Source: Tenacibaculum tangerinum (GTDB lineage: Bacteria; Bacteroidota; Bacteroidia; Flavobacteriales; Flavobacteriaceae). From it: 64,000 nucleotides of DNA. How positions within the stretch are numbered: position 1 is the first letter of the stretch; every line of letters starts with the position of its first letter. This document shows positions 1 through 64,000 of the stretch, piece after piece. A program made the position numbers and the translations under genes. The notes below the pieces were generated by a model, which saw only the letters and a program-made list of their open reading frames with translations, made no database searches and had not been told where the DNA came from. The DNA is taken from NCBI RefSeq assembly GCF_029853675.1, contig NZ_CP122539.1:1357001-1421000 (forward strand), in the 5' to 3' direction.

Positions 1-488
1 CAATCATACACGGTTATTTCCATACAGGAGATATTGGAGAACTAGATAATGAAGGCTTTTTAAAAATAACGGATAGAAAAAAAGAAATTTTTAAAACCTC
101 AGGGGGTAAATACATTGCTCCTGCTATCTTAGAAAGTGAGTTAAAAAAGTCGCGCTTTATAGAGCAAGTAATGGTGATTGGTGAAGGAGAAAAAATGCCT
201 GCAGCTTTCATTCAAGTTGCTTCTGAGTTTGTTAAAGAATGGGCAACAAGACACCACCACACAATAACGGATATCACTACAGACGAAAAACTCCTCAAAC
301 GAATTCAACAAGAAATCGATTGTTGCAATCAGAAATTCGGAAAGTGGGAACAACTAAAACGTTTTGAAATCACTGCAGATGAATGGACTACCGATTCAGG
401 TCATTTAACACCGACCTTGAAAATGAGACGAAAAATCATTTTAGAAAAATACGACCATCTGTATCAAAAAATATATAATCCTCAATAA
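1..488 (+). CDS. Long-chain acyl-CoA ligase, C-terminal part (cut by window edge)
   Basis: The reading frame is open from the first complete codon at base 3 to the TAA at 486-488. The translation begins in the A8 hinge region of an AMP-forming ligase: GYFHTGD, then a Lys-rich stretch, the TSGGKYIAP segment and, near the end, LTPTLKMRR, which in the family carries the lysine that contacts the acyl-adenylate. It is closely similar to the C-terminal third of the next gene, so the two are tandem paralogues, and only 72 bases separate them. The family activates fatty acids with ATP and CoA. Substrate chain length cannot be read from this fragment. An ATG at 171 is an internal methionine, not a start. 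Confidence 0.9.
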   Translation, partial: IIHGYFHTGDIGELDNEGFLKITDRKKEIFKTSGGKYIAPAILESELKKSRFIEQVMVIGEGEKMPAAFIQVASEFVKEWATRHHHTITDITTDEKLLKRIQQEIDCCNQKFGKWEQLKRFEITADEWTTDSGHLTPTLKMRRKIILEKYDHLYQKIYNPQ

Positions 489-560
489 AACAATCAGTAA
501 ACTTCAACTTGTGCAATCGGGGTATTTTTCATACTTTGCAAAGCCCAAAAATTTGAACAT

Positions 561-2333
561 ATGTCGATTGAAATTACTCGCCTTTTTGACTTTCCGTATT
601 ATCAACAAGAAAACTATAATTTAGACAAAGCATTTACCACAAAAAAAGACGGTAAATGGCAATCTATTTCAACCAGTGAATATATTAAACAAGCCAATGC
701 CATAAGTAGAGGTTTGTTGCGATTAGGAATACAGCCTAACGATAAAATCGCTGTAATTTCAACTAACAATAGAACCGAATGGAATGTTTGTGATATTGGA
801 ATATTACAAACAGGAGCTCAAAATGTTCCTATCTATCCAACTATTTCTAAAGAAGATTACGAATATATTTTAAACCACTCTGAAGCTACCTATTGTTTTG
901 CTTCTGATGAAACGATTTTAGAAAAACTAAATCAAATAAAAAAGAATACAAAACTGAAAGAGGTTTTTACGTTTGATGATATTCAAGGAGAAAAAAGCTG
1001 GAAAGATGTTTTAGAGTTAGGAAAAGATGAAAGCAATCAGCATGAAGTTGAAGCACGTAAAGCTGCTATTAAAGCTGACGATTTAGCTACCTTAATTTAT
1101 ACTTCAGGAACCACAGGACGTCCGAAAGGAGTTATGCTAAGTCATAAAAATGTAGTTTCAAACGTACTCAGCAGTAAAAAACGTGTTCCGTTAGAAAACG
1201 GTCAAGATACAGGCTTAAGTTTCTTACCTGTTTGCCACATTTTTGAACGTATGATTTTGTATTTATATCAATACTGTGGTATTTCTATTTATTTTGCCGA
1301 GTCTATCGAAAAATTGAGTGAAAATGCTCAAGAAGTAAAACCCAATGTTATGACCGCCGTACCGAGGTTGTATGAAAAAATATATGATAAAATATATGCC
1401 AAAGGAGCTGATTTGACAGGAATTAAAAGAAAGTTGTTCTTTTGGGCGATCGAATTAGGCTTGCAATACGAACCCTATGGAGCGAACGGATGGTGGTATG
1501 AAAAAAAGCTAAGCATTGCTCGTAAACTTATTTTCTCGAAATGGCAAGCTGCGTTAGGTGGAGAGTTAAAACTCATGGTCTCTGGTTCGGCTGCTTTGCA
1601 ACCTCGTTTAACAAGAGTATTTACCGCCGCGGGTATGCCAGTTATGGAGGGTTATGGACTTACAGAAACCTCTCCTGTAGTATCCGTAAACGATATGCGT
1701 AATGGAGGGTTTAGAGTAGGTACTGTAGGAAAATTAATTGATGGCGTTGAGGTAAAAATAGCCGACAATGGAGAGATTTTAGTAAAAGGACCCAATGTAA
1801 TGCAAGGGTACTACAAAGACCCCGAAAAAACAGCAGAAGTGTTAAAAGGCGGTTATTTTCATACGGGAGATAAAGGAGAAATTTGTGAAGACGGCTTCTT
1901 AAAAATTACAGGACGTACCAAAGAAATGTTTAAAACCTCAGGGGGTAAATATATCATTCCACCCTTATTAGAAGGTGAGTTAAAACAGTCTCGTTTTATA
2001 GAGCAAGCAATGGTCATTGGAGAAGGACAAAAAATGGCGGCTGCTTTTATTCAGTTGAATTTCGAATTTGTTCGCGAATGGGCGCAAAGACATCACATTA
2101 AAGTGGGTACCAATAAAGACTTGGTAAGCAACCCCAAGGTAATAAAGCGTATTCAAGAAGAAGTGGACTATGCCAACACCAAATTTGGTAAATGGGAAAC
2201 GATTAAAAAGTTTGAATTAACCGAAGATGAATGGTCTATCGACGGAGGTCAGCTCACCCCTACCATGAAAATGAAACGAAACATTATTAAAGAAATGTAT
2301 AAAGACTTATACGATAAAATTTATAAAGAGTAA
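561..2333 (+). CDS. AMP-dependent long-chain fatty acid-CoA ligase
   Basis: A protein of 590 residues, normal length for FadD/FAA-type acyl-CoA synthetases. The AMP-binding P-loop YTSGTTGRPKG is near residue 178, the EGYGLTETSP motif near 363, GYFHTGD near 430, and the C-terminal lysine motif LTPTMKMKR near 570. It would activate free fatty acids to acyl-CoA for beta-oxidation or lipid synthesis in the cytoplasm. The ATG at 561 directly begins the conserved N-terminus (MSIEITRLFDFPYYQ). It follows a paralogue by 72 bases and is closed by a strong hairpin with a T-tract. The family call is firm; the exact substrate is not visible. Confidence 0.95.
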   Translation: MSIEITRLFDFPYYQQENYNLDKAFTTKKDGKWQSISTSEYIKQANAISRGLLRLGIQPNDKIAVISTNNRTEWNVCDIGILQTGAQNVPIYPTISKEDYEYILNHSEATYCFASDETILEKLNQIKKNTKLKEVFTFDDIQGEKSWKDVLELGKDESNQHEVEARKAAIKADDLATLIYTSGTTGRPKGVMLSHKNVVSNVLSSKKRVPLENGQDTGLSFLPVCHIFERMILYLYQYCGISIYFAESIEKLSENAQEVKPNVMTAVPRLYEKIYDKIYAKGADLTGIKRKLFFWAIELGLQYEPYGANGWWYEKKLSIARKLIFSKWQAALGGELKLMVSGSAALQPRLTRVFTAAGMPVMEGYGLTETSPVVSVNDMRNGGFRVGTVGKLIDGVEVKIADNGEILVKGPNVMQGYYKDPEKTAEVLKGGYFHTGDKGEICEDGFLKITGRTKEMFKTSGGKYIIPPLLEGELKQSRFIEQAMVIGEGQKMAAAFIQLNFEFVREWAQRHHIKVGTNKDLVSNPKVIKRIQEEVDYANTKFGKWETIKKFELTEDEWSIDGGQLTPTMKMKRNIIKEMYKDLYDKIYKE

Positions 2334-2339
2334 TCGTTT

Positions 2340-2371
2340 AAAGTGTTGTGAAAGCAACACTTTTCTTTTTT
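2340..2371 (+). terminator. Rho-independent terminator after the acyl-CoA ligase
   Basis: A 9-bp perfect stem (AAAGTGTTG / CAACACTTT) with a six-base loop is followed by TTCTTTTTT. It lies seven bases after the ligase stop codon. Confidence 0.85.
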
Positions 2372-2408
2372 AATCGTAGAGCGATTGCCAAGAATTTACT
2401 TTTCTGAG

Positions 2409-4031
2409 ATGACTAAAATTATTTCTTTTTCTTCGGATATTTCTACCATCAAATTACCAAATAAGTTTGATTATCCTTATAACTATTCGCCACATCCACT
2501 CGCTAAAATAGCTGCTAAAGAATTGCAACAGTATTTAACCACCCAAACCGATTTTTCTCACAACTTCGGAATTAAAAATCCTGAAGAAGCAAATGCCCTC
2601 GGAAAAATGTTTGGAGTCTTAGTGGTACAAGAGTCAAATAAAAAGTTAGGGTATTTGGCTGCTTTTTCAGGAAAATTAGACGATAGCACACAGCATCAAC
2701 ATTTTGTTCCGCCTGTATATGATGTTTTAGATGCCAACGGATTTTACCTCAAAACAGAAAAGCAACTCAATGAATTAACTCGTAAAATAGGATATCTAGA
2801 AAGTCCTTCTGCTTTTATCGAAGCAAAAAAAGCCTATCAAGAAACACAGCAACTGCACGAAAAGCTTTTAACCGACGAGCAATCAAAAATCAAACAACGC
2901 AGAAAGCTTAGAAAAAAGGTAGGGCAACAAAACAATCAGCTTAATATCAATGAAGAGTTTTATCTACGTGAATATGAAGTGTATTTAAACGATAAAATAG
3001 TTCCTTTAAAAAAAGCATACGATATACAACAAGGTCAAATCGAGGAGTTAAAACAGCAACGTGCAGACCTTTCAGCGTGGGTTCAACAAGAAATATTCAA
3101 GAAGTATGTTTTTCTTAACTATCGAGGAAACTCTCAAAATCTCTTCGCTATTTTTAATGATACATCCCAAAATATTCCTGCGGGTGCGGGTGATTGTTGT
3201 GCTCCTAAACTCTTGCAATACGCCTACAAACACCAACTAAAACCTATTTGTATGGCAGAATTTTGGTGGGGTAAACCTTTGCAAACTTCCATCAGAAAAC
3301 ATCAAAATTACTACCCTGCATGTACAGGCAAATGCAAACCTATTTTAACATATATGCTTCAAGGATTGCATGTTGATGAGAATCCGTTAAATACGCTACT
3401 AAAGAAAGAAAAAGCACTTACAATTATTTATGAAGATGCAGAGTTGTTGGTTATTAATAAGCCTAATGACTTACTATCAGTGCCAGGAAAGGAAATAAAA
3501 GACTCGGTGTATAGTCGTATTCAAAAATTATATCCACATGCTACAGGTCCGTTGATAGTGCATCGTTTAGATATGGCTACTTCTGGAATCCTACTCGTAG
3601 CTAAAAATGAAGAAACGTATAAAAGCTTACAAGCACAATTTATTCATAAAACCATACAAAAACGCTATGTAGCAGTATTAGACGGTGTTTTAAAAGATAA
3701 AAAAGGAACAATTGAGTTACCAATTAGAGTAGACCTAAACGACCGACCTAAACAGCTTGTTTGTTATCAATACGGAAAAAGAGCATGCACTACTTGGGAA
3801 ATCATAGAAGTTTTAGAGCATACAACGAAAGTACACTTGTATCCTATAACCGGACGCACACATCAATTACGTGTACACGCTGCACATCATTTGGGACTCA
3901 ATACTCCCATTCTTGGCGATGATTTATATGGAACAAAAGCAGATAGATTGTATTTACACGCTGAAAAAATTACGTTTGTACATCCTACTACCAAAGAGCA
4001 AGTCAGTTTTACTGTCCCCGCACCTTTTTAG
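2409..4031 (+). CDS. RluA-family pseudouridine synthase with long N-terminal extension
   Basis: 540 residues from the ATG at 2409. A TTG at 2385 in the same frame is possible but less likely. The C-terminal 210 residues are the RluA catalytic domain, with HRLDMATSG (catalytic Asp) near residue 384 and the closing GRTHQLRVHAAHHLG and LYLHA motifs. The first ~340 residues form an extension with a charged helical segment (about 120-215) and a Cys-containing part (GAGDCCAPK near 258, CTGKC near 305), seen in a long subgroup of this family in Bacteroidota and gammaproteobacteria. The predicted reaction is uridine-to-pseudouridine isomerisation in rRNA or tRNA; the target is unknown. Its stop codon directly abuts the stop codon of the opposing gene, with no base in between. 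Confidence 0.9.
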   Translation: MTKIISFSSDISTIKLPNKFDYPYNYSPHPLAKIAAKELQQYLTTQTDFSHNFGIKNPEEANALGKMFGVLVVQESNKKLGYLAAFSGKLDDSTQHQHFVPPVYDVLDANGFYLKTEKQLNELTRKIGYLESPSAFIEAKKAYQETQQLHEKLLTDEQSKIKQRRKLRKKVGQQNNQLNINEEFYLREYEVYLNDKIVPLKKAYDIQQGQIEELKQQRADLSAWVQQEIFKKYVFLNYRGNSQNLFAIFNDTSQNIPAGAGDCCAPKLLQYAYKHQLKPICMAEFWWGKPLQTSIRKHQNYYPACTGKCKPILTYMLQGLHVDENPLNTLLKKEKALTIIYEDAELLVINKPNDLLSVPGKEIKDSVYSRIQKLYPHATGPLIVHRLDMATSGILLVAKNEETYKSLQAQFIHKTIQKRYVAVLDGVLKDKKGTIELPIRVDLNDRPKQLVCYQYGKRACTTWEIIEVLEHTTKVHLYPITGRTHQLRVHAAHHLGLNTPILGDDLYGTKADRLYLHAEKITFVHPTTKEQVSFTVPAPF

Positions 4032-5327
4032 TTATGCAACGTATTTTGTCTTTTTAAGGGTGTTTAAAATAAGAAACGAGATTAAAAAGAAAATAGCCAA
4101 ACACAACACACTCCATTGCATAGAGCCGGTTTTCGCATATAAAACTCCGTATACAGCCGTACCTAAAACAATGGCTATTTTTTCAGTAACATCATAAAAA
4201 CTAAAATAGGTCGCATGGTCTTCGGTTTCTGGCAACAATTTAGAATAGGTAGAACGTGTTAGGGTTTGAATCGCTCCTTGTACCAGTCCTAACAAACCTC
4301 CTAACCCATAAAAATAAATGGCGACATGTTCTTGAGACTTATCTAATAAAAAAGCACAAAAGCACACCAACATCCATATTCCGATAGTTACTTTTAGCGC
4401 TGTAAAGTTTCCATACCTATCTGAAAACCTAGAAAATAAAGAAGCTCCCAAAATAGCTACTATTTGTACCAATAAGATCGTAATTATCATATTCGTTGAT
4501 TCTAACTTTAATTCTGAAGAACCAAAAAGAGCTGCCATTAAAATGATGGTTTGTACCCCAATACTTAAAAAGAAAAAAGCAATTAGAAAGCGTTTTAAGG
4601 TTGGATAATTTACTATTTCTTTCGCTACAATTTTTAACTCCTTATAACCTCTCCATATATAGTCTTTTTCAGGTTTTTTATTATAGATGTTACCAGGCAA
4701 CGTTTTAAACGTTATTTGCGCAAAGCCTAACCACCATAAACCTACCATCACGAAAGAGATTCTAGACGCCATTCCTGCACTAATTCCTAAAGTTTCAGGA
4801 AACATAATCATAGCTAAGTTCAATAACAATAAAATAACAGAGCCTATATATCCGTATACAAAACCTTTAGCACTCGCTCTATCTTGTTGTTCTGGATGCG
4901 CTACTTCGGGTAAATAAGCGTTGTAAAACACCAAACTCGCCCAAAAACCGATACTTGCTAAAATAGTAAATACAATTCCTACCCATATCGTATCTATTCC
5001 ATCAAAAAAATACAAACTCATTACCGATACTGCTCCTAGCGTACAGAAAAACTTCATAAATTTTTTCTTACTTCCAGTATAATCGGCAATACCCGATAAA
5101 ATGGGTGAGATGAAAGCCACCACTAAAAATGAAAACGACAACGCGTAGCTGTACAAACTATCTGGATGCTCCCAATCCATTCCTAAAAAGCGTACAATTT
5201 TACCTTCTGTTACGCCGCTGTAATACAACGGAAAAACTGCGGTACTAATCACTAATGAATATACTGAGTTTGCCCAATCGTAAAATGCCCATCCGTTTAT
5301 TAACTTCTTGTCTCCTATTTTGTACAT
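4032..5327 (-). CDS. MFS transporter of the UMF1/Atg22-like type
   Basis: A hydrophobic protein of 431 residues with about 12 membrane segments. The N-terminal signature NGWAFYDWANSVYSLVI is typical of UMF1 family (vacuole effluxer Atg22-like) permeases, which are thought to export small solutes. I choose the ATG at 5327 (MYKIGDKK). An in-frame ATG nine codons upstream lies inside the terminator hairpin of the preceding M48 gene. The gene is convergent with the pseudouridine synthase, and the two stop codons touch. Substrate unknown. Confidence 0.88.
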   Translation of the reverse strand: MYKIGDKKLINGWAFYDWANSVYSLVISTAVFPLYYSGVTEGKIVRFLGMDWEHPDSLYSYALSFSFLVVAFISPILSGIADYTGSKKKFMKFFCTLGAVSVMSLYFFDGIDTIWVGIVFTILASIGFWASLVFYNAYLPEVAHPEQQDRASAKGFVYGYIGSVILLLLNLAMIMFPETLGISAGMASRISFVMVGLWWLGFAQITFKTLPGNIYNKKPEKDYIWRGYKELKIVAKEIVNYPTLKRFLIAFFFLSIGVQTIILMAALFGSSELKLESTNMIITILLVQIVAILGASLFSRFSDRYGNFTALKVTIGIWMLVCFCAFLLDKSQEHVAIYFYGLGGLLGLVQGAIQTLTRSTYSKLLPETEDHATYFSFYDVTEKIAIVLGTAVYGVLYAKTGSMQWSVLCLAIFFLISFLILNTLKKTKYVA

Positions 5328-5338
5328 ATCAATTGCAA

Positions 5339-5369
5339 TAAAAAAACCGCTCATATAACATGAACGGTT
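5339..5369 (-). terminator. Terminator of the M48 protease gene
   Basis: Read on the minus strand: AACCGTTCAT, a five-base loop, ATGAGCGGTT (one G-U pair), then a T-run. It sits 26 bases after the M48 stop codon and just ahead of the MFS start. This decides the MFS start, because the upstream ATG falls in the 3' stem arm. Confidence 0.8.
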
Positions 5370-5394
5370 TGCAATATACTATAATTTATCAATC

Positions 5395-6207
5395 TTATTT
5401 ACTCGCGGGCGTGTTGAATTTGGCTGCCAATCTTTTTGCTTCAGGTAAAAAATTTCGTAATGTTTGAATACGTGTTTGATTCGACGGGTGTGTACTCATA
5501 AATTCTGGTGGTGCTCCTCCAGCGCCATTTCGTTGGCTCATTCGTACCCATACTTCTGCTGCTTCTTCTCCTCTATATCCTGCCATAATCATAAAAACCA
5601 ACCCTAATTTATCTGCCTCTGTTTCGTGTTGTCTGCTAAACGGTAGCATAACTCCTACTTGAGTTCCTAAACCGTACGCCATGTTCCACATTTCGGCATT
5701 TTTGCTATTTTGAGTACCCAATGCTACTGCCATGCCTCCTAATTGTTGTAGCTGTCCTGTAGACATACGCTCTTGTCCGTGTTTTGCAAAAGCATGTGCT
5801 ACCTCGTGCCCCATCACAGAAGCAATTCCGTCTTCATTCGCACAAATGGGTAAAATTCCTGTATAGAAAACTACTTTTCCTCCTGGCAAACACCAAGCGT
5901 TTACGGTTTCGTCTTCTACTAAATTAAATTCCCATCTGTAAGCATCGGCTTCAGCTTTCATTCCGTTAGCTCTCATAAAGCGATCTACAGCGGCAGAAAT
6001 GTTCTTACCAACACGTTTCACTTGATTCACTTTTGCGGTATTGGTAGATAATTTATTCTCTTCTAAAAAACCCTTGTACTGTGCAAAACTAGCAGGTAAA
6101 ATTTGAGCATCATCTACAAAATTTAATCGTTTTCTTCCAGTTATTGGCACTGTACTACAGTCTACCAAAAAAACAGCTAAAAAAGCCAAGGTCATTATTT
6201 TTTTCAT
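5395..6207 (-). CDS. M48 family zinc metalloprotease, lipoprotein-like
   Basis: 270 residues from the ATG at 6207; the TTG two codons earlier is an unlikely start. A short N-terminal hydrophobic stretch ends in LVDCSTVPITGRKRLNFV, which resembles the lipobox and TVPITGR motif of periplasmic M48 lipoproteins, although Asp before the Cys is unusual. The zinc site HEVAHAFAKHG and the downstream ETEADKLGL glutamate ligand are present. Relatives such as BepA/LoiP act in outer membrane protein quality control. It is a single-gene unit with its own terminator. Confidence 0.9.
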   Translation of the reverse strand: MKKIMTLAFLAVFLVDCSTVPITGRKRLNFVDDAQILPASFAQYKGFLEENKLSTNTAKVNQVKRVGKNISAAVDRFMRANGMKAEADAYRWEFNLVEDETVNAWCLPGGKVVFYTGILPICANEDGIASVMGHEVAHAFAKHGQERMSTGQLQQLGGMAVALGTQNSKNAEMWNMAYGLGTQVGVMLPFSRQHETEADKLGLVFMIMAGYRGEEAAEVWVRMSQRNGAGGAPPEFMSTHPSNQTRIQTLRNFLPEAKRLAAKFNTPASK

Positions 6208-6342
6208 TATCAAATAGTTTTTAAGATTTTATGTTTATGGTTATATTTATTAAGACACCTAATTTATTCTTTTTGTCACAAATTTTCTAATAGATTATGT
6301 GTTTAAAATTACAAATTCTATCTTTATGGTAAAAATTAATTC

Positions 6343-7215
6343 ATGAATTTCACGCATTCTAAAATAGCAACTCCCACTCTTAACATCCCCAAGCCTATTA
6401 TTTTTACGGCACAAGCTTTACAAATTATATCTACGAATTGGGCGGCAAAATTTGGTGCTAAAATTTTTACCACACCTGTAAACTTTACCATTCCTAAAAG
6501 AGAGAGGGTACTGCTAGAGAGCGCACAAAAAACAACACTACACATACCCGCTATTTCCAGAGACATTAAAGTACTTTCTTATGGATATGCTCCTAAAAAA
6601 GTATTGTGGGTACACGGTTGGGCAGGAAGAAGTACACAACATTATTTGATTGCTGATAAATTATTAGAAAAGGGGTACATGGTTATTTCGTTTGACGGAC
6701 CTGCACATGGTGAATCTTCTGGTAAAACTACCCACCTACTTGAATTCTTAGCCACTATCGCTGAACTCAACAAGCAATTCGGACCGTTTGAAGCTGCTAT
6801 CGGACATTCGTTTGGAGGGGTATGCTTATACAATGCGATTCCAGAAGGTTTTGCTGTAAATAAATTGGTTACTGTGGGGGCTGCCGATACCCTATCAGAT
6901 GTCATCTTAAATTTTACTAAAAACTTACACGTAAAACCTCGTATCGCTTATAAAATGAAACGTTTGTTTGATAAACAATGGCAACGAGATATTGACACCC
7001 ATGCTTCGAGTTACAAAGCCAAAAGCATATCAATACCTACACTAGTGGTACACGATTCATCTGATGGTGATGTGGCTGTAAGTTGTGCTCTTGCTATACG
7101 TCAAAACTTAGTAAATGGAAAGCTTTTAATTACAGAAGGATTAGGACATACCAAAATTCTTCGCAATGCAAAAGTAGCCTCCAAAATTGTAGACTTTATA
7201 ATTCAAGAATCATGA
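6343..7215 (+). CDS. Alpha/beta hydrolase
   Basis: 290 residues without a signal peptide. The fold is seen from the oxyanion strand VLWVHGWAGRS (about residue 88), the nucleophile elbow GHSFGG (near 154), an acid candidate in VVHDSSDGDV (near 232) and the catalytic His in EGLGHTKI (near 268). A cytoplasmic esterase or hydrolase of unknown substrate. Its TGA stop overlaps the ATG of the methionine sulfoxide reductase gene (ATGA), so the two are translationally coupled. Confidence 0.88.
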   Translation: MNFTHSKIATPTLNIPKPIIFTAQALQIISTNWAAKFGAKIFTTPVNFTIPKRERVLLESAQKTTLHIPAISRDIKVLSYGYAPKKVLWVHGWAGRSTQHYLIADKLLEKGYMVISFDGPAHGESSGKTTHLLEFLATIAELNKQFGPFEAAIGHSFGGVCLYNAIPEGFAVNKLVTVGAADTLSDVILNFTKNLHVKPRIAYKMKRLFDKQWQRDIDTHASSYKAKSISIPTLVVHDSSDGDVAVSCALAIRQNLVNGKLLITEGLGHTKILRNAKVASKIVDFIIQES

Positions 7216-7679
7216 GAAGATTTACCTTTTTATTCATTTCAATCATCGTATTAAGTATGTCTGCTTGCGCTCAAAGCAAGAAAAAACATACCATTAACAA
7301 AACCGACAGTGAGTGGAAAGAGCTACTAACACCTATGCAATATTTTGTGTTAAGAGAAGCGGGTACCGAACGTCCGAATTCAAGTCCTTTAAACTACAAC
7401 AAAGAGAAGGGAGTGTATGTTTGTGCTGCTTGCAAAACTCCGTTATACCAATCGCAACACAAATACGATTCAGGCAGCGGTTGGCCTTCTTTTGATAGGG
7501 CTATTGAGGGTAATGTAGCACAAGACACCGATTATAAACTCGGATATGCGCGTACCGAATTGAAATGTGCTACGTGTGGCGGACATCTAGGGCATTCGTT
7601 TGATGATGGCCCTCAAGAAACTACAGGCAAACGCCATTGCATTAACGGAGTTGCTTTAGACTTTATTCCTAAAAAATAA
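7212..7679 (+). CDS. msrB: Peptide-methionine (R)-S-oxide reductase, lipoprotein form
   Basis: 155 residues starting at the ATG that overlaps the preceding stop. The N-terminus MRRFTFLFISIIVLSMSAC is a lipoprotein signal, so the enzyme is exported. The MsrB core follows: two zinc-binding CxxC motifs (CAAC, CATC), SGWPSFDRA, GGHLGHSFDDGP and the catalytic RHCINGVAL. It would reduce methionine-R-sulfoxide in periplasmic proteins, a repair step after oxidative damage. Confidence 0.95.
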   Translation: MRRFTFLFISIIVLSMSACAQSKKKHTINKTDSEWKELLTPMQYFVLREAGTERPNSSPLNYNKEKGVYVCAACKTPLYQSQHKYDSGSGWPSFDRAIEGNVAQDTDYKLGYARTELKCATCGGHLGHSFDDGPQETTGKRHCINGVALDFIPKK

Positions 7680-7724
7680 TGGATGTAAATTTTGTAGCTT
7701 GAAGCCTTTTTAAAATCACACTTT

Positions 7725-8279
7725 ATGATTAATTCTTACCTAACCAGTGCACAAAAACAATTCAAATACTATAAGTCTTTAGGAGACAACACCTTTAAGC
7801 AACTGAATGAAGAACAGTTTTTTTGGCAAGCGGGTGAGGAAAGTAATTCTATTGCCATTATTACCAAACACATTGCTGGAAATATGCTTTCTAGATGGAC
7901 GAACTTCCTCTCTGAAGATGGCGAGAAAGACTGGCGCAATCGTGATGATGAATTTGTCAATTCTTTTACTACCAAAGAAGAAGTTGTTGCGTATTGGGAA
8001 CAAGGGTGGAGCCGTTTGTTTGCTACAATTGACACGCTTACGGAAGCCGATTTAGAAAAAATCGTGTACATTAGAAATCATGGACATACCGTTACAGAGG
8101 CTATCAACAGACAGTTATGCCATTACGCTTACCATATCGGTCAGTTGGTTTTCTTAGGAAAAATGCTTCAAAATGAAAAATGGACATCTTTATCCATCCC
8201 TAAAAATGCTTCTAATCAATACAATGCAGAAAAGTTTTCCAAAGAAAAAAAACGCAACCATTTTACAGATGATTTATAA
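7725..8279 (+). CDS. DinB-superfamily DUF1572 protein
   Basis: 184 residues, helical. The histidines typical of the DinB/YfiT metal-binding four-helix bundle are visible in TKHIAGNM (about residue 47) and HYAYHIGQLVFLGK (about 128). The MINSYLTSAQKQFKYYKSLGD start and the SIAIITKHIAGN block match DUF1572. Members are thought to be metal-dependent thiol transferases or hydrolases; the real role is not known. The end overlaps the next gene by 11 bases. Confidence 0.85.
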   Translation: MINSYLTSAQKQFKYYKSLGDNTFKQLNEEQFFWQAGEESNSIAIITKHIAGNMLSRWTNFLSEDGEKDWRNRDDEFVNSFTTKEEVVAYWEQGWSRLFATIDTLTEADLEKIVYIRNHGHTVTEAINRQLCHYAYHIGQLVFLGKMLQNEKWTSLSIPKNASNQYNAEKFSKEKKRNHFTDDL

Positions 8280-8757
8280 TCATATCATACGGCTCTATAA
8301 ATTAGCATTCATTTTACTTCTCTCTACCCTATTATATGCTTGTCCGGCAGCAAAATCGTATCCGTATAAATTAGTCAATCACAACGACCAAAACAATATA
8401 GTTGTGTATCAAAACGATTCCATAAAAATAAATGTTCACTACATTCATTTCTATACCACATCATATACTAATCTTTTGTATGGAGAAATTGAATTTTTAT
8501 CCGATTCAACCATCAATAAAAACGGGTATACCATTTCTTTAACCTCTAAAAACTTTGGAGAAATTCCCAGTACAAAAACTACTAACAGTTACTATTCCCC
8601 AGAAATATATAGGCAAAAAAACCTAAAAAAAGACACTACCAATCTATTCTTTTTTCAGTTGAATTTAAAGCATAAAAAATCTATTAAAAAACTAAAGAAA
8701 GATACGGTGGATGTTCATATCAACAATAAATCATATAAATTTATACCTTCTCGCTAA
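8269..8757 (+). CDS. Small lipoprotein of unknown function
   Basis: 162 residues from the ATG at 8269, which overlaps the end of the DinB-like gene. A signal peptide ends at the lipobox LLYAC, so the mature protein is probably lipid-anchored. The rest is beta-rich and Lys/Asn/Tyr-rich, with no recognised domain. An upstream in-frame ATG (8173) lies deep inside the DinB-like gene and is rejected in favour of the one that begins the signal peptide. Confidence 0.7.
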   Translation: MIYNHIIRLYKLAFILLLSTLLYACPAAKSYPYKLVNHNDQNNIVVYQNDSIKINVHYIHFYTTSYTNLLYGEIEFLSDSTINKNGYTISLTSKNFGEIPSTKTTNSYYSPEIYRQKNLKKDTTNLFFFQLNLKHKKSIKKLKKDTVDVHINNKSYKFIPSR

Positions 8758-8774
8758 AAAAATCTACGAACAAA

Positions 8775-8807
8775 TTGCTAAAAACTAACAACTAATACCT
8801 AAATTTG
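8775..8807 (+). promoter_or_regulatory. Bacteroidota-type promoter of ffh
   Basis: TAAATTTG at 8800-8807 fits the Bacteroidota -7 consensus TAnnTTTG. A TTG at 8775-8777, 22 bases upstream, can serve as the -33 element. The ffh start is 26 bases downstream of the -7 box. Confidence 0.6.
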
Positions 8808-8832
8808 TGCTTCTAAAAAATGAAGCCGATAC

Positions 8833-10161
8833 ATGTTTAATAATTTAAGCGAAAAGTTAGATAAGGCGTTACATACGCTGAAAGGACACGGAAAAATTAC
8901 TGAAGTTAACGTTGCGGAAACCTTGAAAGAAGTCCGCAGAGCTTTGCTAGATGCCGATGTTAACTTTAAAATTGCAAAAGAGTTTACCAAATCTGTTAAA
9001 GAGAAGGCTTTAGGACAAGACGTATTAACGACGTTAAACCCTGGGCAGCTAATGGTAAAATTGGTTAAAGATGAATTAACCGAATTAATGGGCGGAGATA
9101 CAGTAGGTATTAACCTAGGCGGTTCTCCAACTGTAATTTTAATGTCGGGTTTACAAGGGTCGGGTAAAACCACTTTTTCTGGTAAACTGGCGAACTACCT
9201 TAAAACCAAGAAAACAAAACAAGTATTGTTGGTAGGATGTGATGTATACCGTCCTGCGGCAATCAACCAGTTGCGTGTTGTTGGAGAACAAATTGGGGTT
9301 GAGGTATATGCCGAAGAAGGCAATCAAAACCCTGTAGAAATTTCTCAAAATGCGATTAAGCATGCCAAAGCAAACGGTAAAAATGTGGTGATTATCGATA
9401 CCGCAGGTCGTTTGGCGGTGGATGAAGAAATGATGACCGAAATTGCCAACATTCACAAAGCTGTGAATCCGCAAGAAACCTTGTTTGTGGTAGACTCTAT
9501 GACAGGACAAGATGCGGTGAATACTGCCAAGGCTTTTAACGATATCTTGAATTTTGACGGAGTCGTGTTAACCAAATTAGATGGTGATACACGAGGGGGT
9601 GCTGCATTATCGATTAAATCGGTAGTAGACAAGCCTATCAAATTTATTGGTACGGGTGAGAAAATGGATGCCATCGATGTATTCCATCCAGACCGTATGG
9701 CAGATCGTATTTTAGGAATGGGAGACGTGATTTCGTTAGTAGAGCGTGCCCAAGAGCAATACGACGAAGAAGAGGCTAGAAAACTACAAAAGAAGATTGC
9801 CAAAAATCAGTTTGGTTTTGATGATTTCTTGAATCAAATCAATCAAATCAAAAAGATGGGGAGCATGAAAGACTTGGTAGGAATGATTCCAGGAGCTGGT
9901 AAGGCTTTAAAAGATGTAGATATTGACGACGATGCTTTTAAAGGTATTGAAGCCATTATACATTCGATGACTCCTGAAGAAAGAACAACACCTGCTGTGA
10001 TTAATGCAAGTCGTAAAAAACGAATCGCCAAAGGTTCGGGGACTTCGGTGCAAGAAGTCAACCAATTAATGAAGCAATTCGACCAAATGAGCAAAATGAT
10101 GAAGATGATGCAAGGCGGTGGCGGAAGAAAAATGATGCAAATGATGAAAGGCATGAGATAA
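8833..10161 (+). CDS. ffh: Signal recognition particle protein Ffh (SRP54)
   Basis: 442 residues, typical length. The N domain is followed by the GTPase domain with G1 GLQGSGKTT (near residue 106), G3 DTAGR, G4 TKLDGDTRGG, and the C-terminal methionine-rich M domain ending KMMKMMQGGGGRKMMQMMKGM, which binds signal sequences and 4.5S RNA. It targets nascent membrane proteins to the translocon via FtsY. The gene is intact, monocistronic and preceded by a recognisable promoter. Confidence 0.98.
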   Translation: MFNNLSEKLDKALHTLKGHGKITEVNVAETLKEVRRALLDADVNFKIAKEFTKSVKEKALGQDVLTTLNPGQLMVKLVKDELTELMGGDTVGINLGGSPTVILMSGLQGSGKTTFSGKLANYLKTKKTKQVLLVGCDVYRPAAINQLRVVGEQIGVEVYAEEGNQNPVEISQNAIKHAKANGKNVVIIDTAGRLAVDEEMMTEIANIHKAVNPQETLFVVDSMTGQDAVNTAKAFNDILNFDGVVLTKLDGDTRGGAALSIKSVVDKPIKFIGTGEKMDAIDVFHPDRMADRILGMGDVISLVERAQEQYDEEEARKLQKKIAKNQFGFDDFLNQINQIKKMGSMKDLVGMIPGAGKALKDVDIDDDAFKGIEAIIHSMTPEERTTPAVINASRKKRIAKGSGTSVQEVNQLMKQFDQMSKMMKMMQGGGGRKMMQMMKGMR

Positions 10162-10166
10162 TATAG

Positions 10167-10197
10167 AAAAGATGGGTGTTTTGCCTGTCTTTTTTTG
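10167..10197 (+). terminator. Possible weak terminator after ffh
   Basis: An imperfect hairpin (AAGATGGG, loop, CCTGTCTT with one bulge or mismatch) is followed by TTTTTTG. It begins six bases after the ffh stop. Confidence 0.45.
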
Positions 10198-10265
10198 TTT
10201 TGTTTACACCGATAAAGTAAACAGTATTCAGTAAGTTGTATTTATGAGTTTGAGAACTGTATGGG

Positions 10266-10620
10266 CATAAAAAAAGAAGTTGAGTTCGCCATGGAAATTT
10301 TTCACTCAAGCAGGTTCAGTATGTTTGCCAATCGCAGAGGCTTTCAGAAAGAGACAATACCCAAACCATTTTAAAAGTAAACTCTCTGACGCAGATAAAA
10401 ACGCTGAAACACCATTTTGGTTAACATTTGCTTTAGCATGCAACTATATTGATTTTGAAAAGAAAAAAGACTAGAATACAAAAGCGAATACGTTGGGAAA
10501 TTAATCAAGTACATGATGAACAATCCTGATAGATTTGGAATATTACAAACAATTACAACACCAAATACTGTGTACTGTGCAATGAGGACGACTGTGTACT
10601 GTACTCTGTATACTGAAAAT
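10266..10620 (+). pseudogene. Decayed four-helix-bundle (S23-type) protein gene
   Basis: From about 10290 one frame reads GSVCLPIAEAFRKRQYPNHFKSKLSDADKNAETPFWLTFALACNYI, split here as GSVCLPIAEAFRKR and KLSDADKNAET...FWLTFALACNYI. This matches the SVCANIAEAWRKR and KLSDAxxEAxET...WLxFAL core of Bacteroidota four-helix-bundle proteins related to 23S rRNA intervening-sequence proteins. A TAG at 10472 stops it, while a different frame continues with EYVGKLIKYMMNNPDRFG, the family's C-terminal helix. The N-terminal helix is not recognisable. The 3' end runs into a TGTACTGT-rich tract (10565-10615). A dead gene between ffh and folD. Confidence 0.7.
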
Positions 10621-10631
10621 TTGACACGATT

Positions 10632-11516
10632 ATGATTTTACTAGACGGCAAAAAAACATCAGCAGATATTAAAGAAGAAATTGCTTTAGAAGTAGCAGCA
10701 TTGAAAGCAAACGATAAAAAGGTACCACATTTGGCAGCTGTTATTGTGGGTAGCGACGGTGCCAGTTTAACTTATGTAAATGCCAAAGTAAAAGCCTGCG
10801 AACGTGTAGGGTTTGAATCTACCTTAATTCGCCTTCCAGAAGACACTACCGAAGAAGAATTGTTAAATGAAATTGCCATCTTGAATGTTGATAATGATAT
10901 AGACGGATTTATCGTACAATTACCCCTACCCGACCATATTGACGAACAAAAGGTACTCATGGCAGTTGATCCCGATAAAGACGTCGATGGTTTTCACCCG
11001 ATGAATGTGGGAAAAATGACGTTGAACTTGCCTACATTTATCTCTGCCACTCCTTTTGGTATTTTAGAATTGTTAGAACGCTATAAGGTTGAAACTTCGG
11101 GCAAAAATGTAGTGATTATTGGTCGTAGCCATATTGTAGGAAGTCCGATGAGCATTTTACTATCACAAAAAAGAAAGGTAGGAAATGCCACCGTTACCTT
11201 AACCCATAGCAGAACCAAAAACCTACAAGAGGTTACCAAAAAAGCCGATATTATCGTTGCTGCCATTGGTATTCCTGAGTTTTTAAAAGCCGATATGGTA
11301 AAAGACGACGTAGTGGTTATTGATGTAGGAATTACCAGAGTTGCCGATGCTTCTAGAAAAAACGGTTTTCGATTGGTAGGAGACGTTGCTTTTAACGAGG
11401 TAGCCGCAAAGGCATCGCACATTACCCCTGTACCGGGCGGTGTGGGGCCTATGACCATTGCCATGCTCTTAAAAAACACCTTATTGGCTTGTGAGCGTAG
11501 AGAAGAAGGGTGTTAA
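10632..11516 (+). CDS. folD: Bifunctional methylenetetrahydrofolate dehydrogenase / methenyltetrahydrofolate cyclohydrolase
   Basis: 294 residues, the usual FolD length. Signatures: the substrate-site [15 protein letters not shown] with the catalytic Lys, [14 protein letters not shown], the Rossmann stretch [18 protein letters not shown] and the closing [18 protein letters not shown]. It interconverts 5,10-methylene-, methenyl- and 10-formyl-THF for purine and formyl-Met-tRNA synthesis. A terminator follows. Confidence 0.97.
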
Positions 11517-11548
11517 TACAATACACGTAACATATACTATATAAAAGG

Positions 11549-11571
11549 CTGCTCTTAGGGGCAGTTTTTTT
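11549..11571 (+). terminator. Terminator after folD
   Basis: A six-bp stem (CTGCTC / GGGCAG with one G-U), tetraloop TTAG and seven T residues, 33 bases after the folD stop. The stretch from here to 11866 is AT-rich with no other recognisable element; it presumably holds the promoter of the restriction operon. Confidence 0.75.
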
Positions 11572-11866
11572 GTTCTGAATAATTTATATGTTCTGTTTAT
11601 ACTCTATTACGAGCCTTTTACCCATCTATTTAATTGTTGTTTTTTGTTATATTAGCTAGTTTTAAAAAAGTCGCATTTACAACGTATATCGGTTGAAAAA
11701 GAAGTAGATTAATTAAAACTAAACCACTGATAAAGAGTTATAATAGAACACACTCTTACATTCAAAATAAAAATAGTTAAGTTTAGAATACTTATACAAG
11801 ATTGTAAAAACCTTAAGTGTAAAAGCAAAAGAATAATTAATAAAATACAAAGATATTATCAAATAA

Positions 11867-13940
11867 ATGAAACTAACCGAAATATTAAGAGACAGTAATT
11901 ATAAGCTAACCCAGTTCACAACAGACCAAATTGAAACTTTAGAAAAAACTATTTTTTTAAAAGAAGTCCGTGGAAAAGAAGTGCCTTATGTTACTTGCTT
12001 GGTTAGAAGAAAAAGACATTCAATTAAAACCAGAAGAAGTAGTAAGACAATTGTATTTAATGGTTTTAAACGAGCAATATGGATATTCTTTTGATAGAAT
12101 GGAGATAGAATATGCTGTAAGTTTTGGGCGTGAAAAAAAACGTGCAGACATTGTTATTTTCGACAAACAAGATACGCGTTCAATCTACATAATGGTTGAA
12201 TTAAAGAAACCCAAACTTAAGGACGGAAAAGAACAACTAAAATCTTATTGTAACGCAACTGGAGCACCAATTGGGGTTTGGAGTAATGGAGATTCAATTT
12301 CGTTTTACCATAGAAAAGACCCAAATTATTTTGAAGATTTATCTGCTATTCCAACCGCAACCGAGAAATTATCAGACATTTTAACCGAGCGTTGGACGAT
12401 AGATGATTTGGTAAAGAAAGACAAACTAGTTACCGAGAAAAAATCATTGAAAGATTTGATTTTGGAAATGGAAGATGAGGTTTTGGCTAACGCTGGTGTA
12501 GATGTTTTTGAAGAATTGTTTAAACTTATTTTTACCAAGCTGTATGACGAAATGGAAAGTGGCAGAAACAAATCTCGTCATTTACGTTTTAGAAATTACG
12601 GAGATACTGAAACCGAACTAAAAGAAAAAGTACAGGAAATTTTTGAGAATGCTAAAAACAAATGGGAAGGCGTTTTTACACAGGAAAGCAAAATAATGCT
12701 TACACCTTCTCACCTATCAGTATGTGTTTCTTCTTTACAAGACGTAAAACTCTTCAATTCAAACCTAGATGTAGTAGATGAAGCTTTTGAATATTTAATT
12801 GGTAAAAGTAGTAAAGGTGAAAAAGGACAATATTTTACACCACGTTATGTAATTGATATGTGTGTAAAAATGATGAACCCACAAGTACATGAAACTGTTA
12901 TGGATACAGCAGCTGGTAGTTGTGGTTTCCCTGTACACTCTATATTCCATGTGTGGGAGCAAATTTTAAAAGAAAAAGGAATACCAAAAAGCCATTTGTT
13001 TACAGCAGAAGAAAAACCAGTAGAATGTACAGACTATGTACAAAATAATGTTTTTGCTATCGACTTTGACGAAAAAGCAGTTCGTGTGGCTCGTACCTTA
13101 AACCTAATTGCGGGTGATGGACAAACAAACGTTTTACACTTAAACACCTTAGATTACGAACGTTGGGATGAAAAAACCGAAGACGAGCAATGGCAAGATA
13201 CCTATTACGAAGGTTGGAAAAAACTAAGAAAGTTAAGAACTACCAAAAACAGCAATAGAGATTTTGACTTTGATGTTTTAATGGCAAACCCACCTTTTGC
13301 AGGTGATATTAAAGAAAGTAGAATTTTAGCAAAATACGAACTCGGTAAAAAACCAAACGGAAAATACCAAACCAAAGTTGGAAGAGATATTTTATTCATT
13401 GAGCGTAATTTAGACTTCTTGAAACCAGGCGGTAGAATGGCTGTGGTGTTACCACAAGGTAGATTTAACAATAGTAGTGATAAAGCTATACGCGATTATA
13501 TTGCCGAAAAATGTAGAATTTTAGCAGTTGTTGGTTTACACGGTAACGTATTTAAACCGCATACGGGTACTAAAACCTCTGTATTATTTGTGCAAAAATG
13601 GGACGATACATTGTGCCCTAAAAAAGAAGATTACCCAATCTTCTTTGCTACACAACAAGAACCTAGCAAAGACAATAGTGGCGAAAAGATTTTTGTAAAG
13701 AAAAAAGATTATCCGAATGCAAAAACGGTACACAAAGATGCAGATGATGATAGGGTTGCTGAACCCATAGACCATTACAACGAAACACCAGAAAATTTAG
13801 ACGAGTTTTTATTAGACACTCACGGACACTTAATTGTAAAACACGATTTATTTAACCACGACAATTTAACACAAGACGGAATTGCAGAAGCCTTTTTAGA
13901 ATTTGCTAAAAAAGAAAAACTGTCTTTTGTGGGAAAGTAA
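11867..13940 (+). pseudogene. BcgI-like nuclease-N6-adenine methyltransferase fusion (HSDR_N + HsdM), frameshifted
   Basis: The N-terminus MKLTEILRDSNYKLTQF...GKEVPYVTCLVR is read in one frame from the ATG at 11867. From about 12005-12025 homology continues one frame over (EEKDIQLKPEEVVRQLYLMVLNEQYGYS). The shift lies near a GAAGAAAAAGA run. Downstream the product is a HSDR_N nuclease domain with a PD-(D/E)xK-like core (RADIVIFD...MVELKKP), then an N6-adenine methylase with motif I DTAAGSCGFP and motif IV NPPF (MANPPFAGD). A GTG at 11970 could start a 656-residue product lacking the first 45 residues. No separate HsdR is nearby, so with the next gene this resembles BcgI-type RM/S systems. Whether the shift is real or a read error cannot be told here. 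Confidence 0.85.
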
Positions 13941-13972
13941 ATAGCCCTTTTAACGAAACTAGATATAATGAG

Positions 13973-15391
13973 TTGTTAGAAGGGCTTGAAATTAAGGAAG
14001 TGATGTTTGATAAAATAAATTCTACTGAACTTGTCAGATTAGAATCAGAATTTTATACAGCAAAATCATTTGATTTAATCAATCCATTTTCAGGGGAAGA
14101 GATTATTGATTTAGTTCAATATGGTACTTCAAAAGAATTGAATGAAGAAAATGACGGATATCCAATTCTTCGCTTAAATGAGTTTGATAGTTCATTCATT
14201 TCAAAACCGTCAAAGTATTGTGATATTATTGATGAAAAAACTTTTCAATCATTAAAACTATTGAAAAATGATGTTTTGATTTGTCGTACAAATGGTAATT
14301 TTAGATATGTAGGCAAAAGTGCATTAGTTCCAAAGGATTATGAATATGCTTATGCATCGTATCTTTTTAAAATTCGACCTAAAAATGAAATGATTAATTC
14401 TAGTACACTTGTTTCATTTCTAAATTCAAAATATGGGAGAATTGAAATTGAAAAATACTCAATGGCAAGTAATCAAGTTAACTTTAGTCCTGCGAAATTT
14501 AGACAATTACGAATACCTAGATTTAGCGAAGTCTTAAATAAATTTATAGAGAATTTAACGTACAATTCTTTTGAGAATTTGCAAAATTCTAAACAATGTT
14601 ATTCCCAAGCTGAAAATCTATTACTACAAGAAATAGGTTTAAAAGACTTCACACCAAGTAAAGAACCAGTAAACGTAAAAAGTTTTAAAGACAGTTTTGC
14701 TACAAGTGGCAGATTGGATGCAGAATATTATCAATTAAAATATGAACAAGTAGTCAATAAGGTTAAAGACAAATCTTATGACACTTTACAAAACCTAGTA
14801 GATATTAACAAGTCTATAGAGCCAGGTTCTAAAAATTATGCAGAATCGGGTTTACCGTTTATGAGAGTTGCCGATTTATCAAAAAATGGCTTGTCAGAAC
14901 CTCAAAAGTTTATTTCAGATTCATTTATTAAAGAAAATCGAGATAAAATAAGTGATTTAAAACCTAAAAAAGGAACAATTTTATTTTCAAAAGATGGTAG
15001 CGTTGGTATTGCTTATCATTTGAGACAAAATTATAACGGAATTACTTCTGGAGCAATTTTGCATTTAAACATAAAAGACGAAAAAAGAATATTGCCTGAA
15101 TATTTAACGCTGGCTTTAAATTCAAAAGTTGTACAAATGCAAGCGGAAAGAGATGCTGGAGGTTCTATCATTTTACATTGGAGAGTTGGAGAAATTGAAA
15201 ATGTTGTAGTTCCAATAATTGATTTTGATAAACAACAACAAATTGCCAACTTAATCGAAGAAAGTTTTGCTCTAAAAAAACAAAGTGAGTATTTATTAGA
15301 AGTAGCTAAAAAAGCAGTTGAAATTGCCATTGAGGAAAATGAAGAGGTTGCAATAGCATATATTAACAATCAATCTAATTCAAATGGCTAG
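13973..15391 (+). CDS. Type I/BcgI-like restriction specificity subunit (HsdS)
   Basis: About 470 residues with two target-recognition halves: residues ~15-235 (ILRLNEFDSSFISKPSKYCD..., NQVNFSPAKFRQLRIPRF) and ~240-460 (LPFMRVADLSKNGL..., SIILHWRVGEIENVVVP), each ending in a helical dimerisation segment. It would set the DNA sequence recognised by the upstream nuclease-methylase. The frame is open upstream from 13910, overlapping the end of the upstream gene, but has no ATG there. Candidate starts are TTG 13973, GTG 14000 and ATG 14003, the last preceded by AAGGAAG. The C-terminus overlaps the next start by eight bases, so the three genes form an operon. Confidence 0.88.
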   Translation: MLEGLEIKEVMFDKINSTELVRLESEFYTAKSFDLINPFSGEEIIDLVQYGTSKELNEENDGYPILRLNEFDSSFISKPSKYCDIIDEKTFQSLKLLKNDVLICRTNGNFRYVGKSALVPKDYEYAYASYLFKIRPKNEMINSSTLVSFLNSKYGRIEIEKYSMASNQVNFSPAKFRQLRIPRFSEVLNKFIENLTYNSFENLQNSKQCYSQAENLLLQEIGLKDFTPSKEPVNVKSFKDSFATSGRLDAEYYQLKYEQVVNKVKDKSYDTLQNLVDINKSIEPGSKNYAESGLPFMRVADLSKNGLSEPQKFISDSFIKENRDKISDLKPKKGTILFSKDGSVGIAYHLRQNYNGITSGAILHLNIKDEKRILPEYLTLALNSKVVQMQAERDAGGSIILHWRVGEIENVVVPIIDFDKQQQIANLIEESFALKKQSEYLLEVAKKAVEIAIEENEEVAIAYINNQSNSNG

Positions 15392-16210
15392 TACAGAAAA
15401 TATAAGAATGTGGATTGAACAATCTGATATTGATTATATAGGTCATTTCATTAAAGCTTGGATTCCTTTTAATGCTTGGTATAATGATACTTTTTCAACT
15501 TTAACTTCTGACAGACAGAAAATATCTGCAATAAAATCTCAAAATAATACAGTTAGAAGAGGCATTAACTCATTAATGGAATCTAATTCACAACTAGGTC
15601 AAGAGTTTAAAAGTAACTTATCGGCTTTATACTATCAATTGCAACAAAACCAAATTGATGGTCGAGATGGAAGAATTTGGTTTGAAGATGCTCTAAAGGA
15701 AAAAAATAGTATTGATTTAATAGATAATAGAGAATTTGGTAGAGATAAGTATTATTTGAAACGCACAGACGGACAATTTCTTGGTCAGGTTTCTGAAATG
15801 AAGATAATCGTAAAGAAAAATCAGATAACTCTAATATATTTGTTTATACACATACTGAATACGACATAACTCATTTACAATCATTTCCCGATTATCAGAG
15901 TTTAAGCCACACAAAAAAGGAACAAATTAGAATAATGTTTCAAGAACTTAAACCAATACAAGTTGAAACATTACTTGAAACAAACAAAAACGAAACACCA
16001 ATTAATTATTACCAATGTGATTCTTATGTTTTGAGAAGAGACACAACAAACAGTTGTTATGCAATCTATGTTGTTAAAGCATTAATCGAGATTTTGTATC
16101 AATTAAGAAATGTATTATTTCACGGAGAATTGGTACCGAATAAAGGAGCTCAAAACGTATATAAAGAAGCTTACCTAATATTGAAAATGATTTTAGATAA
16201 AATAAGGTAA
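15384..16210 (+). pseudogene. HEPN-like protein of the restriction operon, frameshifted
   Basis: The first part is read from the ATG at 15384 (MASTENIRMWIEQSDIDYIG..., with KAWIPFNAWY near residue 24). Near 15797-15805 the sense continues in another frame (NEDNRKEKSDNSNIFVYTHTEYDITHLQSF...) to the stop at 16208-16210. The shift fits loss of one A in GAAATGAA. Restored length is about 275 residues. The C-terminal helix contains RNVLFHGELVP, an R-x4-H arrangement as in HEPN ribonuclease or toxin-like domains. It overlaps the end of hsdS and is co-oriented, so it probably belongs to the same defence unit. Function is inferred from motif and position only. Confidence 0.65.
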
Positions 16211-16263
16211 ACGAACAGAAATCAAAGCGCATTTAAAGTTCACTTTCTGTTTTATAACTAAAA

Positions 16264-16300
16264 AACAACAAGCTTTTCGCATGATGAATGGCTTGTTGTT
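16264..16300 (+). terminator. Perfect inverted repeat after the restriction operon
   Basis: AACAACAAGC (16264-16273) and its exact complement GCTTGTTGTT (16291-16300) enclose a 17-base loop. There is no T-tract, so it may be a 3'-end stabilising hairpin rather than a classical terminator. Confidence 0.45.
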
Positions 16301-16520
16301 GACAACCTTTCGATAACAGCAAACACTACTTCCCTCTCCTAACACGCAACTTCTCTACCTCTTCAATAGTAAGCTCTGTTTTTTGCCTATCAGCTTATTC
16401 TCAAGACTTCTTTCTTTCAAAATCTTAACTATTTTTTCATCCTTTCACAATTTCTAAGCCCCAACGATTAACGGTATTACTAAATTTATACATTTTAACT
16501 ATTGGCAACACCCAAAAATG

Positions 16521-16652
16521 AATCGGGTTAACGACCCGAGCCTAATCGGGTCAGCAACCCGAGCCTAATCGGGTCAACGACCCGAGCCTAGTCGGGTCGA
16601 CACTCCAAGCCTAATCATAACGACAACCCGAGCCTACTCGGGTCGACACTCC
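16521..16652. repeat. 23-bp palindromic GC-rich tandem repeat (about 5.7 units)
   Basis: Five units of 23 bases start at 16521, 16544, 16567, 16590 and 16613, with a partial unit to 16652. The consensus core CGGGTCAACGACCCG is itself an inverted repeat. The GC content is far above the surroundings. It lies immediately beyond the terminator of the HU-DUF4469 gene; the preceding stretch (16301-16520) shows no gene. Confidence 0.9.
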
Positions 16653-16657
16653 ATAAA

Positions 16658-16689
16658 AAAAGCTCATAGATACTACCCTATGAGCTTTT
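16658..16689 (-). terminator. Terminator of the HU-DUF4469 gene
   Basis: A 12-bp perfect stem (AAAAGCTCATAG / CTATGAGCTTTT) with an eight-base loop. Flanking A and T runs let it work in both directions. Confidence 0.85.
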
Positions 16690-16709
16690 ATTTAGGCACT
16701 TAGCATACC

Positions 16710-17414
16710 TTACGAAACAGCGGTAACTGTAAATGATGATTCTGAGATACGTACTTCTTTTAAATACACCCCTGCTGTATACGTTGCCTGTGTTTTAATT
16801 CTAATTTTATAAGCACCTGCTGCTAAGCTAGGCGCCTGCCCTATCAGTTTTTTATAACCATTCTGAGCTAAGTATTGCACCTTGGTTTCGGTACCGTCTG
16901 CTGCAACAAAATACAAGCCTATTTCTTCTTTGTCGCCTTCTATCTTTAATCGAAGTCCGTTTAGCTCAAACAATCCGTTAGAAGTAATAGTCGTATTGGT
17001 TGTTTGGCTTGTAATATCTTTACAGTTGTTAATTACAGTACTGGTAATAGGCGCTGTTATTTTTTGTAACGGAATATCTTCTTTAATCTCATTAATTAAT
17101 TTTCCGCTGTTTAAATTTACGTGTAGCTTGTGAATATCAGGATTAAGACTATCTTCTTCAGTTTGAAAAACTCCTGTAATAGAATAGCTTATGTTTACGA
17201 TAGGCAAGTTGATGTTATCACCCTCTTCTATAGATTCTATAATCTCTTCATAAAACGAATTCAATACTGCTACAATATCGGTTTTACTCACTAAGTTTCG
17301 TTTTCGTAGCATTTTCTCAATCAATTCTTCCTGATTAATCGTACGCTCGGTTAATATGCGTGCCGAATAATTGCTTTCTTCTGTTAACATGTTTTCTGTT
17401 AAATAATACTTCAT
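16710..17414 (-). CDS. HU-like DNA-binding protein with C-terminal DUF4469 domain
   Basis: 234 residues. The first ~115 residues resemble the HU/IHF-like DNA-binding domain found in Bacteroidota (TINQEELIEKMLRKRNLVSKTDIVAVLNSF..., NLPIVNISYSITGVF). The last ~100 residues match the Ig-like DUF4469 domain (NGLRLKIEGDKEEIGLYFVAADG..., GAYKIRIKTQATYTAG). Such proteins are probably nucleoid-associated; the role of DUF4469 is unknown. It is a single gene with a strong terminator, adjacent to a GC-rich palindromic repeat array. Confidence 0.8.
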   Translation of the reverse strand: MKYYLTENMLTEESNYSARILTERTINQEELIEKMLRKRNLVSKTDIVAVLNSFYEEIIESIEEGDNINLPIVNISYSITGVFQTEEDSLNPDIHKLHVNLNSGKLINEIKEDIPLQKITAPITSTVINNCKDITSQTTNTTITSNGLFELNGLRLKIEGDKEEIGLYFVAADGTETKVQYLAQNGYKKLIGQAPSLAAGAYKIRIKTQATYTAGVYLKEVRISESSFTVTAVS

Positions 17415-18101
17415 AATATCAATTTTTAAATTAAATTACTTTTTCAATAACGTTTACTGGTAGCCCCTATTCAAACATAAAGAGATACAACGCTGTGAGC
17501 CCTGTATAAGCAAACTGATGCTAATTTTAAAAAAAAGGATATGAATGCAGTATTGAGAAATAATAGCGTAGTAGCAATTTACTTTTTACCTTCCTTTTTC
17601 TTATAGCGAGACTAAAATACTGTTTTTTTTAACTGCTTCGCGTTTTTTGAGAATATTTTAACGTTTGTTATTATGAGTTTTTAGTGATGAGTTTTTAGTG
17701 GTGAGTTTGGTGTTATACGATTTATGGCTTCTTATTTCGCATTTAGACCCATTGTTTACCATTGACATTTTTCTTAACAACTTAGATTTCACATAGAACA
17801 CTCTTTTCTAAGCTATTTTCTTTTTCTATTGATGTTAACCCTTCGGCTACGCTCAGGATAAAACAAGACAAAAAATCTAGTGTTAACCTGCCTCCACCCA
17901 AAATAATTATCCTCGTACCTAAATTAACGTGAGTTCGAGATACAACATCAAATTTAATTTACTAAAAATCAAAATATTGTCATGTCGATAGAACGAAGTA
18001 TGAGTAATGAGACATCTCAATAACATGAATTACTCATCGTATTGAGATAATAAGGTTTTATAGTTTACCTTAACTAATGTTAGAACAGTACTCCTCTTAC
18101 C
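17415..18101. other. Non-coding stretch
   Basis: No gene recognised. It contains a short direct repeat of TGAGTTTTTAGTG units (about 17671-17712) and, at 17924-18049, a truncated copy of the MITE-like repeat described separately. The rest is AT-rich with no clear structure. Confidence 0.6.
17924..18049 (-). repeat. MITE-like repeat, copy 1 (one end missing)
   Basis: It begins with the terminal sequence AACGTGAGTTCGAGATAC and continues with CATGTCGATAGAACGAAG...GACATCTCAATAACATGA. This matches the reverse complement of the copy at 28372-28582. The second terminal inverted repeat is not found, so this copy is truncated. Confidence 0.7.
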
Positions 18102-18809
18102 CTAAAAATACTCGCTAATCTCTGTATTTGTTGCCAATTCTACCGCATCTTTGTTTTGTTGAAATAAGCGTGCGGTGTGGTTGCCTCGTAACACAATGGA
18201 AGCTCCATTCACTTCAAGCCAACTACCTTCACGCAGCCCTAATACGGGAGTTTCATTAAACACATGGTATTCTTTAATACGTGTTTCTCGGGTTTCGCCC
18301 ATGTGGGTAGAGTCTGGATTCGGATCTAAATAATGCGCATTGATATTAAACGGAATAAACCCTAAGGTTGTAAAACTCGGCGGATATACGATAGGCATAT
18401 CGTTGGTATTCATCATGGTTACCCCACAAATATTACTTCCTGCACTGGTACCCATATACGGCGTTCCGCTTTCTACTGCTGTTGTTAAAGCTGAAAGGAT
18501 CTCGTTTTTATACAACTGATGCACCAATTCAAAGGTATTTCCGCCTCCTGTAAAAATAGCTTCAGCTTGCGCAATGGCTTCTTTCGGATTCTTATACTCA
18601 TGAATTCCAATCACTTTTTTATCGATGGTTGCAAAAGCTTCACGAGCTATGGCAGTATACTCATCATAGGTTTTTCCGCTTGGTCGTGCATACGGAATAA
18701 ATAAGATGGTACCCGCTTCTTTAAAAAAATCAGCTAAGGTTGGTAAAATATAGACTAAGTATTCGCTACCATGAACGGTGGATGTGCTTGCTATGAGTAG
18801 TTTTTTCAT
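18102..18809 (-). CDS. pepE: Dipeptidase E (peptidase family S51)
   Basis: 235 residues. The nucleophile Ser is in GTSAGSNICG (near residue 120), after the GGGNTFELVHQLYK motif; the His region is INAHYLDPNPDSTHMGETR. This is the S51 Ser-His-Glu/Asp peptidase that cleaves N-terminal Asp-X dipeptides. Cytoplasmic, single gene. Confidence 0.93.
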   Translation of the reverse strand: MKKLLIASTSTVHGSEYLVYILPTLADFFKEAGTILFIPYARPSGKTYDEYTAIAREAFATIDKKVIGIHEYKNPKEAIAQAEAIFTGGGNTFELVHQLYKNEILSALTTAVESGTPYMGTSAGSNICGVTMMNTNDMPIVYPPSFTTLGFIPFNINAHYLDPNPDSTHMGETRETRIKEYHVFNETPVLGLREGSWLEVNGASIVLRGNHTARLFQQNKDAVELATNTEISEYF

Positions 18810-18860
18810 GTATTTAAAATTTGTTGCCTCTTGATTGTTTGTTCGTATTATGTACTGTAA

Positions 18861-19094
18861 AACGTGGGTTTGAGATACTGTAGTTTTAAACTTTAAGGTT
18901 TGTAGCCTAAAACTAATTTAAAAACATCGTTGCGAACAAAGTTAGAAACCGCTGCGGTTCAGCAGAGCTACATCTCATGTACATAAGTAAGGCTTATTAT
19001 TGAGGTGTATCATTTCTCATACTTCACTCCTTCGACAGGACGTACTACTGATTTTTATCTAACTCTAGCAGATGTTTTATCTTGAACTCACATT
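18861..19094 (+). repeat. MITE-like repeat, copy 2
   Basis: The left end AACGTGGGTTTGAGATAC and right end GATGTTTTATCTTGAACTCACATT (complement AATGTGAGTTCAAGATAAAACATC) are inverted copies of the same terminal sequence. The interior has ACATCTCATG...TTATTGAGGTGTATCATTTCTCAT, as in copy 3. About 234 bp, no coding capacity. Confidence 0.75.
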
Positions 19095-19251
19095 ATAAAA
19101 GCATCTTCTGTGAAGGCTTTCATACTTCAAATTAACACAAATTTACCAAAGTGTTAAAACATTTTTAAGACACATTGGTGTTTTATTTGTAAGACAAGAA
19201 GTTTTACACTTCTTTTTTACAATTATTTAAGCGCATTTTAAAAACATTTGC

Positions 19252-20073
19252 ATGACACCACAACTACCCATTACTTTACTACTCTTTTTGATTGCTTCGC
19301 ACGTCACAGCTCAGGAAAACCGAAAATTCTTCTATGCTACCATACAAGATGAAATGGGTGCTGTTGCAAATGCCCACGTTATTAATCTAACTACGAAGCA
19401 AGGTACTTTTACAAACGATTTTGGTAAGTTTAAAGTGTTGGCAAAACCTAACGATACTTTGCAAATTTCGTTTGTGGGGTATGAAACCAAAAAAATTGTG
19501 GTAGCCATACATCACTTCGGAATACAAGAAAATACTATTCAATTAAAAAAAGTACCTATCGAATTGGATGAAGTAGCTATAAAAAAGCATCATTTAATAG
19601 GTTTTATTGCTGTAGACACCAAACAGACACCCAAAGATATTGCAGCTGACAAGTCGAAAAGCGCTCTAGATTTTTCTATGATTGATTTTAAGAAATCAAT
19701 TATTTTACCCATTGACGAAATGGATAGAGCCAAAGCTCCGAATATGCTACTAGAAATTGACCCCATTAGCAAATTTGCTGGTGTTGGTTCAGGTTTTAGT
19801 ACTGGCCTTGATAAATACTCAGCAAACCTAAAAGCATTACGAAAAGATATTAATTATAAAGAAACTTTTCCTAAAATGTTGCTCTCTGAATTTGGAGAAC
19901 ACTTCTTTTTTAAAGAGCTTAAAATTCCCGAAGAAAAATATCTTCATTTTTTAGCGTACTGCAATCCTTTAGGAATCGAAAAACTTTATAAGGAAGGAAA
20001 AGTTTTAAAAGTAATTGCTATTTTAAAAGAAGAAAGTAAAAGCTACTTAAAAATAAAGAACGAAGAAAGATGA
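19252..20073 (+). CDS. Secreted carboxypeptidase-regulatory-like protein, array member 1
   Basis: 273 residues with a signal peptide (PITLLLFLIASHVTAQ). Residues ~25-110 form a CarboxypepD_reg-like beta-sandwich (GAVANAHVINLTTKQGTFTN...FVGYETKKIVV). The middle (~120-195) is unlike the siblings. The last ~65 residues (LLSEFGEHFFFKELKIPEEKY...NPLGIEKLYKEGK) are nearly identical to member 2. Its TGA overlaps the next ATG by four bases, so the first three genes are coupled. The family role is surface or periplasmic, otherwise unknown. Confidence 0.8.
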   Translation: MTPQLPITLLLFLIASHVTAQENRKFFYATIQDEMGAVANAHVINLTTKQGTFTNDFGKFKVLAKPNDTLQISFVGYETKKIVVAIHHFGIQENTIQLKKVPIELDEVAIKKHHLIGFIAVDTKQTPKDIAADKSKSALDFSMIDFKKSIILPIDEMDRAKAPNMLLEIDPISKFAGVGSGFSTGLDKYSANLKALRKDINYKETFPKMLLSEFGEHFFFKELKIPEEKYLHFLAYCNPLGIEKLYKEGKVLKVIAILKEESKSYLKIKNEER

Positions 20074-20894
20074 AAAGAACAGTCTTCTTTATCATTTGTA
20101 GTACGCTTTCTTTAACCGCTTTATCTCAAAAACATCGAAAATTCTTCTATGCTACCTTACAAGATGAAATGGGTGCCGTTGCAAATGCGCATGTGATCAA
20201 TCTAACTACGAAGCAAGGTACTTTTACAAACGATTATGGTAAGTTTAAAGTGTTGGCAAAACCTAACGATACTTTGCAAATTTCGTTTGTGGGATATGAA
20301 ACCAAGAAGTTTATGATAGGCATACATCACTTCGGAATACAAGAAAATACTATTCAATTAAAAAAAGTGCCTATTGAATTGGAAGAGGTAGAGCTAAAAA
20401 AGCATGATTTAACAGGTTTTATTGCTTTAGATTCAAAAAAAACTCCTGAAGACTTAACCCATAAACCCATAAAAAAATTAATGGATATTATTATGGGAAT
20501 TGATTACAGTACTCCCATCATTAAAAAGTTAGATTATATCGATAAACATGTGAAGCCCCCCAATGTAGAAACTGACCCCACCCAATTAATACAGGGTGTT
20601 TCTCTTGGACTGGTCATTTCTCTTTCAAAAGGAAAAAGTTCAAAGAAACAACGGGATACACGAAAAAAACTAAAAAGTAAAGAGACTTTTCATAAAATGT
20701 TGCTCTCTGAATTTGGAGAACACTTCTTCTTTAAAGAGCTTAAAATTCCCAAAGAAAAATATCTTCATTTCTTAACGTATTGCAATCCTTTAGGAATCGA
20801 AAAACTTTATAAGGAAGGAAAAGTTTTAAAAGTAATTGCTATTTTACAAGAAGAAAGTAAAAGCTACTTAAAAATAAAGAACGAAAAAGAATGA
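20070..20894 (+). CDS. Secreted carboxypeptidase-regulatory-like protein, array member 2
   Basis: 274 residues with a signal peptide (MKRTVFFIICSTLSLTALSQ). The N-terminal beta-sandwich and the C-terminal segment are almost the same as in member 1, even at DNA level, while the middle (~120-195) is different. This suggests recent duplication with exchange or diversification of the central part. It overlaps both neighbours by four bases (ATGA). Confidence 0.8.
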   Translation: MKRTVFFIICSTLSLTALSQKHRKFFYATLQDEMGAVANAHVINLTTKQGTFTNDYGKFKVLAKPNDTLQISFVGYETKKFMIGIHHFGIQENTIQLKKVPIELEEVELKKHDLTGFIALDSKKTPEDLTHKPIKKLMDIIMGIDYSTPIIKKLDYIDKHVKPPNVETDPTQLIQGVSLGLVISLSKGKSSKKQRDTRKKLKSKETFHKMLLSEFGEHFFFKELKIPKEKYLHFLTYCNPLGIEKLYKEGKVLKVIAILQEESKSYLKIKNEKE

Positions 20895-21667
20895 AAAAAA
20901 CATTATTCCTTATCATTTGTAGTACGCTTTCTTTAACCGCTGTATCTCAAAAACATCGAAAATTCTTCTATGCTACCTTACAAGATGAAATGGGTGCCGT
21001 TGCAAATGCGCATGTGATCAATCTAACTACGAAGCAAGGTACTTTTACAAACGATCATGGTAAGTTTAGAATTTTAGCAATACCCAACGATACATTAAAG
21101 ATTTCGTTTGTGGGGTATGAAACTAAAAAAATTGTGGTAGCCATACATCACTTCGGAATACAAGAAAACCATATCAAACTAAAAAAAGTACCTATTGAAT
21201 TGGAAGAGGTGGAGCTAAAAAAGCATGATTTAACAGGTTTTATTGCTTTAGATTCAAAACATATAAAATCTGAAAAAGAAATCAATGCCGAAACGTTGAA
21301 TTTACCTTTTGCGGGCTCTAGAATACTTACTCCAGCCGAAAGAAGATTGCATACAGCGATGACAAGTTCTGCAGGAATTCCGCTAGACCCGCTGTTAAAT
21401 TGGATGTCTGGTAGATTAAAAAAACTGAAAAAACTCAAAGCGATTGAAGACACTGAAAAAAGAGTACAAAACATACGTACTAACTACCGCTTATACATTT
21501 CAAACGAACTGAGCATATTACAAGAAGATATTGAACGATTTATTTATTTTGCTGAAGGAGCAGACGATTTCAACTCTTTTTACCTAAATGATGAAATGAG
21601 CATGATTGAATTCTTGCAAAAGAAATCTATTGTGTTCAAAAAACTAAACCCTAAAAATTATCATTAA
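20891..21667 (+). CDS. Secreted carboxypeptidase-regulatory-like protein, array member 3
   Basis: 258 residues. The first ~110 residues are near-identical to members 1 and 2, including the signal peptide of member 2. From about residue 125 it carries an unrelated, mostly helical C-terminal half (EKEINAETLNLPFAGSRILTPAERR...) that lacks the shared SEFGEHFFFKELKIP segment. It is the same leader module on a different tail. Confidence 0.78.
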   Translation: MKKTLFLIICSTLSLTAVSQKHRKFFYATLQDEMGAVANAHVINLTTKQGTFTNDHGKFRILAIPNDTLKISFVGYETKKIVVAIHHFGIQENHIKLKKVPIELEEVELKKHDLTGFIALDSKHIKSEKEINAETLNLPFAGSRILTPAERRLHTAMTSSAGIPLDPLLNWMSGRLKKLKKLKAIEDTEKRVQNIRTNYRLYISNELSILQEDIERFIYFAEGADDFNSFYLNDEMSMIEFLQKKSIVFKKLNPKNYH

Positions 21668-21751
21668 ATCTAATACATCTATTAATTTTTTCTATGGCTG
21701 TTTGTTAAGAATATTTTGTACCTTTAGAAGTAAGCAAAACAACCTATACAC

Positions 21752-22546
21752 ATGAAAAAAGCGCTCCTCCTTTTATTTTTGTTATCTCAAATTATATATT
21801 CACAAGAAGAACGAAAAACACTTTTTGGAATTGTTTATGATGAAGATGGTGTTTTAGAAAATGCTCATATCGTTAATTTTTCAACACAACAAGCCACATT
21901 TGCTAATGAAAAAGGAGAATATAGGCTTTTTGCTAAACCCACAGATTCTATTAGATATAGTAGTATAGGTCATGAAACTATATACTTAAAACTAACTAAA
22001 AAAGATTTTAATACCTACAGAAAAATAACTACGCTCAAGAAACAAGATTACTTGCTAGATGAAATCCAATTGATAAAGAATCAACTTTTTGGTGAGCTTT
22101 CTATGGATTTAAAAAAAATAAAACGAGATAAAAAAGCAGAAATTGCAACGAGTACAACCGATTTTTCTAATGTAAATTACACTACTTATACTGCAGACGA
22201 CCATATTAACAAACACGTAAAACCTATTGTGGTAAGAGCTGACCCTACCAAAGAGTTTGAAGGAATGGGAACCACCAATGTTATTCCCTTTAAAGAATCG
22301 GCTGAACTATGGAAGCTACGTAAAGAATTAGCTTTTAAAGAAAATATGCCCACCAAACTATTGAATGAATTGGGCGAAGATTTCTTTTTTTCTGAATTAA
22401 AAATTCCAGTAGATAAATACTACCACTTTCTCGAATACTGCAATCCACTTGGTATTGAAAAGTTGTATCAGAACCGTGAAGTCATGAAAGTGATTCAAAT
22501 CTTAAGGAAAGAACACGAAGAATATCTTAGAATCATTGAAAAATAG
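21752..22546 (+). CDS. Secreted carboxypeptidase-regulatory-like protein, array member 4
   Basis: 264 residues with a signal peptide (KALLLLFLLSQIIYSQ). It has the same layout as members 1 and 2 (beta-sandwich, variable middle, LGEDFFFSELKIPVDKYYHFLEYCNPLGIEKLY end) but is clearly more diverged. It is separated from member 3 by 84 bases and may have its own promoter. Confidence 0.78.
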   Translation: MKKALLLLFLLSQIIYSQEERKTLFGIVYDEDGVLENAHIVNFSTQQATFANEKGEYRLFAKPTDSIRYSSIGHETIYLKLTKKDFNTYRKITTLKKQDYLLDEIQLIKNQLFGELSMDLKKIKRDKKAEIATSTTDFSNVNYTTYTADDHINKHVKPIVVRADPTKEFEGMGTTNVIPFKESAELWKLRKELAFKENMPTKLLNELGEDFFFSELKIPVDKYYHFLEYCNPLGIEKLYQNREVMKVIQILRKEHEEYLRIIEK

Positions 22547-22579
22547 TACTTTGGCGCACTAATTGATGTTGAACCAACC

Positions 22580-23071
22580 ATGAAGAAATTTTTCATTTTT
22601 TTATTTCTATTTCCCTTACTATCGTTTACACTACATAAATATTATATCGCCTTAACGGAGATAGAATATATCGAAGATACACAAAGCGTGCAAATGATTA
22701 TGAATGTATTTATGGATGATATTGAAACTGCAATTAATAAAGAGTATCATACCGACTTACGAATTGCAACAAAAAATGAACTCGCAACTATTAATGACTA
22801 TTTTTATACCTATCTAAAAAAGCACTTCAAAGTAAATATAAACGATGAAGAAAAGGTTTATAAATTCATTGGTAAAGAATACGACGGTAACATTGTGTAT
22901 TTTTATTTAGAAATAGAGGGTGTTTCATCACCCAAATCAATAAAAATAACAAACGATATTTTAGTCAAACACTTTCCTGAACAACAAAACCTTATCAAAG
23001 CAACAGTTAAAAAGCAGCGTAAAAGTTTGTTTTTATCAAGTGATAATGATAAAGGTTTGTTAAAATTTTAA
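22580..23071 (+). CDS. DUF6702 family protein
   Basis: 163 residues with an N-terminal signal or membrane segment (FIFLFLFPLLSFTLHKYYIALTEIEY). The body is the compact alpha/beta domain seen in Flavobacteriia next to M1 peptidases. Conserved features are HKYYIALTEI..., NVFMDDIETAIN and YFYLEIEGVSSPKSIKI. Function unknown. It lies 33 bases after array member 4 and 72 bases before the M1 peptidase, so the three are probably one transcription unit. Confidence 0.75.
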   Translation: MKKFFIFLFLFPLLSFTLHKYYIALTEIEYIEDTQSVQMIMNVFMDDIETAINKEYHTDLRIATKNELATINDYFYTYLKKHFKVNINDEEKVYKFIGKEYDGNIVYFYLEIEGVSSPKSIKITNDILVKHFPEQQNLIKATVKKQRKSLFLSSDNDKGLLKF

Positions 23072-23143
23072 TAAAGCTTATTTTATAGTAGCAAGATTTC
23101 GTTAACTTTCGCCTTATTTATTTAAAAATTAATAAGCATCTAC

Positions 23144-25372
23144 ATGAGAAGATATTCTACGTTACTATTTTCGGCACTCTTCATATCAGCTTCTATGTTT
23201 GCGCAAGAAGCACCCAAAAAAGAACGCCAACAAGGCCATACCGATCAAAACAAATTCCGACAATTAAAAGATTTGTTAGCCACTCCTAACGATCAACGTA
23301 CTGCATCAGGAGCACCGGGTCATGCATATACACAACAAAAGGTAGATTATGTAATGAACCTACACTTAGATGAAGCTACCAATAAACTGTATGGAGATGA
23401 AGATATTACCTACCATAACAACTCGAAAGACCACTTAGAGTACTTGTGGTTACAGTTAGACCAAAATATGCGCGCTCCAGATTCTAAAACTCCCTTAGTA
23501 GAGTCGAAAGGAGCAACTGATTTTCAAACCCCAAGTGGTTTTGTAAAAGAAAATATGGGAAAACCGAAAAAGTTTGGTTTTAATATTGAAGCTGTAAAAT
23601 ATGCAGATGGTAGAGACTTATCTCATACCATTAACCGTACCATGATGCGAATTAACTTACCCAAGCCACTGGCTCCAGGCGAAGTTTTTAAATTTAAAAT
23701 TAAATGGAATTATTTAATTAACAATCATGTTGAAGATGGAGGGCGCTCAGGTTTTGAATTATTTCCTGACGGAAATAAAAACTATGTGATTGCTCAGTTT
23801 TTTCCAAGATTATGTGTGTATAACAATGTAGAAGGTTGGCAAAATATGCAATTTTGGGGTCGCAGTGAATGGGCATTAGAATTTGGTGATTATGATGTAA
23901 AAATTAACGTTCCTGCCGATCATATTTTAGAAGCTACTGGCGAATTACAAAACGAAAAAGAAGTGTTAACGAAAGAACAACGTCAGCGTTTTGAATTGGC
24001 TAGAAAATCGTTTAACAATCCTGTATTTATTGTATCTCAAAAAGAAGCTGAAGAAAATGAAAAGGAAGGAACAACTAAAACGAAAACATGGCATTTTAAA
24101 GCTAAAAATGTTCGTGACTTTGCTTTCGCTTCATCAAGAAAATATATTTGGGATGCTATGGCAGTAAACATTAATGGTAAAACCGTAATGGCTATATCGT
24201 TATATCCTAAAGAAGGAAACCCCTTATGGGAAGAACACTCAACTCGTGTGGTTGCCAATACTTTAGAAGAGTATTCGAAAATGACCTTCGATTATCCTTA
24301 TTCCAAAGCTATATCGGTACATGCGAAGCGTCAAGGAATGGAATACCCAATGATTTGTTTTAATTTCGGACGACCAAATCCTGACGGAACTTATTCTGAT
24401 AGAGTAAAAAATGGAATGATTGGCGTGATTACCCATGAGGTAGGACACAACTTTTTTCCTATGATTGTAAACTCTGACGAACGTCAGTGGACTTGGATGG
24501 ACGAAGGTTTAAATTCTTTTGTAGAAATTTTAGCCGAACTAGATTACGATCCAAATTTTAATACCCGTAACTTACCGAAAGACATCGTTCGTTATATGAG
24601 CTTAGACCAAGATAAATTAAGTCCAATCATGTCTCAAGGTGATTATGTACATAATTTTGGTCCTAACGCCTATACAAAGCCGGCTGCTGGTTTATATATG
24701 TTACGCCAAACAATTATGGGACCAGAATTATTTGATTACGCTTTTAGAACCTATTCTAAAAGATGGATGTTCAAACACCCTACTCCTGCTGATTTCTTTA
24801 GAACTATGGAAGATGCATCTGGTATGGATTTAGATTGGTTTTGGAGAGGTTGGTTTTACACAACCGATTATACTGATATTGGCATTAAAGACGTAAAACC
24901 TTTATACGTAACCAATAAACCTAACGAAGAAACAAAAAAGTTACAAGAACAATATCCACACTACTTTACTCGTATGGGTAAGCTAGTGTATTTAACAACC
25001 AACAAAGATGATGCTGATAACTCTGCTGTTAAAACATATATTAACAGCTTATCTGCCGAGGAAAAAGCGAACTTAAAAGATATTCCTAATTATATATACC
25101 AAGTTGAGTTTGAAAAACCAGGCGGTTTGGTAATGCCTATTATTGTAGAATTAACGTATGCCGATGGTAGCAAAAAACGTGAAACTTTCCCCGCTCAAAT
25201 ATGGAGAAAAAATGAGCATGAGGTATCTCGTGTATTTACTTCATCGCAAGAAATTAAAAGTATTGTTGTAGATCCTGATTTAGAAACTGCTGATATTGAT
25301 ACTTCCAATAACAGCTGGCCAAAACAAACAACAAATAAGTTTGATGCTTTTAAAAACAAAGCTAAAAACTAA
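23144..25372 (+). CDS. M1 family metallopeptidase, secreted
   Basis: 742 residues with a signal peptide (TLLFSALFISASMFAQ). The M1 zinc site HEVGHNFFP is near residue 430, with the third ligand in WTWMDEGLNSF. The N-terminal ~200 residues match the M1 beta-domain. The gluzincin fold hydrolyses N-terminal peptide bonds. A perfect long hairpin follows as a shared terminator with the opposing gene. Confidence 0.92.
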   Translation: MRRYSTLLFSALFISASMFAQEAPKKERQQGHTDQNKFRQLKDLLATPNDQRTASGAPGHAYTQQKVDYVMNLHLDEATNKLYGDEDITYHNNSKDHLEYLWLQLDQNMRAPDSKTPLVESKGATDFQTPSGFVKENMGKPKKFGFNIEAVKYADGRDLSHTINRTMMRINLPKPLAPGEVFKFKIKWNYLINNHVEDGGRSGFELFPDGNKNYVIAQFFPRLCVYNNVEGWQNMQFWGRSEWALEFGDYDVKINVPADHILEATGELQNEKEVLTKEQRQRFELARKSFNNPVFIVSQKEAEENEKEGTTKTKTWHFKAKNVRDFAFASSRKYIWDAMAVNINGKTVMAISLYPKEGNPLWEEHSTRVVANTLEEYSKMTFDYPYSKAISVHAKRQGMEYPMICFNFGRPNPDGTYSDRVKNGMIGVITHEVGHNFFPMIVNSDERQWTWMDEGLNSFVEILAELDYDPNFNTRNLPKDIVRYMSLDQDKLSPIMSQGDYVHNFGPNAYTKPAAGLYMLRQTIMGPELFDYAFRTYSKRWMFKHPTPADFFRTMEDASGMDLDWFWRGWFYTTDYTDIGIKDVKPLYVTNKPNEETKKLQEQYPHYFTRMGKLVYLTTNKDDADNSAVKTYINSLSAEEKANLKDIPNYIYQVEFEKPGGLVMPIIVELTYADGSKKRETFPAQIWRKNEHEVSRVFTSSQEIKSIVVDPDLETADIDTSNNSWPKQTTNKFDAFKNKAKN

Positions 25373-25391
25373 GATATAATATGCAACCATA

Positions 25392-25427
25392 AAAAAGCAG
25401 CTTATAAAATTTTATAAGCTGCTTTTT
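25392..25427. terminator. Bidirectional terminator between the M1 peptidase and the opposing gene
   Basis: Two 18-bp arms (AAAAAGCAGCTTATAAAA and its exact complement) with no loop bases. It has A- and T-runs at the ends and lies between convergent stop codons. Confidence 0.9.
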
Positions 25428-25449
25428 ACTTTTTTTAAGTTAACGTATT

Positions 25450-25884
25450 TTATTTTTTAAATAATTTGTTAACGTCTTCATACGTAAGTAACTTAGAAAC
25501 CGTCATAATATCTGGATCTCTACTTACATACTGTTGAATTTGTAGCAATACGACCCCTTCTTCTTTAGAATATTTTAACCAAACAACCTCGCCATTGGCT
25601 TTGATTTTGTATGGATCTCTAGGATTTTCTTCAAATCCACGCATAATTATTTGATGCAATTTTTCTACATCATTATCTAAGTTTTTAAATGAAAAATGAA
25701 CATACTCGTGTATGGGATCATTAATATTTTTATAATAAAAATTATAGGCCTTATCCCCTATTTTCTCTAAATAAACATATTCTATTTTTCCTACTATTTC
25801 TGTTTTAGTAGTTTCGATAAATTCAATTTGTGAATAAGAGGCTAATGAGGATAAAATAACTGCTAAAAGGAGAAGTTTTTTCAT
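25450..25884 (-). CDS. Secreted protein of unknown function
   Basis: 144 residues with a signal peptide (KKLLLLAVILSSLASYS). The mature part alternates beta-like segments with charged stretches. No recognised domain or catalytic motif. It shares a bidirectional terminator with the M1 peptidase and has its own promoter region to the right. Confidence 0.65.
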   Translation of the reverse strand: MKKLLLLAVILSSLASYSQIEFIETTKTEIVGKIEYVYLEKIGDKAYNFYYKNINDPIHEYVHFSFKNLDNDVEKLHQIIMRGFEENPRDPYKIKANGEVVWLKYSKEEGVVLLQIQQYVSRDPDIMTVSKLLTYEDVNKLFKK

Positions 25885-26152
25885 AAAATCTAAGGTTTTT
25901 ATATTGTTTTTAATGTCTAAATATAACTAAAACCAAAACGTATTTTACTTTTATATCGTATTTTTATCAATTAATTTATTTTATAATACATATTTGATTT
26001 GCAAAAAACATATCATTTCTAAATAGTACTATAACGCATGTATCTATGTAAAAATGAATAAACTATTCACCCAAGTTACTTAGCTTTTATGAATTGTACT
26101 CACTAAATATTTTTTATTTTGCAGTCATATTAATTTTCTAACCTAAAAAAGC

Positions 26153-27869
26153 ATGTTCAAAAAACTATCGTTTTTATTTGTATTGATTTTTTATTCTACT
26201 CAATGCTTTTCTCAAATACCTTACCCATACAGTAAAAGTGAATTAGAAAATTTTAAAAAAAGTTTTACCAATATAGAGAGATTGGGGTTGATAGCTCTCT
26301 TTATTACATGAGTAAGCTACGACAAACGAACAATGCTTCTTATAAAACTTTTGCTTATGCAGCAATAGAATATTTAAAAACAAGAGAAAAACAAGCAGTT
26401 GATGTTTCTTTTTACAATGATAGCATTCATAAATACCTCTCTAAAATTCCAAAAACACGTGAAAACTATCCCATTCTTTTTGACATACACATACTATTAG
26501 GTAACTCTAATAAAAGAAGAGAGTTAATTGAGCCTGCGCTGCAAAATTATGTTATCGCCGAAGATTTTGCTTTACTAGCCAATGATATAGAACGAATTAT
26601 TAAGATAAAAGGGAATATAGCCCTTATTTATCAGGATATGGAAGAGTTTGACAAAGCCTTAGATAAGGGAAAACAAACACTTGAGCTAATAGAAAAAAAT
26701 AAGAATAAGCTTGCTGAAAAATATTATAGTAGTAAATACAAAAAAATGTCTAATGTTGCCGCCATTTATGCTACTTTATATAAAAATGATACTTTAAAAA
26801 ACAAATATGCCGCCGACTCTTCTTTACATTATTACAATACTATTTTAAGAAGTAAAGATTTTAACTTCAATGACTACTATCTTGGTAAAGTATATTATGG
26901 TATAGGAACAATTTATAGCTTAAAGAGGCAGCTCATCAAAGCTAGTTTTTTTCTTGAAAAGAGTTTAGAATTATTTCGAAAAAGCAAGTCTCAATCATAC
27001 TTATACAAAGGGTATTATAATAATGGGTATAATTATTATATGCTAAACGATATAGAAAAGGCTAAAAAAACTTTTTAACTGCTTTAAGCATTAAAAAGGA
27101 TACTGTTTTAGATTATAACTATATGAGCATGCACAACTACCTTTCTAAGATATACTCCAAACAAAATAAAAAGGATTCTGCTAACTATTATTTAAACACA
27201 TTTATTACCGACTACCACAAAATAACTTCAAGGAATGAGCAACAAATTAAAGGAGCCTATAAAGTTGATCTTGATGAAAAAATAAAAGAATTGAAAGAGT
27301 TGAAAGAATATATTGCCAACAAAGATTCTTACTACACTACTATTTTTAGTAGTTTGGTTGCCATTTTACTGTTTATTAGCTTCTTGGTAATAAAAAACGC
27401 TAAAGAAAAAAAGAAAGCAAATGAAAAACTAAATGAGTTATTGGCTAAAATTTCAAAAAAAGAAGACTTAAACGAAAAATCATTCTCTTTATCTAATAAC
27501 TTTAAAATAAAAGACAAACATCATCAACAGATTATTGAGGGACTCTTAAAGCTAGAAGAAAAAAAATACTTCTTAAAAGAAGAGTTCAATTTATACAATG
27601 CAGCCAAAAAAATTGGAACGAATACCACTTACTTATCAAAAATCATTAAAGAACATAAAAAAATGAGTTTTAATGATTATACGAACGAGTTAAGAATTAA
27701 TTACATTATTGAACTACTTAGTAGCGATAAGAAAGTTAGGTCATATACAACACAAGCCATAGGAGAAATAGCTGGATATAAAAATGCAAAATCGTTTACA
27801 CGAATATTTAAGAAATATACAGGAATAACTCCGTATCAATTTATTGAAAAAATTGATACGGAGTTGTAG
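26153..27869 (+). pseudogene. TPR-repeat membrane regulator with AraC-type HTH, two frameshifts
   Basis: Reading starts at the ATG at 26153 (MFKKLSFLFVLIFYSTQCFSQ, a signal peptide). The frame must change at the GGGG near 26285 (NIERLG / VDSSLYYMSKLRQTN) and again near 27065-27077 in an A7CT5 run (KAKKTF / LTALSIKKD). The restored product is about 570 residues: periplasmic TPR helices, one membrane segment (TIFSSLVAILLFISFLVI), a short coiled coil, and a C-terminal HTH_18/AraC domain (IGTNTTYLSKIIKEHKK..., IGEIAGYKNAKSFTRIFKKYTGITPYQF). This is a known Bacteroidota regulator architecture. As written the gene is broken twice; both breaks are at homopolymers. Confidence 0.82.
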
Positions 27870-27886
27870 CAAATTGGTTCTTTGAC

Positions 27887-28108
27887 TTATAATCCTAGAC
27901 TCTTCTTGTTATTTTTCTCATAACATTCATCTCTTGTACCACCAGGAGGCAGCTTAAAACATTCCTCTTCCCCATCTGTATCAGGATCTCCATAACCGTT
28001 CGAACTAAAGTCCGATGGCAATTCTATTGGATCACCTGCAAAAACTTTAGATTTTTCTTCTGATGTTAATTCGTATTTCACTAACGATTGAATTGATAAA
28101 CGCTTCAT
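27887..28108 (-). CDS. Candidate peptide precursor with a natural-product-precursor-like leader
   Basis: 73 residues. The N-terminal part MKRLSIQSLVKYELTSEEKSKV resembles the leader of Bacteroidota natural-product or bacteriocin precursors (MKKL...LxxExxxVxGG type), though an FAGDP rather than a clear GG follows. The remaining ~45 residues are acidic and Gly/Pro-rich with two Cys (EEECFKLPPGG, RDECYE). It is convergent with the TPR/AraC regulator, with only 17 bases between stops. No maturation enzyme or ABC exporter is visible in the window. Confidence 0.6.
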   Translation of the reverse strand: MKRLSIQSLVKYELTSEEKSKVFAGDPIELPSDFSSNGYGDPDTDGEEECFKLPPGGTRDECYEKNNKKSLGL

Positions 28109-28371
28109 AAGTTTTTAGTTTTAGTTTTTAGTAAAGTTAATTTTTTTACCTACAGGGTTTAATTTTACGACATTAGCCACCTTATAACAACATCAAAACA
28201 TTGATAAACAAATAATTAACCCTTTTTTTAACCTGCTATTTTTTTTAAATAGTACCTGCTCTTTTCTTAAATAGTTACTGAATATGTTTCTTTAGCATCT
28301 CTATTTTTCTAATATTTGAGACAATTAATTCTTAAACGCAGAACCTGAAAAGCGTAAGGAAAACTTAAAAT

Positions 28372-28582
28372 AACATGAGTTCGGGATATCATTATGTTGA
28401 TTTTAAGATTTTATCTCTAAAGCCTATTTAAAAATGTCATTCCGACCAGAGGAAGGAATCTCATGCAGACAAGTAACTCATGTTATTGAGATGTATCATC
28501 ACTCATATTTCATTCAATCGACATGACATGCTTTTGATTTTGAAGGAACTTAATTTGATATTTTGCATCGAATACTCACGTT
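28372..28582 (+). repeat. MITE-like repeat, copy 3 (both ends present)
   Basis: The left terminal sequence AACATGAGTTCGGGATATC and right terminal sequence GATATTTTGCATCGAATACTCACGTT are inverted relatives. The interior has TGTCATTCCGACCAGAGG...GAGATGTATCATCACTCATA. About 211 bp, non-coding. It fills much of the 28109-28862 gap, which otherwise shows only AT-rich sequence. Confidence 0.75.
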
Positions 28583-28862
28583 AAAGTAATTTTTATCCCT
28601 CACGTTTAATACACAAAAGTTGTATTCACACATAGTTTCTCTGAGCTTTTTTAATGTAAAAACGTTTCTTGTAAACAAACTTTATAATTTGAAAACGAAC
28701 ACATTATAAAAAAACTTCAATAAAAAAATCTGATAGAGAACAAAAAAAGAAGCCCTTTTTTGTTTTGTAGACGGCTACAATACTTTTCTATTAAATATCT
28801 TAGGAGGTAAACATTTGTTTGCCTTTTTTCTTTTAGTTACTTTTGCTGCCATATTATTAATT

Positions 28863-29132
28863 ATGGAAAAATTAAAACAACGTTGGGGAATAGAAAATAA
28901 TTGGGCTTTGGTCGCTATTCTAATTGTCTTTGCTATCAATGGCTCATTTGCTGCTTGGGTTGCAAAACCTGTTACCAATCTATTAGGCTTGTCTGCAGAG
29001 ACCATGAACCCATGGGTATATTACCCTTTAAGAATCTTGCTTATTTTTCCTATTTATCAGGCTACCTTACCTATTGTTGGATGGCTTTTTGGGCAATTCA
29101 AATTCTTCTGGGAGTTTGAAAAAAATTCTTAA
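28863..29132 (+). CDS. DUF6787 family small membrane protein
   Basis: 89 residues from the ATG at 28863 (MEKLKQRWGIENNWALVAI). A TTG 16 codons upstream only adds an unlikely hydrophobic leader. Two to three membrane segments with the conserved WGI...NWAL start and PIYQATLPIVGWLFGQFKFFWEFEKNS end fit DUF6787. Function unknown. It is convergent with the mscS-like gene. Confidence 0.75.
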   Translation: MEKLKQRWGIENNWALVAILIVFAINGSFAAWVAKPVTNLLGLSAETMNPWVYYPLRILLIFPIYQATLPIVGWLFGQFKFFWEFEKNS

Positions 29133-29192
29133 GTCGCTTGGGGTTAGGCTTTCTATTTAAAAAAGAAAATTAATATTCTTATTTTCTAATTC

Positions 29193-30053
29193 TTAGGAAG
29201 TCATTGTAATTATTTTGTGAATCGGTATTGGTAATGAAATTCCTTCTTCTAAAAAGCGCTTGTGCACGGCTTCTTTTAAAGCACATTTAATCTTAAATTC
29301 CTGAAAAGGTTCATTTAGCCACACATAAGCACGAATGTGAATATACTCTGGATATACATCAATAACACGAACATCTATCTGATGTATATCTCTTATAACT
29401 TGGTCTGGTGTACGATTGTCTATAACTGATGGTAATTTTACAGCTTCTTCTTGTATAATTTTTCGTACTAAATCAATATTTGCCTGTAACCCAATTTTAA
29501 AATTATTAAAACTCAACACATGAGAATCTTCAATGGTATGATTTAATACAGAATCGGTACTAATAACAGAATTTGGGATGATTAAACGTTTGTTTTCAAA
29601 ATTGTTTATTACTGTATGTCTTAACGTAATATCTTCTACAATTCCTACACGGGTGTCGTCTAACTTTATATAATCTCCTACTCTAAAGGGTTTAAATATA
29701 ACAATAAATGCCCCTGCAATTAAATTCGATAGGGCAGCTTGGGCAGCAAAACCTATAATTGCTGCTATAATACCTGCTCCTGAAAAAATAAAAGTAGCTT
29801 TACTTCGAAAAGCAGGCACGGTCATAATTATATAAATGATGCTTAAAAGTCCGACTATAAAGGTTACTGAATTGCGAAAAAATTGAATACTCGTTCTGCC
29901 AAAACGATCTTCTTTTTTATGTTTAATTAGTTGCCAAACTACCGCTCTTACAATTCTTGACACAACCCAAGCTACCAATATAACTACTAAAATATATCCT
30001 AAAATACCGAAAAAGGTATCGAGGTTAAAACGATATGTTGATAGCTCACTCAT
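29193..30053 (-). CDS. Small-conductance mechanosensitive channel (MscS family)
   Basis: 286 residues. Three membrane segments, the Gly/Ala-rich pore helix IIGFAAQAALSNLIAGAFIVIFKPFRVGD and the cytoplasmic beta domain (VGIVEDITLRHTVI) are clear. It opens on membrane tension during hypo-osmotic shock. Its ATG overlaps the parC stop by one base (TAATG), so it is the last gene of the parE-parC cluster. Confidence 0.93.
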   Translation of the reverse strand: MSELSTYRFNLDTFFGILGYILVVILVAWVVSRIVRAVVWQLIKHKKEDRFGRTSIQFFRNSVTFIVGLLSIIYIIMTVPAFRSKATFIFSGAGIIAAIIGFAAQAALSNLIAGAFIVIFKPFRVGDYIKLDDTRVGIVEDITLRHTVINNFENKRLIIPNSVISTDSVLNHTIEDSHVLSFNNFKIGLQANIDLVRKIIQEEAVKLPSVIDNRTPDQVIRDIHQIDVRVIDVYPEYIHIRAYVWLNEPFQEFKIKCALKEAVHKRFLEEGISLPIPIHKIITMTS

Positions 30054-32761
30054 TAAAATAATGCTGTTTGACTTTCGTCATCTATGTCTTTTTTCTTCTT
30101 TCGAAGTGCTTTTTCTAAAGCTTTTTTTGCCTTATCTTCTTTAGACTCCACAAACTCTTTAGGTTTTGTTTCTTCTACTTCCAAAGGCAATACTTCTTCT
30201 TTTATTTCCTCTTCATCATTAACTTCAATATCTTCAACTTTAGCTTCTTCGGGTTCATCATAGGGTAGCGATTCTAACAAATTAACGGTTCTTATCTTTT
30301 CGGTTGTTAATTGGTTTCCTTGTGCTTTAATTCCTTTAATTGCGATAAAGTCTTCAAAATTTACCTCTATGTTCTCTAAACTTCTTTTAGAAAAAATAAC
30401 CTCCGCTACTGGACGATAATCTGTAGCTATAATTTCTAATTTTGATTTTTCATCTTCAGATATAAATAGTTCCTCTTTATCTGGGGTTTCCACTAAAAAT
30501 CGCTTTACAAAATAACGTTCTTTAATTCCGTCGAAATAAATTGCAGAAATCGGTTTATTGGGTTTCCACTTTTCTAGCACAATCATATCATTTTCAAAGT
30601 GCATCGCTAAATCTGGTGATACGGCTTTGATTTTTCCTGATTGTGTAGCTATTAAAATTTTATCTTCTGCTTTGAACTCTCCTAACAACTCTCCTCTACC
30701 GTCTACGTTCAAACGCTGTACGGTATCGTCAAACCAAATTTTTCTTGGTTTTAGTGTCGATACTCCCGCTTCTTTAAACTCTACTTTTTTAACCGAGTAC
30801 TTGGTTACTAAATTACCTCGAACTCCGCGACCTTTTACCGCTAAATCGGCAAAATCTATATCCCACTTTAGTTTTTTAACACTGCCTACTGCTCGCAATA
30901 AAATAGTGACTACCTCAGCTTCTCCATTAGAATTGGCGGTAAAATAGAGCACCTTCGATTTTGGATTATCGTTTCCTAAATTGTATTCCTTATCTCTTGT
31001 TACCGACGTTACGTTAAATCGCTTCATGTACGTAGCGCCTTTTGCTCCATCACGATAAATCATGTTATACACGGTACGCTTGTCTTTTTTCTTGAAGACT
31101 GCGACATGAATAATCCCTTTTCCTACAAAGGTTTTAGCGTCTACTTTGGTGACCATCATGGTGCCGTTGTCTCTAAACACAATAATATCGTCGATATCGG
31201 CACAATCGGTAACATACTCGTCTTTTCGTAGCGAGGTTCCTATAAATCCTTCTTCTCTATTTACGTACAGTTTTGAGTTTCGCATGACTACTTTGGTCGC
31301 AACGATATCATCAAAAATGCGGATTTCTGTTTTGCGTTCTTTTCCTTTTCCGTATTTTGCTTTTAGTTCTTTAAAATAGTCTATGGCAAAATCAATTAGA
31401 TTGTCTAAATGGTTTTTAACCTCTGTTATTTTTTCTTCTAAACTTTCAATAAATTGTTTTGCTTTATCAATATCGAACTTTGAAATTTTCTTAATTCTTA
31501 TTTCTGTTAAGCGAACGATATCTTCTTCGGTTACCTCTCTTTTTAAATGTTTTGTATAGGGTTTTAATCCTTTATCAATAGCTTCAATGACTCCTTCCCA
31601 AGTTTCTACTTCTTCAATGTCGCGGTAAATTCTGTTTTCAATAAAAATACGTTCTAAAGAAGCAAAATGCCATTGTTCTTCTAATTCGTGTAATTGAATT
31701 TCTAATTCACGTTTTAGCAGTTCTACTGTAAAATCTGTTGATTTTTTTAGAATTTCGCTAACACCGATAAAAATAGGTTTGTTGTCTTCAATAATACAGC
31801 ACAGTGGTGATATTGAGTTTTCACAACTGGTAAAAGCATACAATGCATCGATAGTTTTGTCTGGCGATACATTAGGCGGTAAGTGTACTAAAATTTCTAC
31901 CTCAGCAGCCGTGTTATCTTCAATCTTTTTGATTTTAATTTTTCCTTTATCGTTGGCTTTTAAAATACTGTCGATTAGCGAAGAGGTCGTAGTTCCAAAC
32001 GGAATTTCATTAATAACCAGTGTTTTCTTATCCAATGCTGCTATTTTGGCACGTACTCGAATTTTCCCTCCTCTTTTTCCATCTTTATAATCGGTAACAT
32101 CTACGATACCGCCTGTTAAAAAATCGGGAACGATGGTAAAACTTCTTCCTTTCAAATATTTGATAGAAGCATCGATTAATTCGTTAAAGTTATGAGGTAA
32201 TATTTTGGTTGATAATCCTACCGCAATACCTTCTGCTCCTTGCGCTAACAACAACGGGAATTTTACGGGTAAGTTTACGGGTTCTTTTTTACGTCCGTCG
32301 TACGAGGCTTGCCACTCGGTAGTTTTGGCGTTGAAAACAACATCTAAGGCAAATTTAGACAATCGTGCTTCTATATAACGAGAGGCTGCTGCACGGTCTC
32401 CTGTTAGGATATTTCCCCAGTTCCCTTGCATATCTATCAGCAGTTCTTTTTGCCCCATTTGTACCATGGCATCGGCAATTGAAGCATCTCCGTGTGGGTG
32501 GTACTGCATGGTATGACCAACAATGTTTGCTACTTTATTATAGCGCCCATCATCTAAGTCTTTCATAGAATGCATGATACGACGTTGCACGGGTTTGAAT
32601 CCGTCTTCTATAGAGGGGACCGCACGTTCTAAAATTACATACGAAGCATAGTCTAAAAACCATTCTTTATACATACCTGTAACCTTGGTAATGGTTTCGG
32701 TGTTCTCTATTGGTTTATCTAGTTCTTCGTCGTGTTCGTACTTGTTATGTTCTTCACTCAT
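30053..32761 (-). CDS. parC: DNA topoisomerase IV subunit A
   Basis: About 902 residues from the ATG at 32761 (MSEEHNKYEHDEELDKP); an ATG five codons earlier is also possible. The catalytic Tyr is in AAASRYIEARLS, after DGFKPVQRRIMHSMKD. Length and the divergent C-terminal beta-pinwheel match Bacteroidota ParC rather than GyrA. With ParE it decatenates sister chromosomes. An acidic, Lys-rich tail (about residues 830-900) is present. Confidence 0.93.
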   Translation of the reverse strand: MSEEHNKYEHDEELDKPIENTETITKVTGMYKEWFLDYASYVILERAVPSIEDGFKPVQRRIMHSMKDLDDGRYNKVANIVGHTMQYHPHGDASIADAMVQMGQKELLIDMQGNWGNILTGDRAAASRYIEARLSKFALDVVFNAKTTEWQASYDGRKKEPVNLPVKFPLLLAQGAEGIAVGLSTKILPHNFNELIDASIKYLKGRSFTIVPDFLTGGIVDVTDYKDGKRGGKIRVRAKIAALDKKTLVINEIPFGTTTSSLIDSILKANDKGKIKIKKIEDNTAAEVEILVHLPPNVSPDKTIDALYAFTSCENSISPLCCIIEDNKPIFIGVSEILKKSTDFTVELLKRELEIQLHELEEQWHFASLERIFIENRIYRDIEEVETWEGVIEAIDKGLKPYTKHLKREVTEEDIVRLTEIRIKKISKFDIDKAKQFIESLEEKITEVKNHLDNLIDFAIDYFKELKAKYGKGKERKTEIRIFDDIVATKVVMRNSKLYVNREEGFIGTSLRKDEYVTDCADIDDIIVFRDNGTMMVTKVDAKTFVGKGIIHVAVFKKKDKRTVYNMIYRDGAKGATYMKRFNVTSVTRDKEYNLGNDNPKSKVLYFTANSNGEAEVVTILLRAVGSVKKLKWDIDFADLAVKGRGVRGNLVTKYSVKKVEFKEAGVSTLKPRKIWFDDTVQRLNVDGRGELLGEFKAEDKILIATQSGKIKAVSPDLAMHFENDMIVLEKWKPNKPISAIYFDGIKERYFVKRFLVETPDKEELFISEDEKSKLEIIATDYRPVAEVIFSKRSLENIEVNFEDFIAIKGIKAQGNQLTTEKIRTVNLLESLPYDEPEEAKVEDIEVNDEEEIKEEVLPLEVEETKPKEFVESKEDKAKKALEKALRKKKKDIDDESQTALF

Positions 32762-32813
32762 GTATGAATGTTTCAACGTTTATTCGTTAAAAAATATTTT
32801 TATTTATTGATAT

Positions 32814-33344
32814 TTAGTTAGTTATATAATACTCTACATCTAAAAGCTCAAATGAATTGGCGTACCCCAAATCTCTATTTTCTTCTACATCTAAAGTTAC
32901 CGTACAACTTGAATTCGCTTCAAGAGTTGTACAAGGCGGATTCACTAAGTTTTCATAATTTGTTGAAAACTCTAAATCGTCACTAAGTATTCTAAAATAA
33001 GCGACTCCATTCACAGCATAATTATTGGGATTATTTAATTTTATTTCGAATTGTAACCGAGATGTATTATTACCGGTATCTGGGGTATATTCAAAACGGA
33101 CTACTTCGTACGTAAATCCTTCTAATAATAGTGGTGCTATTTTGATAGGCTCTATTATTTCTTCTACATCACAAGGTACTTCTTGCTCAATATCGTAACG
33201 ATACGTCTGATTCCATACTATATAGAATTGTGGGATAGTGATTGTTTTCACACAATCTTCATCGTCATTTGAAGAACAACCGACAGCTATTACTACAAAG
33301 AATACAAGTAGTATTTTATAGTACTCTAATCGTTTTATTTCCAT
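32814..33344 (-). CDS. Lipoprotein of unknown function between parE and parC
   Basis: 176 residues with a lipobox at IAVGC and an SSNDDED acidic linker typical of surface-directed Bacteroidota lipoproteins. The mature part is beta-rich with several Cys (PCTTLEANSSCTVTLDVEEN, an Ig-like phrase). It lies in the same direction, 13 bases after parE and about 50 bases before parC. A link to topoisomerase function is doubtful. Confidence 0.7.
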   Translation of the reverse strand: MEIKRLEYYKILLVFFVVIAVGCSSNDDEDCVKTITIPQFYIVWNQTYRYDIEQEVPCDVEEIIEPIKIAPLLLEGFTYEVVRFEYTPDTGNNTSRLQFEIKLNNPNNYAVNGVAYFRILSDDLEFSTNYENLVNPPCTTLEANSSCTVTLDVEENRDLGYANSFELLDVEYYITN

Positions 33345-33357
33345 GTTGCTTTTTATT

Positions 33358-35214
33358 TTAATTTTCTTCTACTAAATCCAACTCCACTTTTAAGTTGTTT
33401 ATAATAAACTTCTGTCGGTCGGGTGTGTTTTTACCCATATAAAACTCTAGCATTTGTTCTATCGACATTTCTTTGTCTAACATTACGGGGTCTAGACGGA
33501 TATCGTCTCCGATGAAATGCACGAATTCATTAGGAGAAATCTCCCCCAATCCTTTAAATCTAGTAATCTCAGGTTTGCCTCTTAATTTTTCTATTGCTGC
33601 TTGTTTTTCTTCTTCTGAATAGCAATAAATGGTTTCTTTTTTATTTCGTACTCTAAACAGCGGCGTATCTAAAATATACAAATGTCCTTCTTTAATTACT
33701 TCTGGAAAGAATTGTAAAAAGAAGGTAATTAATAACAAACGGATGTGCATACCGTCTACATCGGCATCGGTTGCAATTACAATATTGTTATAACGCAAAT
33801 CTTCTAAGCCATCTTCTATATTCAATGCTGCTTGTAAGAGGTTAAATTCTTCGTTTTCATATACTATTTTTTTAGACAATCCGTATGAGTTTAGGGGTTT
33901 TCCTTTTAAACTAAATACCGCTTGCGTGTTTACATTTCGTGATTTGGTAATCGATCCACTTGCCGAATCTCCCTCGGTAATAAACAAGGTAGTATCTAAA
34001 TAGCCATCTTTTTTGGTGTCTCCAAAATGGATACGACAATCGCGTAGTTTTTTATTGTGCAAACTAGCTTTTTTAGCACGTTCGCGTGCTAATTTTCGAA
34101 TTCCTGATAATTCTTTTCGCTCTTTTTCAGCTTGTAGTATCTTTTTTTGGAGTTTATCAGCTACTTCGGTGTTTTTATGTAAATAGTTGTCTAATTGTGT
34201 TTTTACAAAGTCGTTGATATAGGTACGAACGGTCGGTAAGTCGCCTCCCATTTCGGTAGAACCTAATTTTGTTTTTGTTTGACTTTCAAAAACGGGCTCC
34301 ATTACCTTGATAGAAATCGCTGAAATAATGGATTTACGTACATCGGAGGCATCAAAGTTCTTCCCGAAAAATTCTCGTACTGTTTTTACAACTGCTTCTC
34401 GAAAGGCATTTAAGTGTGTTCCTCCTTGGGTGGTATTTTGTCCGTTTACAAACGAATGGTATTCTTCTGAATATTGTGTTTTACTGTGGGTAATGGCTAC
34501 CTCAATATCATCGCCTCGTAAGTGAATTATTGGATACAACATATCGTCTTGATTATTGTTGTCTTCCAATAAATCTTTTAATCCGTTTTCTGAATAAAAT
34601 TTTTCTCCGTTAAAAACTATGGTTAATCCTGGGTTTAGATACACATAGTTTTTTAATAGTTTAGAAATGTATTCAGGGCGGTATTTATAATTTTTAAAAA
34701 TAGTGTCGTCTGCAATAAAGGTTACTTTGGTTCCTTTTCTGCGTGAGGTTTCTTCTAAAAACTCCTGATTGGTTAAATTCCCTTTTTCGAACTCTGCAGC
34801 AGCTGATTTCCCGTCACGAGTCGACTCTACTCTAAAATAAGATGACAACGCATTTACTGCTTTGGTACCTACCCCATTTAAACCAACAGATTTTTTAAAG
34901 GCTTTAGAATCGTACTTTCCACCCGTATTCATTTTTGAAACTACGTCGACCACTTTTCCTAGCGGAATACCACGCCCGTAGTCACGCACGATTACTTTAT
35001 TTCCTTGAACAGAAACTTCGATGTTTTTACCACCTCCCATGACAAATTCGTCGATAGAGTTGTCTAAAACCTCTTTAACCAAAATGTAAATTCCGTCATC
35101 TGGTGATGATCCGTCTCCTAATTTACCAATGTACATTCCTGGACGCATACGAATGTGTTCTTTCCAGTCAAGTGAGCGTATATTGTCTTCGGTATATTGT
35201 GTTTCTTGCGTCAT
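33358..35214 (-). CDS. parE: DNA topoisomerase IV subunit B
   Basis: 618 residues. GHKL ATPase motifs ([35 protein letters not shown]), Toprim motifs EGDSASGS and [10 protein letters not shown], and the closing [13 protein letters not shown] are all present. The length is that of ParE without the extra GyrB insertion. It supplies ATP-driven strand passage with ParC. Confidence 0.94.
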
Positions 35215-35306
35215 AAAAATCGTGTAAATTTGAAGTCTTTGCTAAAATACCACTTCGCCCGAAAAAATAAAAAACTCTGTTCATATAGTTATCAACAGAG
35301 TTCGTT

Positions 35307-35543
35307 TTATTTCTTTTTTAATTCTTTTTCTTCCCATTTACACAGCAGTCTACCAAATTTTTTTACTCTTTTTTCGGTACTTTCTTTGATGGCTGTTTTA
35401 CAGTTAGACAATCCTCTACACTTTTTTTTAAAATGGTAGCTTGTACTCGCTACACTACTACAGATATATACTTTTTTATCTTCTTTTTTCTGAAACGCGA
35501 CTAACATACTCAAAAAGAGCAGGATTATTACGATTTTCTTCAT
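35307..35543 (-). CDS. Small secreted Cys-containing protein
   Basis: 78 residues with a signal peptide (KKIVIILLFLSMLVAFQ). The mature part KVYICSSVASTSYHFKKKCRGLSNCKTAIKE... carries four Cys in a compact domain that I recognise as a recurring short Bacteroidota domain without a known role. It is one of a run of small minus-strand genes. Confidence 0.6.
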   Translation of the reverse strand: MKKIVIILLFLSMLVAFQKKEDKKVYICSSVASTSYHFKKKCRGLSNCKTAIKESTEKRVKKFGRLLCKWEEKELKKK

Positions 35544-35594
35544 TGGTTTTTAATTTGGTTGCTTTAAAGTTTATAAGGTTGAATTCGATTTATT

Positions 35595-35969
35595 CTAATT
35601 AACATTTTCTACGTCTAGTTCTTTGTAATGATTTATTGTTTTTAAAAGAGTAAATCTTGATTTTGAAGTATGGAAGTATCTAAACAATTGTGAGTTGTGT
35701 GTATTCAAGTCTTCTTTCCAATATTTACATTCTATGAGTAAAACAGGAATATTATTTTGAATAATTGCATAAGCTACTTTTTCCCCTTTCTTCAAACCAA
35801 TATCTGCCGTAAATTCTGGAATTACTTCTGTTGGATTAAAAATATCGTAGCCTAACAAATCTATAAATGGTAGCACAAAGGCTGTTTTGGTGGCTTCTTC
35901 TGTTTCTATCTGCTCTTTTAACGTGATAATTTTTTGCGACAGTGTTTTTAGTTTATTGGTTAGTTCCAT
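35595..35969 (-). pseudogene. Truncated type I restriction HSDR_N-like protein
   Basis: 124 residues: an N-terminal helix, then TAFVLPFIDLLGYDIFNP, EFTADIGLKKGEKVAYAII and PVLLIECKYW, the PD-(D/E)xK core (D...E-x-K) of HSDR_N domains. Family members usually continue for another 100-250 residues after YFH. Here the match stops at RYFHTSKSRFTLL and the frame ends 15 residues later, so it is probably a remnant. Confidence 0.6.
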
Positions 35970-36028
35970 TTTCTTTATATTGAGTTATGAATAATTCTTC
36001 TTCTATTTTTAAATTTTTCCTTTCACTC

Positions 36029-36322
36029 CTATACAACTTTCAATAGCCCAATATGTTTTCTTGGTGATCGTATTGTATCGTGAAGTTTTTCTAACTTTTT
36101 TCTCCAAATAAAATAGTGGAACGCACTTAGTGCCAACCTTAGTACTACTACCAGTATTATTGATGTGACATTAGGTAGTCGTGTTTTTAATACAATAAAT
36201 GCCACTATGAATAAATATGCAATGTGAGCTGGATACTCGTATAAAAAAGTAACATCTAGAATAATTAGCAATAGAATGATTAATGGTATTATCTCGTTTA
36301 TTTTTGAAGCAACTAGTTCCAT
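36029..36322 (-). CDS. Small membrane protein of unknown function
   Basis: 97 residues with three hydrophobic segments (IIPLIILLLIILDVTFLY, IAYLFIVAFIVLKT, SIILVVVLRLALSAFHYFIW) and a basic C-terminal tail. No recognised family. It follows the SH3-domain gene across a short hairpin spacer. Confidence 0.5.
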   Translation of the reverse strand: MELVASKINEIIPLIILLLIILDVTFLYEYPAHIAYLFIVAFIVLKTRLPNVTSIILVVVLRLALSAFHYFIWRKKLEKLHDTIRSPRKHIGLLKVV

Positions 36323-36348
36323 ATCCCAAAACTAAACTGTTTATAAAA

Positions 36349-36372
36349 CAAAACCTTACGGAAAACCGTAAT
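36349..36372. repeat. Short CCTACGG-type hairpin, copy 1
   Basis: TTACGG AAAA CCGTAA inside AAACCTTACGGAAAACCGTAAT. It is one of three related hairpins placed between the small minus-strand genes. Confidence 0.6.
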
Positions 36373-36388
36373 GAACTTAAATTTAAAG

Positions 36389-36949
36389 TTACTCTTCTAC
36401 CAAAAGGACTCCACTATAATGTACAAAACCAATTGCTTTTGTTTTCTTCACTTTTACTTTAATCCATTTACCATGTGTAGATAACAGACTTAACTTTTCG
36501 CTAAAATTTAATTCTTGTATTACGTAATAAGAAGTATCGGGTCCGCTCCTTAAGTTTAAGGAATTTTGGTTTACCAATAATATTTTTAAATAGTAGGGTT
36601 CTTCTTGTATTATCGTATTTGTAGTGTTACGACCGTCAAAAATAGTTCTTTCGGTAGGTTTTGGTCTTGGGTAGTTTTTACGAGAATTTGAATAGTTTCT
36701 TGTTTGATTTCTTCCAGAACACACTCCGCATGAACCTCCTTTGCTACAATGTTTACAATAGTTACAGTTTTTACATGCCCTACAGTTTGCAGAACCTGTA
36801 CACCTAGCTTCAGGAGAAACATAACAACCGACTATAGCCGTGTTGTATACATTTTCTTGAACATTGTCTTTTCTGGCAATAATCACCAAAGCAGCTATTA
36901 CCATAAGTGACGATGCGAGTAGTAACACTTTTCTGTTTAGCTGATCCAT
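36389..36949 (-). CDS. Cys-rich, SH3b-domain membrane or secreted protein
   Basis: 186 residues. An N-terminal membrane anchor (KVLLLASSLMVIAALVII) precedes a Cys cluster (CTGSANCRACKNCNYCKHC and GGSCGVC, about residues 50-78) that could bind zinc or form disulfides. A Ser/Arg/Pro linker follows, then a C-terminal bacterial SH3 domain (NSLNLRSGPDTSYYVIQEL..., KWIKVKV). The Cys cluster plus SH3 suggests an envelope protein binding peptidoglycan or another protein. Function unknown. Confidence 0.65.
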   Translation of the reverse strand: MDQLNRKVLLLASSLMVIAALVIIARKDNVQENVYNTAIVGCYVSPEARCTGSANCRACKNCNYCKHCSKGGSCGVCSGRNQTRNYSNSRKNYPRPKPTERTIFDGRNTTNTIIQEEPYYLKILLVNQNSLNLRSGPDTSYYVIQELNFSEKLSLLSTHGKWIKVKVKKTKAIGFVHYSGVLLVEE

Positions 36950-37004
36950 AATACAAAAGAGCTTGAATTTATGGTGTCTAAATTAGCTCTTGTAAAACAT
37001 AAAA

Positions 37005-37024
37005 CCTTACGGATTTCCGTAGGG
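37005..37024. repeat. Short CCTACGG-type hairpin, copy 2
   Basis: CCTTACGG ATTT CCGTAGGG, one G-U pair. It lies between the YidD-like gene and the SH3 gene. Confidence 0.6.
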
Positions 37025-37030
37025 TACTTG

Positions 37031-37315
37031 TCAGTATAACAATCGTTTTGCTATGTTCTCTTCGTCTACTACCTCTCCATTCTTTAGTAACAGCTGCTTT
37101 TTCTTGTTTACAGGATTCGTATATAGTTCATAACCGTAAGTGCAATTTTTAAACCGATACATGAGTGCCTTAATTCCTGCTATAAAGCCGGTATTTTTAG
37201 TTTCTTCATATACGTAGTGCGAGCATGACTTTCTAAAAATACAGCGAGGTGGTTTGTCTTTTGGCTTGAACTTCCAATAGGACTTTATTCCAAGAAGTAA
37301 TAAGTATTTCATCAT
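37031..37315 (-). CDS. YidD-like (membrane protein insertion efficiency factor family) protein
   Basis: 94 residues. The core PPRCIFRKSCSHYVYEETKNTGFIAGIKALMYRFKNC matches the YidD/PF01809 pattern (C-x-F-x-x-S-C-S-x-Y-x-x-E..., R-x-x-x-C). The amphipathic start KYLLLLGIKSYWKF fits peripheral membrane binding. It starts at ATG 37315 or 37312. The first ~20 codons lie in a 91-bp tandem duplication, so a second, dead start with the same codons exists upstream. Confidence 0.75.
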   Translation of the reverse strand: MMKYLLLLGIKSYWKFKPKDKPPRCIFRKSCSHYVYEETKNTGFIAGIKALMYRFKNCTYGYELYTNPVNKKKQLLLKNGEVVDEENIAKRLLY

Positions 37316-37433
37316 GCTTTACTAAAAACAATCATCTTTCTAGTTTGTCTTTTGGCTTGAACTTCCAATAGGACTTTATTCCAAGAAGTAATAAGTATTT
37401 CATCATGCTTTACTAAAAACAATCATCTTTCTA
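37252..37433. repeat. 91-bp perfect tandem duplication
   Basis: 37252-37342 and 37343-37433 appear identical (both run from GTTTGTCTTTTGGCTTGAAC to AACAATCATCTTTCTA). The unit covers the YidD-like gene start and the end of the DUF4177-like gene. In the single-copy state these two genes would have overlapped at TGATG. Confidence 0.92.
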
Positions 37434-37636
37434 TATGCTGTATATCCTGGTTTCGCTCCAAAACCAAAACAGCCTGCATCTGGAAATAAATAAGTTTCTA
37501 CACTCTCTAACCTAACATATTGCCAACCTTGATTTGAATAATTTTCTATAATATCTTCTAACTGTTTTGCTATTTTTTTTGAATTATCTTTCTCTCTAGT
37601 TATAATAGGATAAAACGGTACTACTTTATATTCCAT
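37403..37636 (-). CDS. DUF4177-like small protein
   Basis: 77 residues. NYSNQGWQYVRLESVETYL followed by PGYTAYRKMIVF has the GW-x-x-V...Y-R-x-ILVF layout of DUF4177-type proteins. No signal peptide. Function unknown. Its TGA stop is inside the 3' copy of the 91-bp duplication. Confidence 0.6.
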   Translation of the reverse strand: MEYKVVPFYPIITREKDNSKKIAKQLEDIIENYSNQGWQYVRLESVETYLFPDAGCFGFGAKPGYTAYRKMIVFSKA

Positions 37637-37682
37637 ATTTTTTAAATTAATGTTACTACAAACCTACCCCGATAAAAACACA

Positions 37683-37708
37683 AAACCCTACGGGTTTCCG
37701 TAGGGTTT
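37683..37708. repeat. Short CCTACGG-type hairpin, copy 3
   Basis: AAACCCTACGG GTTT CCGTAGGGTTT, a perfect 11-bp stem, between rny and the DUF4177-like gene. It could end the rny transcript or act as an attenuator. Confidence 0.65.
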
Positions 37709-37795
37709 CAATTAATATAATAGTCGTTTTTGCTATTTTCTTTTTTTTGTAATACTTCTCTATTCTTTAATAACAGCTGTTTCTAGAAGTTTGAA

Positions 37796-39361
37796 TTACT
37801 TTGCCACATTCACTGCTCTTGTCTCTCTAATTACCGTAACCTTAACCTGACCTGGATACGTCATATCGTTCTGAATTTTTTGAGAAATATTAAATGATAA
37901 TTCTGCCGCTTTGGTATCGTTTACTTTAGCACTTTCAACCATAACTCTTAATTCACGTCCTGCTTGAATAGCATAGGCTTTTTGTACTCCGTTAAATCCA
38001 AAAGCGATATCTTCTAAATCTTTTAAACGTTGTATATAAGAGTCTAATACTTGACGACGAGCTCCTGGTCTTGCCCCTGAAATCGCATCACATACTTGTA
38101 CAATAGGCGCCAACATTGTTTTCATTTCAATCTCATCGTGGTGAGCTCCAATTGCATTACATACATCTGGTTTTTCACCGTATTTCTCTGCCCACTGCAT
38201 TCCTAATAAAGCATGTGGCAATTCACTTTCAGTTTCTGGCACTTTACCAATATCGTGTAATAATCCAGCACGTTTAGCAGCTTTAGCGTTTAAGCCCATC
38301 TCTGCAGCCATAATACCACATAGGTTTGCTACTTCACGCGAGTGTTGTAACAAATTTTGACCATACGAAGAGCGATACTTCATACGTCCAATTGTTTTAA
38401 TCAGTTCAGGGTGTAAACCGTGAATTCCTAAGTCGATAACAGTACGTTTACCTACTTCGATGATTTCTTGAGTAATCTGTTTTTCGGTTTTCTTTACAAT
38501 TTCTTCTATTCTCGCTGGGTGTATTCTTCCATCGGTTACCAACTTATGCATTGACAAACGAGCAATTTCACGACGTACAGGGTCAAAGCAAGATAAGATA
38601 ATCGCTTCGGGGGTATCATCTACAATGATTTCTACACCTGTTGCCGATTCTAAAGCACGAATATTACGTCCTTCTCGACCAATAATTCTTCCTTTTACAT
38701 CATCAGACTCTAGATTAAAAACAGAAACACAATTCTCTACTGCTTGTTCTACTCCTACCCTTTGAATTGTATTTAAAACTACCTTTCTCGCTTCTTGTTG
38801 AGCCGTCATTTTAGCCTCTTCGATGGTATCTTGTATGAAAGACATCGCATCTGATTTTGCTTCATCTTTTAACGATGCTACTAATTCTGTTTTAGCTTCA
38901 TCTGCTGATAGTCCAGAAATTTGCTCAAGCATATCTACATGGCGCTTGTGCATTTTTTCTAATTCTGATTCTTTTTTTTCTAGAAACTCTAACTTAAAAT
39001 CTAAATCAGCCTCTTTTTTCTCTAACTGTTTATTAAGTCTTTTGTTTTTATCGAGCTCTGACGATACTTGGCTTTCTTTGTCTCTTATTCTTTTTTCTAC
39101 ATCGGAAACTTTCTTTTCTCTAGATAAAATTACTTTTTCGTGCTCAGATTTTAGTTCTATAAACCGCTCTTTAGCCTGTAAAATTTTATCTTTTTTTATA
39201 GCCTCTGCCTCTACTTTGGCCTCTTTTATAATACTGTTAGCCTCTTTTTTTGTTTCCTGTATTAATTTATTTGCATTAGATTTTTCTAGCATTTTAGCTA
39301 TAAAAAAACCTACTGCTGCTCCTATAATTCCTGCTAAAACAAGAAATAATACTCCCTCCAT
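37796..39361 (-). CDS. rny: Ribonuclease Y
   Basis: 521 residues. An N-terminal membrane anchor ([23 protein letters not shown]), a long coiled coil (about 30-190), a KH domain ([31 protein letters not shown], quoted in part) and an HD domain with [11 protein letters not shown] and GAHHDEIE are in the standard order. It starts mRNA decay by endonucleolytic cleavage at the membrane. A 6S-like RNA lies between it and zapA. Confidence 0.96.
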
Positions 39362-39380
39362 AATTTTGATTTTATTGTAT

Positions 39381-39541
39381 AAAAAAGCCTACATTAATAG
39401 GGTTTTAAAACTCCAAATAACAAGTTTAGGACTAACTGATTGATCAAGGATCCGAAATAAAATCGGCATGCTTTACTAATCACGACTCATCCTTTATAAT
39501 TGAATAACGTTGAGTTTAACAAACAATGTACTAATGTAGGC
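39381..39541 (-). ncRNA. ssrS: 6S RNA candidate (6S-Flavo type)
   Basis: On the minus strand a perfect closing stem GCCTACATTA (from 39541) / TAATGTAGGC (ending 39387) encloses about 135 bases and is followed at once by TTTTTT. The interior can form further imperfect pairing around an open centre, as in 6S RNAs, which bind RNA polymerase. The position between zapA and rny fits: 6S RNA is often next to zapA, and a 6S-Flavo motif is known in Flavobacteriia. No ORF is present. I could not run a covariance search. Confidence 0.7.
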
Positions 39542-39574
39542 AGTATATTTAAATTATATATTTTAAAGAACGTT

Positions 39575-39862
39575 TTATAAATGATTTTCTAGCAAGTTAG
39601 TCAATTCATTTATCTTTTGCAATACTTCGGTATTTTCTTTAGTATTTTTTAACGATACTATTTCTGCTTTTGATGCAAATTGCAACGCACTCATTGCTAA
39701 TACATCTTGCTTATCTGCTACCGCATAACTTTGTTCAAACTTGGCTATTAATTCGTTAATATTTTTTGCTGCTTTGCGTAATCCTTCTTCTTCGTCAACA
39801 CTATTCACACTTAAAGGATATGTTCTACCAGCTATTACTACATTAACTTTTATTTTTTCCAT
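39575..39862 (-). CDS. zapA: Cell division protein ZapA
   Basis: 95 residues. KVNVVIAGRTYPLSVNSVDEEEGLRKAAKNINELI (quoted in part) is the ZapA globular head, followed by a C-terminal coiled coil. It cross-links FtsZ protofilaments at the Z-ring. It lies 15 bases after an upstream coiled-coil gene. Confidence 0.9.
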   Translation of the reverse strand: MEKIKVNVVIAGRTYPLSVNSVDEEEGLRKAAKNINELIAKFEQSYAVADKQDVLAMSALQFASKAEIVSLKNTKENTEVLQKINELTNLLENHL

Positions 39863-39877
39863 GTAAAGAACTCATTG

Positions 39878-40168
39878 TTATGTATTCAAAAGAGTAATAC
39901 ATTTATCAATCTCTCGAATTAAAGCATTTATTTTGAGTTTTGTTTCTCTTGTATTTTCATTACTGCCTTCAATAGTTTTGGCAATTTTTAGCAAATTAAA
40001 TTGTCTTTGCTGTTCTTTTAATTGCTTATCTCTTTCTTGTAATAAAATCTGTAATTCTGCATTATTTTGAAGCAAAACTTTGTTTTCTTCCTTTAAAAAC
40101 TCATAATTTGAAAGTAAGTTTTTTAACTTATCTTCCAACAAATGAATTGCTTCTACTGTATTACTCAT
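39878..40168 (-). CDS. Coiled-coil protein upstream of zapA
   Basis: 96 residues, almost entirely a coiled coil (LEDKLKNLLSNYEFLKEENKVLLQNN...). No catalytic features. Its fixed position just before zapA in Flavobacteriia suggests a division-related partner, perhaps ZapB-like in form. That is inference from context. Confidence 0.7.
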   Translation of the reverse strand: MSNTVEAIHLLEDKLKNLLSNYEFLKEENKVLLQNNAELQILLQERDKQLKEQQRQFNLLKIAKTIEGSNENTRETKLKINALIREIDKCITLLNT

Positions 40169-40290
40169 TTATTTTAGAGAATAAAACTACATTTACAAAG
40201 TTATTAATATAACTTATAATTAACAACTCTTTTGTTATTTTTTACCAAAACACTGATTTTCAACCTTTAAGATTATTCTCATATTTTTAG

Positions 40291-40298
40291 TAGTTTTG
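40291..40298 (+). promoter_or_regulatory. Bacteroidota -7 element of the M23 peptidase gene
   Basis: TAGTTTTG matches TAnnTTTG. It overlaps the first possible TTG start (40296), so translation must begin downstream, supporting the TTG at 40317. Confidence 0.5.
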
Positions 40299-40316
40299 TA
40301 TAAAAACCGTTGCATT

Positions 40317-42008
40317 TTGAAACTTTATTTTTCTATTATTTTATGGCTATTTGTGGTTTGCGGATTTGCTCAAAATCAGTATCCTAGAAATTACTTTTCA
40401 AACCCTCTAAAAATTCCTACTGTATTTGCAGGTACTTTTGGCGAACTGCGCAGTAATCACTTTCATTCAGGAGTAGATATTAAAACACAGGGTAAAGAAA
40501 ATATTCCTATTTATGCTCCTGCAGATGGGTATGTTTCGCGCATTAAAGTGCAACAATATGGTTTTGGCAAGGCTTTGTACATCACCCACCCTAACGGATA
40601 CACTACTGTATACGCACATCTAAAACGTTTTGAACCAAAAATTCAACAATATGTAAAGCAAATTCAATACAACAAAGAAAAGTACGCTACGGGGAATCTT
40701 TTTCCTAAACCGGATGTGTTTCCTGTAAAAAAAGGGCAAATTATAGGCTATACTGGTGATACTGGAAGTTCTGGGGGACCTCATTTACATTATGAAATTA
40801 GAGACACTAAAACAGAGCATATTATCAACCCTATGCTTTTTGGTCTTACTGCTGAAGATGATAAAAAACCCACCATTCAAAAATTAATGGCATACCCATT
40901 AAGCGACGATGCTAGAATTAACAACTCTTTCCTAGAATCTACTATTTCTTTTAAAGAAAAAGAGAGTGGTAACTATGTTGCTGAAAGGATTACGGCTAGT
41001 GGTACTATTGGTTTTGGTATAAGTGTTTTTGATCGATTGAATGGTGCTTTAAATAAAAATGGCATTTACAGCTTAGAAATGAAGGTAAATGGCAAGCGTG
41101 TGTATTATCACGATGTTGAAACTTTTTCTTTTGCTGAAAGTAAATACATCAATTTGTTAATCGATTATAAGCACTATAAAAAATACAGAACTAGGGTACA
41201 GAGAACATATAAAGTAAACGCAAACAGACTGAGCCTATACGAAGATTTAGTAAATAGCGGAAAGGTTCATATTGAAAACGGAGCCAACTATACGATTGAA
41301 ATTATAGCCAAAGACTTTAAACACAACACGTCAAAAATGCGAATACCCGTTAAAGGAACTGTAAGTAACTTAGTATTCAAACAAAAAGACACCACAAATT
41401 ATAAAATTATAGCAGCTAACTTTAATAAATTCCATCAAAAAAATGTAACTATTGCCTTTCCTAAAAACACCTTTTACGAAGATTGTTTCATCGATTTTAA
41501 GGTTGAAAATGGCATTGCTAAAGTGCACGATGCCACCATTCCTTTAGACAAACGTTATACACTCACTTTTGAAACTTCTTTTTTAACTGAAGAACAAAAG
41601 CAACAGGTATACATCGCCAACGTTACCAATCCAAAATATCCTAGATACACTTCAACAAGAAAAAAAATAGATAAAGTATACACCACTACGAAGCTTTTAG
41701 GCAGTTATGAGTTACGTTTTGATACAGAAAAACCTACTATACAACTGTACAATTTTAACGATAACCAATGGATTTCTAAAAATAAAACCTTAAAGGTTAA
41801 AATTAAAGATACCCAAACGGGTATTAAGAATTACCATGCAACTATTGATGGTGAATGGATTTTAATGGAGTATAATCATAAAAAAGGTATTCTTACCTAC
41901 GATTTTAATGATAAAAAGTTGGTAGGTAGCAAACATATTTTTAAACTTGTAGTCTCTGACAATGTGGGAAATACTGAAACCATTTCTGCTACATTTTTTA
42001 AAAAGTAA
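40317..42008 (+). CDS. M23 family (LytM-type) peptidase, secreted
   Basis: 563 residues from a TTG at 40317, which opens directly into a signal peptide (KLYFSIILWLFVVCGFAQ). The M23 core near residues 25-180 has the zinc ligands in HFHSGVD and HLHYEIRD with GYTGDTGSSGGP in front. The remaining ~380 residues are beta-rich repeats without catalytic motifs. It is a peptidoglycan endopeptidase or a regulator of one. It is followed by a TonB receptor gene 11 bases later, also with a TTG start, so the two are co-transcribed. Confidence 0.88.
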   Translation: MKLYFSIILWLFVVCGFAQNQYPRNYFSNPLKIPTVFAGTFGELRSNHFHSGVDIKTQGKENIPIYAPADGYVSRIKVQQYGFGKALYITHPNGYTTVYAHLKRFEPKIQQYVKQIQYNKEKYATGNLFPKPDVFPVKKGQIIGYTGDTGSSGGPHLHYEIRDTKTEHIINPMLFGLTAEDDKKPTIQKLMAYPLSDDARINNSFLESTISFKEKESGNYVAERITASGTIGFGISVFDRLNGALNKNGIYSLEMKVNGKRVYYHDVETFSFAESKYINLLIDYKHYKKYRTRVQRTYKVNANRLSLYEDLVNSGKVHIENGANYTIEIIAKDFKHNTSKMRIPVKGTVSNLVFKQKDTTNYKIIAANFNKFHQKNVTIAFPKNTFYEDCFIDFKVENGIAKVHDATIPLDKRYTLTFETSFLTEEQKQQVYIANVTNPKYPRYTSTRKKIDKVYTTTKLLGSYELRFDTEKPTIQLYNFNDNQWISKNKTLKVKIKDTQTGIKNYHATIDGEWILMEYNHKKGILTYDFNDKKLVGSKHIFKLVVSDNVGNTETISATFFKK

Positions 42009-42019
42009 ATTAAACAAAC

Positions 42020-44464
42020 TTGAAAAAACTCATTCTTTTATTAGTATTTCCTTCACTCGTTTTTTCGCAGCAAACAGCTACCGTAAAAGGAATCATTACC
42101 AATAAATTCAACACTCCGATTGAAGGAGTCGCAATTTCTTATCTATCAAAAGGAACAACTACCAATGCTAATGGAATGTACCAATTTACTATTCCTACAC
42201 GAAAAACAGTAACTGTTACATTTACTCATGTTTCTTATAAAACTTTAGTGAAAAAATTTACCTCAAGGGGTAAAAAAAACTTTAATTTTTCACCCACATT
42301 ACAAATTAAAAGTCAAGAATTAGAAGAAGTAATTGTAAAAAACCAACAAAAGGAAGCACAGGGCATTACCAAGATAAAAACTGAAAAAGTAAAAAATATA
42401 CTCGGTGCCAATGCTGGAGTTGAAAACATCTTAATGACACTACCTGGGGTAAGTAATAACAACGAACTAAGCACCCAATACAATGTTCGTGGCGGTAATT
42501 TTGATGAAAACTTGGTATATGTAAACGGAATCGAAGTATATCGCCCATTTTTAATTCGCTCGGGTCAACAAGAAGGATTGAGTTTTACCAATCCACACAT
42601 GATTCAGAACATTAGCTTTTCTGCCGGTGGTTTTCAAGCAAAATACGGTGATAAATTATCTTCTGTGTTAGACATCACCTATCGCAAACCTACTGACTTT
42701 GGAATTCAATTAGACCTCAGCTTATTAGGGGGAAGTTTTACTATTGAAGATGTTTTTGCCAACAATAAACTAAGTGCTATCATAGGTGTTCGCTATCGTG
42801 ATAATAGTTTATTTGTAAATAGTAAGCAGACTGAAGTAAACTTCAGGCCTCAGTTTACAGATGTGCAATCGTTTTTAAGCTACCAAGCTACTGATAAACT
42901 TACATTAAACTTCTTAGGCAACTTCTCGCTAAACAATTACAACTATAAACCAATTACTCGTAAAACTCGATTTGGCACCTTAACAGACCCTTTAGAATTG
43001 ATTGTTTTTTATCAAGGTCAAGAACAAGATCGTTTTCAAACGTTGTTCGGAGCTTTGTCTGCTGACTATCAAATGAATGACAACCTAAAATTAACGGGTA
43101 CAATTTCATCTTTTAATACACAAGAAGAAGAATATTTTGATATTGCTGCAGCTTATGCCATAGGAGAAGTAAATAGCAACCTCGGTTCTGAAAATTTTGG
43201 AGAGGTTGATTTTTTTCAAGGCATTGGTTCACAAATTAATCACGCACGTAACGATTTAGATGCCTTAATAAATACCATTCAATTAAAAGCAACGTTAAGA
43301 GATGGCGACAATGAATGGAAAGCAGGTATGAAATACCAAACAGAAAACATTAAAGATCGCATTCGTGAGTGGGAAGTAATCGATTCGTTAGGCTTTTCTG
43401 TTCGTCCGCCACATCACACCCCAAACAATCAACCCTACGAACCTTTTACAGGTCCTATAGAACCTTATAGAAATGTAAGAGCTGATAATGAAACAGACAT
43501 CAATCGAATTACTGGTTTTTTACAATTTAGCAGAAAAACAACGTGGAACGATCATCAAGTATGGTTAAATCTCGGTGTTCGCTCTCATTATTGGACTGTA
43601 AAAACTGCTTCTACAGATACCTATTCTCAAACAATATTTAGTCCTAGAGCACAATTTGCCATTAAACCTGATTGGGAGAGTGACATGCTGTTTAGAATTT
43701 CTGGAGGATGGTATGCACAACCTCCTTTTTATAGGGAGTTACGTGATTATGACGGACAAGTTCAGCCCAAGGTAAAAGCACAAAAATCAATTCATATCGT
43801 TGCCGGAAATGAATTTAGTTTTAATCTGTGGGAACGTCCTTTTAAATTAGTTACTGAAATATATTATAAAGATTTAACCGATGTGAATGCCTATTCGGTA
43901 GACAATGTGCGTATTCGCTATCGTGCCGATAATGTTACTGATGCGTATGCATACGGATTGGATGTTCGACTCAATGGAGAGTTTGTTCCTGGTAACGATA
44001 GTTGGGTTAGTGTTGGCTATTTAAAAACGGAAGAAAACATAAATAACAGAGGATTTATTGCTAGGCCCACTGACCAACGTTTTAAACTTGGGGTACTTTT
44101 TCAAGATTATGTACCTAATTTACCTGATTTAAAAGCGTACTTAAATCTTGTTTACAACACAGGTTTACCAGGAGGTGCCCCTGCCTATGCCGATGTATAT
44201 CAATTTCAAAATCGCTTGAACGATTACAAACGTGCCGATGTCGGAATTTCTTATGTTTTTGCCGATGCGAACAAGCAATATAAAACCGGATTTTTACGCA
44301 GTTTTAAAGAACTTACTGCTGGCCTAGAACTCTTTAACATTTTTGATATTCGCAACTCGAACACCAATACCTGGGTGCGTGATGCTTACAGTAAAAATCA
44401 ATACGGCATTCCAAATTACATGACTGGTAGGGTATTGAATTTTAAAGTAGGAATGCAATTTTAA
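42020..44464 (+). CDS. TonB-dependent receptor with N-terminal carboxypeptidase-like domain
   Basis: 814 residues from a TTG start (MKKLILLLVFPSLVFSQ). Order: signal peptide, CarboxypepD_reg-like domain (~20-95, TVKGIITNKFNTPIEGVAISY), plug domain (~115-220, LMTLPGVSNNNELSTQYNVRGGNFDENLVYVNG quoted in part), then a beta-barrel ending in VLNFKVGMQF with terminal Phe. An outer-membrane importer; substrate unknown. It lacks a SusD partner. Confidence 0.92.
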   Translation: MKKLILLLVFPSLVFSQQTATVKGIITNKFNTPIEGVAISYLSKGTTTNANGMYQFTIPTRKTVTVTFTHVSYKTLVKKFTSRGKKNFNFSPTLQIKSQELEEVIVKNQQKEAQGITKIKTEKVKNILGANAGVENILMTLPGVSNNNELSTQYNVRGGNFDENLVYVNGIEVYRPFLIRSGQQEGLSFTNPHMIQNISFSAGGFQAKYGDKLSSVLDITYRKPTDFGIQLDLSLLGGSFTIEDVFANNKLSAIIGVRYRDNSLFVNSKQTEVNFRPQFTDVQSFLSYQATDKLTLNFLGNFSLNNYNYKPITRKTRFGTLTDPLELIVFYQGQEQDRFQTLFGALSADYQMNDNLKLTGTISSFNTQEEEYFDIAAAYAIGEVNSNLGSENFGEVDFFQGIGSQINHARNDLDALINTIQLKATLRDGDNEWKAGMKYQTENIKDRIREWEVIDSLGFSVRPPHHTPNNQPYEPFTGPIEPYRNVRADNETDINRITGFLQFSRKTTWNDHQVWLNLGVRSHYWTVKTASTDTYSQTIFSPRAQFAIKPDWESDMLFRISGGWYAQPPFYRELRDYDGQVQPKVKAQKSIHIVAGNEFSFNLWERPFKLVTEIYYKDLTDVNAYSVDNVRIRYRADNVTDAYAYGLDVRLNGEFVPGNDSWVSVGYLKTEENINNRGFIARPTDQRFKLGVLFQDYVPNLPDLKAYLNLVYNTGLPGGAPAYADVYQFQNRLNDYKRADVGISYVFADANKQYKTGFLRSFKELTAGLELFNIFDIRNSNTNTWVRDAYSKNQYGIPNYMTGRVLNFKVGMQF

Positions 44465-44689
44465 AAACGCCGTACATTCAATGTTTACAATCATCACTTT
44501 TAAGGTGTTTATGAGTCTGCGATTTCTTTGCTGATTTAAAAAAGAATTAAATCCAACGTATTGATCGTACTGTTATGGAGAAAAAGAATAATAGCTTAGA
44601 AAAAGATTTTTCCATGTAAAATCTAAGTCGTTAATACGTAGCCCAAGAGGGTTGAATTGAATCCATACAGATTTGAGATTGGTAGGATA

Positions 44690-44920
44690 GCCGTAGTATC
44701 AGCGACCCATATCGTGGTGTTGACGGAGCATGCCGTGATAGCTGCGCCCCATGCCGTAGTATTAGCGGAGCACGCGGTGATAGGTGCGCTCCATGCCGTG
44801 GTGTTAGCGAAGCATGCCGTAGTATCTGCGACCCATGCCGTAGTATTAGCGGAGCATGTCGTGATAGCTGCAACCCATGCCGTGGTATTAGCGGAGCACG
44901 CCGTGATAGCTGCGACCCAT
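44690..44920. repeat. 21-bp GC-rich tandem repeat, 11 units
   Basis: Exactly 231 bases = 11 x 21. Units alternate between two forms (GCCGTAGTATTAGCGGAGCAC and GCCGTGATAGCTGCGACCCAT, with substitutions). The composition is strongly GC-rich against an AT-rich background. Both strands are open. The plus strand would read heptads of HAVVLAE / HAVIAAT type from an ATG at 44657 to a stop at 44978, but no start signal, signal peptide or known family supports a protein. It occupies part of the 44465-45249 gene-free stretch. Confidence 0.9.
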
Positions 44921-45075
44921 TTTTGTGATATAAAAACTGTTCCTACTCTAAAAAGTAACTTTTATAACGTAAATAGTTAAGCTTGTGGGATTCCGTAAGA
45001 TTGTGTGGGAGGAATGTTTTAGATTCGCAAGAATTGTAAGAACAACTCGATTTTTATAATTAATTAACAAATAGC

Positions 45076-45215
45076 AATAACTCGTTAATAACTTTACTTT
45101 TGATAAAGCATTGGTTTTGATATATTTGATAGCGTATAATCATTGTTAAATTTTAGGTTATCCCATGTTTTTATCGGGATAACAAAACTAAAGTTTGGTA
45201 TAAAACGAGTTACCT
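45076..45215 (+). other. Possible degenerate attC-like site upstream of the Fnr-like gene
   Basis: AATAACTCGTT near 45076 pairs with AACGAGTTAC near 45205, and TATAAAACGAGTTACC resembles the TATACAAAACGTTGCC ends of clearer sites downstream. An internal hairpin GTTATCCC / GGGATAAC lies at 45157-45183. The core deviates from the consensus, so the call is tentative. Confidence 0.3.
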
Positions 45216-45249
45216 GCAATGCGACCAAAACCGACAAACAAGCTGAATA

Positions 45250-45825
45250 TTGATTAATAATTTCAAAAAATTTATAAAACAAATAAGTCCAATTTCTGAC
45301 ATAGAATTTGAACAGACAGTTTCTACCTTTAAAAAGCAAACTTTAAATAAAGGTGATTTTCTTGTACAACAAGGAAAAGTTTGCAAACAAATTGCATTTA
45401 TAAATAAAGGTATCTTAAGAACTTTTTATCTCAACGATAAAGCAGAAGAAACCACATCTTGCTTTTGCACCGAAAACAATTTAACAACTTCTTACAAAAG
45501 TTTTATACTTCAACAACCTTCTACTCTTTCTCTTCAAGCATTGGAAGAAACAGAACTTTTGATAATTGATTACGACAATTTACAAAAATTATATAGTACA
45601 AGTATTGTTTGGCAAACTATTGGTAGAGTAGTTGCGGAGAGAGAATATATTATTATGGAAAAGTATGCTTCGGTGCTTAATAACGAAACTGCCAAAAAAA
45701 AATATTTAAGACTTCTAAAAGAACAACCAAGTGTTCTACAAAAAGCAAAAATAGAAGATATTGCTTCTTATTTGGGTATTACAAGGCGGACTTTATCAAG
45801 AATACGACAAGAAGTTTCTAAATAA
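45250..45825 (+). CDS. Crp/Fnr-family transcriptional regulator
   Basis: 191 residues, apparently from a TTG start at 45250, since no ATG occurs early in the frame. A cyclic-nucleotide-binding-like beta-roll (FLVQQGKVCKQIAFINKGILRTFYLNDK, quoted in part) precedes a winged helix (AKIEDIASYLGITRRTLSRIRQE). It lies 85 bases before the arsM-like gene and may regulate it. Confidence 0.82.
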   Translation: MINNFKKFIKQISPISDIEFEQTVSTFKKQTLNKGDFLVQQGKVCKQIAFINKGILRTFYLNDKAEETTSCFCTENNLTTSYKSFILQQPSTLSLQALEETELLIIDYDNLQKLYSTSIVWQTIGRVVAEREYIIMEKYASVLNNETAKKKYLRLLKEQPSVLQKAKIEDIASYLGITRRTLSRIRQEVSK

Positions 45826-45910
45826 ACATTTGAGGACATTTGTCCTTTCAACCCTTTTAAAGTTTCCTAACCTTTGTGTTGTAATTTATTGATAATTAAA
45901 ACATAAAAAA

Positions 45911-46749
45911 ATGGATAACAATCAAATTCAAAAAAAAGTAAAAACTGGCTATGCAGATATAGTTAAGAGAAATACTAAAAAATCCTTTCTTCCAAATATT
46001 TTTCAATGTTGCGATCAAAAAGAAATCGCAACTCACATTGGAAAGAAAATTGGGTACAGCGAAGAAGAATTAAAAAATGTTCCAGAAGATGCCAACTTAG
46101 GAATTGGTTGTGGCAACCCAACTGCTTTGGCATCTATTAATAAAGGTGAAACTATCTTAGACCTTGGTTCTGGAGCAGGTTTTGATTGTTTTTTAGCATC
46201 AGGAAAAACTGGTGAAACAGGAAAAGTTATTGGAGTGGACATAACACCTGAAATGGTAATACAGGCAAAAAAAATGCTAAAAAAGGAAACTATAATAATG
46301 TAGAATTCAAAATTGGGAAAATTGAAAATTTACCTATTGAAACTAATAGTATTGATTTAATTATTTCTAATTGTGTAATCAATTTATCAAATCAAAAAGA
46401 ACAAGTTTTTAAAGAGTCTTTTAGAGCCCTAAAACCGAATGGTAGAATTATAATTTCGGATATCATTTTGCTTAATGACTTACCTAAATATATAAATAAT
46501 TCTTTAGATGGACATATTGCTTGTTTGGCTGGAGCAGTAAGTAAAGAAGAATACATCAATGCTCTTTCTAAAGCAGGTTTTACAGAAATAAATATTGACA
46601 AACAAACACATTTTCCAATGGAATTAATGTTAAATGACCCAATTGCAATAAAAATTATTAAGGAAAATAATTTAAGTAAACAAGAAATTGAAAATATTTC
46701 AAATTCTGTTGCAAGCATTTCTATAAGTGCAAAAAAATCTAGATTTTAG
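45911..46749 (+). pseudogene. arsM: Arsenite methyltransferase ArsM, frameshifted
   Basis: The first part is read from ATG 45911. It contains NLGIGCGNPTALASI and SAM motif I LDLGSGAGFDCFLA, both typical of ArsM. In the A8 run near 46266-46275 the sense moves to another frame (QAKKNAKKGNYNNVEFKIGKIENLP...ISNCVINLS, LKPNGRIIISDI) and ends at 46749. The Cys in ISNCVINL and the upstream CC pair (FQCCDQ) fit arsenic-binding positions. The restored length is about 279 residues. It would methylate As(III) with SAM. One base in an A-tract separates it from an intact gene. Confidence 0.85.
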
Positions 46750-46752
46750 TAA

Positions 46753-47327
46753 ATGGAAATATTATATTATTTGATAATAGTTTGCTTGATAGGGTTTATG
46801 ATTATTGCAAACTATGATGGTTTATACTTACATCTTTGGAAGTAAGCGAATTGTTTAATAGAAATGAAAGTGTATTTGAGCACAAAACACATACAACAAG
46901 GGCTATTTTATTTCCTCTAATACTTTGGCTTTTATTTGTAAATGTAGATTCTATTAGTTTTTGGTTAGGAATAACTTTATTTATTATTGACCTTATTGTA
47001 TTAGGGATTGATGCTTTTTCAGAAAAAGATAGTAGAAAATCAATTGGAGGCTTACCAAGATGGGAATATATTTTACATCTTTTTGTAAATAGTTTTCATT
47101 TTGCATCAATCCTTTTAGTTATAGCTACAAGAATAGAAATAACTGAATTTAATATAAAAATTAATGAAACTTTAAATAATAGTTTCGGACAGCAACTAAC
47201 AAAAACTATAGCAGTTAATATTATCCCTGGTGCAATTCTAATGGCTCTTACTCACCTTATATTATTGCATCCAAAAGGAATTCAAATTTGGAAATTTATT
47301 AGAAATAGAAACAAGCAAAGCAGGTAA
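46753..47327 (+). pseudogene. Membrane protein following arsM, probably frameshifted
   Basis: MEILYYLIIVCLIGFMIIANYDGLYLHLWK is read from ATG 46753 and stops at 46845 (sequence shown in parts: MEILYYLIIVCLIGF, DGLYLHLWK). An overlapping frame continues with ELFNRNESVFEHKTHTTRAILFPLILWLLF and four further membrane segments to 47327. The two halves read as one protein (LYLHLWK-xELFNRNESVFEHKTHT) of about 190 residues, so a small indel near 46840 is likely. The stop TAA at 47325 lies inside the left box of an attC-like site. Confidence 0.6.
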
Positions 47328-47452
47328 CAAAGTATAAAAATAATAGCGGGTAAAGTGCCAAATTTAAAGCAAGTATCTTTGTACAAAGTTTAGTGCTAAG
47401 CTGAAAGTAAAGAGCCTTGAAATCCGCTACTATTCTTATACAAAACGTTGCC
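47323..47452 (+). other. attC-like recombination site 1
   Basis: The left box GGTAACA (47323-47329) is followed by GTATAAAAATAATAGCGG (47332-47349). Its near-perfect complement CCGCTACTATTCTTATAC is at 47424-47441, then AAAACGTTGCC (right box at 47446-47452). About 130 bp overall with a spaced, imperfect palindrome, as in attC sites. The preceding gene stops within the left box. Confidence 0.7.
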
Positions 47453-47577
47453 CACAATTTAACCACCTTTTCGCTAGGACTAATAGTTATTGATTTTGAT
47501 TAAATTTTATTCTTCCCGTGAAACTGAAATTCATACTCTTCTGTATTATTAAATTATATTTGCCTATTTATATTTAA

Positions 47578-48741
47578 ATGGATTTTTCAATTTTAGGAAT
47601 AACAACAATTTTTATATTATTTACTTCGTTTTTGTTAGCGTTATTTCTTTTAACAGTTAAAACATCTAACAAAAAAGCAAATACATTTTTAGGGATTTAT
47701 TTTTTGGTTTTTGCAATTCATATTAGTGTTTTCTTTTACCATAAATATATTAGCCTACCACCAGATTTAGAAATGCTTCGTGACCATATTTCTTTTTTTA
47801 CAAGCCCTTTGTTATTTTTATATATAATATCTTCTATATATTCAGATTTCAAATTAAAACCTAAACATCTATTACATTTATTGCCTTTTATAATCCAAAT
47901 ATTAATTTTTTCGCCAAGGTTTTATTTTGCAGATATAAGTACAAGAAATTTTTTACTTGAAAATTTAAACAATACTATAGAAGGAAGGTTATCTATAATT
48001 TTTGGGTTATTTATCGCTCTTTTTTATTTAGTTGCAATGTTTTTAGAATTAAGAAAATACAAACAATTACTATTAGAAAATTATTCAAATAAATCTGTTT
48101 TCAACTATAAATGGTTATATCAATTATTAGTGATATTAAGTGTTATTTATTGTTTTTCATTATTAAAACAACTTTATAAGCTATATGGAACTGATGTTGA
48201 GATTTTAAATATTTTAAGATTAACCCTTACTTTGTTTTTACTTGTTTTTTTAACTTGGATTGTTTTAAAAAGTATGTATCATCCAGACCTTTTTAGAAAT
48301 ATTAGTTCAGAGCATAGATTAGCAAAAAAAATTTTAATAGAAGATAACATACTCAATAAGTTAGAAAAGGATAGTAGTGAAGATGTTAATAGATTATTAG
48401 AGTTTATGGAAACCGAAGAACCTTACCTCGACGCTACTTTAACTTTACAAAAACTTGCGAATAAATTAGAATTACCAAATCGTGATGTTTCAATATTGAT
48501 TAATCATAATTTGAATCAACATTTTTTCGACTTCATAAACCAATTTAGAATAAAAAAAGCGCAGAGTATTCTTCAAAATCCAAAAAACAATCAGTTAACC
48601 ATACAACAAATTATGTATGATGTTGGGTTTAATTCTAAATCCTCTTTTTACACAGCTTTTAAAAAGCAAACAGGTGTAACCCCTTCTGAATATAGAAAAA
48701 CCAAGGATTCGATATCGCAAACAAGCGATAATAAGGAGTAA
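47578..48741 (+). CDS. Membrane-bound AraC-type transcriptional regulator
   Basis: 387 residues. The first ~235 residues form about seven membrane segments. The C-terminal ~110 residues are an AraC HTH (LTLQKLANKLELPNRDVSILI, IQQIMYDVGFNSKSSFYTAFKKQTGVTPSEYRK, quoted in parts). The predicted role is a membrane sensor that directly regulates genes, plausibly the adjacent serine hydrolase, 79 bases downstream. Confidence 0.85.
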   Translation: MDFSILGITTIFILFTSFLLALFLLTVKTSNKKANTFLGIYFLVFAIHISVFFYHKYISLPPDLEMLRDHISFFTSPLLFLYIISSIYSDFKLKPKHLLHLLPFIIQILIFSPRFYFADISTRNFLLENLNNTIEGRLSIIFGLFIALFYLVAMFLELRKYKQLLLENYSNKSVFNYKWLYQLLVILSVIYCFSLLKQLYKLYGTDVEILNILRLTLTLFLLVFLTWIVLKSMYHPDLFRNISSEHRLAKKILIEDNILNKLEKDSSEDVNRLLEFMETEEPYLDATLTLQKLANKLELPNRDVSILINHNLNQHFFDFINQFRIKKAQSILQNPKNNQLTIQQIMYDVGFNSKSSFYTAFKKQTGVTPSEYRKTKDSISQTSDNKE

Positions 48742-48820
48742 AAAGGGTTCGACTTTACGTAGTCGAACCTTTTAAAATGATTATAAGTTTTTATTTGTGT
48801 TGAATTAAAAACACAACAAT

Positions 48821-49998
48821 ATGAAAAACTTATTTTTAACACTTTTGTCTCTATTCTTTATCTGTTCAAGTTGTAAATCTCAAAATAGAAAATCAAATAA
48901 AGTAATAGTAGACGGTAATAAATCAGTTGAGATTTATAGTGATGCAATCGGGAAAGAAATAAAGCAAATCATAGATAAAAACGCAAAAGAACTTTTAAAA
49001 GATTCTTTAATAAATTCTTTGTCTATTGGCCTATATATAAACAATGTTTCCTTTGCATTCAATTATGGAGAATTAACAAAAGGAAAAGGAGACATTCCAA
49101 CAAATAAAACCATATATGAAATTGCTTCAGTTACAAAAACATTTACTGGCACATTAGCAGCAAAAGCTGTTTTGCAAGAGAAATTGAATCTAGAAGAAGA
49201 TATAAGAACCTATTTATCTCAAGCATATCCTAATTTAGAATATAAAGGAAACCCCATTAAAGTTAAGCATTTACTAACTCATACTAGTGGATTACCAGGA
49301 CATGTAATAGCTTTAGATACTAAAATAAATCAAAACTCAAATGAAATAGATTTTAATAAAATTGTGGTTGCTCACGAAAACAAAAAAACAAAACCCCTTT
49401 TTTTGAAAGTCTTTCCAAAATTAAACTTACTAAAAAACCAGGAACTATATTTAGTTATTCAAATGCTGGAACAAATTTAATGGGGTATATATTAGAAAAA
49501 GTATACGAAGAACCTTTTCAAAAGTTAATAATGAATGAAGTAGTCGCAAAGGCAAAAATGGAAGACACTTATTTCAATGTTCCTAGAAACAAACGAGATA
49601 GACTTGCAAATGGTTATCTATTAGGGAAACCAATGCCAGAAACTAATTTAGCCAATACGCTTTGGGGAGCAGAAGGTGCACTTAAATCTACCACTTCAGA
49701 TATACTAAAATATATAAGTCATCAGTTTAAAAATGACAAAATTGTTGAAGAATCTCACAAAGAGATATTCGAAATTGATACTGATTATTGGATAGGTTAT
49801 TTTTGGTGGTGTATAGAAAATCAAAATTACGATTTACACTATAGGCACGATGGCGGAATTTCTAGAGCAAAAAATGTATTAGCTATTTTCCCCGAAAATA
49901 AAATTGGTATTTCTATTTTCACTAATGAATCTTCCGTTAATGTGAATCAAAAGCTAAATGATTTGATGCATAATATTTATAACGAACTTAAAAAATAA
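48821..49998 (+). pseudogene. Serine hydrolase (class C beta-lactamase-like), frameshifted
   Basis: A lipoprotein-like signal (LLSLFFICSSCKS) precedes the SxxK motif IASVTKTFTG. The frame breaks in the CCCCTTTTTTT run near 49394-49404. The true continuation reads FFESLSKIKLTKKPGTIFSYSNAGTNLMGYILEK, in which YSN is the second catalytic motif. The downstream frame runs to 49998 with a C-terminal HDGGISR motif. Restored length is about 391 residues. The family includes esterases and D-aminopeptidases, so antibiotic resistance is not implied. Confidence 0.85.
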
Positions 49999-50034
49999 TT
50001 TACTTTTTGGAATTTAAAAACTGTGGGCAACAAC

Positions 50035-50573
50035 GGTAGCTGATGCACAACCCCCAAATTTCAAAAAATGGAATTCATTTTAAAGCTATGTAAGGGCTTT
50101 ATTTAGAACGAAGCCAAAATTTTTAACTCCTTATTTTGCTTTTTTCTGAGCTTAAAACGAAATTTATTAAGTGATATCGTACTTTTTTTAACCAAAACAC
50201 AAAAGCAACCGCTTTGGCCTCAGTTTTAGTAGACTTACCCAAGAATTTTAATAGTTTTTTAATGTTGTATGCAGCCCCAGCCATGAGCATGCACTTGTTC
50301 GCCCCATCGATACCCCTAACATTTACTTTGCGCAAGCCCATATACTGCGTGAGAGTTCCAAAAACAGGCTCCACAATTTAATCTACGATAAAAGTTTTCT
50401 TGGGGTACATGCGCACTCAACTGAAAGGAAGTGAACAGTTTTTCTTGATACGTTTTTTTGACTTGCATGATTAAATATACGATTTATACATTTGAAAAAC
50501 AACAACTTAACAGAAAAAAAACTCTTCTATAATGCAAAAAATAAATCGTATATTAGGGTTGTACAACAGGCAC
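50035..50573. mobile_element. attC-inserted repeat element, copy A (IS1182-type remnant)
   Basis: The left end is GGTAGCTGATGCACAACC. The right end GGGTTGTACAACAGGCAC matches the complement of the left end at about 14 of 18 positions, so terminal inverted repeats are retained. Inside is a minus-strand transposase fragment, and a perfect 14-bp inverted repeat (AATATACGATTTAT at 50474 / 50541). It is a deletion derivative. Confidence 0.7.
50123..50374 (-). pseudogene. IS1182-type transposase, C-terminal fragment
   Basis: EPVFGTLTQYMGLRKVNVRG...GANKCMLMAGAAYNIKKLLKF is the C-terminal DDE block (with the catalytic Glu in VEP) of one IS1182-family subgroup. No N-terminal part remains. Nearly the same fragment occurs at 62020-62274. 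Confidence 0.8.
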
Positions 50574-50713
50574 AATGGCTATAAGTAATTGCTAGTTTGA
50601 GTCTACTTACGAAAGTCCTCGCAGACTTTCTATCTGTGATTTATTTGCTAGATTAGTGCTTAAACACACCACAAATTATACACAAACACGTTGCCAGTAA
50701 TTAAAAAAACGAA

Positions 50714-51322
50714 ATGAAAAAAATGAAAAAAACTATTTACTTTTTAGCAATTTTGACAATTATAAGTTGCGAAGTAATTGAAATTAATTGTAAAGAATTT
50801 GATAAATCTAATGTCATTCTTGATTACTCAATGTTCCAAGAAGAAAATGACAATTATAATTTTATTAATCAACAAAATGACACAGTAAAATTATCTTCCT
50901 CTGGTAGATATTTTTCAGAAAGTTATATTGAAAGATGTGGAGGTTTTGCAGACCCGAATTGTGATTGCTTTAGTTCTTTTGAGGAAATATACAGAGTAAA
51001 CGATTCTTTATTTTTTAGAACACAAATCACAGCTTCGATTTTGGAAGATGAATCTGAATTTATTGACATAGATTACTCTGTAAATTATTCTAGATATAGT
51101 GAAAGGAGATTAATTAATAACAAAGAAATAATAACAAATAAATTTAATGAAATTACGCAAGAGGAATTAATCCTAGATAATTATAAATTTACAAATGTTA
51201 TTGAACTAAACTTGATTAAGCACGAAAGAGATAATTCTCTAATTAATCAGTTAATAATAAAGAAAAATGAAGGCTTAATAGCTTTTATGAAAGATGGAAA
51301 AATATACTTGAAGGAAAAATAA
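50714..51322 (+). CDS. Lipoprotein of unknown function (cassette gene)
   Basis: About 200 residues; starts ATG 50714 or 50723. The lipobox is LTIISC. The mature part has CGGFADPNCDCFSSFEE and no recognised family. It begins 19 bases after an attC-like right box and its stop is five bases before another left box (GCTAACA), i.e. a one-gene cassette layout. Confidence 0.65.
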   Translation: MKKMKKTIYFLAILTIISCEVIEINCKEFDKSNVILDYSMFQEENDNYNFINQQNDTVKLSSSGRYFSESYIERCGGFADPNCDCFSSFEEIYRVNDSLFFRTQITASILEDESEFIDIDYSVNYSRYSERRLINNKEIITNKFNEITQEELILDNYKFTNVIELNLIKHERDNSLINQLIIKKNEGLIAFMKDGKIYLKEK

Positions 51323-51336
51323 CTACTGCTAACACC

Positions 51337-51707
51337 GGTAGCTGATGCACAACCCCTAAATTTCAAAAAAATGGAATTCATTTTAAAGCTATTTAAGGGT
51401 TGTATTTAGAACGAAGCCAAAATTTTCAACTCCTTATTTTTGTTCTTTTAGAAAGCTTACAACAAAAGATGTTAAGTAATAGTGTATAGTTTATTGTAAA
51501 CATCCTCAAAAAAAGGACAATTATTAATTCGAATTTACTAACGTAAAATTCAAAGGGTGATTCTAAAAAGCAACAAAAAGTGTAATTAAGCTATACAACC
51601 AAGTAAGATTACCTGTATCTTTAAGTCATAAAACAACGAATATGGTATATTTAAAAACAGCGTAAATTCAATTTTTAACCTGTAGCCATATTTCAGGACT
51701 AAACATT
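51337..51707. mobile_element. attC-inserted repeat element, copy B
   Basis: It starts GGTAGCTGATGCACAACC two bases after AACA of the left box GCTAACA (51328-51334). It runs about 371 bp through an IS3-end-like segment (AAACATCCTC...GGACAATTATTAATTCG) to TTTCAGGACTAAACATT. No attC right box follows. A hairpin AATATGG...CCATATT lies near the right end. No coding capacity. Confidence 0.75.
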
Positions 51708-51722
51708 AAAAGAAACTCTCAG

Positions 51723-52874
51723 ATGAAGATTGCAATCTTGTTGTTATTATTTAGCATTTCTTCCATAACATATGGACAGAAAATAGACACTCTGACTTTT
51801 TATTCAAAAGCCTTTCAAGAAGAAAGAACTGTATATCTTCACAAACCAGAATTTTACAAATACAAATCGGATTCAGTAAAGCTTCCTGTAATCTATTTAC
51901 TTGATGGACAACATGAATGGTTTGTTAACCCGATACTTTCAGACATAAAATATTTACAATATACGCATGAAATCCCCAATGCAATAGTTGCTGTTGTTCC
52001 TCATAAAAATCGGAATAAAGAATGTGGTATTGTAGATTTAAAAAGCGAATTACCACTTGATGCTTTTATAACGAACGAATTAGACAAAGAGCTATTAAAA
52101 AAGTATAACCCAAGTGATATAAAAGTAATTATTGGACACTCTTTTTCAGCATCATTTTCACTCTATTCATATTATAACCATCCAGACTACTACACTTCTG
52201 TAATAGCAAATACACCACTTGATGAATTGGAATTGTTGGTTAGCAGTTTTCAAGGGAATAATAAAATAGAAAAAAGTAAAATTTCTATAAGCATAGGTGG
52301 AATATCAGGGAACAAAGACTATTACCACCGGAAAAAATATAATGAACTAAAAGAAAAGCATCCAGACTTTTTTAATTCAATCAACATCTTTGAAGCCGAT
52401 TATTCTGCACATAATGCTGTGCCAATTGTATCGACATCTACTCTTCTAACAAGAGTCTTTCAAAATTTTAGAGATAGATACACGCATATTGCAAAAGTCA
52501 ATGAAGAATATAAATTGATTTCTGTACCCGAAACACCAGAAAATGAAGTTGAAAAGGTAATATCAGCATCAAAAATTGGAGCTTCTTTTTATCCACCTGA
52601 ATTAGCAGAAATTAATGGAATTGCTTCAAGATACTGGAATAGCGATTATAATGATATAACTACAGAAATTTATAAATTGGGAATTAGATATTATCCTAAT
52701 TATTTTGAGTTTTATTTGTCACTCTACGAACTAACTAGAGATAAGGACAAAGAAGAATCCAGAGAATACTTGGAAAAGGCAGAGTCACTTTTAAATAGGA
52801 TTGAGAGTGATTGGGAAGGTAAAAAGGCAATTATTGAAGAAATAAAAGCTGAAAAAATAAAAAACGGCTGGTAA
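51723..52874 (+). CDS. Secreted esterase-like alpha/beta hydrolase (cassette gene)
   Basis: 383 residues with a signal peptide (IAILLLLFSISSITYG). An esterase D/Fes-like fold: LPVIYLLDGQHEW, the nucleophile elbow GHSFSASFSL near residue 140, and His in DYSAHNAVP. C-terminal ~100 residues are helical and TPR-like. It starts 16 bases after element B and its stop TAA is inside the next left box (GGTAACA). It could act on siderophore or acyl esters; substrate unknown. Confidence 0.82.
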   Translation: MKIAILLLLFSISSITYGQKIDTLTFYSKAFQEERTVYLHKPEFYKYKSDSVKLPVIYLLDGQHEWFVNPILSDIKYLQYTHEIPNAIVAVVPHKNRNKECGIVDLKSELPLDAFITNELDKELLKKYNPSDIKVIIGHSFSASFSLYSYYNHPDYYTSVIANTPLDELELLVSSFQGNNKIEKSKISISIGGISGNKDYYHRKKYNELKEKHPDFFNSINIFEADYSAHNAVPIVSTSTLLTRVFQNFRDRYTHIAKVNEEYKLISVPETPENEVEKVISASKIGASFYPPELAEINGIASRYWNSDYNDITTEIYKLGIRYYPNYFEFYLSLYELTRDKDKEESREYLEKAESLLNRIESDWEGKKAIIEEIKAEKIKNGW

Positions 52875-52878
52875 CAAT

Positions 52879-53245
52879 GGTAGCTGATGCACAACCCCCA
52901 AATTTCAAAAAACGGATTTCCTTTTAAAGCTACCTAAGGGCTTTATTTAGAACGAAGCCAAAATTTTTAACTCCTTATTTTCTTCTTTTAGAAAGCTTAC
53001 AACAAAGGATGTTAAGTAATGGGGTACATTTTTTTGAACATCCCCAAAAAATAGTACAGTTATAAATTCCATTTTACGAACGTCAAATCCAAATGGTGAT
53101 TCTGAAAAGCAACAAGAAATGTAATTAAATTATACAACAAAATAAGATTACCTGTACCTTTAGGCTATAAAACAACAAATATGGTATAGTTGAAATCAGC
53201 GTAAATTCAATTTTAAACTGTAGCCATATTTCAGGACTAGACATT
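52879..53245. mobile_element. attC-inserted repeat element, copy C
   Basis: It starts GGTAGCTGATGCACAACC after left box GGTAACA (52870-52876) and ends TTTCAGGACTAGACATT. It reads GGGTACATTTTTTTGAACATCCCC where copy F has a transposase fragment between GGGTACATTTTTAACC and TGAACATCCCCC, so it looks like an internal deletion of an F-like form. The remaining 53246-53369 shows no gene. Confidence 0.75.
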
Positions 53246-53369
53246 ACCTTCATATTCCATGAAAAAAAATACTTAATTTATGGAAGTGTTTTACGAAAGG
53301 ATTAAATTAAAAAAGTAGTATTGACTTTTAATAATTACAAAAAGGTTACTAAGAATTCTAAGATATTGT

Positions 53370-54062
53370 ATGAATAAAGACGACATTAAATCAAAGTTAA
53401 TTAAGGAGAATTGGGACTTAATCAGTTCAACTTTTGATAAAGCACTAAAAGAGTTTAAAAAATGTAAACAAAAGGGGGGAGTTGATAACGAATGGAAATA
53501 TAACACGGTAATTGACGTACTACTTGAAGAATGGAATAGAATTTATCCTAATTATGTTTTATTACCTATTCAAGAAGAATTAAGAAAATTGTTTTTCAAA
53601 GTTCAATCTAAAGAGTTTGAGACAGAAAAAAACATTTCTTCAGTGATTGATGTTTTTTGTGTTTGGTATTACAACTGCCAATATTTTTATATTTTCATAG
53701 AGCCTTTTAATTTATCGGAACAACATGAAGAAAACCCTCGTTTTGAGATAAATACTAATAATGAAAATTTATTGTTACTAGAAATATTTGCTTCGATTTG
53801 GGATGAAATAAGCTCTATTGAAGATCCAGAATCAGGTGAATTTTGGGAATTAGATTTACCTGAGTTTTATGATACAGAACTAAACCTTTTACATTTTTTT
53901 GTTTCAAAATGTTGGAATGATGTAAAAACTATAACGAAAACTACAGTTAAAGCGATTATGAATGAATCTACTGGTGCAGGTGAAATCTATTATTTAGATG
54001 AAAACAGATATTTAAAAGATGAAGATGAGTGGAAAAAACTAACTACACACAACAAAATATAA
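53370..54062 (+). CDS. Cytoplasmic protein of unknown function (cassette gene)
   Basis: 230 residues, acidic, Trp-rich, no signal peptide (MNKDDIKSKLIKENWDLISS..., SIWDEISSIEDPESGEFWELDLPEFYD). No recognised domain. The stop TAA (54060-54062) lies inside a short attC-like site, which supports a cassette origin. Confidence 0.65.
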   Translation: MNKDDIKSKLIKENWDLISSTFDKALKEFKKCKQKGGVDNEWKYNTVIDVLLEEWNRIYPNYVLLPIQEELRKLFFKVQSKEFETEKNISSVIDVFCVWYYNCQYFYIFIEPFNLSEQHEENPRFEINTNNENLLLLEIFASIWDEISSIEDPESGEFWELDLPEFYDTELNLLHFFVSKCWNDVKTITKTTVKAIMNESTGAGEIYYLDENRYLKDEDEWKKLTTHNKI

Positions 54063-54097
54063 ACCCCATTAAAACGGTGTTTATACAAAACGTTGTA
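54048..54097 (+). other. Short attC-like site 3
   Basis: CACAACAAAATATAAACCCC, a short loop, GGTGTTTATACAAAACGTTGTA: left box CACAAC, arms TATAAACCCC / GGTGTTTATA, right box CGTTGT. About 50 bp, the size of a compact 59-base-element-type attC. Confidence 0.65.
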
Positions 54098-54200
54098 ACC
54101 AATTTCCCACATAAAGAAACTTTATTAATTTCTTAAGCTAACGAGTGAAATTTTTAGAGTAATTTTAAAGAAAAGAATTACCGTTAGTCTGAATTAAAAA

Positions 54201-54854
54201 ATGAGCCGAATAACAATCATATTTCTTATTCTAATTTTAAATTTTTCTTGTTCTGAAAAGAATAAAAACAAAGCCTTGATAAAAGAAAACAAAATTCTAA
54301 AAACTAATATATCGGAATTGGAGAAAGAAAATGTTGAATTAAGTAAACTAAACTCGATTCTTAAATCATCGAAATCTGAAAATGTGGAAAGTAAAAACAA
54401 AGAATTAAGAAATTCTAAAGTAATAAAAAAACTCGACGAACGTTTTTCAAAAGACACGTTGGATTTAGAAAAATATGGAAACGAATACATATTTGAGAGA
54501 ACTGTTGAGTTGACTAAATTAGATAATAAACTATTTGCAGAAGCTTTTGGAAATATTAGAGAGAAATTGAACTCTTTTGGATATTCGGCTTTTAGCATTT
54601 GTGACGGAGAATCTTTACCGCTTGAAATGTGTAATTGCACAGATTCAATATATATTGTTATTGAACCAGAAGAACTTGGGGAAGATTACGAATTATATAG
54701 AATTGGTTATTTCTATAATGTTGACTTAATTTCATTGGAACGAATTGAAAAAGAAGATTTTGAATTCGATTTTGAATTAACTTTTGAACATGGAAAATAT
54801 CCAAGAAAGAAAGAGAAAATTAGCTTGAATAAAATGAAATTAGAAAAATACTAA
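54201..54854 (+). CDS. Lipoprotein with coiled coil (cassette gene)
   Basis: 217 residues. The lipobox is LNFSC, followed by a heptad coiled coil (about 25-85, NISELEKENVELSKLNSILK) and a globular acidic domain with ICDGESLPLEMCNCTDSIYIV. No known family. The stop is one base before the left box GCCAACA. Confidence 0.6.
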   Translation: MSRITIIFLILILNFSCSEKNKNKALIKENKILKTNISELEKENVELSKLNSILKSSKSENVESKNKELRNSKVIKKLDERFSKDTLDLEKYGNEYIFERTVELTKLDNKLFAEAFGNIREKLNSFGYSAFSICDGESLPLEMCNCTDSIYIVIEPEELGEDYELYRIGYFYNVDLISLERIEKEDFEFDFELTFEHGKYPRKKEKISLNKMKLEKY

Positions 54855-54864
54855 TGCCAACACC

Positions 54865-54935
54865 GGTAGCTGATGCACAACCCCCAAATTTCAAAAAACG
54901 GATTTCCTTTTAAAGCTATGTAAGGGCTTTATTTA
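54865..54935. mobile_element. attC-inserted repeat element, copy D (truncated)
   Basis: GGTAGCTGATGCACAACC after left box GCCAACA (54856-54862). Only the first ~70 bases match the other copies (to GGGCTTTATTTA), after which an IS3-like end begins. Confidence 0.65.
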
Positions 54936-55060
54936 TGTAAGCTTCCCCAAAAACAGGACAGCTATAAATTCGAATTTACTAACTTTAAACTCAAACTGTC
55001 ATTATGAAAAGTAGCAAATTTAGCGAGAGTCAAATCATTAAGTCGCTCTCTAAAAATTAA
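54936..55060 (+). mobile_element. IS3-family left end and transposase A remnant
   Basis: TGTAAGCTTCCCCAAAAACAGGACAG looks like an IS3-family end (shown in part: TTCCCCAAAAACAGGACAG). At 55004 an ATG opens MKSSKFSESQIIKSLSKN and stops; MKxSKFxExQIxK is the usual start of IS3 OrfA proteins. Copies B, C, E and F carry more degenerate versions of the same segment. Confidence 0.65.
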
Positions 55061-55068
55061 AAATTACG

Positions 55069-55413
55069 ATGAAAAAGATTATAAAATTAATTGGAATAAT
55101 ATCTTTAATAAGCAGCTATCTAATATTGATATGGAATTTTAAGGAGTATGGATTTCGTGCAGGCTTTAATCAATTGTTTGACTACGCTTGGTTGTTCGGT
55201 GTAATCAGCCTGATTATAAACTCAATTTACGCAATATTAATTGATTTAGATAAAGTTACATTCAGTATTTTTGGAACTTGTGGATTGATATGGATAGCGC
55301 CATTTGTGATTGATATGGAATCTTTAAGTGGGTTTCCTTCACTTATAATATACCTTATAATTGGAATTCACATCCACATAAAAAAGAATAAAAACAGTGT
55401 ACAACAACGGTAG
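55069..55413 (+). CDS. Small membrane protein (cassette gene)
   Basis: 114 residues, four hydrophobic segments (LIGIISLISSYLILIW, YAWLFGVISLIINSIYAILI, FGTCGLIWIAPFVI, LIIYLIIGIHIHI). No known family. The last codons run through the attC left box (TACAACA) and the TAG stop is made by the GGTAGC of repeat element E, so the present C-terminus may differ from the ancestral one. Confidence 0.6.
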   Translation: MKKIIKLIGIISLISSYLILIWNFKEYGFRAGFNQLFDYAWLFGVISLIINSIYAILIDLDKVTFSIFGTCGLIWIAPFVIDMESLSGFPSLIIYLIIGIHIHIKKNKNSVQQR

Positions 55414-55777
55414 CTGATGCACAACCCCTAAATTTAAAAAAAATAGAATTGATTTTAAAGCTATGTAAGGGCTTTATTTAGAACGAAGCCAAAGTTTTTA
55501 ACTCCTTATTTTCTTCTTTTAGAAAGCTTACAACAAAAGATGTTAAGTAATAGGGTATAGTTTATTGTAAACACCCTCAAAAAAAGGACAATTATTAATT
55601 CGAATTGACTAACGCAAAATTCAAACTATTATCATGAAAAGCAACAAAAAATGTAATTAAGCTATACAACCAAGTAAGATTACCTGTATCTTTAAGTCAT
55701 AAAACACCGAATATGGTATATTTAAAAACAGCGTAAATTCAATTTTAAACTGTAGCCATATTTCAGGACTAAACATT
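55409..55777. mobile_element. attC-inserted repeat element, copy E
   Basis: GGTAGCTGATGCACAACC after left box TACAACA (55400-55406), ending TTTCAGGACTAAACATT. About 369 bp. Its last base is immediately followed by the ATG of the next gene. Confidence 0.75.
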
Positions 55778-56272
55778 ATGAAAAACGTATTGAAATTCAT
55801 ATTGATTTTACAAATTAGTTTTCTCAATGCTCAAGAAATTAAACCTAAATATCTAAAAGGTACTTGGAGATTTGAATCGGAAATTGACTTGCGAACTGAA
55901 AAAGAAAAATCTGAAGATATTGCTGTATGTATTAATTATATAAAAACTGAAAATGGTGCAACAGGGAACCCAGATTTAACTTTTAGGAAAAATAGTAAAT
56001 TTAAAATGTATTTCAATAAAGATTATGTCGAAATTGGAGATTATGAAATAGATAAAAATAACACTATAATATTTTGGCGAAGATTTTCAACAAAAACATT
56101 TGAAGATATAATACTCGGAGAAGCCTTTTTAAAACAAAAAAAGATTTTCGAAAAAGAGTGTGGAAAGTTTTATTATACATATCAGAAAAAATTCAAATTA
56201 AAATATGTAAGCAAAAATAAAATTGAATTTTTCACTTATAAAGGATATAGTGTTTGGAAAAGAATAAAATAA
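55778..56272 (+). CDS. Secreted small protein, lipocalin-like in layout (cassette gene)
   Basis: 164 residues with a signal peptide (LKFILILQISFLNAQ). YLKGTWRFESEIDLRTEK..., DLTFRKNSKFKMYF and VEIGDYEIDKNNTIIFW give the strand pattern of lipocalin-like domains, with Cys at CINYI and KECGKFYY. Unconfirmed. The stop lies five bases before the left box GGGCAAC of a complete attC-like site. Confidence 0.6.
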   Translation: MKNVLKFILILQISFLNAQEIKPKYLKGTWRFESEIDLRTEKEKSEDIAVCINYIKTENGATGNPDLTFRKNSKFKMYFNKDYVEIGDYEIDKNNTIIFWRRFSTKTFEDIILGEAFLKQKKIFEKECGKFYYTYQKKFKLKYVSKNKIEFFTYKGYSVWKRIK

Positions 56273-56277
56273 CTGTG

Positions 56278-56406
56278 GGCAACACGTTGTGTAATTAATG
56301 GCTGGTTCTCGCCTACTTACGAAAATCCTCTCGGATTTTCTATTCGGTTTTTATTTGCTAAATTAGGTGCCGAAACACACCACTAATCATACACAAATAC
56401 GTTGGC
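56278..56406 (+). other. attC-like recombination site 4 (complete)
   Basis: Left box GGGCAAC (56278), arm GTGTAATTAATGGCTG, inner hairpin GAAAATCC / GGATTTTC, arm ACCACTAATCATACAC, right box CGTTGGC (56400-56406). 129 bp. The two arms pair with few mismatches. The centre is closely similar to that of site 2. Confidence 0.75.
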
Positions 56407-56495
56407 AACAAGCTAAAACAGCCAACTGCACAAAAGCAAAGAGTGCTATCGCACACATTGCTTTTTTTTGCCAGTGCTAAAAATAAAATGAATAA

Positions 56496-57893
56496 ATGTT
56501 ACTAAACATAACTACGACACATAAACCAGCAATAGACTTAGGATATTTGTTGCATAAACATCCCGATAAATTGCAATCCATTGATTTGTCGATTGGAAAA
56601 GCACATATATTTTATCCTGAAAATTCAGATGAAAGAACTACCGCTTCCTTATTATTGGATATTGACCCAATTGATATGGTGAGAGGTGGCAGAAACTTAT
56701 CAGGAAAAGGCTTTTCTCTTGGACAATACGTTAATGACAGACCTTATGTGGCTTCTTCATTTATGAGTGTTGCCATTGCTAAAGCGTTTTCAACCGCAAT
56801 GAATGGTAAGTGTAGTAAAAAACCCGAATTGGTAGATATTAAAATGCCATTTGAAGTTACTATTTCAGTATTACCTGTCCCAAAAGGCGGAGAAATCCTT
56901 ATTCGAAAGATGTTTGAACCTCTTGGTTATAAAGTGGTATTGGAAAGACATATTTTGGACAACAAATTCGTGAATTGGGGAGACAGTAAATATTTTACAT
57001 TAAAACTAAATCACACCACTACTCTTCAAGAATTGTTGTCTCATTTATACGTAATGATTCCAGCACTGGACAATGACAAACATTATTATGTAAGTCAGAA
57101 TGAGATTGATAAACTACTAGAAAAAGGAAAGGGTTGGCTATCTGACCATCCCGAAAAAGAACAAATTACAAGACGCTATCTTTTTAATCTTAACTCTCTT
57201 TCAAGACAGGCATTGGAGCGATTGAATGATGATGACGAATCAAAGGAGTTGCAGGAAGAAACAGATTTAGAGGAAGTAAAGAAAAAAGAGACTTTACATC
57301 AACAAAGATTGTCATTGGTTTTGAGTAAATTAAAAGAGTCAGGTGCTAAAAGCGTACTTGATTTAGGCTGTGGAGAAGGAAAACTCATTCGAATGTTGTT
57401 AAAGGAAAAACAATTTAGCAATATAACTGGAATGGATGTGTCTTACCAAGAATTAACAAAATGTAAAGACAGATTACATTGGGACGAAATGGCACCAAGA
57501 CAAAAAGAACGAATCAATCTGTTTCAAGGTGCTTTAACCTATAAAGACAAACGATTGGAGGGATTTGATGCAGCAGCAATTGTAGAAGTAATTGAACACC
57601 TTGATGAGAATAGGTTAACATCTTTTGAACGAGTTGTATTTGAATGTGCTAAACCCAAAACAGTTGTTTTAACAACACCGAACGGTGAATACAACGTACT
57701 TTTTGAAAATATGGAAGCTGATACAATGCGACATACAGACCATAGATTTGAATGGTCAAGAACAGAATTTGAAACTTGGGCAAAAAAAGTAGCTGAAACT
57801 AATAATTATAATGTGCAATTCTTACCTATTGGCGAGGAAGACAAAAAAGTAGGAGCACCTTCACAAATGGCAATTTTTGAATATGGAAATTAA
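56496..57893 (+). CDS. hen1: 3'-terminal RNA ribose 2'-O-methyltransferase Hen1 (bacterial)
   Basis: 465 residues, full length for bacterial Hen1. The N-terminal half is the bacterial-specific domain (MLLNITTTHKPAIDLGYLLHKHP). The C-terminal half is the SAM methyltransferase with VLDLGCGEGKL (about residue 288) and the metal-site EVIEHLDENRL with downstream TDHRFEW. It marks the 3' end of a cleaved RNA with 2'-O-methyl before Pnkp reseals it, blocking re-cleavage by the same ribotoxin. It overlaps pnkp by 11 bases. Confidence 0.94.
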   Translation: MLLNITTTHKPAIDLGYLLHKHPDKLQSIDLSIGKAHIFYPENSDERTTASLLLDIDPIDMVRGGRNLSGKGFSLGQYVNDRPYVASSFMSVAIAKAFSTAMNGKCSKKPELVDIKMPFEVTISVLPVPKGGEILIRKMFEPLGYKVVLERHILDNKFVNWGDSKYFTLKLNHTTTLQELLSHLYVMIPALDNDKHYYVSQNEIDKLLEKGKGWLSDHPEKEQITRRYLFNLNSLSRQALERLNDDDESKELQEETDLEEVKKKETLHQQRLSLVLSKLKESGAKSVLDLGCGEGKLIRMLLKEKQFSNITGMDVSYQELTKCKDRLHWDEMAPRQKERINLFQGALTYKDKRLEGFDAAAIVEVIEHLDENRLTSFERVVFECAKPKTVVLTTPNGEYNVLFENMEADTMRHTDHRFEWSRTEFETWAKKVAETNNYNVQFLPIGEEDKKVGAPSQMAIFEYGN

Positions 57894-60456
57894 AGTACCC
57901 GAATTATCATTAGTATTACTTATTGGTGCTTCTGGTTCAGGAAAAAGCACTTTTGCTAAAACGCATTTTGGCAAACACGAAGTCGTTTCTTCTGACGTGT
58001 GTAGAGGAATTGTATCGAATGACGAGAACAGTCAGAGTGCGACAAATGATGCCTTTGATGTACTGAACTTCATTGTTGGAAAAAGACTAAAAAACGGGCA
58101 TTTAACTGTTGTTGATGCTACAAACGTACAAACCGAAGCCCGAAAAGGATTAATTAATCTTGCAAGACAATATCATACCTTACCAGTTGCCATTGTTTTA
58201 GATTTACCTCAAAGAATTTGTGAAGATAGAAATGCAAGTCGAGAAGATAGAAACTTTGGAAATCATGTTATTAGACAACAAAAACAGCAACTCAAAAGGT
58301 CGATAAAAGGACTAAAAAGAGAAGGCTTCAGAAAGATATACGTTTTAAAAAGTGAAGAAGAAGTCGATTCCGTAACTGGAATCGTTAGAGAAAAACTCTA
58401 CAACGATAAAAAAGAACTTCACGGACCTTTTGACATTATTGGAGATATTCACGGTTGCTATGATGAAACAATTTCACTCTTAAAAAAACTCGGGTATATC
58501 ATTAATTCAGTGGATAATGATGGAAACAATTACGGATTAGAAATAAAACATCCTGAAAATAGACAAGTGATATTTTTAGGTGACTTAGTGGATAGAGGTC
58601 CGAATTCGCCAGCGGTTCTAAAATTAGTAATGAGTATGGTTAGAAGCGGTTCAGCTCTTTGCGTTCCTGGAAATCACGACCTAAAACTTCAAAAGAAATT
58701 AAACGGAAAAAATGTTCAGTTGAAACACGGTTTAGCTGAGACAATGGAACAATTGGAAAACGAGTCGCCTGAGTTTATAGCAGATGTTAAAGAGTTTTTA
58801 TACAGCCTAATTAGTCACTATATTTTAGATGATGGTAAGTTAGCTGTTGCACACGCTGGTATAAAAGAAGAAATGCAAGGGAGAGGCTCTGGTGCAGTTA
58901 GGTCATTTTGTTTATATGGAGAAACTACGGGAGAAATTGACGAATTCGGTTTACCTGTCAGGTATAATTGGGCTTCTGAATATAGAGGTAAAGCCAAAGT
59001 TATTTATGGACACACACCTGTTCCAAAAGCAGAATGGCTTAATAAAACTATTGATATTGACACAGGTTGCGTATTCGGTGGAGAACTTACAGCCTTACGT
59101 TATCCCGAAGAAGAATTAGTTTCTGTTAAAGCAGCCAAAGTATATTCAGAACCTATAAAACCATTGGAATTAGAAGTAGAATCTAACCTAAGTCATCAAC
59201 AAGAATATGATGATTTATTGAATATTGATGATGTTATAGGAAAACGAATCGTGCAAACACGCCTGCGAAATAATTTGACCATCAGAGAAGAAAACTCTAT
59301 TGCAGCATTAGAAGTAATGAGTCGTTTTGCCATCAATCCTAAATGGCTCATTTATTTGCCACCAACAATGTCACCGTGTGCCACAAGTGAATTACCGAAT
59401 TACTTGGAGCATCCAGAGCAAGCTATTAACTATTACAGGAAAAGAGGAGTTGAAAAAATAGTTTGTGAAGAAAAGCATATGGGTTCACGAGTCATTTTAG
59501 TGCTTTGTAAAGATGAAGAGACGGTTTTAAATCGTTTTGGAATAGAAAATGAGAGAATTGGAATTTGTTATACAAGAACTGGACGAAACTTTTTTAATGA
59601 TAGTACCATAGAAAAAGAATTTTTGAGCAGAGTTCAAATTGCATTAACCAAATCTGGGTTTTGGGATAAATTTAAGACTGATTGGGTATGTTTAGATGCA
59701 GAATTAATGCCTTGGTCTTCAAAAGCCCAGTCGTTATTACAAGACCAATATGCCTCCGTTGGTTCTTCTGCCAAAAACTCGTTAACAGCGGTTGAGCAAG
59801 TACTACAGAAGACAAAAAACAGAGGAATTAAAGATATTGAAACTATTTTAGATAAATTTAGCTACAAGAAAAAAGCGGTTTCTAAATTCATTGATGCTTA
59901 TAGAAATTATTGTTGGGATGTTAATTCTGTGGATGATTACAAATTAGCACCATTTCATATTCTTGCGACGGAAGGAGCTGTACACATTGATAAAGACCAT
60001 CACTGGCATATGGAAAACATCAAAGAAGTTTGCCTTGCTGATGAAAAAATATTCAGAATTACACCTTACAAAGTTGTTGAGACAAACGACAAAGAGAGCG
60101 TGCAGAAAGCCATTGATTGGTGGACAGAGATGACAGAAAAAGGTGGAGAAGGAATGGTCGTTAAATCTTTTGATTTCATTTCATATGGTAAAGAAGGGCT
60201 ATTACAACCTGCCGTTAAATGTAGAGGAAGTGAGTATCTAAGAATAATTTATGGACCAGAATATGACTTACCAGAGAATATGCAAAGACTTAAAAGCAGA
60301 GGACTGTCAAGAAAGCGTTCTTTGGCTTTGAGAGAATTTGCATTAGGAGTAGAAGGACTGGAAAGGTTTGTAAGAAAAGAACCTTTAAGAAGAATACACG
60401 AAAGTGTTTTTGGAGTATTAGCATTGGAGAGTGAAGATGTTGACCCAAGATTATAA
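57883..60456 (+). CDS. pnkp: Bacterial polynucleotide kinase-phosphatase-adenylyltransferase Pnkp
   Basis: 857 residues from ATG 57883 (MEIKVPELSL). Three modules: an N-terminal 5' kinase with P-loop GASGSGKS (residue ~15), a calcineurin-type 2',3' phosphatase with GDIHGCYDE (~187), GDLVDRG (~233) and GNHDLK (~264), and a C-terminal ligase-like adenylyltransferase with EEKHMGSR (nucleotidyl Lys near 530). With Hen1 it forms the bacterial RNA repair complex. It is followed by an attC-like site, so both genes sit in one cassette-like unit. Confidence 0.95.
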   Translation: MEIKVPELSLVLLIGASGSGKSTFAKTHFGKHEVVSSDVCRGIVSNDENSQSATNDAFDVLNFIVGKRLKNGHLTVVDATNVQTEARKGLINLARQYHTLPVAIVLDLPQRICEDRNASREDRNFGNHVIRQQKQQLKRSIKGLKREGFRKIYVLKSEEEVDSVTGIVREKLYNDKKELHGPFDIIGDIHGCYDETISLLKKLGYIINSVDNDGNNYGLEIKHPENRQVIFLGDLVDRGPNSPAVLKLVMSMVRSGSALCVPGNHDLKLQKKLNGKNVQLKHGLAETMEQLENESPEFIADVKEFLYSLISHYILDDGKLAVAHAGIKEEMQGRGSGAVRSFCLYGETTGEIDEFGLPVRYNWASEYRGKAKVIYGHTPVPKAEWLNKTIDIDTGCVFGGELTALRYPEEELVSVKAAKVYSEPIKPLELEVESNLSHQQEYDDLLNIDDVIGKRIVQTRLRNNLTIREENSIAALEVMSRFAINPKWLIYLPPTMSPCATSELPNYLEHPEQAINYYRKRGVEKIVCEEKHMGSRVILVLCKDEETVLNRFGIENERIGICYTRTGRNFFNDSTIEKEFLSRVQIALTKSGFWDKFKTDWVCLDAELMPWSSKAQSLLQDQYASVGSSAKNSLTAVEQVLQKTKNRGIKDIETILDKFSYKKKAVSKFIDAYRNYCWDVNSVDDYKLAPFHILATEGAVHIDKDHHWHMENIKEVCLADEKIFRITPYKVVETNDKESVQKAIDWWTEMTEKGGEGMVVKSFDFISYGKEGLLQPAVKCRGSEYLRIIYGPEYDLPENMQRLKSRGLSRKRSLALREFALGVEGLERFVRKEPLRRIHESVFGVLALESEDVDPRL

Positions 60457-60458
60457 CA

Positions 60459-60621
60459 GCCAACGCAATTTACAGCACATTGCAATCCTCGTTCCTGCGG
60501 TTGCAAAGAGCTGTATGACAATGCTGAAAGAAACAAATGAAAAGGAAAGCCAGCAGAGAACACTGTATATGAAATCATAACCGCCTATCGGCAGGCTACA
60601 CTTCATATACTCACCGTTGGC
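60459..60621 (+). other. attC-like region 5 after the RNA repair genes
   Basis: GCCAACG (60459-60465) begins one hairpin (TACAGCACATTGCAATCC / GGTTGCAAAGAGCTGTA). A more complete site follows: GAGAACACTGTATATGAA (from 60556), an inner CCGCC/GGCAGG stem, CTTCATATACTCACCGTTGGC (right box CGTTGGC at 60615-60621). The inner 66-bp part has a typical compact attC layout. Confidence 0.65.
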
Positions 60622-60648
60622 AACAATCTGGAAAAACTGAACAAAAAG

Positions 60649-61104
60649 ATGAAATTTAGAAAAGCGACAAGAAATGATGTTGCAATAATTGTGGAAATGA
60701 TTGCGGATGACGAACTTGGGAAAACCAGAGAAAATTTTCAGGTACCATTACCGAACGAATATCTTAACGCTTTTGAAAAAATAAACGCTGACCAAAATCA
60801 AGAACTAATTGTTGTCGAAAATGTAAACTCAGAAATTATTGGAACTTTACAGTTGTCCTTTATCCAATATCTCACCTATCGAGGCGGAATAAGAGCACAG
60901 ATAGAAGCTGTTAGGATCAGAAAAGACAAAAGAGGCCTCGGAATTGGAAAAACAATGTTTGAATGGGCAATTAATAGAGCAAAAGAACGGAATGCTCATT
61001 TACTACAATTAACGACTGACAAAAAAAGAACAAAGGCAATTAAATTTTACGAAGGTTTGGGATTTAAAGCAACTCACGAAGGAATGAAAATACACTTTAA
61101 ATAA
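60649..61104 (+). CDS. GNAT family N-acetyltransferase (cassette gene)
   Basis: 151 residues. RKATRNDVAIIVEMI starts the fold, the acetyl-CoA site is RIRKDKRGLGIGKTMFEWAI (R/Q-x-x-G-x-G/A as RGLGIG), and FYEGLGFKATHEGMKIHF closes it. Substrate unknown. It starts 28 bases after one right box and ends 12 bases before the next left box, a textbook single-gene cassette of about 0.6 kb. Confidence 0.9.
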   Translation: MKFRKATRNDVAIIVEMIADDELGKTRENFQVPLPNEYLNAFEKINADQNQELIVVENVNSEIIGTLQLSFIQYLTYRGGIRAQIEAVRIRKDKRGLGIGKTMFEWAINRAKERNAHLLQLTTDKKRTKAIKFYEGLGFKATHEGMKIHFK

Positions 61105-61115
61105 AAAAGCTAGTT

Positions 61116-61245
61116 GCCAACACCGTATAAAAATAATTGCTAAATTAGTGCTTAACTGAAGGGCGTTGCACTTTTGTTACCTCTGATTTTCCTGCGGAAA
61201 ATCCTCGCTCATAAAACCGCAACTATCTTTATACCAAACGTTGGC
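61116..61245 (+). other. attC-like recombination site 6 (complete)
   Basis: Left box GCCAACA, arm CGTATAAAAATAATTGC (61124-61140), inner hairpin GATTTTCC TGC GGAAAATC, arm GCAACTATCTTTATAC (61219-61234), right box CGTTGGC (61239-61245). 130 bp. The TTGCTAAATTAGTGCTTAA block is in the left arm here but on the right in sites 2 and 4. Confidence 0.78.
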
Positions 61246-61405
61246 TGTAATTAAAACAATCTTTAGTAAAAATCTAATCGTTTAAAGTCACCTAAATTGA
61301 TTGTCTAGTTCATGTCGTATTGATGTCATGCTTGGGTCAGGTAGCTGACAATAACAAACTATCTTCAAACATTACCTTTGCACCGAAATCAAAAAATTAT
61401 TAGAA

Positions 61406-61873
61406 ATGAATTCAAACAAAAGAAATCTAAGAGATATCAAAAAAATGAGATTAGAACGTCATTGGTCTCAGGAACAATTGGCTGAAATGAGCGGATTAAG
61501 TGTCCGAACCATTCAAAGAATTGAAAATGGTGAAAATGCAGGACTAGAATCTTTAAAATCATTAGCAGCTGTTTTTGAAACCAACATTGAAGATTCGAAT
61601 AAAAAAACAGAATTAGAACAGGTTAGAAAAGAGGAAGCCTATATTCAAAAATTAAAAGGGTTTTATAAACTTTTTGGTTTAGCAGTATTGAATTTGATTT
61701 TCTTCTTTTTTATTGCGATTAATGATTCAGATTCAGAAGGTTGGTACGTGTTTTTATATATGCTCATTTCTTGGATTGCTTTCTTAGGAATTTATTCCTT
61801 CATTAGTTTTGATTTTTTCGGGGAGGAATGGAAAAACAAAATGATTAAAAAGAAATTTGGTAATAAAAAATAA
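61406..61873 (+). CDS. XRE-type HTH protein with C-terminal 2TM domain (cassette gene)
   Basis: 155 residues. An N-terminal HTH (MRLERHWSQEQLAEMSGLSVRTIQRIENGENAG, shown in part; residues ~10-60) is followed by a 2TM domain (LKGFYKLFGLAVLNLIFFFF, GWYVFLYMLISWIAFLGIYSF). Likely a membrane-tethered regulator. The stop is five bases before left box GCCAACA, which carries repeat element F. Confidence 0.82.
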   Translation: MNSNKRNLRDIKKMRLERHWSQEQLAEMSGLSVRTIQRIENGENAGLESLKSLAAVFETNIEDSNKKTELEQVRKEEAYIQKLKGFYKLFGLAVLNLIFFFFIAINDSDSEGWYVFLYMLISWIAFLGIYSFISFDFFGEEWKNKMIKKKFGNKK

Positions 61874-62019
61874 CTACAGCCAACAATGGTAGCTGATACA
61901 CAACCCCCAAATTTCAAAAAAATAGAATTCATTTTAAAGCTATGTAAGGGTTGTATTTAGAACGAAGCCAAAATTTAACTCCTTATTTTCTTCTTTTAGA
62001 AAGCTTACAACAAAAGATG

Positions 62020-62274
62020 TTAAGTAATAGGGTACATTTTTAACCAAAACACACAAGCAGCTGCTTTGGCCTCAGTTTTAGTAGGTTTACCCAAGAATTT
62101 TAATAGTTTTTTAATGTTGTATGCAGCCCCCGCCATGAGCATGTACGTATTCGCCCCATCAATACCTCTAACATTTACTTTGCGCAAGCCCATATACTGC
62201 GTGAGAGTTCCAAAAACAGGCTCCACCTGGCTCTGCAGTATCCCCTTGGAACGTTTGCCTAAAAGAGTGAACAT
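62020..62274 (-). pseudogene. IS1182-type transposase C-terminal fragment (second copy)
   Basis: LQSQVEPVFGTLTQYMGLRK...GANTYMLMAGAAYNIKKLLKF is the same subgroup as the fragment at 50123-50374, slightly longer at the N side. The upstream part is missing. Confidence 0.8.
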
Positions 62275-62480
62275 CCCCCAAAAACAGGACAGTTATAAAT
62301 TTCAATTTTCGAACGTGAAATTCAAAGGGTGATTTTGAAAAGCAACAAAAAGTGTAATTAAGCTATACAAACAAATAAGATTACCTGTATCTTTAGGCTA
62401 TGAAACACCGAATATGGTATATTTAAAAACAGCGTAAATTCAATTTTTAACCTGTAGCCATATTTCAGGAATAGACAGGT

Positions 62481-63543
62481 GATAGGGCAGCCGAAATACA
62501 GCTGCATATCGACAAACACAAAAAGCACCAACAAAAGTATAAAGCTATCCAAAAGCAATTAAAGCAGGACGAATCCTATGAAAACCCTCAAATATCCACC
62601 AGCGATCCCGATAGCAGACATCAAATTATCAGGGGCGCCCATTACCGAAATATGTTACACCGCACAAACAACTGTTGATGATAAGTACAAACTACTTGTG
62701 GATTTTAAAGTAACCAACGAAAACGACAAAAAAGCCATGGGCAACATGCTTCAAAGGGCTAAAACCATCCTCAGACCATCACACCTAATAACAGCGCTCT
62801 ACGACAAAGGATATCATACCGGAAGCGAGTTTTATTGTGCAGAGAAATTAGGCATACACACTCTAGTAGCCATACCCGCTATTGGTAAAAGCAGCCAAGC
62901 ACCAGATTCAAAATATAACCTTGAAAACTTTACATACCACAAATCATCAGACATCTACACTTGCCCTGAGCAACATACCCTAACAAGCAATGGCAGTTGG
63001 TATAAAGGAAGAAACTATTAAACAATACAAAACTAAAGCCTGTAAAAGCTGCCCAGTAAGAACGCTATGCACCACAGCAAAAATCAATGGTAAGATTATA
63101 CAACGCAGTGAATATGCTCCCTATATAGAAAACAATGCCAAACGAATTAAAACTAGTGGAGAACTGTACAAAAAGAGGCAAGCTCTGGTAGAGCACCCCT
63201 TTGGAACCATAAAGCGACAATGGGGATTTGACCATATCATGACCAAGAAGGGAAAGGAAAGGAAAGCGCTAGTGCCGATGTTGGGCTTATAGCCTTAGCC
63301 TATAACCTGAGAAGAATAATCAATATCATGGGATTCAGTACCCTTACAAAAGAGGTATATTGTCTTGTTAAAACACATTTTGCCGTTATTGTAAGCCTAT
63401 TTGGGGCTATATACCTTAAAATAAAAGCTTTACAAACTCAAAAGATACATTTTGAAACAATTCAAGAACCAAACCTTTTTACTAAAAAAATGACGCATTT
63501 ACCTAAAAAATCAATCATTTATGCTACTTTTGAGACAGACTGA
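62481..63543 (+). pseudogene. IS1182-type transposase of a second subgroup, multiply frameshifted
   Basis: Pieces in three frames join up: DRAAEIQLHIDKHKKHQQKY...ISTSDPDSRHQII, then EICYTAQTTVDDKYKLLVDFKVTNENDKKAMGNMLQRAKT (in part) with the DDE-type ALYDKGYHTGSEF, then CKSCPVRTLCT (zinc-like Cys) and VEHPFGTIKRQWGFDHIMTKKG, then ADVGLIALAYNLRRIINIMG. At least three shifts are needed and the N-terminal third is missing. The VEHPFGTIKRQW block differs from the VEPVFGTLTQYM type on the other strand. Confidence 0.8.
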
Positions 63544-63620
63544 CGTTATGTGCAAGCGAAAAAAAAGAAACTGTAACAATAACCCATTTTTTTAATCTTT
63601 AGAAGAAACCATAAAAACAA

Positions 63621-64000
63621 ATGAGAAAATTAGCTTTAATACTAATCATAGTAATTTCTTTTTCATCGTGTAATCAAAATAAAAAAAACACCGACAATCC
63701 AATAAGTGAAAACCAAATTGTAATGAATTCTTTAACAGCTGAATTGGATTCTATTCAAAAAAATGGACTAATAAATGGATTTGCAGTTGCAATGGTCGAC
63801 CAAAACGGAGCACTCTATGAAAAAGGCTTTGGATTAGCTAATATTGAGACAAAAGAGAAGTATACAGAAAACACAATACAGCACATTGCTTCGGTTTCTA
63901 AAACGTTAATTGGTATAGCCTTAATGAAAGCTAAAGAAATGGGGAAATTAAATTTAGATGACCCGATTCAGAACTATTTGCCTTTTAAGGTAATAAACCC
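63621..64000 (+). CDS. Serine hydrolase (beta-lactamase-like), cut by window end
   Basis: It starts at ATG 63621 with a lipoprotein signal (LALILIIVISFSSC). GFAVAMVDQNGALYEKGFGLAN and the SxxK motif HIASVSKTLIG are present; the rest lies outside the window. A second member of the family after 48821-49998, again in a cassette position, but here the frame is intact as far as it goes. Confidence 0.85.
   Translation, partial: MRKLALILIIVISFSSCNQNKKNTDNPISENQIVMNSLTAELDSIQKNGLINGFAVAMVDQNGALYEKGFGLANIETKEKYTENTIQHIASVSKTLIGIALMKAKEMGKLNLDDPIQNYLPFKVIN

Follow-up and report, generated by a model that had tools for sequence, protein, structure and literature searches.

Remnants of an IS1182-family insertion sequence that very probably targets attC-like hairpins in cassette arrays of Tenacibaculum tangerinum

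What placed the same repeat six times at the same position behind short attC-like boxes in the genome of Tenacibaculum tangerinum? The copies in the window, the whole stretch of 64,000 nucleotides that was analysed, start at 50035, 51337, 52879, 54865, 55409 and 61888. All six begin two bases after an AACA, and we recovered at each of them the box that a sequence-only reading of this DNA had given. That reading proposed site-specific insertion into attC by an undescribed attC-targeting element family, and suggested collecting all genomic copies as a check. Our pattern search of the 3.61 Mb genome, which allowed up to three mismatches in 20 bases (more divergent copies would escape) and did not demand the AACA, returned 44 matches: 43 left ends and one match on the opposite end of the element. 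AACANN directly precedes 42 of the 43 left ends, and the single deviant, G000:1629088, is preceded by AATANN, one base off; all 43 copies are thus at a box (42 exactly) and none lies away from one. The gene-side flank, described as different for each copy in the window, differs in the same way genome-wide, with 42 distinct left flanks among the 43 copies (Blast of 244-bp left flanks).

Our results support the identification of these repeats as remnants of a non-autonomous insertion sequence of the IS1182 family, hereafter group A. The sequence-only reading had the position of the repeat right but missed both its second end, GGGGTTGTGCAACAGGC, and the second arm of the attC-like hairpin, which follows that end. 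We found the second end 15 times in this genome, 13 of them paired with a left end, and these 13 copies with both ends span 406-542 bp; the NN bases on the left and right are identical in 4 of the 13. Terminal inverted repeats of the CTG[AT]TGCACAACCCC type were recognized by eye in this genome, and the transposase remnants in the window match PF13751. The window holds one copy with both ends (50035..50571, plus strand), which begins after the box GGGCAACAAC, terminates in TTGTACAACAGGC and contains a C-terminal remnant of the transposase on the minus strand. What remains of the attC-like hairpin that it interrupts (L''-loop-L'-R', box ACGTTGCC) follows at 50572..50700, plus strand; the match of our covariance model R1 at this hairpin (50564-50700) includes the end of the element. 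If the target duplication is ACANNG, base 50035 is itself part of it. We obtained no match to an intact group A copy in this genome at strict cut-offs (3 and 9 candidates scored), and the longest open frame at a match has 277 residues.

The other window copies, all on the plus strand, are composites or fragments. A group A left part is joined to an IS3-like fragment at 51337..51705, where the next cassette begins immediately downstream, and again at 52879..53243 and 55409..55775, while 54865..55060 combines a shortened group A left part with a left IS3-like fragment. Both kinds of fragment had been noticed in the sequence-only reading; the IS1182 part is the element, whereas the IS3 pieces are passengers. 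An IS3 element was considered as the targeting agent and rejected: of 19 IS3 right-end matches counted within the examined stretches of the genome, 14 lie 279-376 bp downstream of a group A left part and one more lies 564 bp downstream of one; the remaining four comprise three weak matches and a good one, at 732468, that lacks a group A left part. The composite as a transposon in its own right was rejected as well, since the left ACANNG is not duplicated in its right flanks, as compared by eye. In fourteen composites the right half of the attC-like site is missing. The last copy, 61888..63542, is a chimera that runs from a group A left end through a transposase remnant on the minus strand (62020-62274) and an IS3-like fragment (to 62477) to what is left of a different IS1182-type transposase, which lies on the plus strand (62990-63292, matching PF13751; 62578-63021 was assigned to the same remnant by eye and has no Pfam match). 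It finishes with the end TTTTGAGACAGACTG (63528-63542) of a separate IS1182 clade, group B, and is abutted by a right (R') attC-like box, ACGTTATGTGC, at 63543..63553, plus strand. Among group B ends, 25 of 31 lie at this opposite box.

Are the targets attC sites? Once rejoined across the element, 22 aligned target sites fold into a covarying hairpin of 13 pairs, a conserved folded palindrome being a feature of attC. In this alignment 93.4% of cells are paired, a percentage raised by the hand-picking of sites with clear arms, and 11 of the 13 pairs show double changes; neither value was reached in 500 shuffles, while one of the five covariation measures, that of further pair types, was matched by 19 of the 500. 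An arm-pairing score with a freely chosen right arm did little to tell real from shuffled sites (8 of 67 exceeded the 99% control), and we therefore used a covariance model. The model R1, built from foreign sites, detects 52 sites in 248.5 kb of this genome (E<=1e-3), including four uninterrupted ones on the plus strand of the window, at 47318..47457 (E 6e-14), 56273..56411 (E 5e-19), 61111..61250 (E 7e-15) and, in a short version, 60551..60626 (E 3e-5). Of 35 non-training loci, 20 have a model match beside the element at E<=0.01, as read by eye, and 15 have none there; the eight G250 loci have no R1 match. AttC-like sites occur in 54 of 60 Flavobacteriaceae genomes, the other six being without an R1 match.

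As in integron attC arrays, these hairpins follow cassette genes, point in one direction per array and have Y-AAC...GTT boxes and unpaired stem bases. However, the core sites RYYYAAC and GTTRRRY given for attC (PMC3053210) are present in only 2 of 39 and 3 of 38 boxes, respectively, that were read in the 42 uninterrupted sites (a first count gave 2 and 4 of all 52), and a tyrosine recombinase nearby scores under the integron-integrase cut-off. None of the 10 integron-integrase matches in the genome exceeds the TIGR02249 cut-off, and matches below it appear in all 14 controls too. The target named as attC is thus better described as an attC-like hairpin with a non-canonical core.

The insertion pattern is not confined to T. 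tangerinum. We collected 80 related loci, 72 with both ends, and analysed 67, from 27 named genera: 61 of these satisfy strict criteria at both flanks, and 63 have TGTT at the R'' box. The target duplication is 6 bp long, ACANNG, and is identical on both sides in 29 of the 67 loci, against a permuted mean of 6.8 and maximum of 17 (none of 10,000 permutations reached 29); the exact duplication is absent in the other 38. Intact relatives occupy the same spot in the same orientation as the window repeats, in other genera, and their transposase frame fills the element. Two of them score 337.6 bits each against the NCBIfam IS1182 cut-off of 270, with the domains DDE_Tnp_1_6, DUF772 and DDE_Tnp_1. 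The supposed new family is a lineage of IS1182; its attC-like targeting does appear to be undescribed, as we found no earlier report of an attC-targeting IS1182 element among the matches listed in a search of titles and abstract starts of the open-licence literature. The pattern has exceptions and outliers. L129 and L132, within the group A clade, have targets that are not attC-like, while the more distant L205 and L206 (44 and 41% identity to the query transposase) also lie, by eye, at such boxes, with model E-values of 0.083 and 5e-5. Rows L203 and L224 of the tree had initially been assigned to A on a loose pattern; since they differ in ends and flanks, they are now labelled other. Close transposases (E<=1e-60) were found in only 6 of 395 genomes sampled evenly over the phylum, with at most three candidates scored per genome.

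Taken together, the proposed site-specific insertion is supported, in a fixed orientation and into attC-like sites, in this genome and 27 other named genera. We are confident that group A, now represented here by degenerate non-autonomous copies, is an IS1182 element with site-specific, single-orientation transposition into the attC-like hairpins of cassette arrays. The insertion point lies between R'' and L'', with the GTARC.. end facing the left (R'') box, the ..CAGGC end facing the L'' arm, and ACANNG duplicated. A DDE transposase, formerly provided in trans from an intact copy, would recognize the folded or palindromic site together with the AACA.NN.G box, and for this reason copies would land after cassette genes rather than inside them. 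Later shuffling and recombination of near-identical copies may have scrambled the duplications and produced the chimeras, some with group B.

Does the transposase need the fold? The same element could have the same targets by reading only the linear sequence YAACANNG.NTATA, the hairpins being there for another reason. The strong conservation of box and arm letters would fit such a reading, which we regard as possible, though the less probable of the two. Several observations run against it, none of them proof of folding: all 43 copies enter the left arm and never its mirror image, the arm letters covary, two other IS1182 members (L210 and L231) sit in palindrome loops, and inverted repeats are what IS1272, another member of the family, replaces (PMC5678879).

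It is very doubtful that the repeat is instead the body of a genome-specific attC, comparable to the V. cholerae repeats and carried with cassettes by an integrase, with the left boxes as its R'' boxes. These boxes do vary like R'' boxes, composites lie between cassette genes in attC fashion, and the genome is rich in attC-like sites and tyrosine recombinases. However, the repeat contains transposase pieces, 13 copies are bounded by element ends with the hairpin arm outside, and other genera have intact versions with a full transposase and the 6-bp duplication; for copies with both ends, this explanation is refuted. Slightly less credible still is a single insertion whose box-plus-repeat block spread by duplication or homologous recombination: over 81 bases the left ends show 89-100% identity to the query, and the copies at 84938 and 1310563 share a left flank, but this is the only such pair, the 42 distinct flanks exclude block duplication for nearly all copies (a few may still derive from it), and insertions at this position are seen again in 27 other named genera, 29 of the 67 loci having matching duplications. 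Among the sequences examined, none showed an orthologous site that was empty.

Group A differs from known elements with similar targets. Some IS1182 members are said to target palindromes, and the staphylococcal IS1272 replaces an inverted repeat without target duplication (PMC5678879). Group A shares with IS1272 an IS1182-family DDE transposase, but it enters one arm in a fixed orientation, keeps the hairpin arm, duplicates 6 bp and uses one class of site. The IS1111-attC group (ISKpn4, ISPst6) has a DEDD transposase with a seekRNA guide, in contrast to group A, an IS1182 lineage with terminal inverted repeats, for which two intact relatives that were tested encode DDE transposases. Group IIC-attC introns are mobile elements associated with integrons (PMC7923331); they are retroelements, whereas the intact relatives of group A are filled by a transposase frame, and no group II intron RNA was matched in Rfam at gathering scores in the window or in L053, L055, L057 and L062.

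IntegronFinder 2.0 is reported to find one complete integron in Bacteroidota, in Salinibacter (PMC9024848), and a review names Bacteroidota among integron-bearing phyla (PMC8618304). A broader proposition, for which we put the chances as even, is that Flavobacteriaceae have a widespread, unrecognized integron-like cassette system, whose attC-like hairpins carry non-canonical boxes and are moved by a tyrosine recombinase that lacks the integron-integrase insertion, and that two separate IS1182 lineages have specialised as parasites of its folded sites, A inserting between R'' and L'' and B at the R' crossover box. Many natural insertion records mark attC-like sites in Bacteroidota, and two questions can now be put to the test, one being whether hairpins are read in folded form by a DDE transposase, the other by which recombinase the cassettes are moved. 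The IS1182 family, with two clades at two positions, would join the few elements known to seek cassette recombination sites.

All six repeats of the window (starting at 50035, 51337, 52879, 54865, 55409 and 61888) begin two bases past AACA, as the sequence-only reading had proposed. A BLAST search of the genome gave 62 candidates, of which 40 were scored and all 40 match, and a pattern search that did not require AACA and tolerated up to three mismatches returned 44 matches, namely 43 left ends (all 40 BLAST copies included) and one match to the opposite end of an element. AACANN precedes 42 of the 43 left ends and AATANN the remaining one. The differing flanks of that reading were also borne out, since the 244-base left flanks of these 43 ends are all distinct except for one duplicated pair.

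These left ends belong to an IS1182-family element, called group A here, that follows the left half of an attC-like hairpin. Among the copies listed, the alignment has a shared left part of about 140-170 bp, past which the copies continue with a minus-strand C-terminus of an IS1182 transposase, with an IS3-like fragment or with something else. The C-terminus is present at 21 places in this genome by protein search, and copies that carry it allow a second end to be reached, GGGGTTGTGCAACAGGC, beyond which come ACA and an arm of the hairpin. There are 15 second ends, 13 of them paired with a left end 406-542 bp away; the inverted repeats of the group A ends agree across CTG[AT]TGCACAACCCC. The protein matches in this genome include no full transposase, the longest open frame having 277 residues, and two strict searches of it found none among the 3 and 9 candidates scored.

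Intact relatives are found elsewhere. Searching 249 family genomes at the DNA level gave matches in 15, the window's own counted, and five of these encode six transposases of 505-525 residues with the same ends and the same type of site; two of the six reach 337.6 bits each with the IS1182 model, whose cut-off is 270. Close transposase relatives occur in 6 of 395 genomes across the phylum (at most three candidates scored per genome) and so are not everywhere. From a scan of species genomes we retained the best 80 of 540 relatives, of which 78 are from Bacteroidota (67 of them Flavobacteriaceae), with 32 named genera represented; of these 80, 78 show the N-terminal end, 74 the C-terminal end and 72 both. 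The set analysed comprises 67 loci, from 27 named genera plus 17 loci without a genus name, after three loci with short flanks (L126, L165, L195) and two with a reversed transposase gene (L197, L198) were left out. In the latter two group A relatives the gene is inverted between the same two ends, which in L198 keep their usual orientation to the site; L197 has one visible flank only.

TGTT is present at the box in 63 of the 67 loci, and in 61 the arm also has TA at its fixed place. Of the six exceptions (L125, L129, L132, L139, L153 and L170), just two, L129 and L132, are by eye not attC-like; the L129 element lies, by eye, inside a small palindrome, CTGTAAC.TGTT.GTTACAG. In 29 of 67 loci the same six bases stand at both ends, against a mean of 6.8 and a maximum of 17 in 10,000 permutations (29 of 68 in an earlier run that included L198). 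Group A elements are inserted by an IS1182 transposase at a fixed position and in a fixed orientation, with a 6-bp duplication, into a hairpin target. The transposase would recognise folded DNA and, acting in trans, would have moved the short copies, which cassette shuffling and homologous recombination may have scrambled afterwards.

The target sites were rebuilt by a script that rejoined the flanks and kept one copy of the duplicated bases. The 22 of 67 rejoined sites with clear arms 117-125 apart, a selection biased towards pairing, yield a consensus hairpin of 13 pairs, 11 of which are changed on both sides. Paired cells reach 93.4%, versus 67.1% in shuffles (none of 500 equally high) and 23-48% when slid; for further pair types, 19 of 500 shuffles attained the observed value. 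When 248.5 kb of this genome were scanned with a covariance model built from these foreign sites, 52 sites had E ≤ 1e-3, five of them inside the window and 10 with a group A element end as their left part; the whole genome holds at least 76 (150 of 3442 candidates scored). The model was also run on 55 of the 80 relative loci, and at 20 of the 35 outside training a site adjoins the element (E ≤ 0.01, by eye).

Fourteen copies are composites of the group A left part and an IS3-like fragment that miss the right half of the site. Their right end adjoins the next cassette, mostly within about 30 bases of a likely start codon (by eye); in the window (51337-51705, 52879-53243 and 55409-55775) there is a new cassette at each right end. 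Adjacent deletion by IS3 is a possible cause of the missing half, as is recombination at the composite end. A 42-bp tandem repeat (5.2 copies) occupies 44702-44920 of the window, and similar sequence occurs 3' of an IS3-like end at 732468 of this genome.

A separate IS1182 clade, group B, with ends CAGACTGTCTCAAAA...TTTTGAGACAGACTG, enters the opposite box, its right end adjoining the right box of attC-like sites. Exact matches number 33, in 19 of 299 genomes. Among the 31 read, [ACT]CGTT directly follows 25 ends, three deviate by one base and three lack a box; the 25 include all four of this genome (window 63528-63553; genome positions 850685, 1627291 and 1628662). At loci where both ends are readable, L211 and L239 carry an exact repeat of the four bases NCGT, and in L241 and L163 the two copies differ in one place; group B probably makes a 4-bp NCGT duplication. 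A quick tree has B as one clade with A on its other side, and IS1182 elements with other targets join both; A requires two changes, and the order is left unsure by the long branches. As controls, eight copies in one other genome (G250) have ends AGGCTGTCTAAAAAGG with neither box nor model match, and loci L210 and L231 are located in palindrome loops.

The hairpins themselves are placed after genes, in the same direction throughout an array, and are foldable. We call them attC-like because few boxes meet RYYYAAC (2 of 39 left boxes read) or GTTRRRY (3 of 38 right boxes read) among 42 uninterrupted sites, the consensus being that of PMC3053210. In the window, a two-gene Hen1-Pnkp RNA repair operon (PF12623, PF16542; 56496-60456) is flanked by two such sites, as though forming a single large cassette.

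A tyrosine recombinase gene at 241,249-242,060, which contains a TAG stop close to its end, is followed immediately downstream by a minus-strand array of 19 attC-like sites (215.8-240.5 kb, from G000:C1:215831; partly in the stretches L065 and L071). Solved relatives of the recombinase include XerA, the best, and the integron integrase IntI4 (2a3v; E 7.7e-16, residues 102-285), and it scores under the integron-integrase cut-off. Compared with IntI, it seems to lack the integron-specific insertion. The C-terminal fragment of a similar gene at 842,608 immediately precedes the copy at 843,392, and similar pieces lie close to elements in L134, L148, L146 and L161.

The IntegronFinder 2.0 paper gives one complete integron in Bacteroidetes, hosted by Salinibacter (PMC9024848), and PMC8352920 gives 11 taxon models, none for Bacteroidetes. 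Of 60 family genomes, 54 hold at least one model site (E ≤ 1e-6), and four of the 60 carry at least 54 model sites each. The attC-like hairpins of Flavobacteriaceae possibly constitute an undescribed integron-like system.
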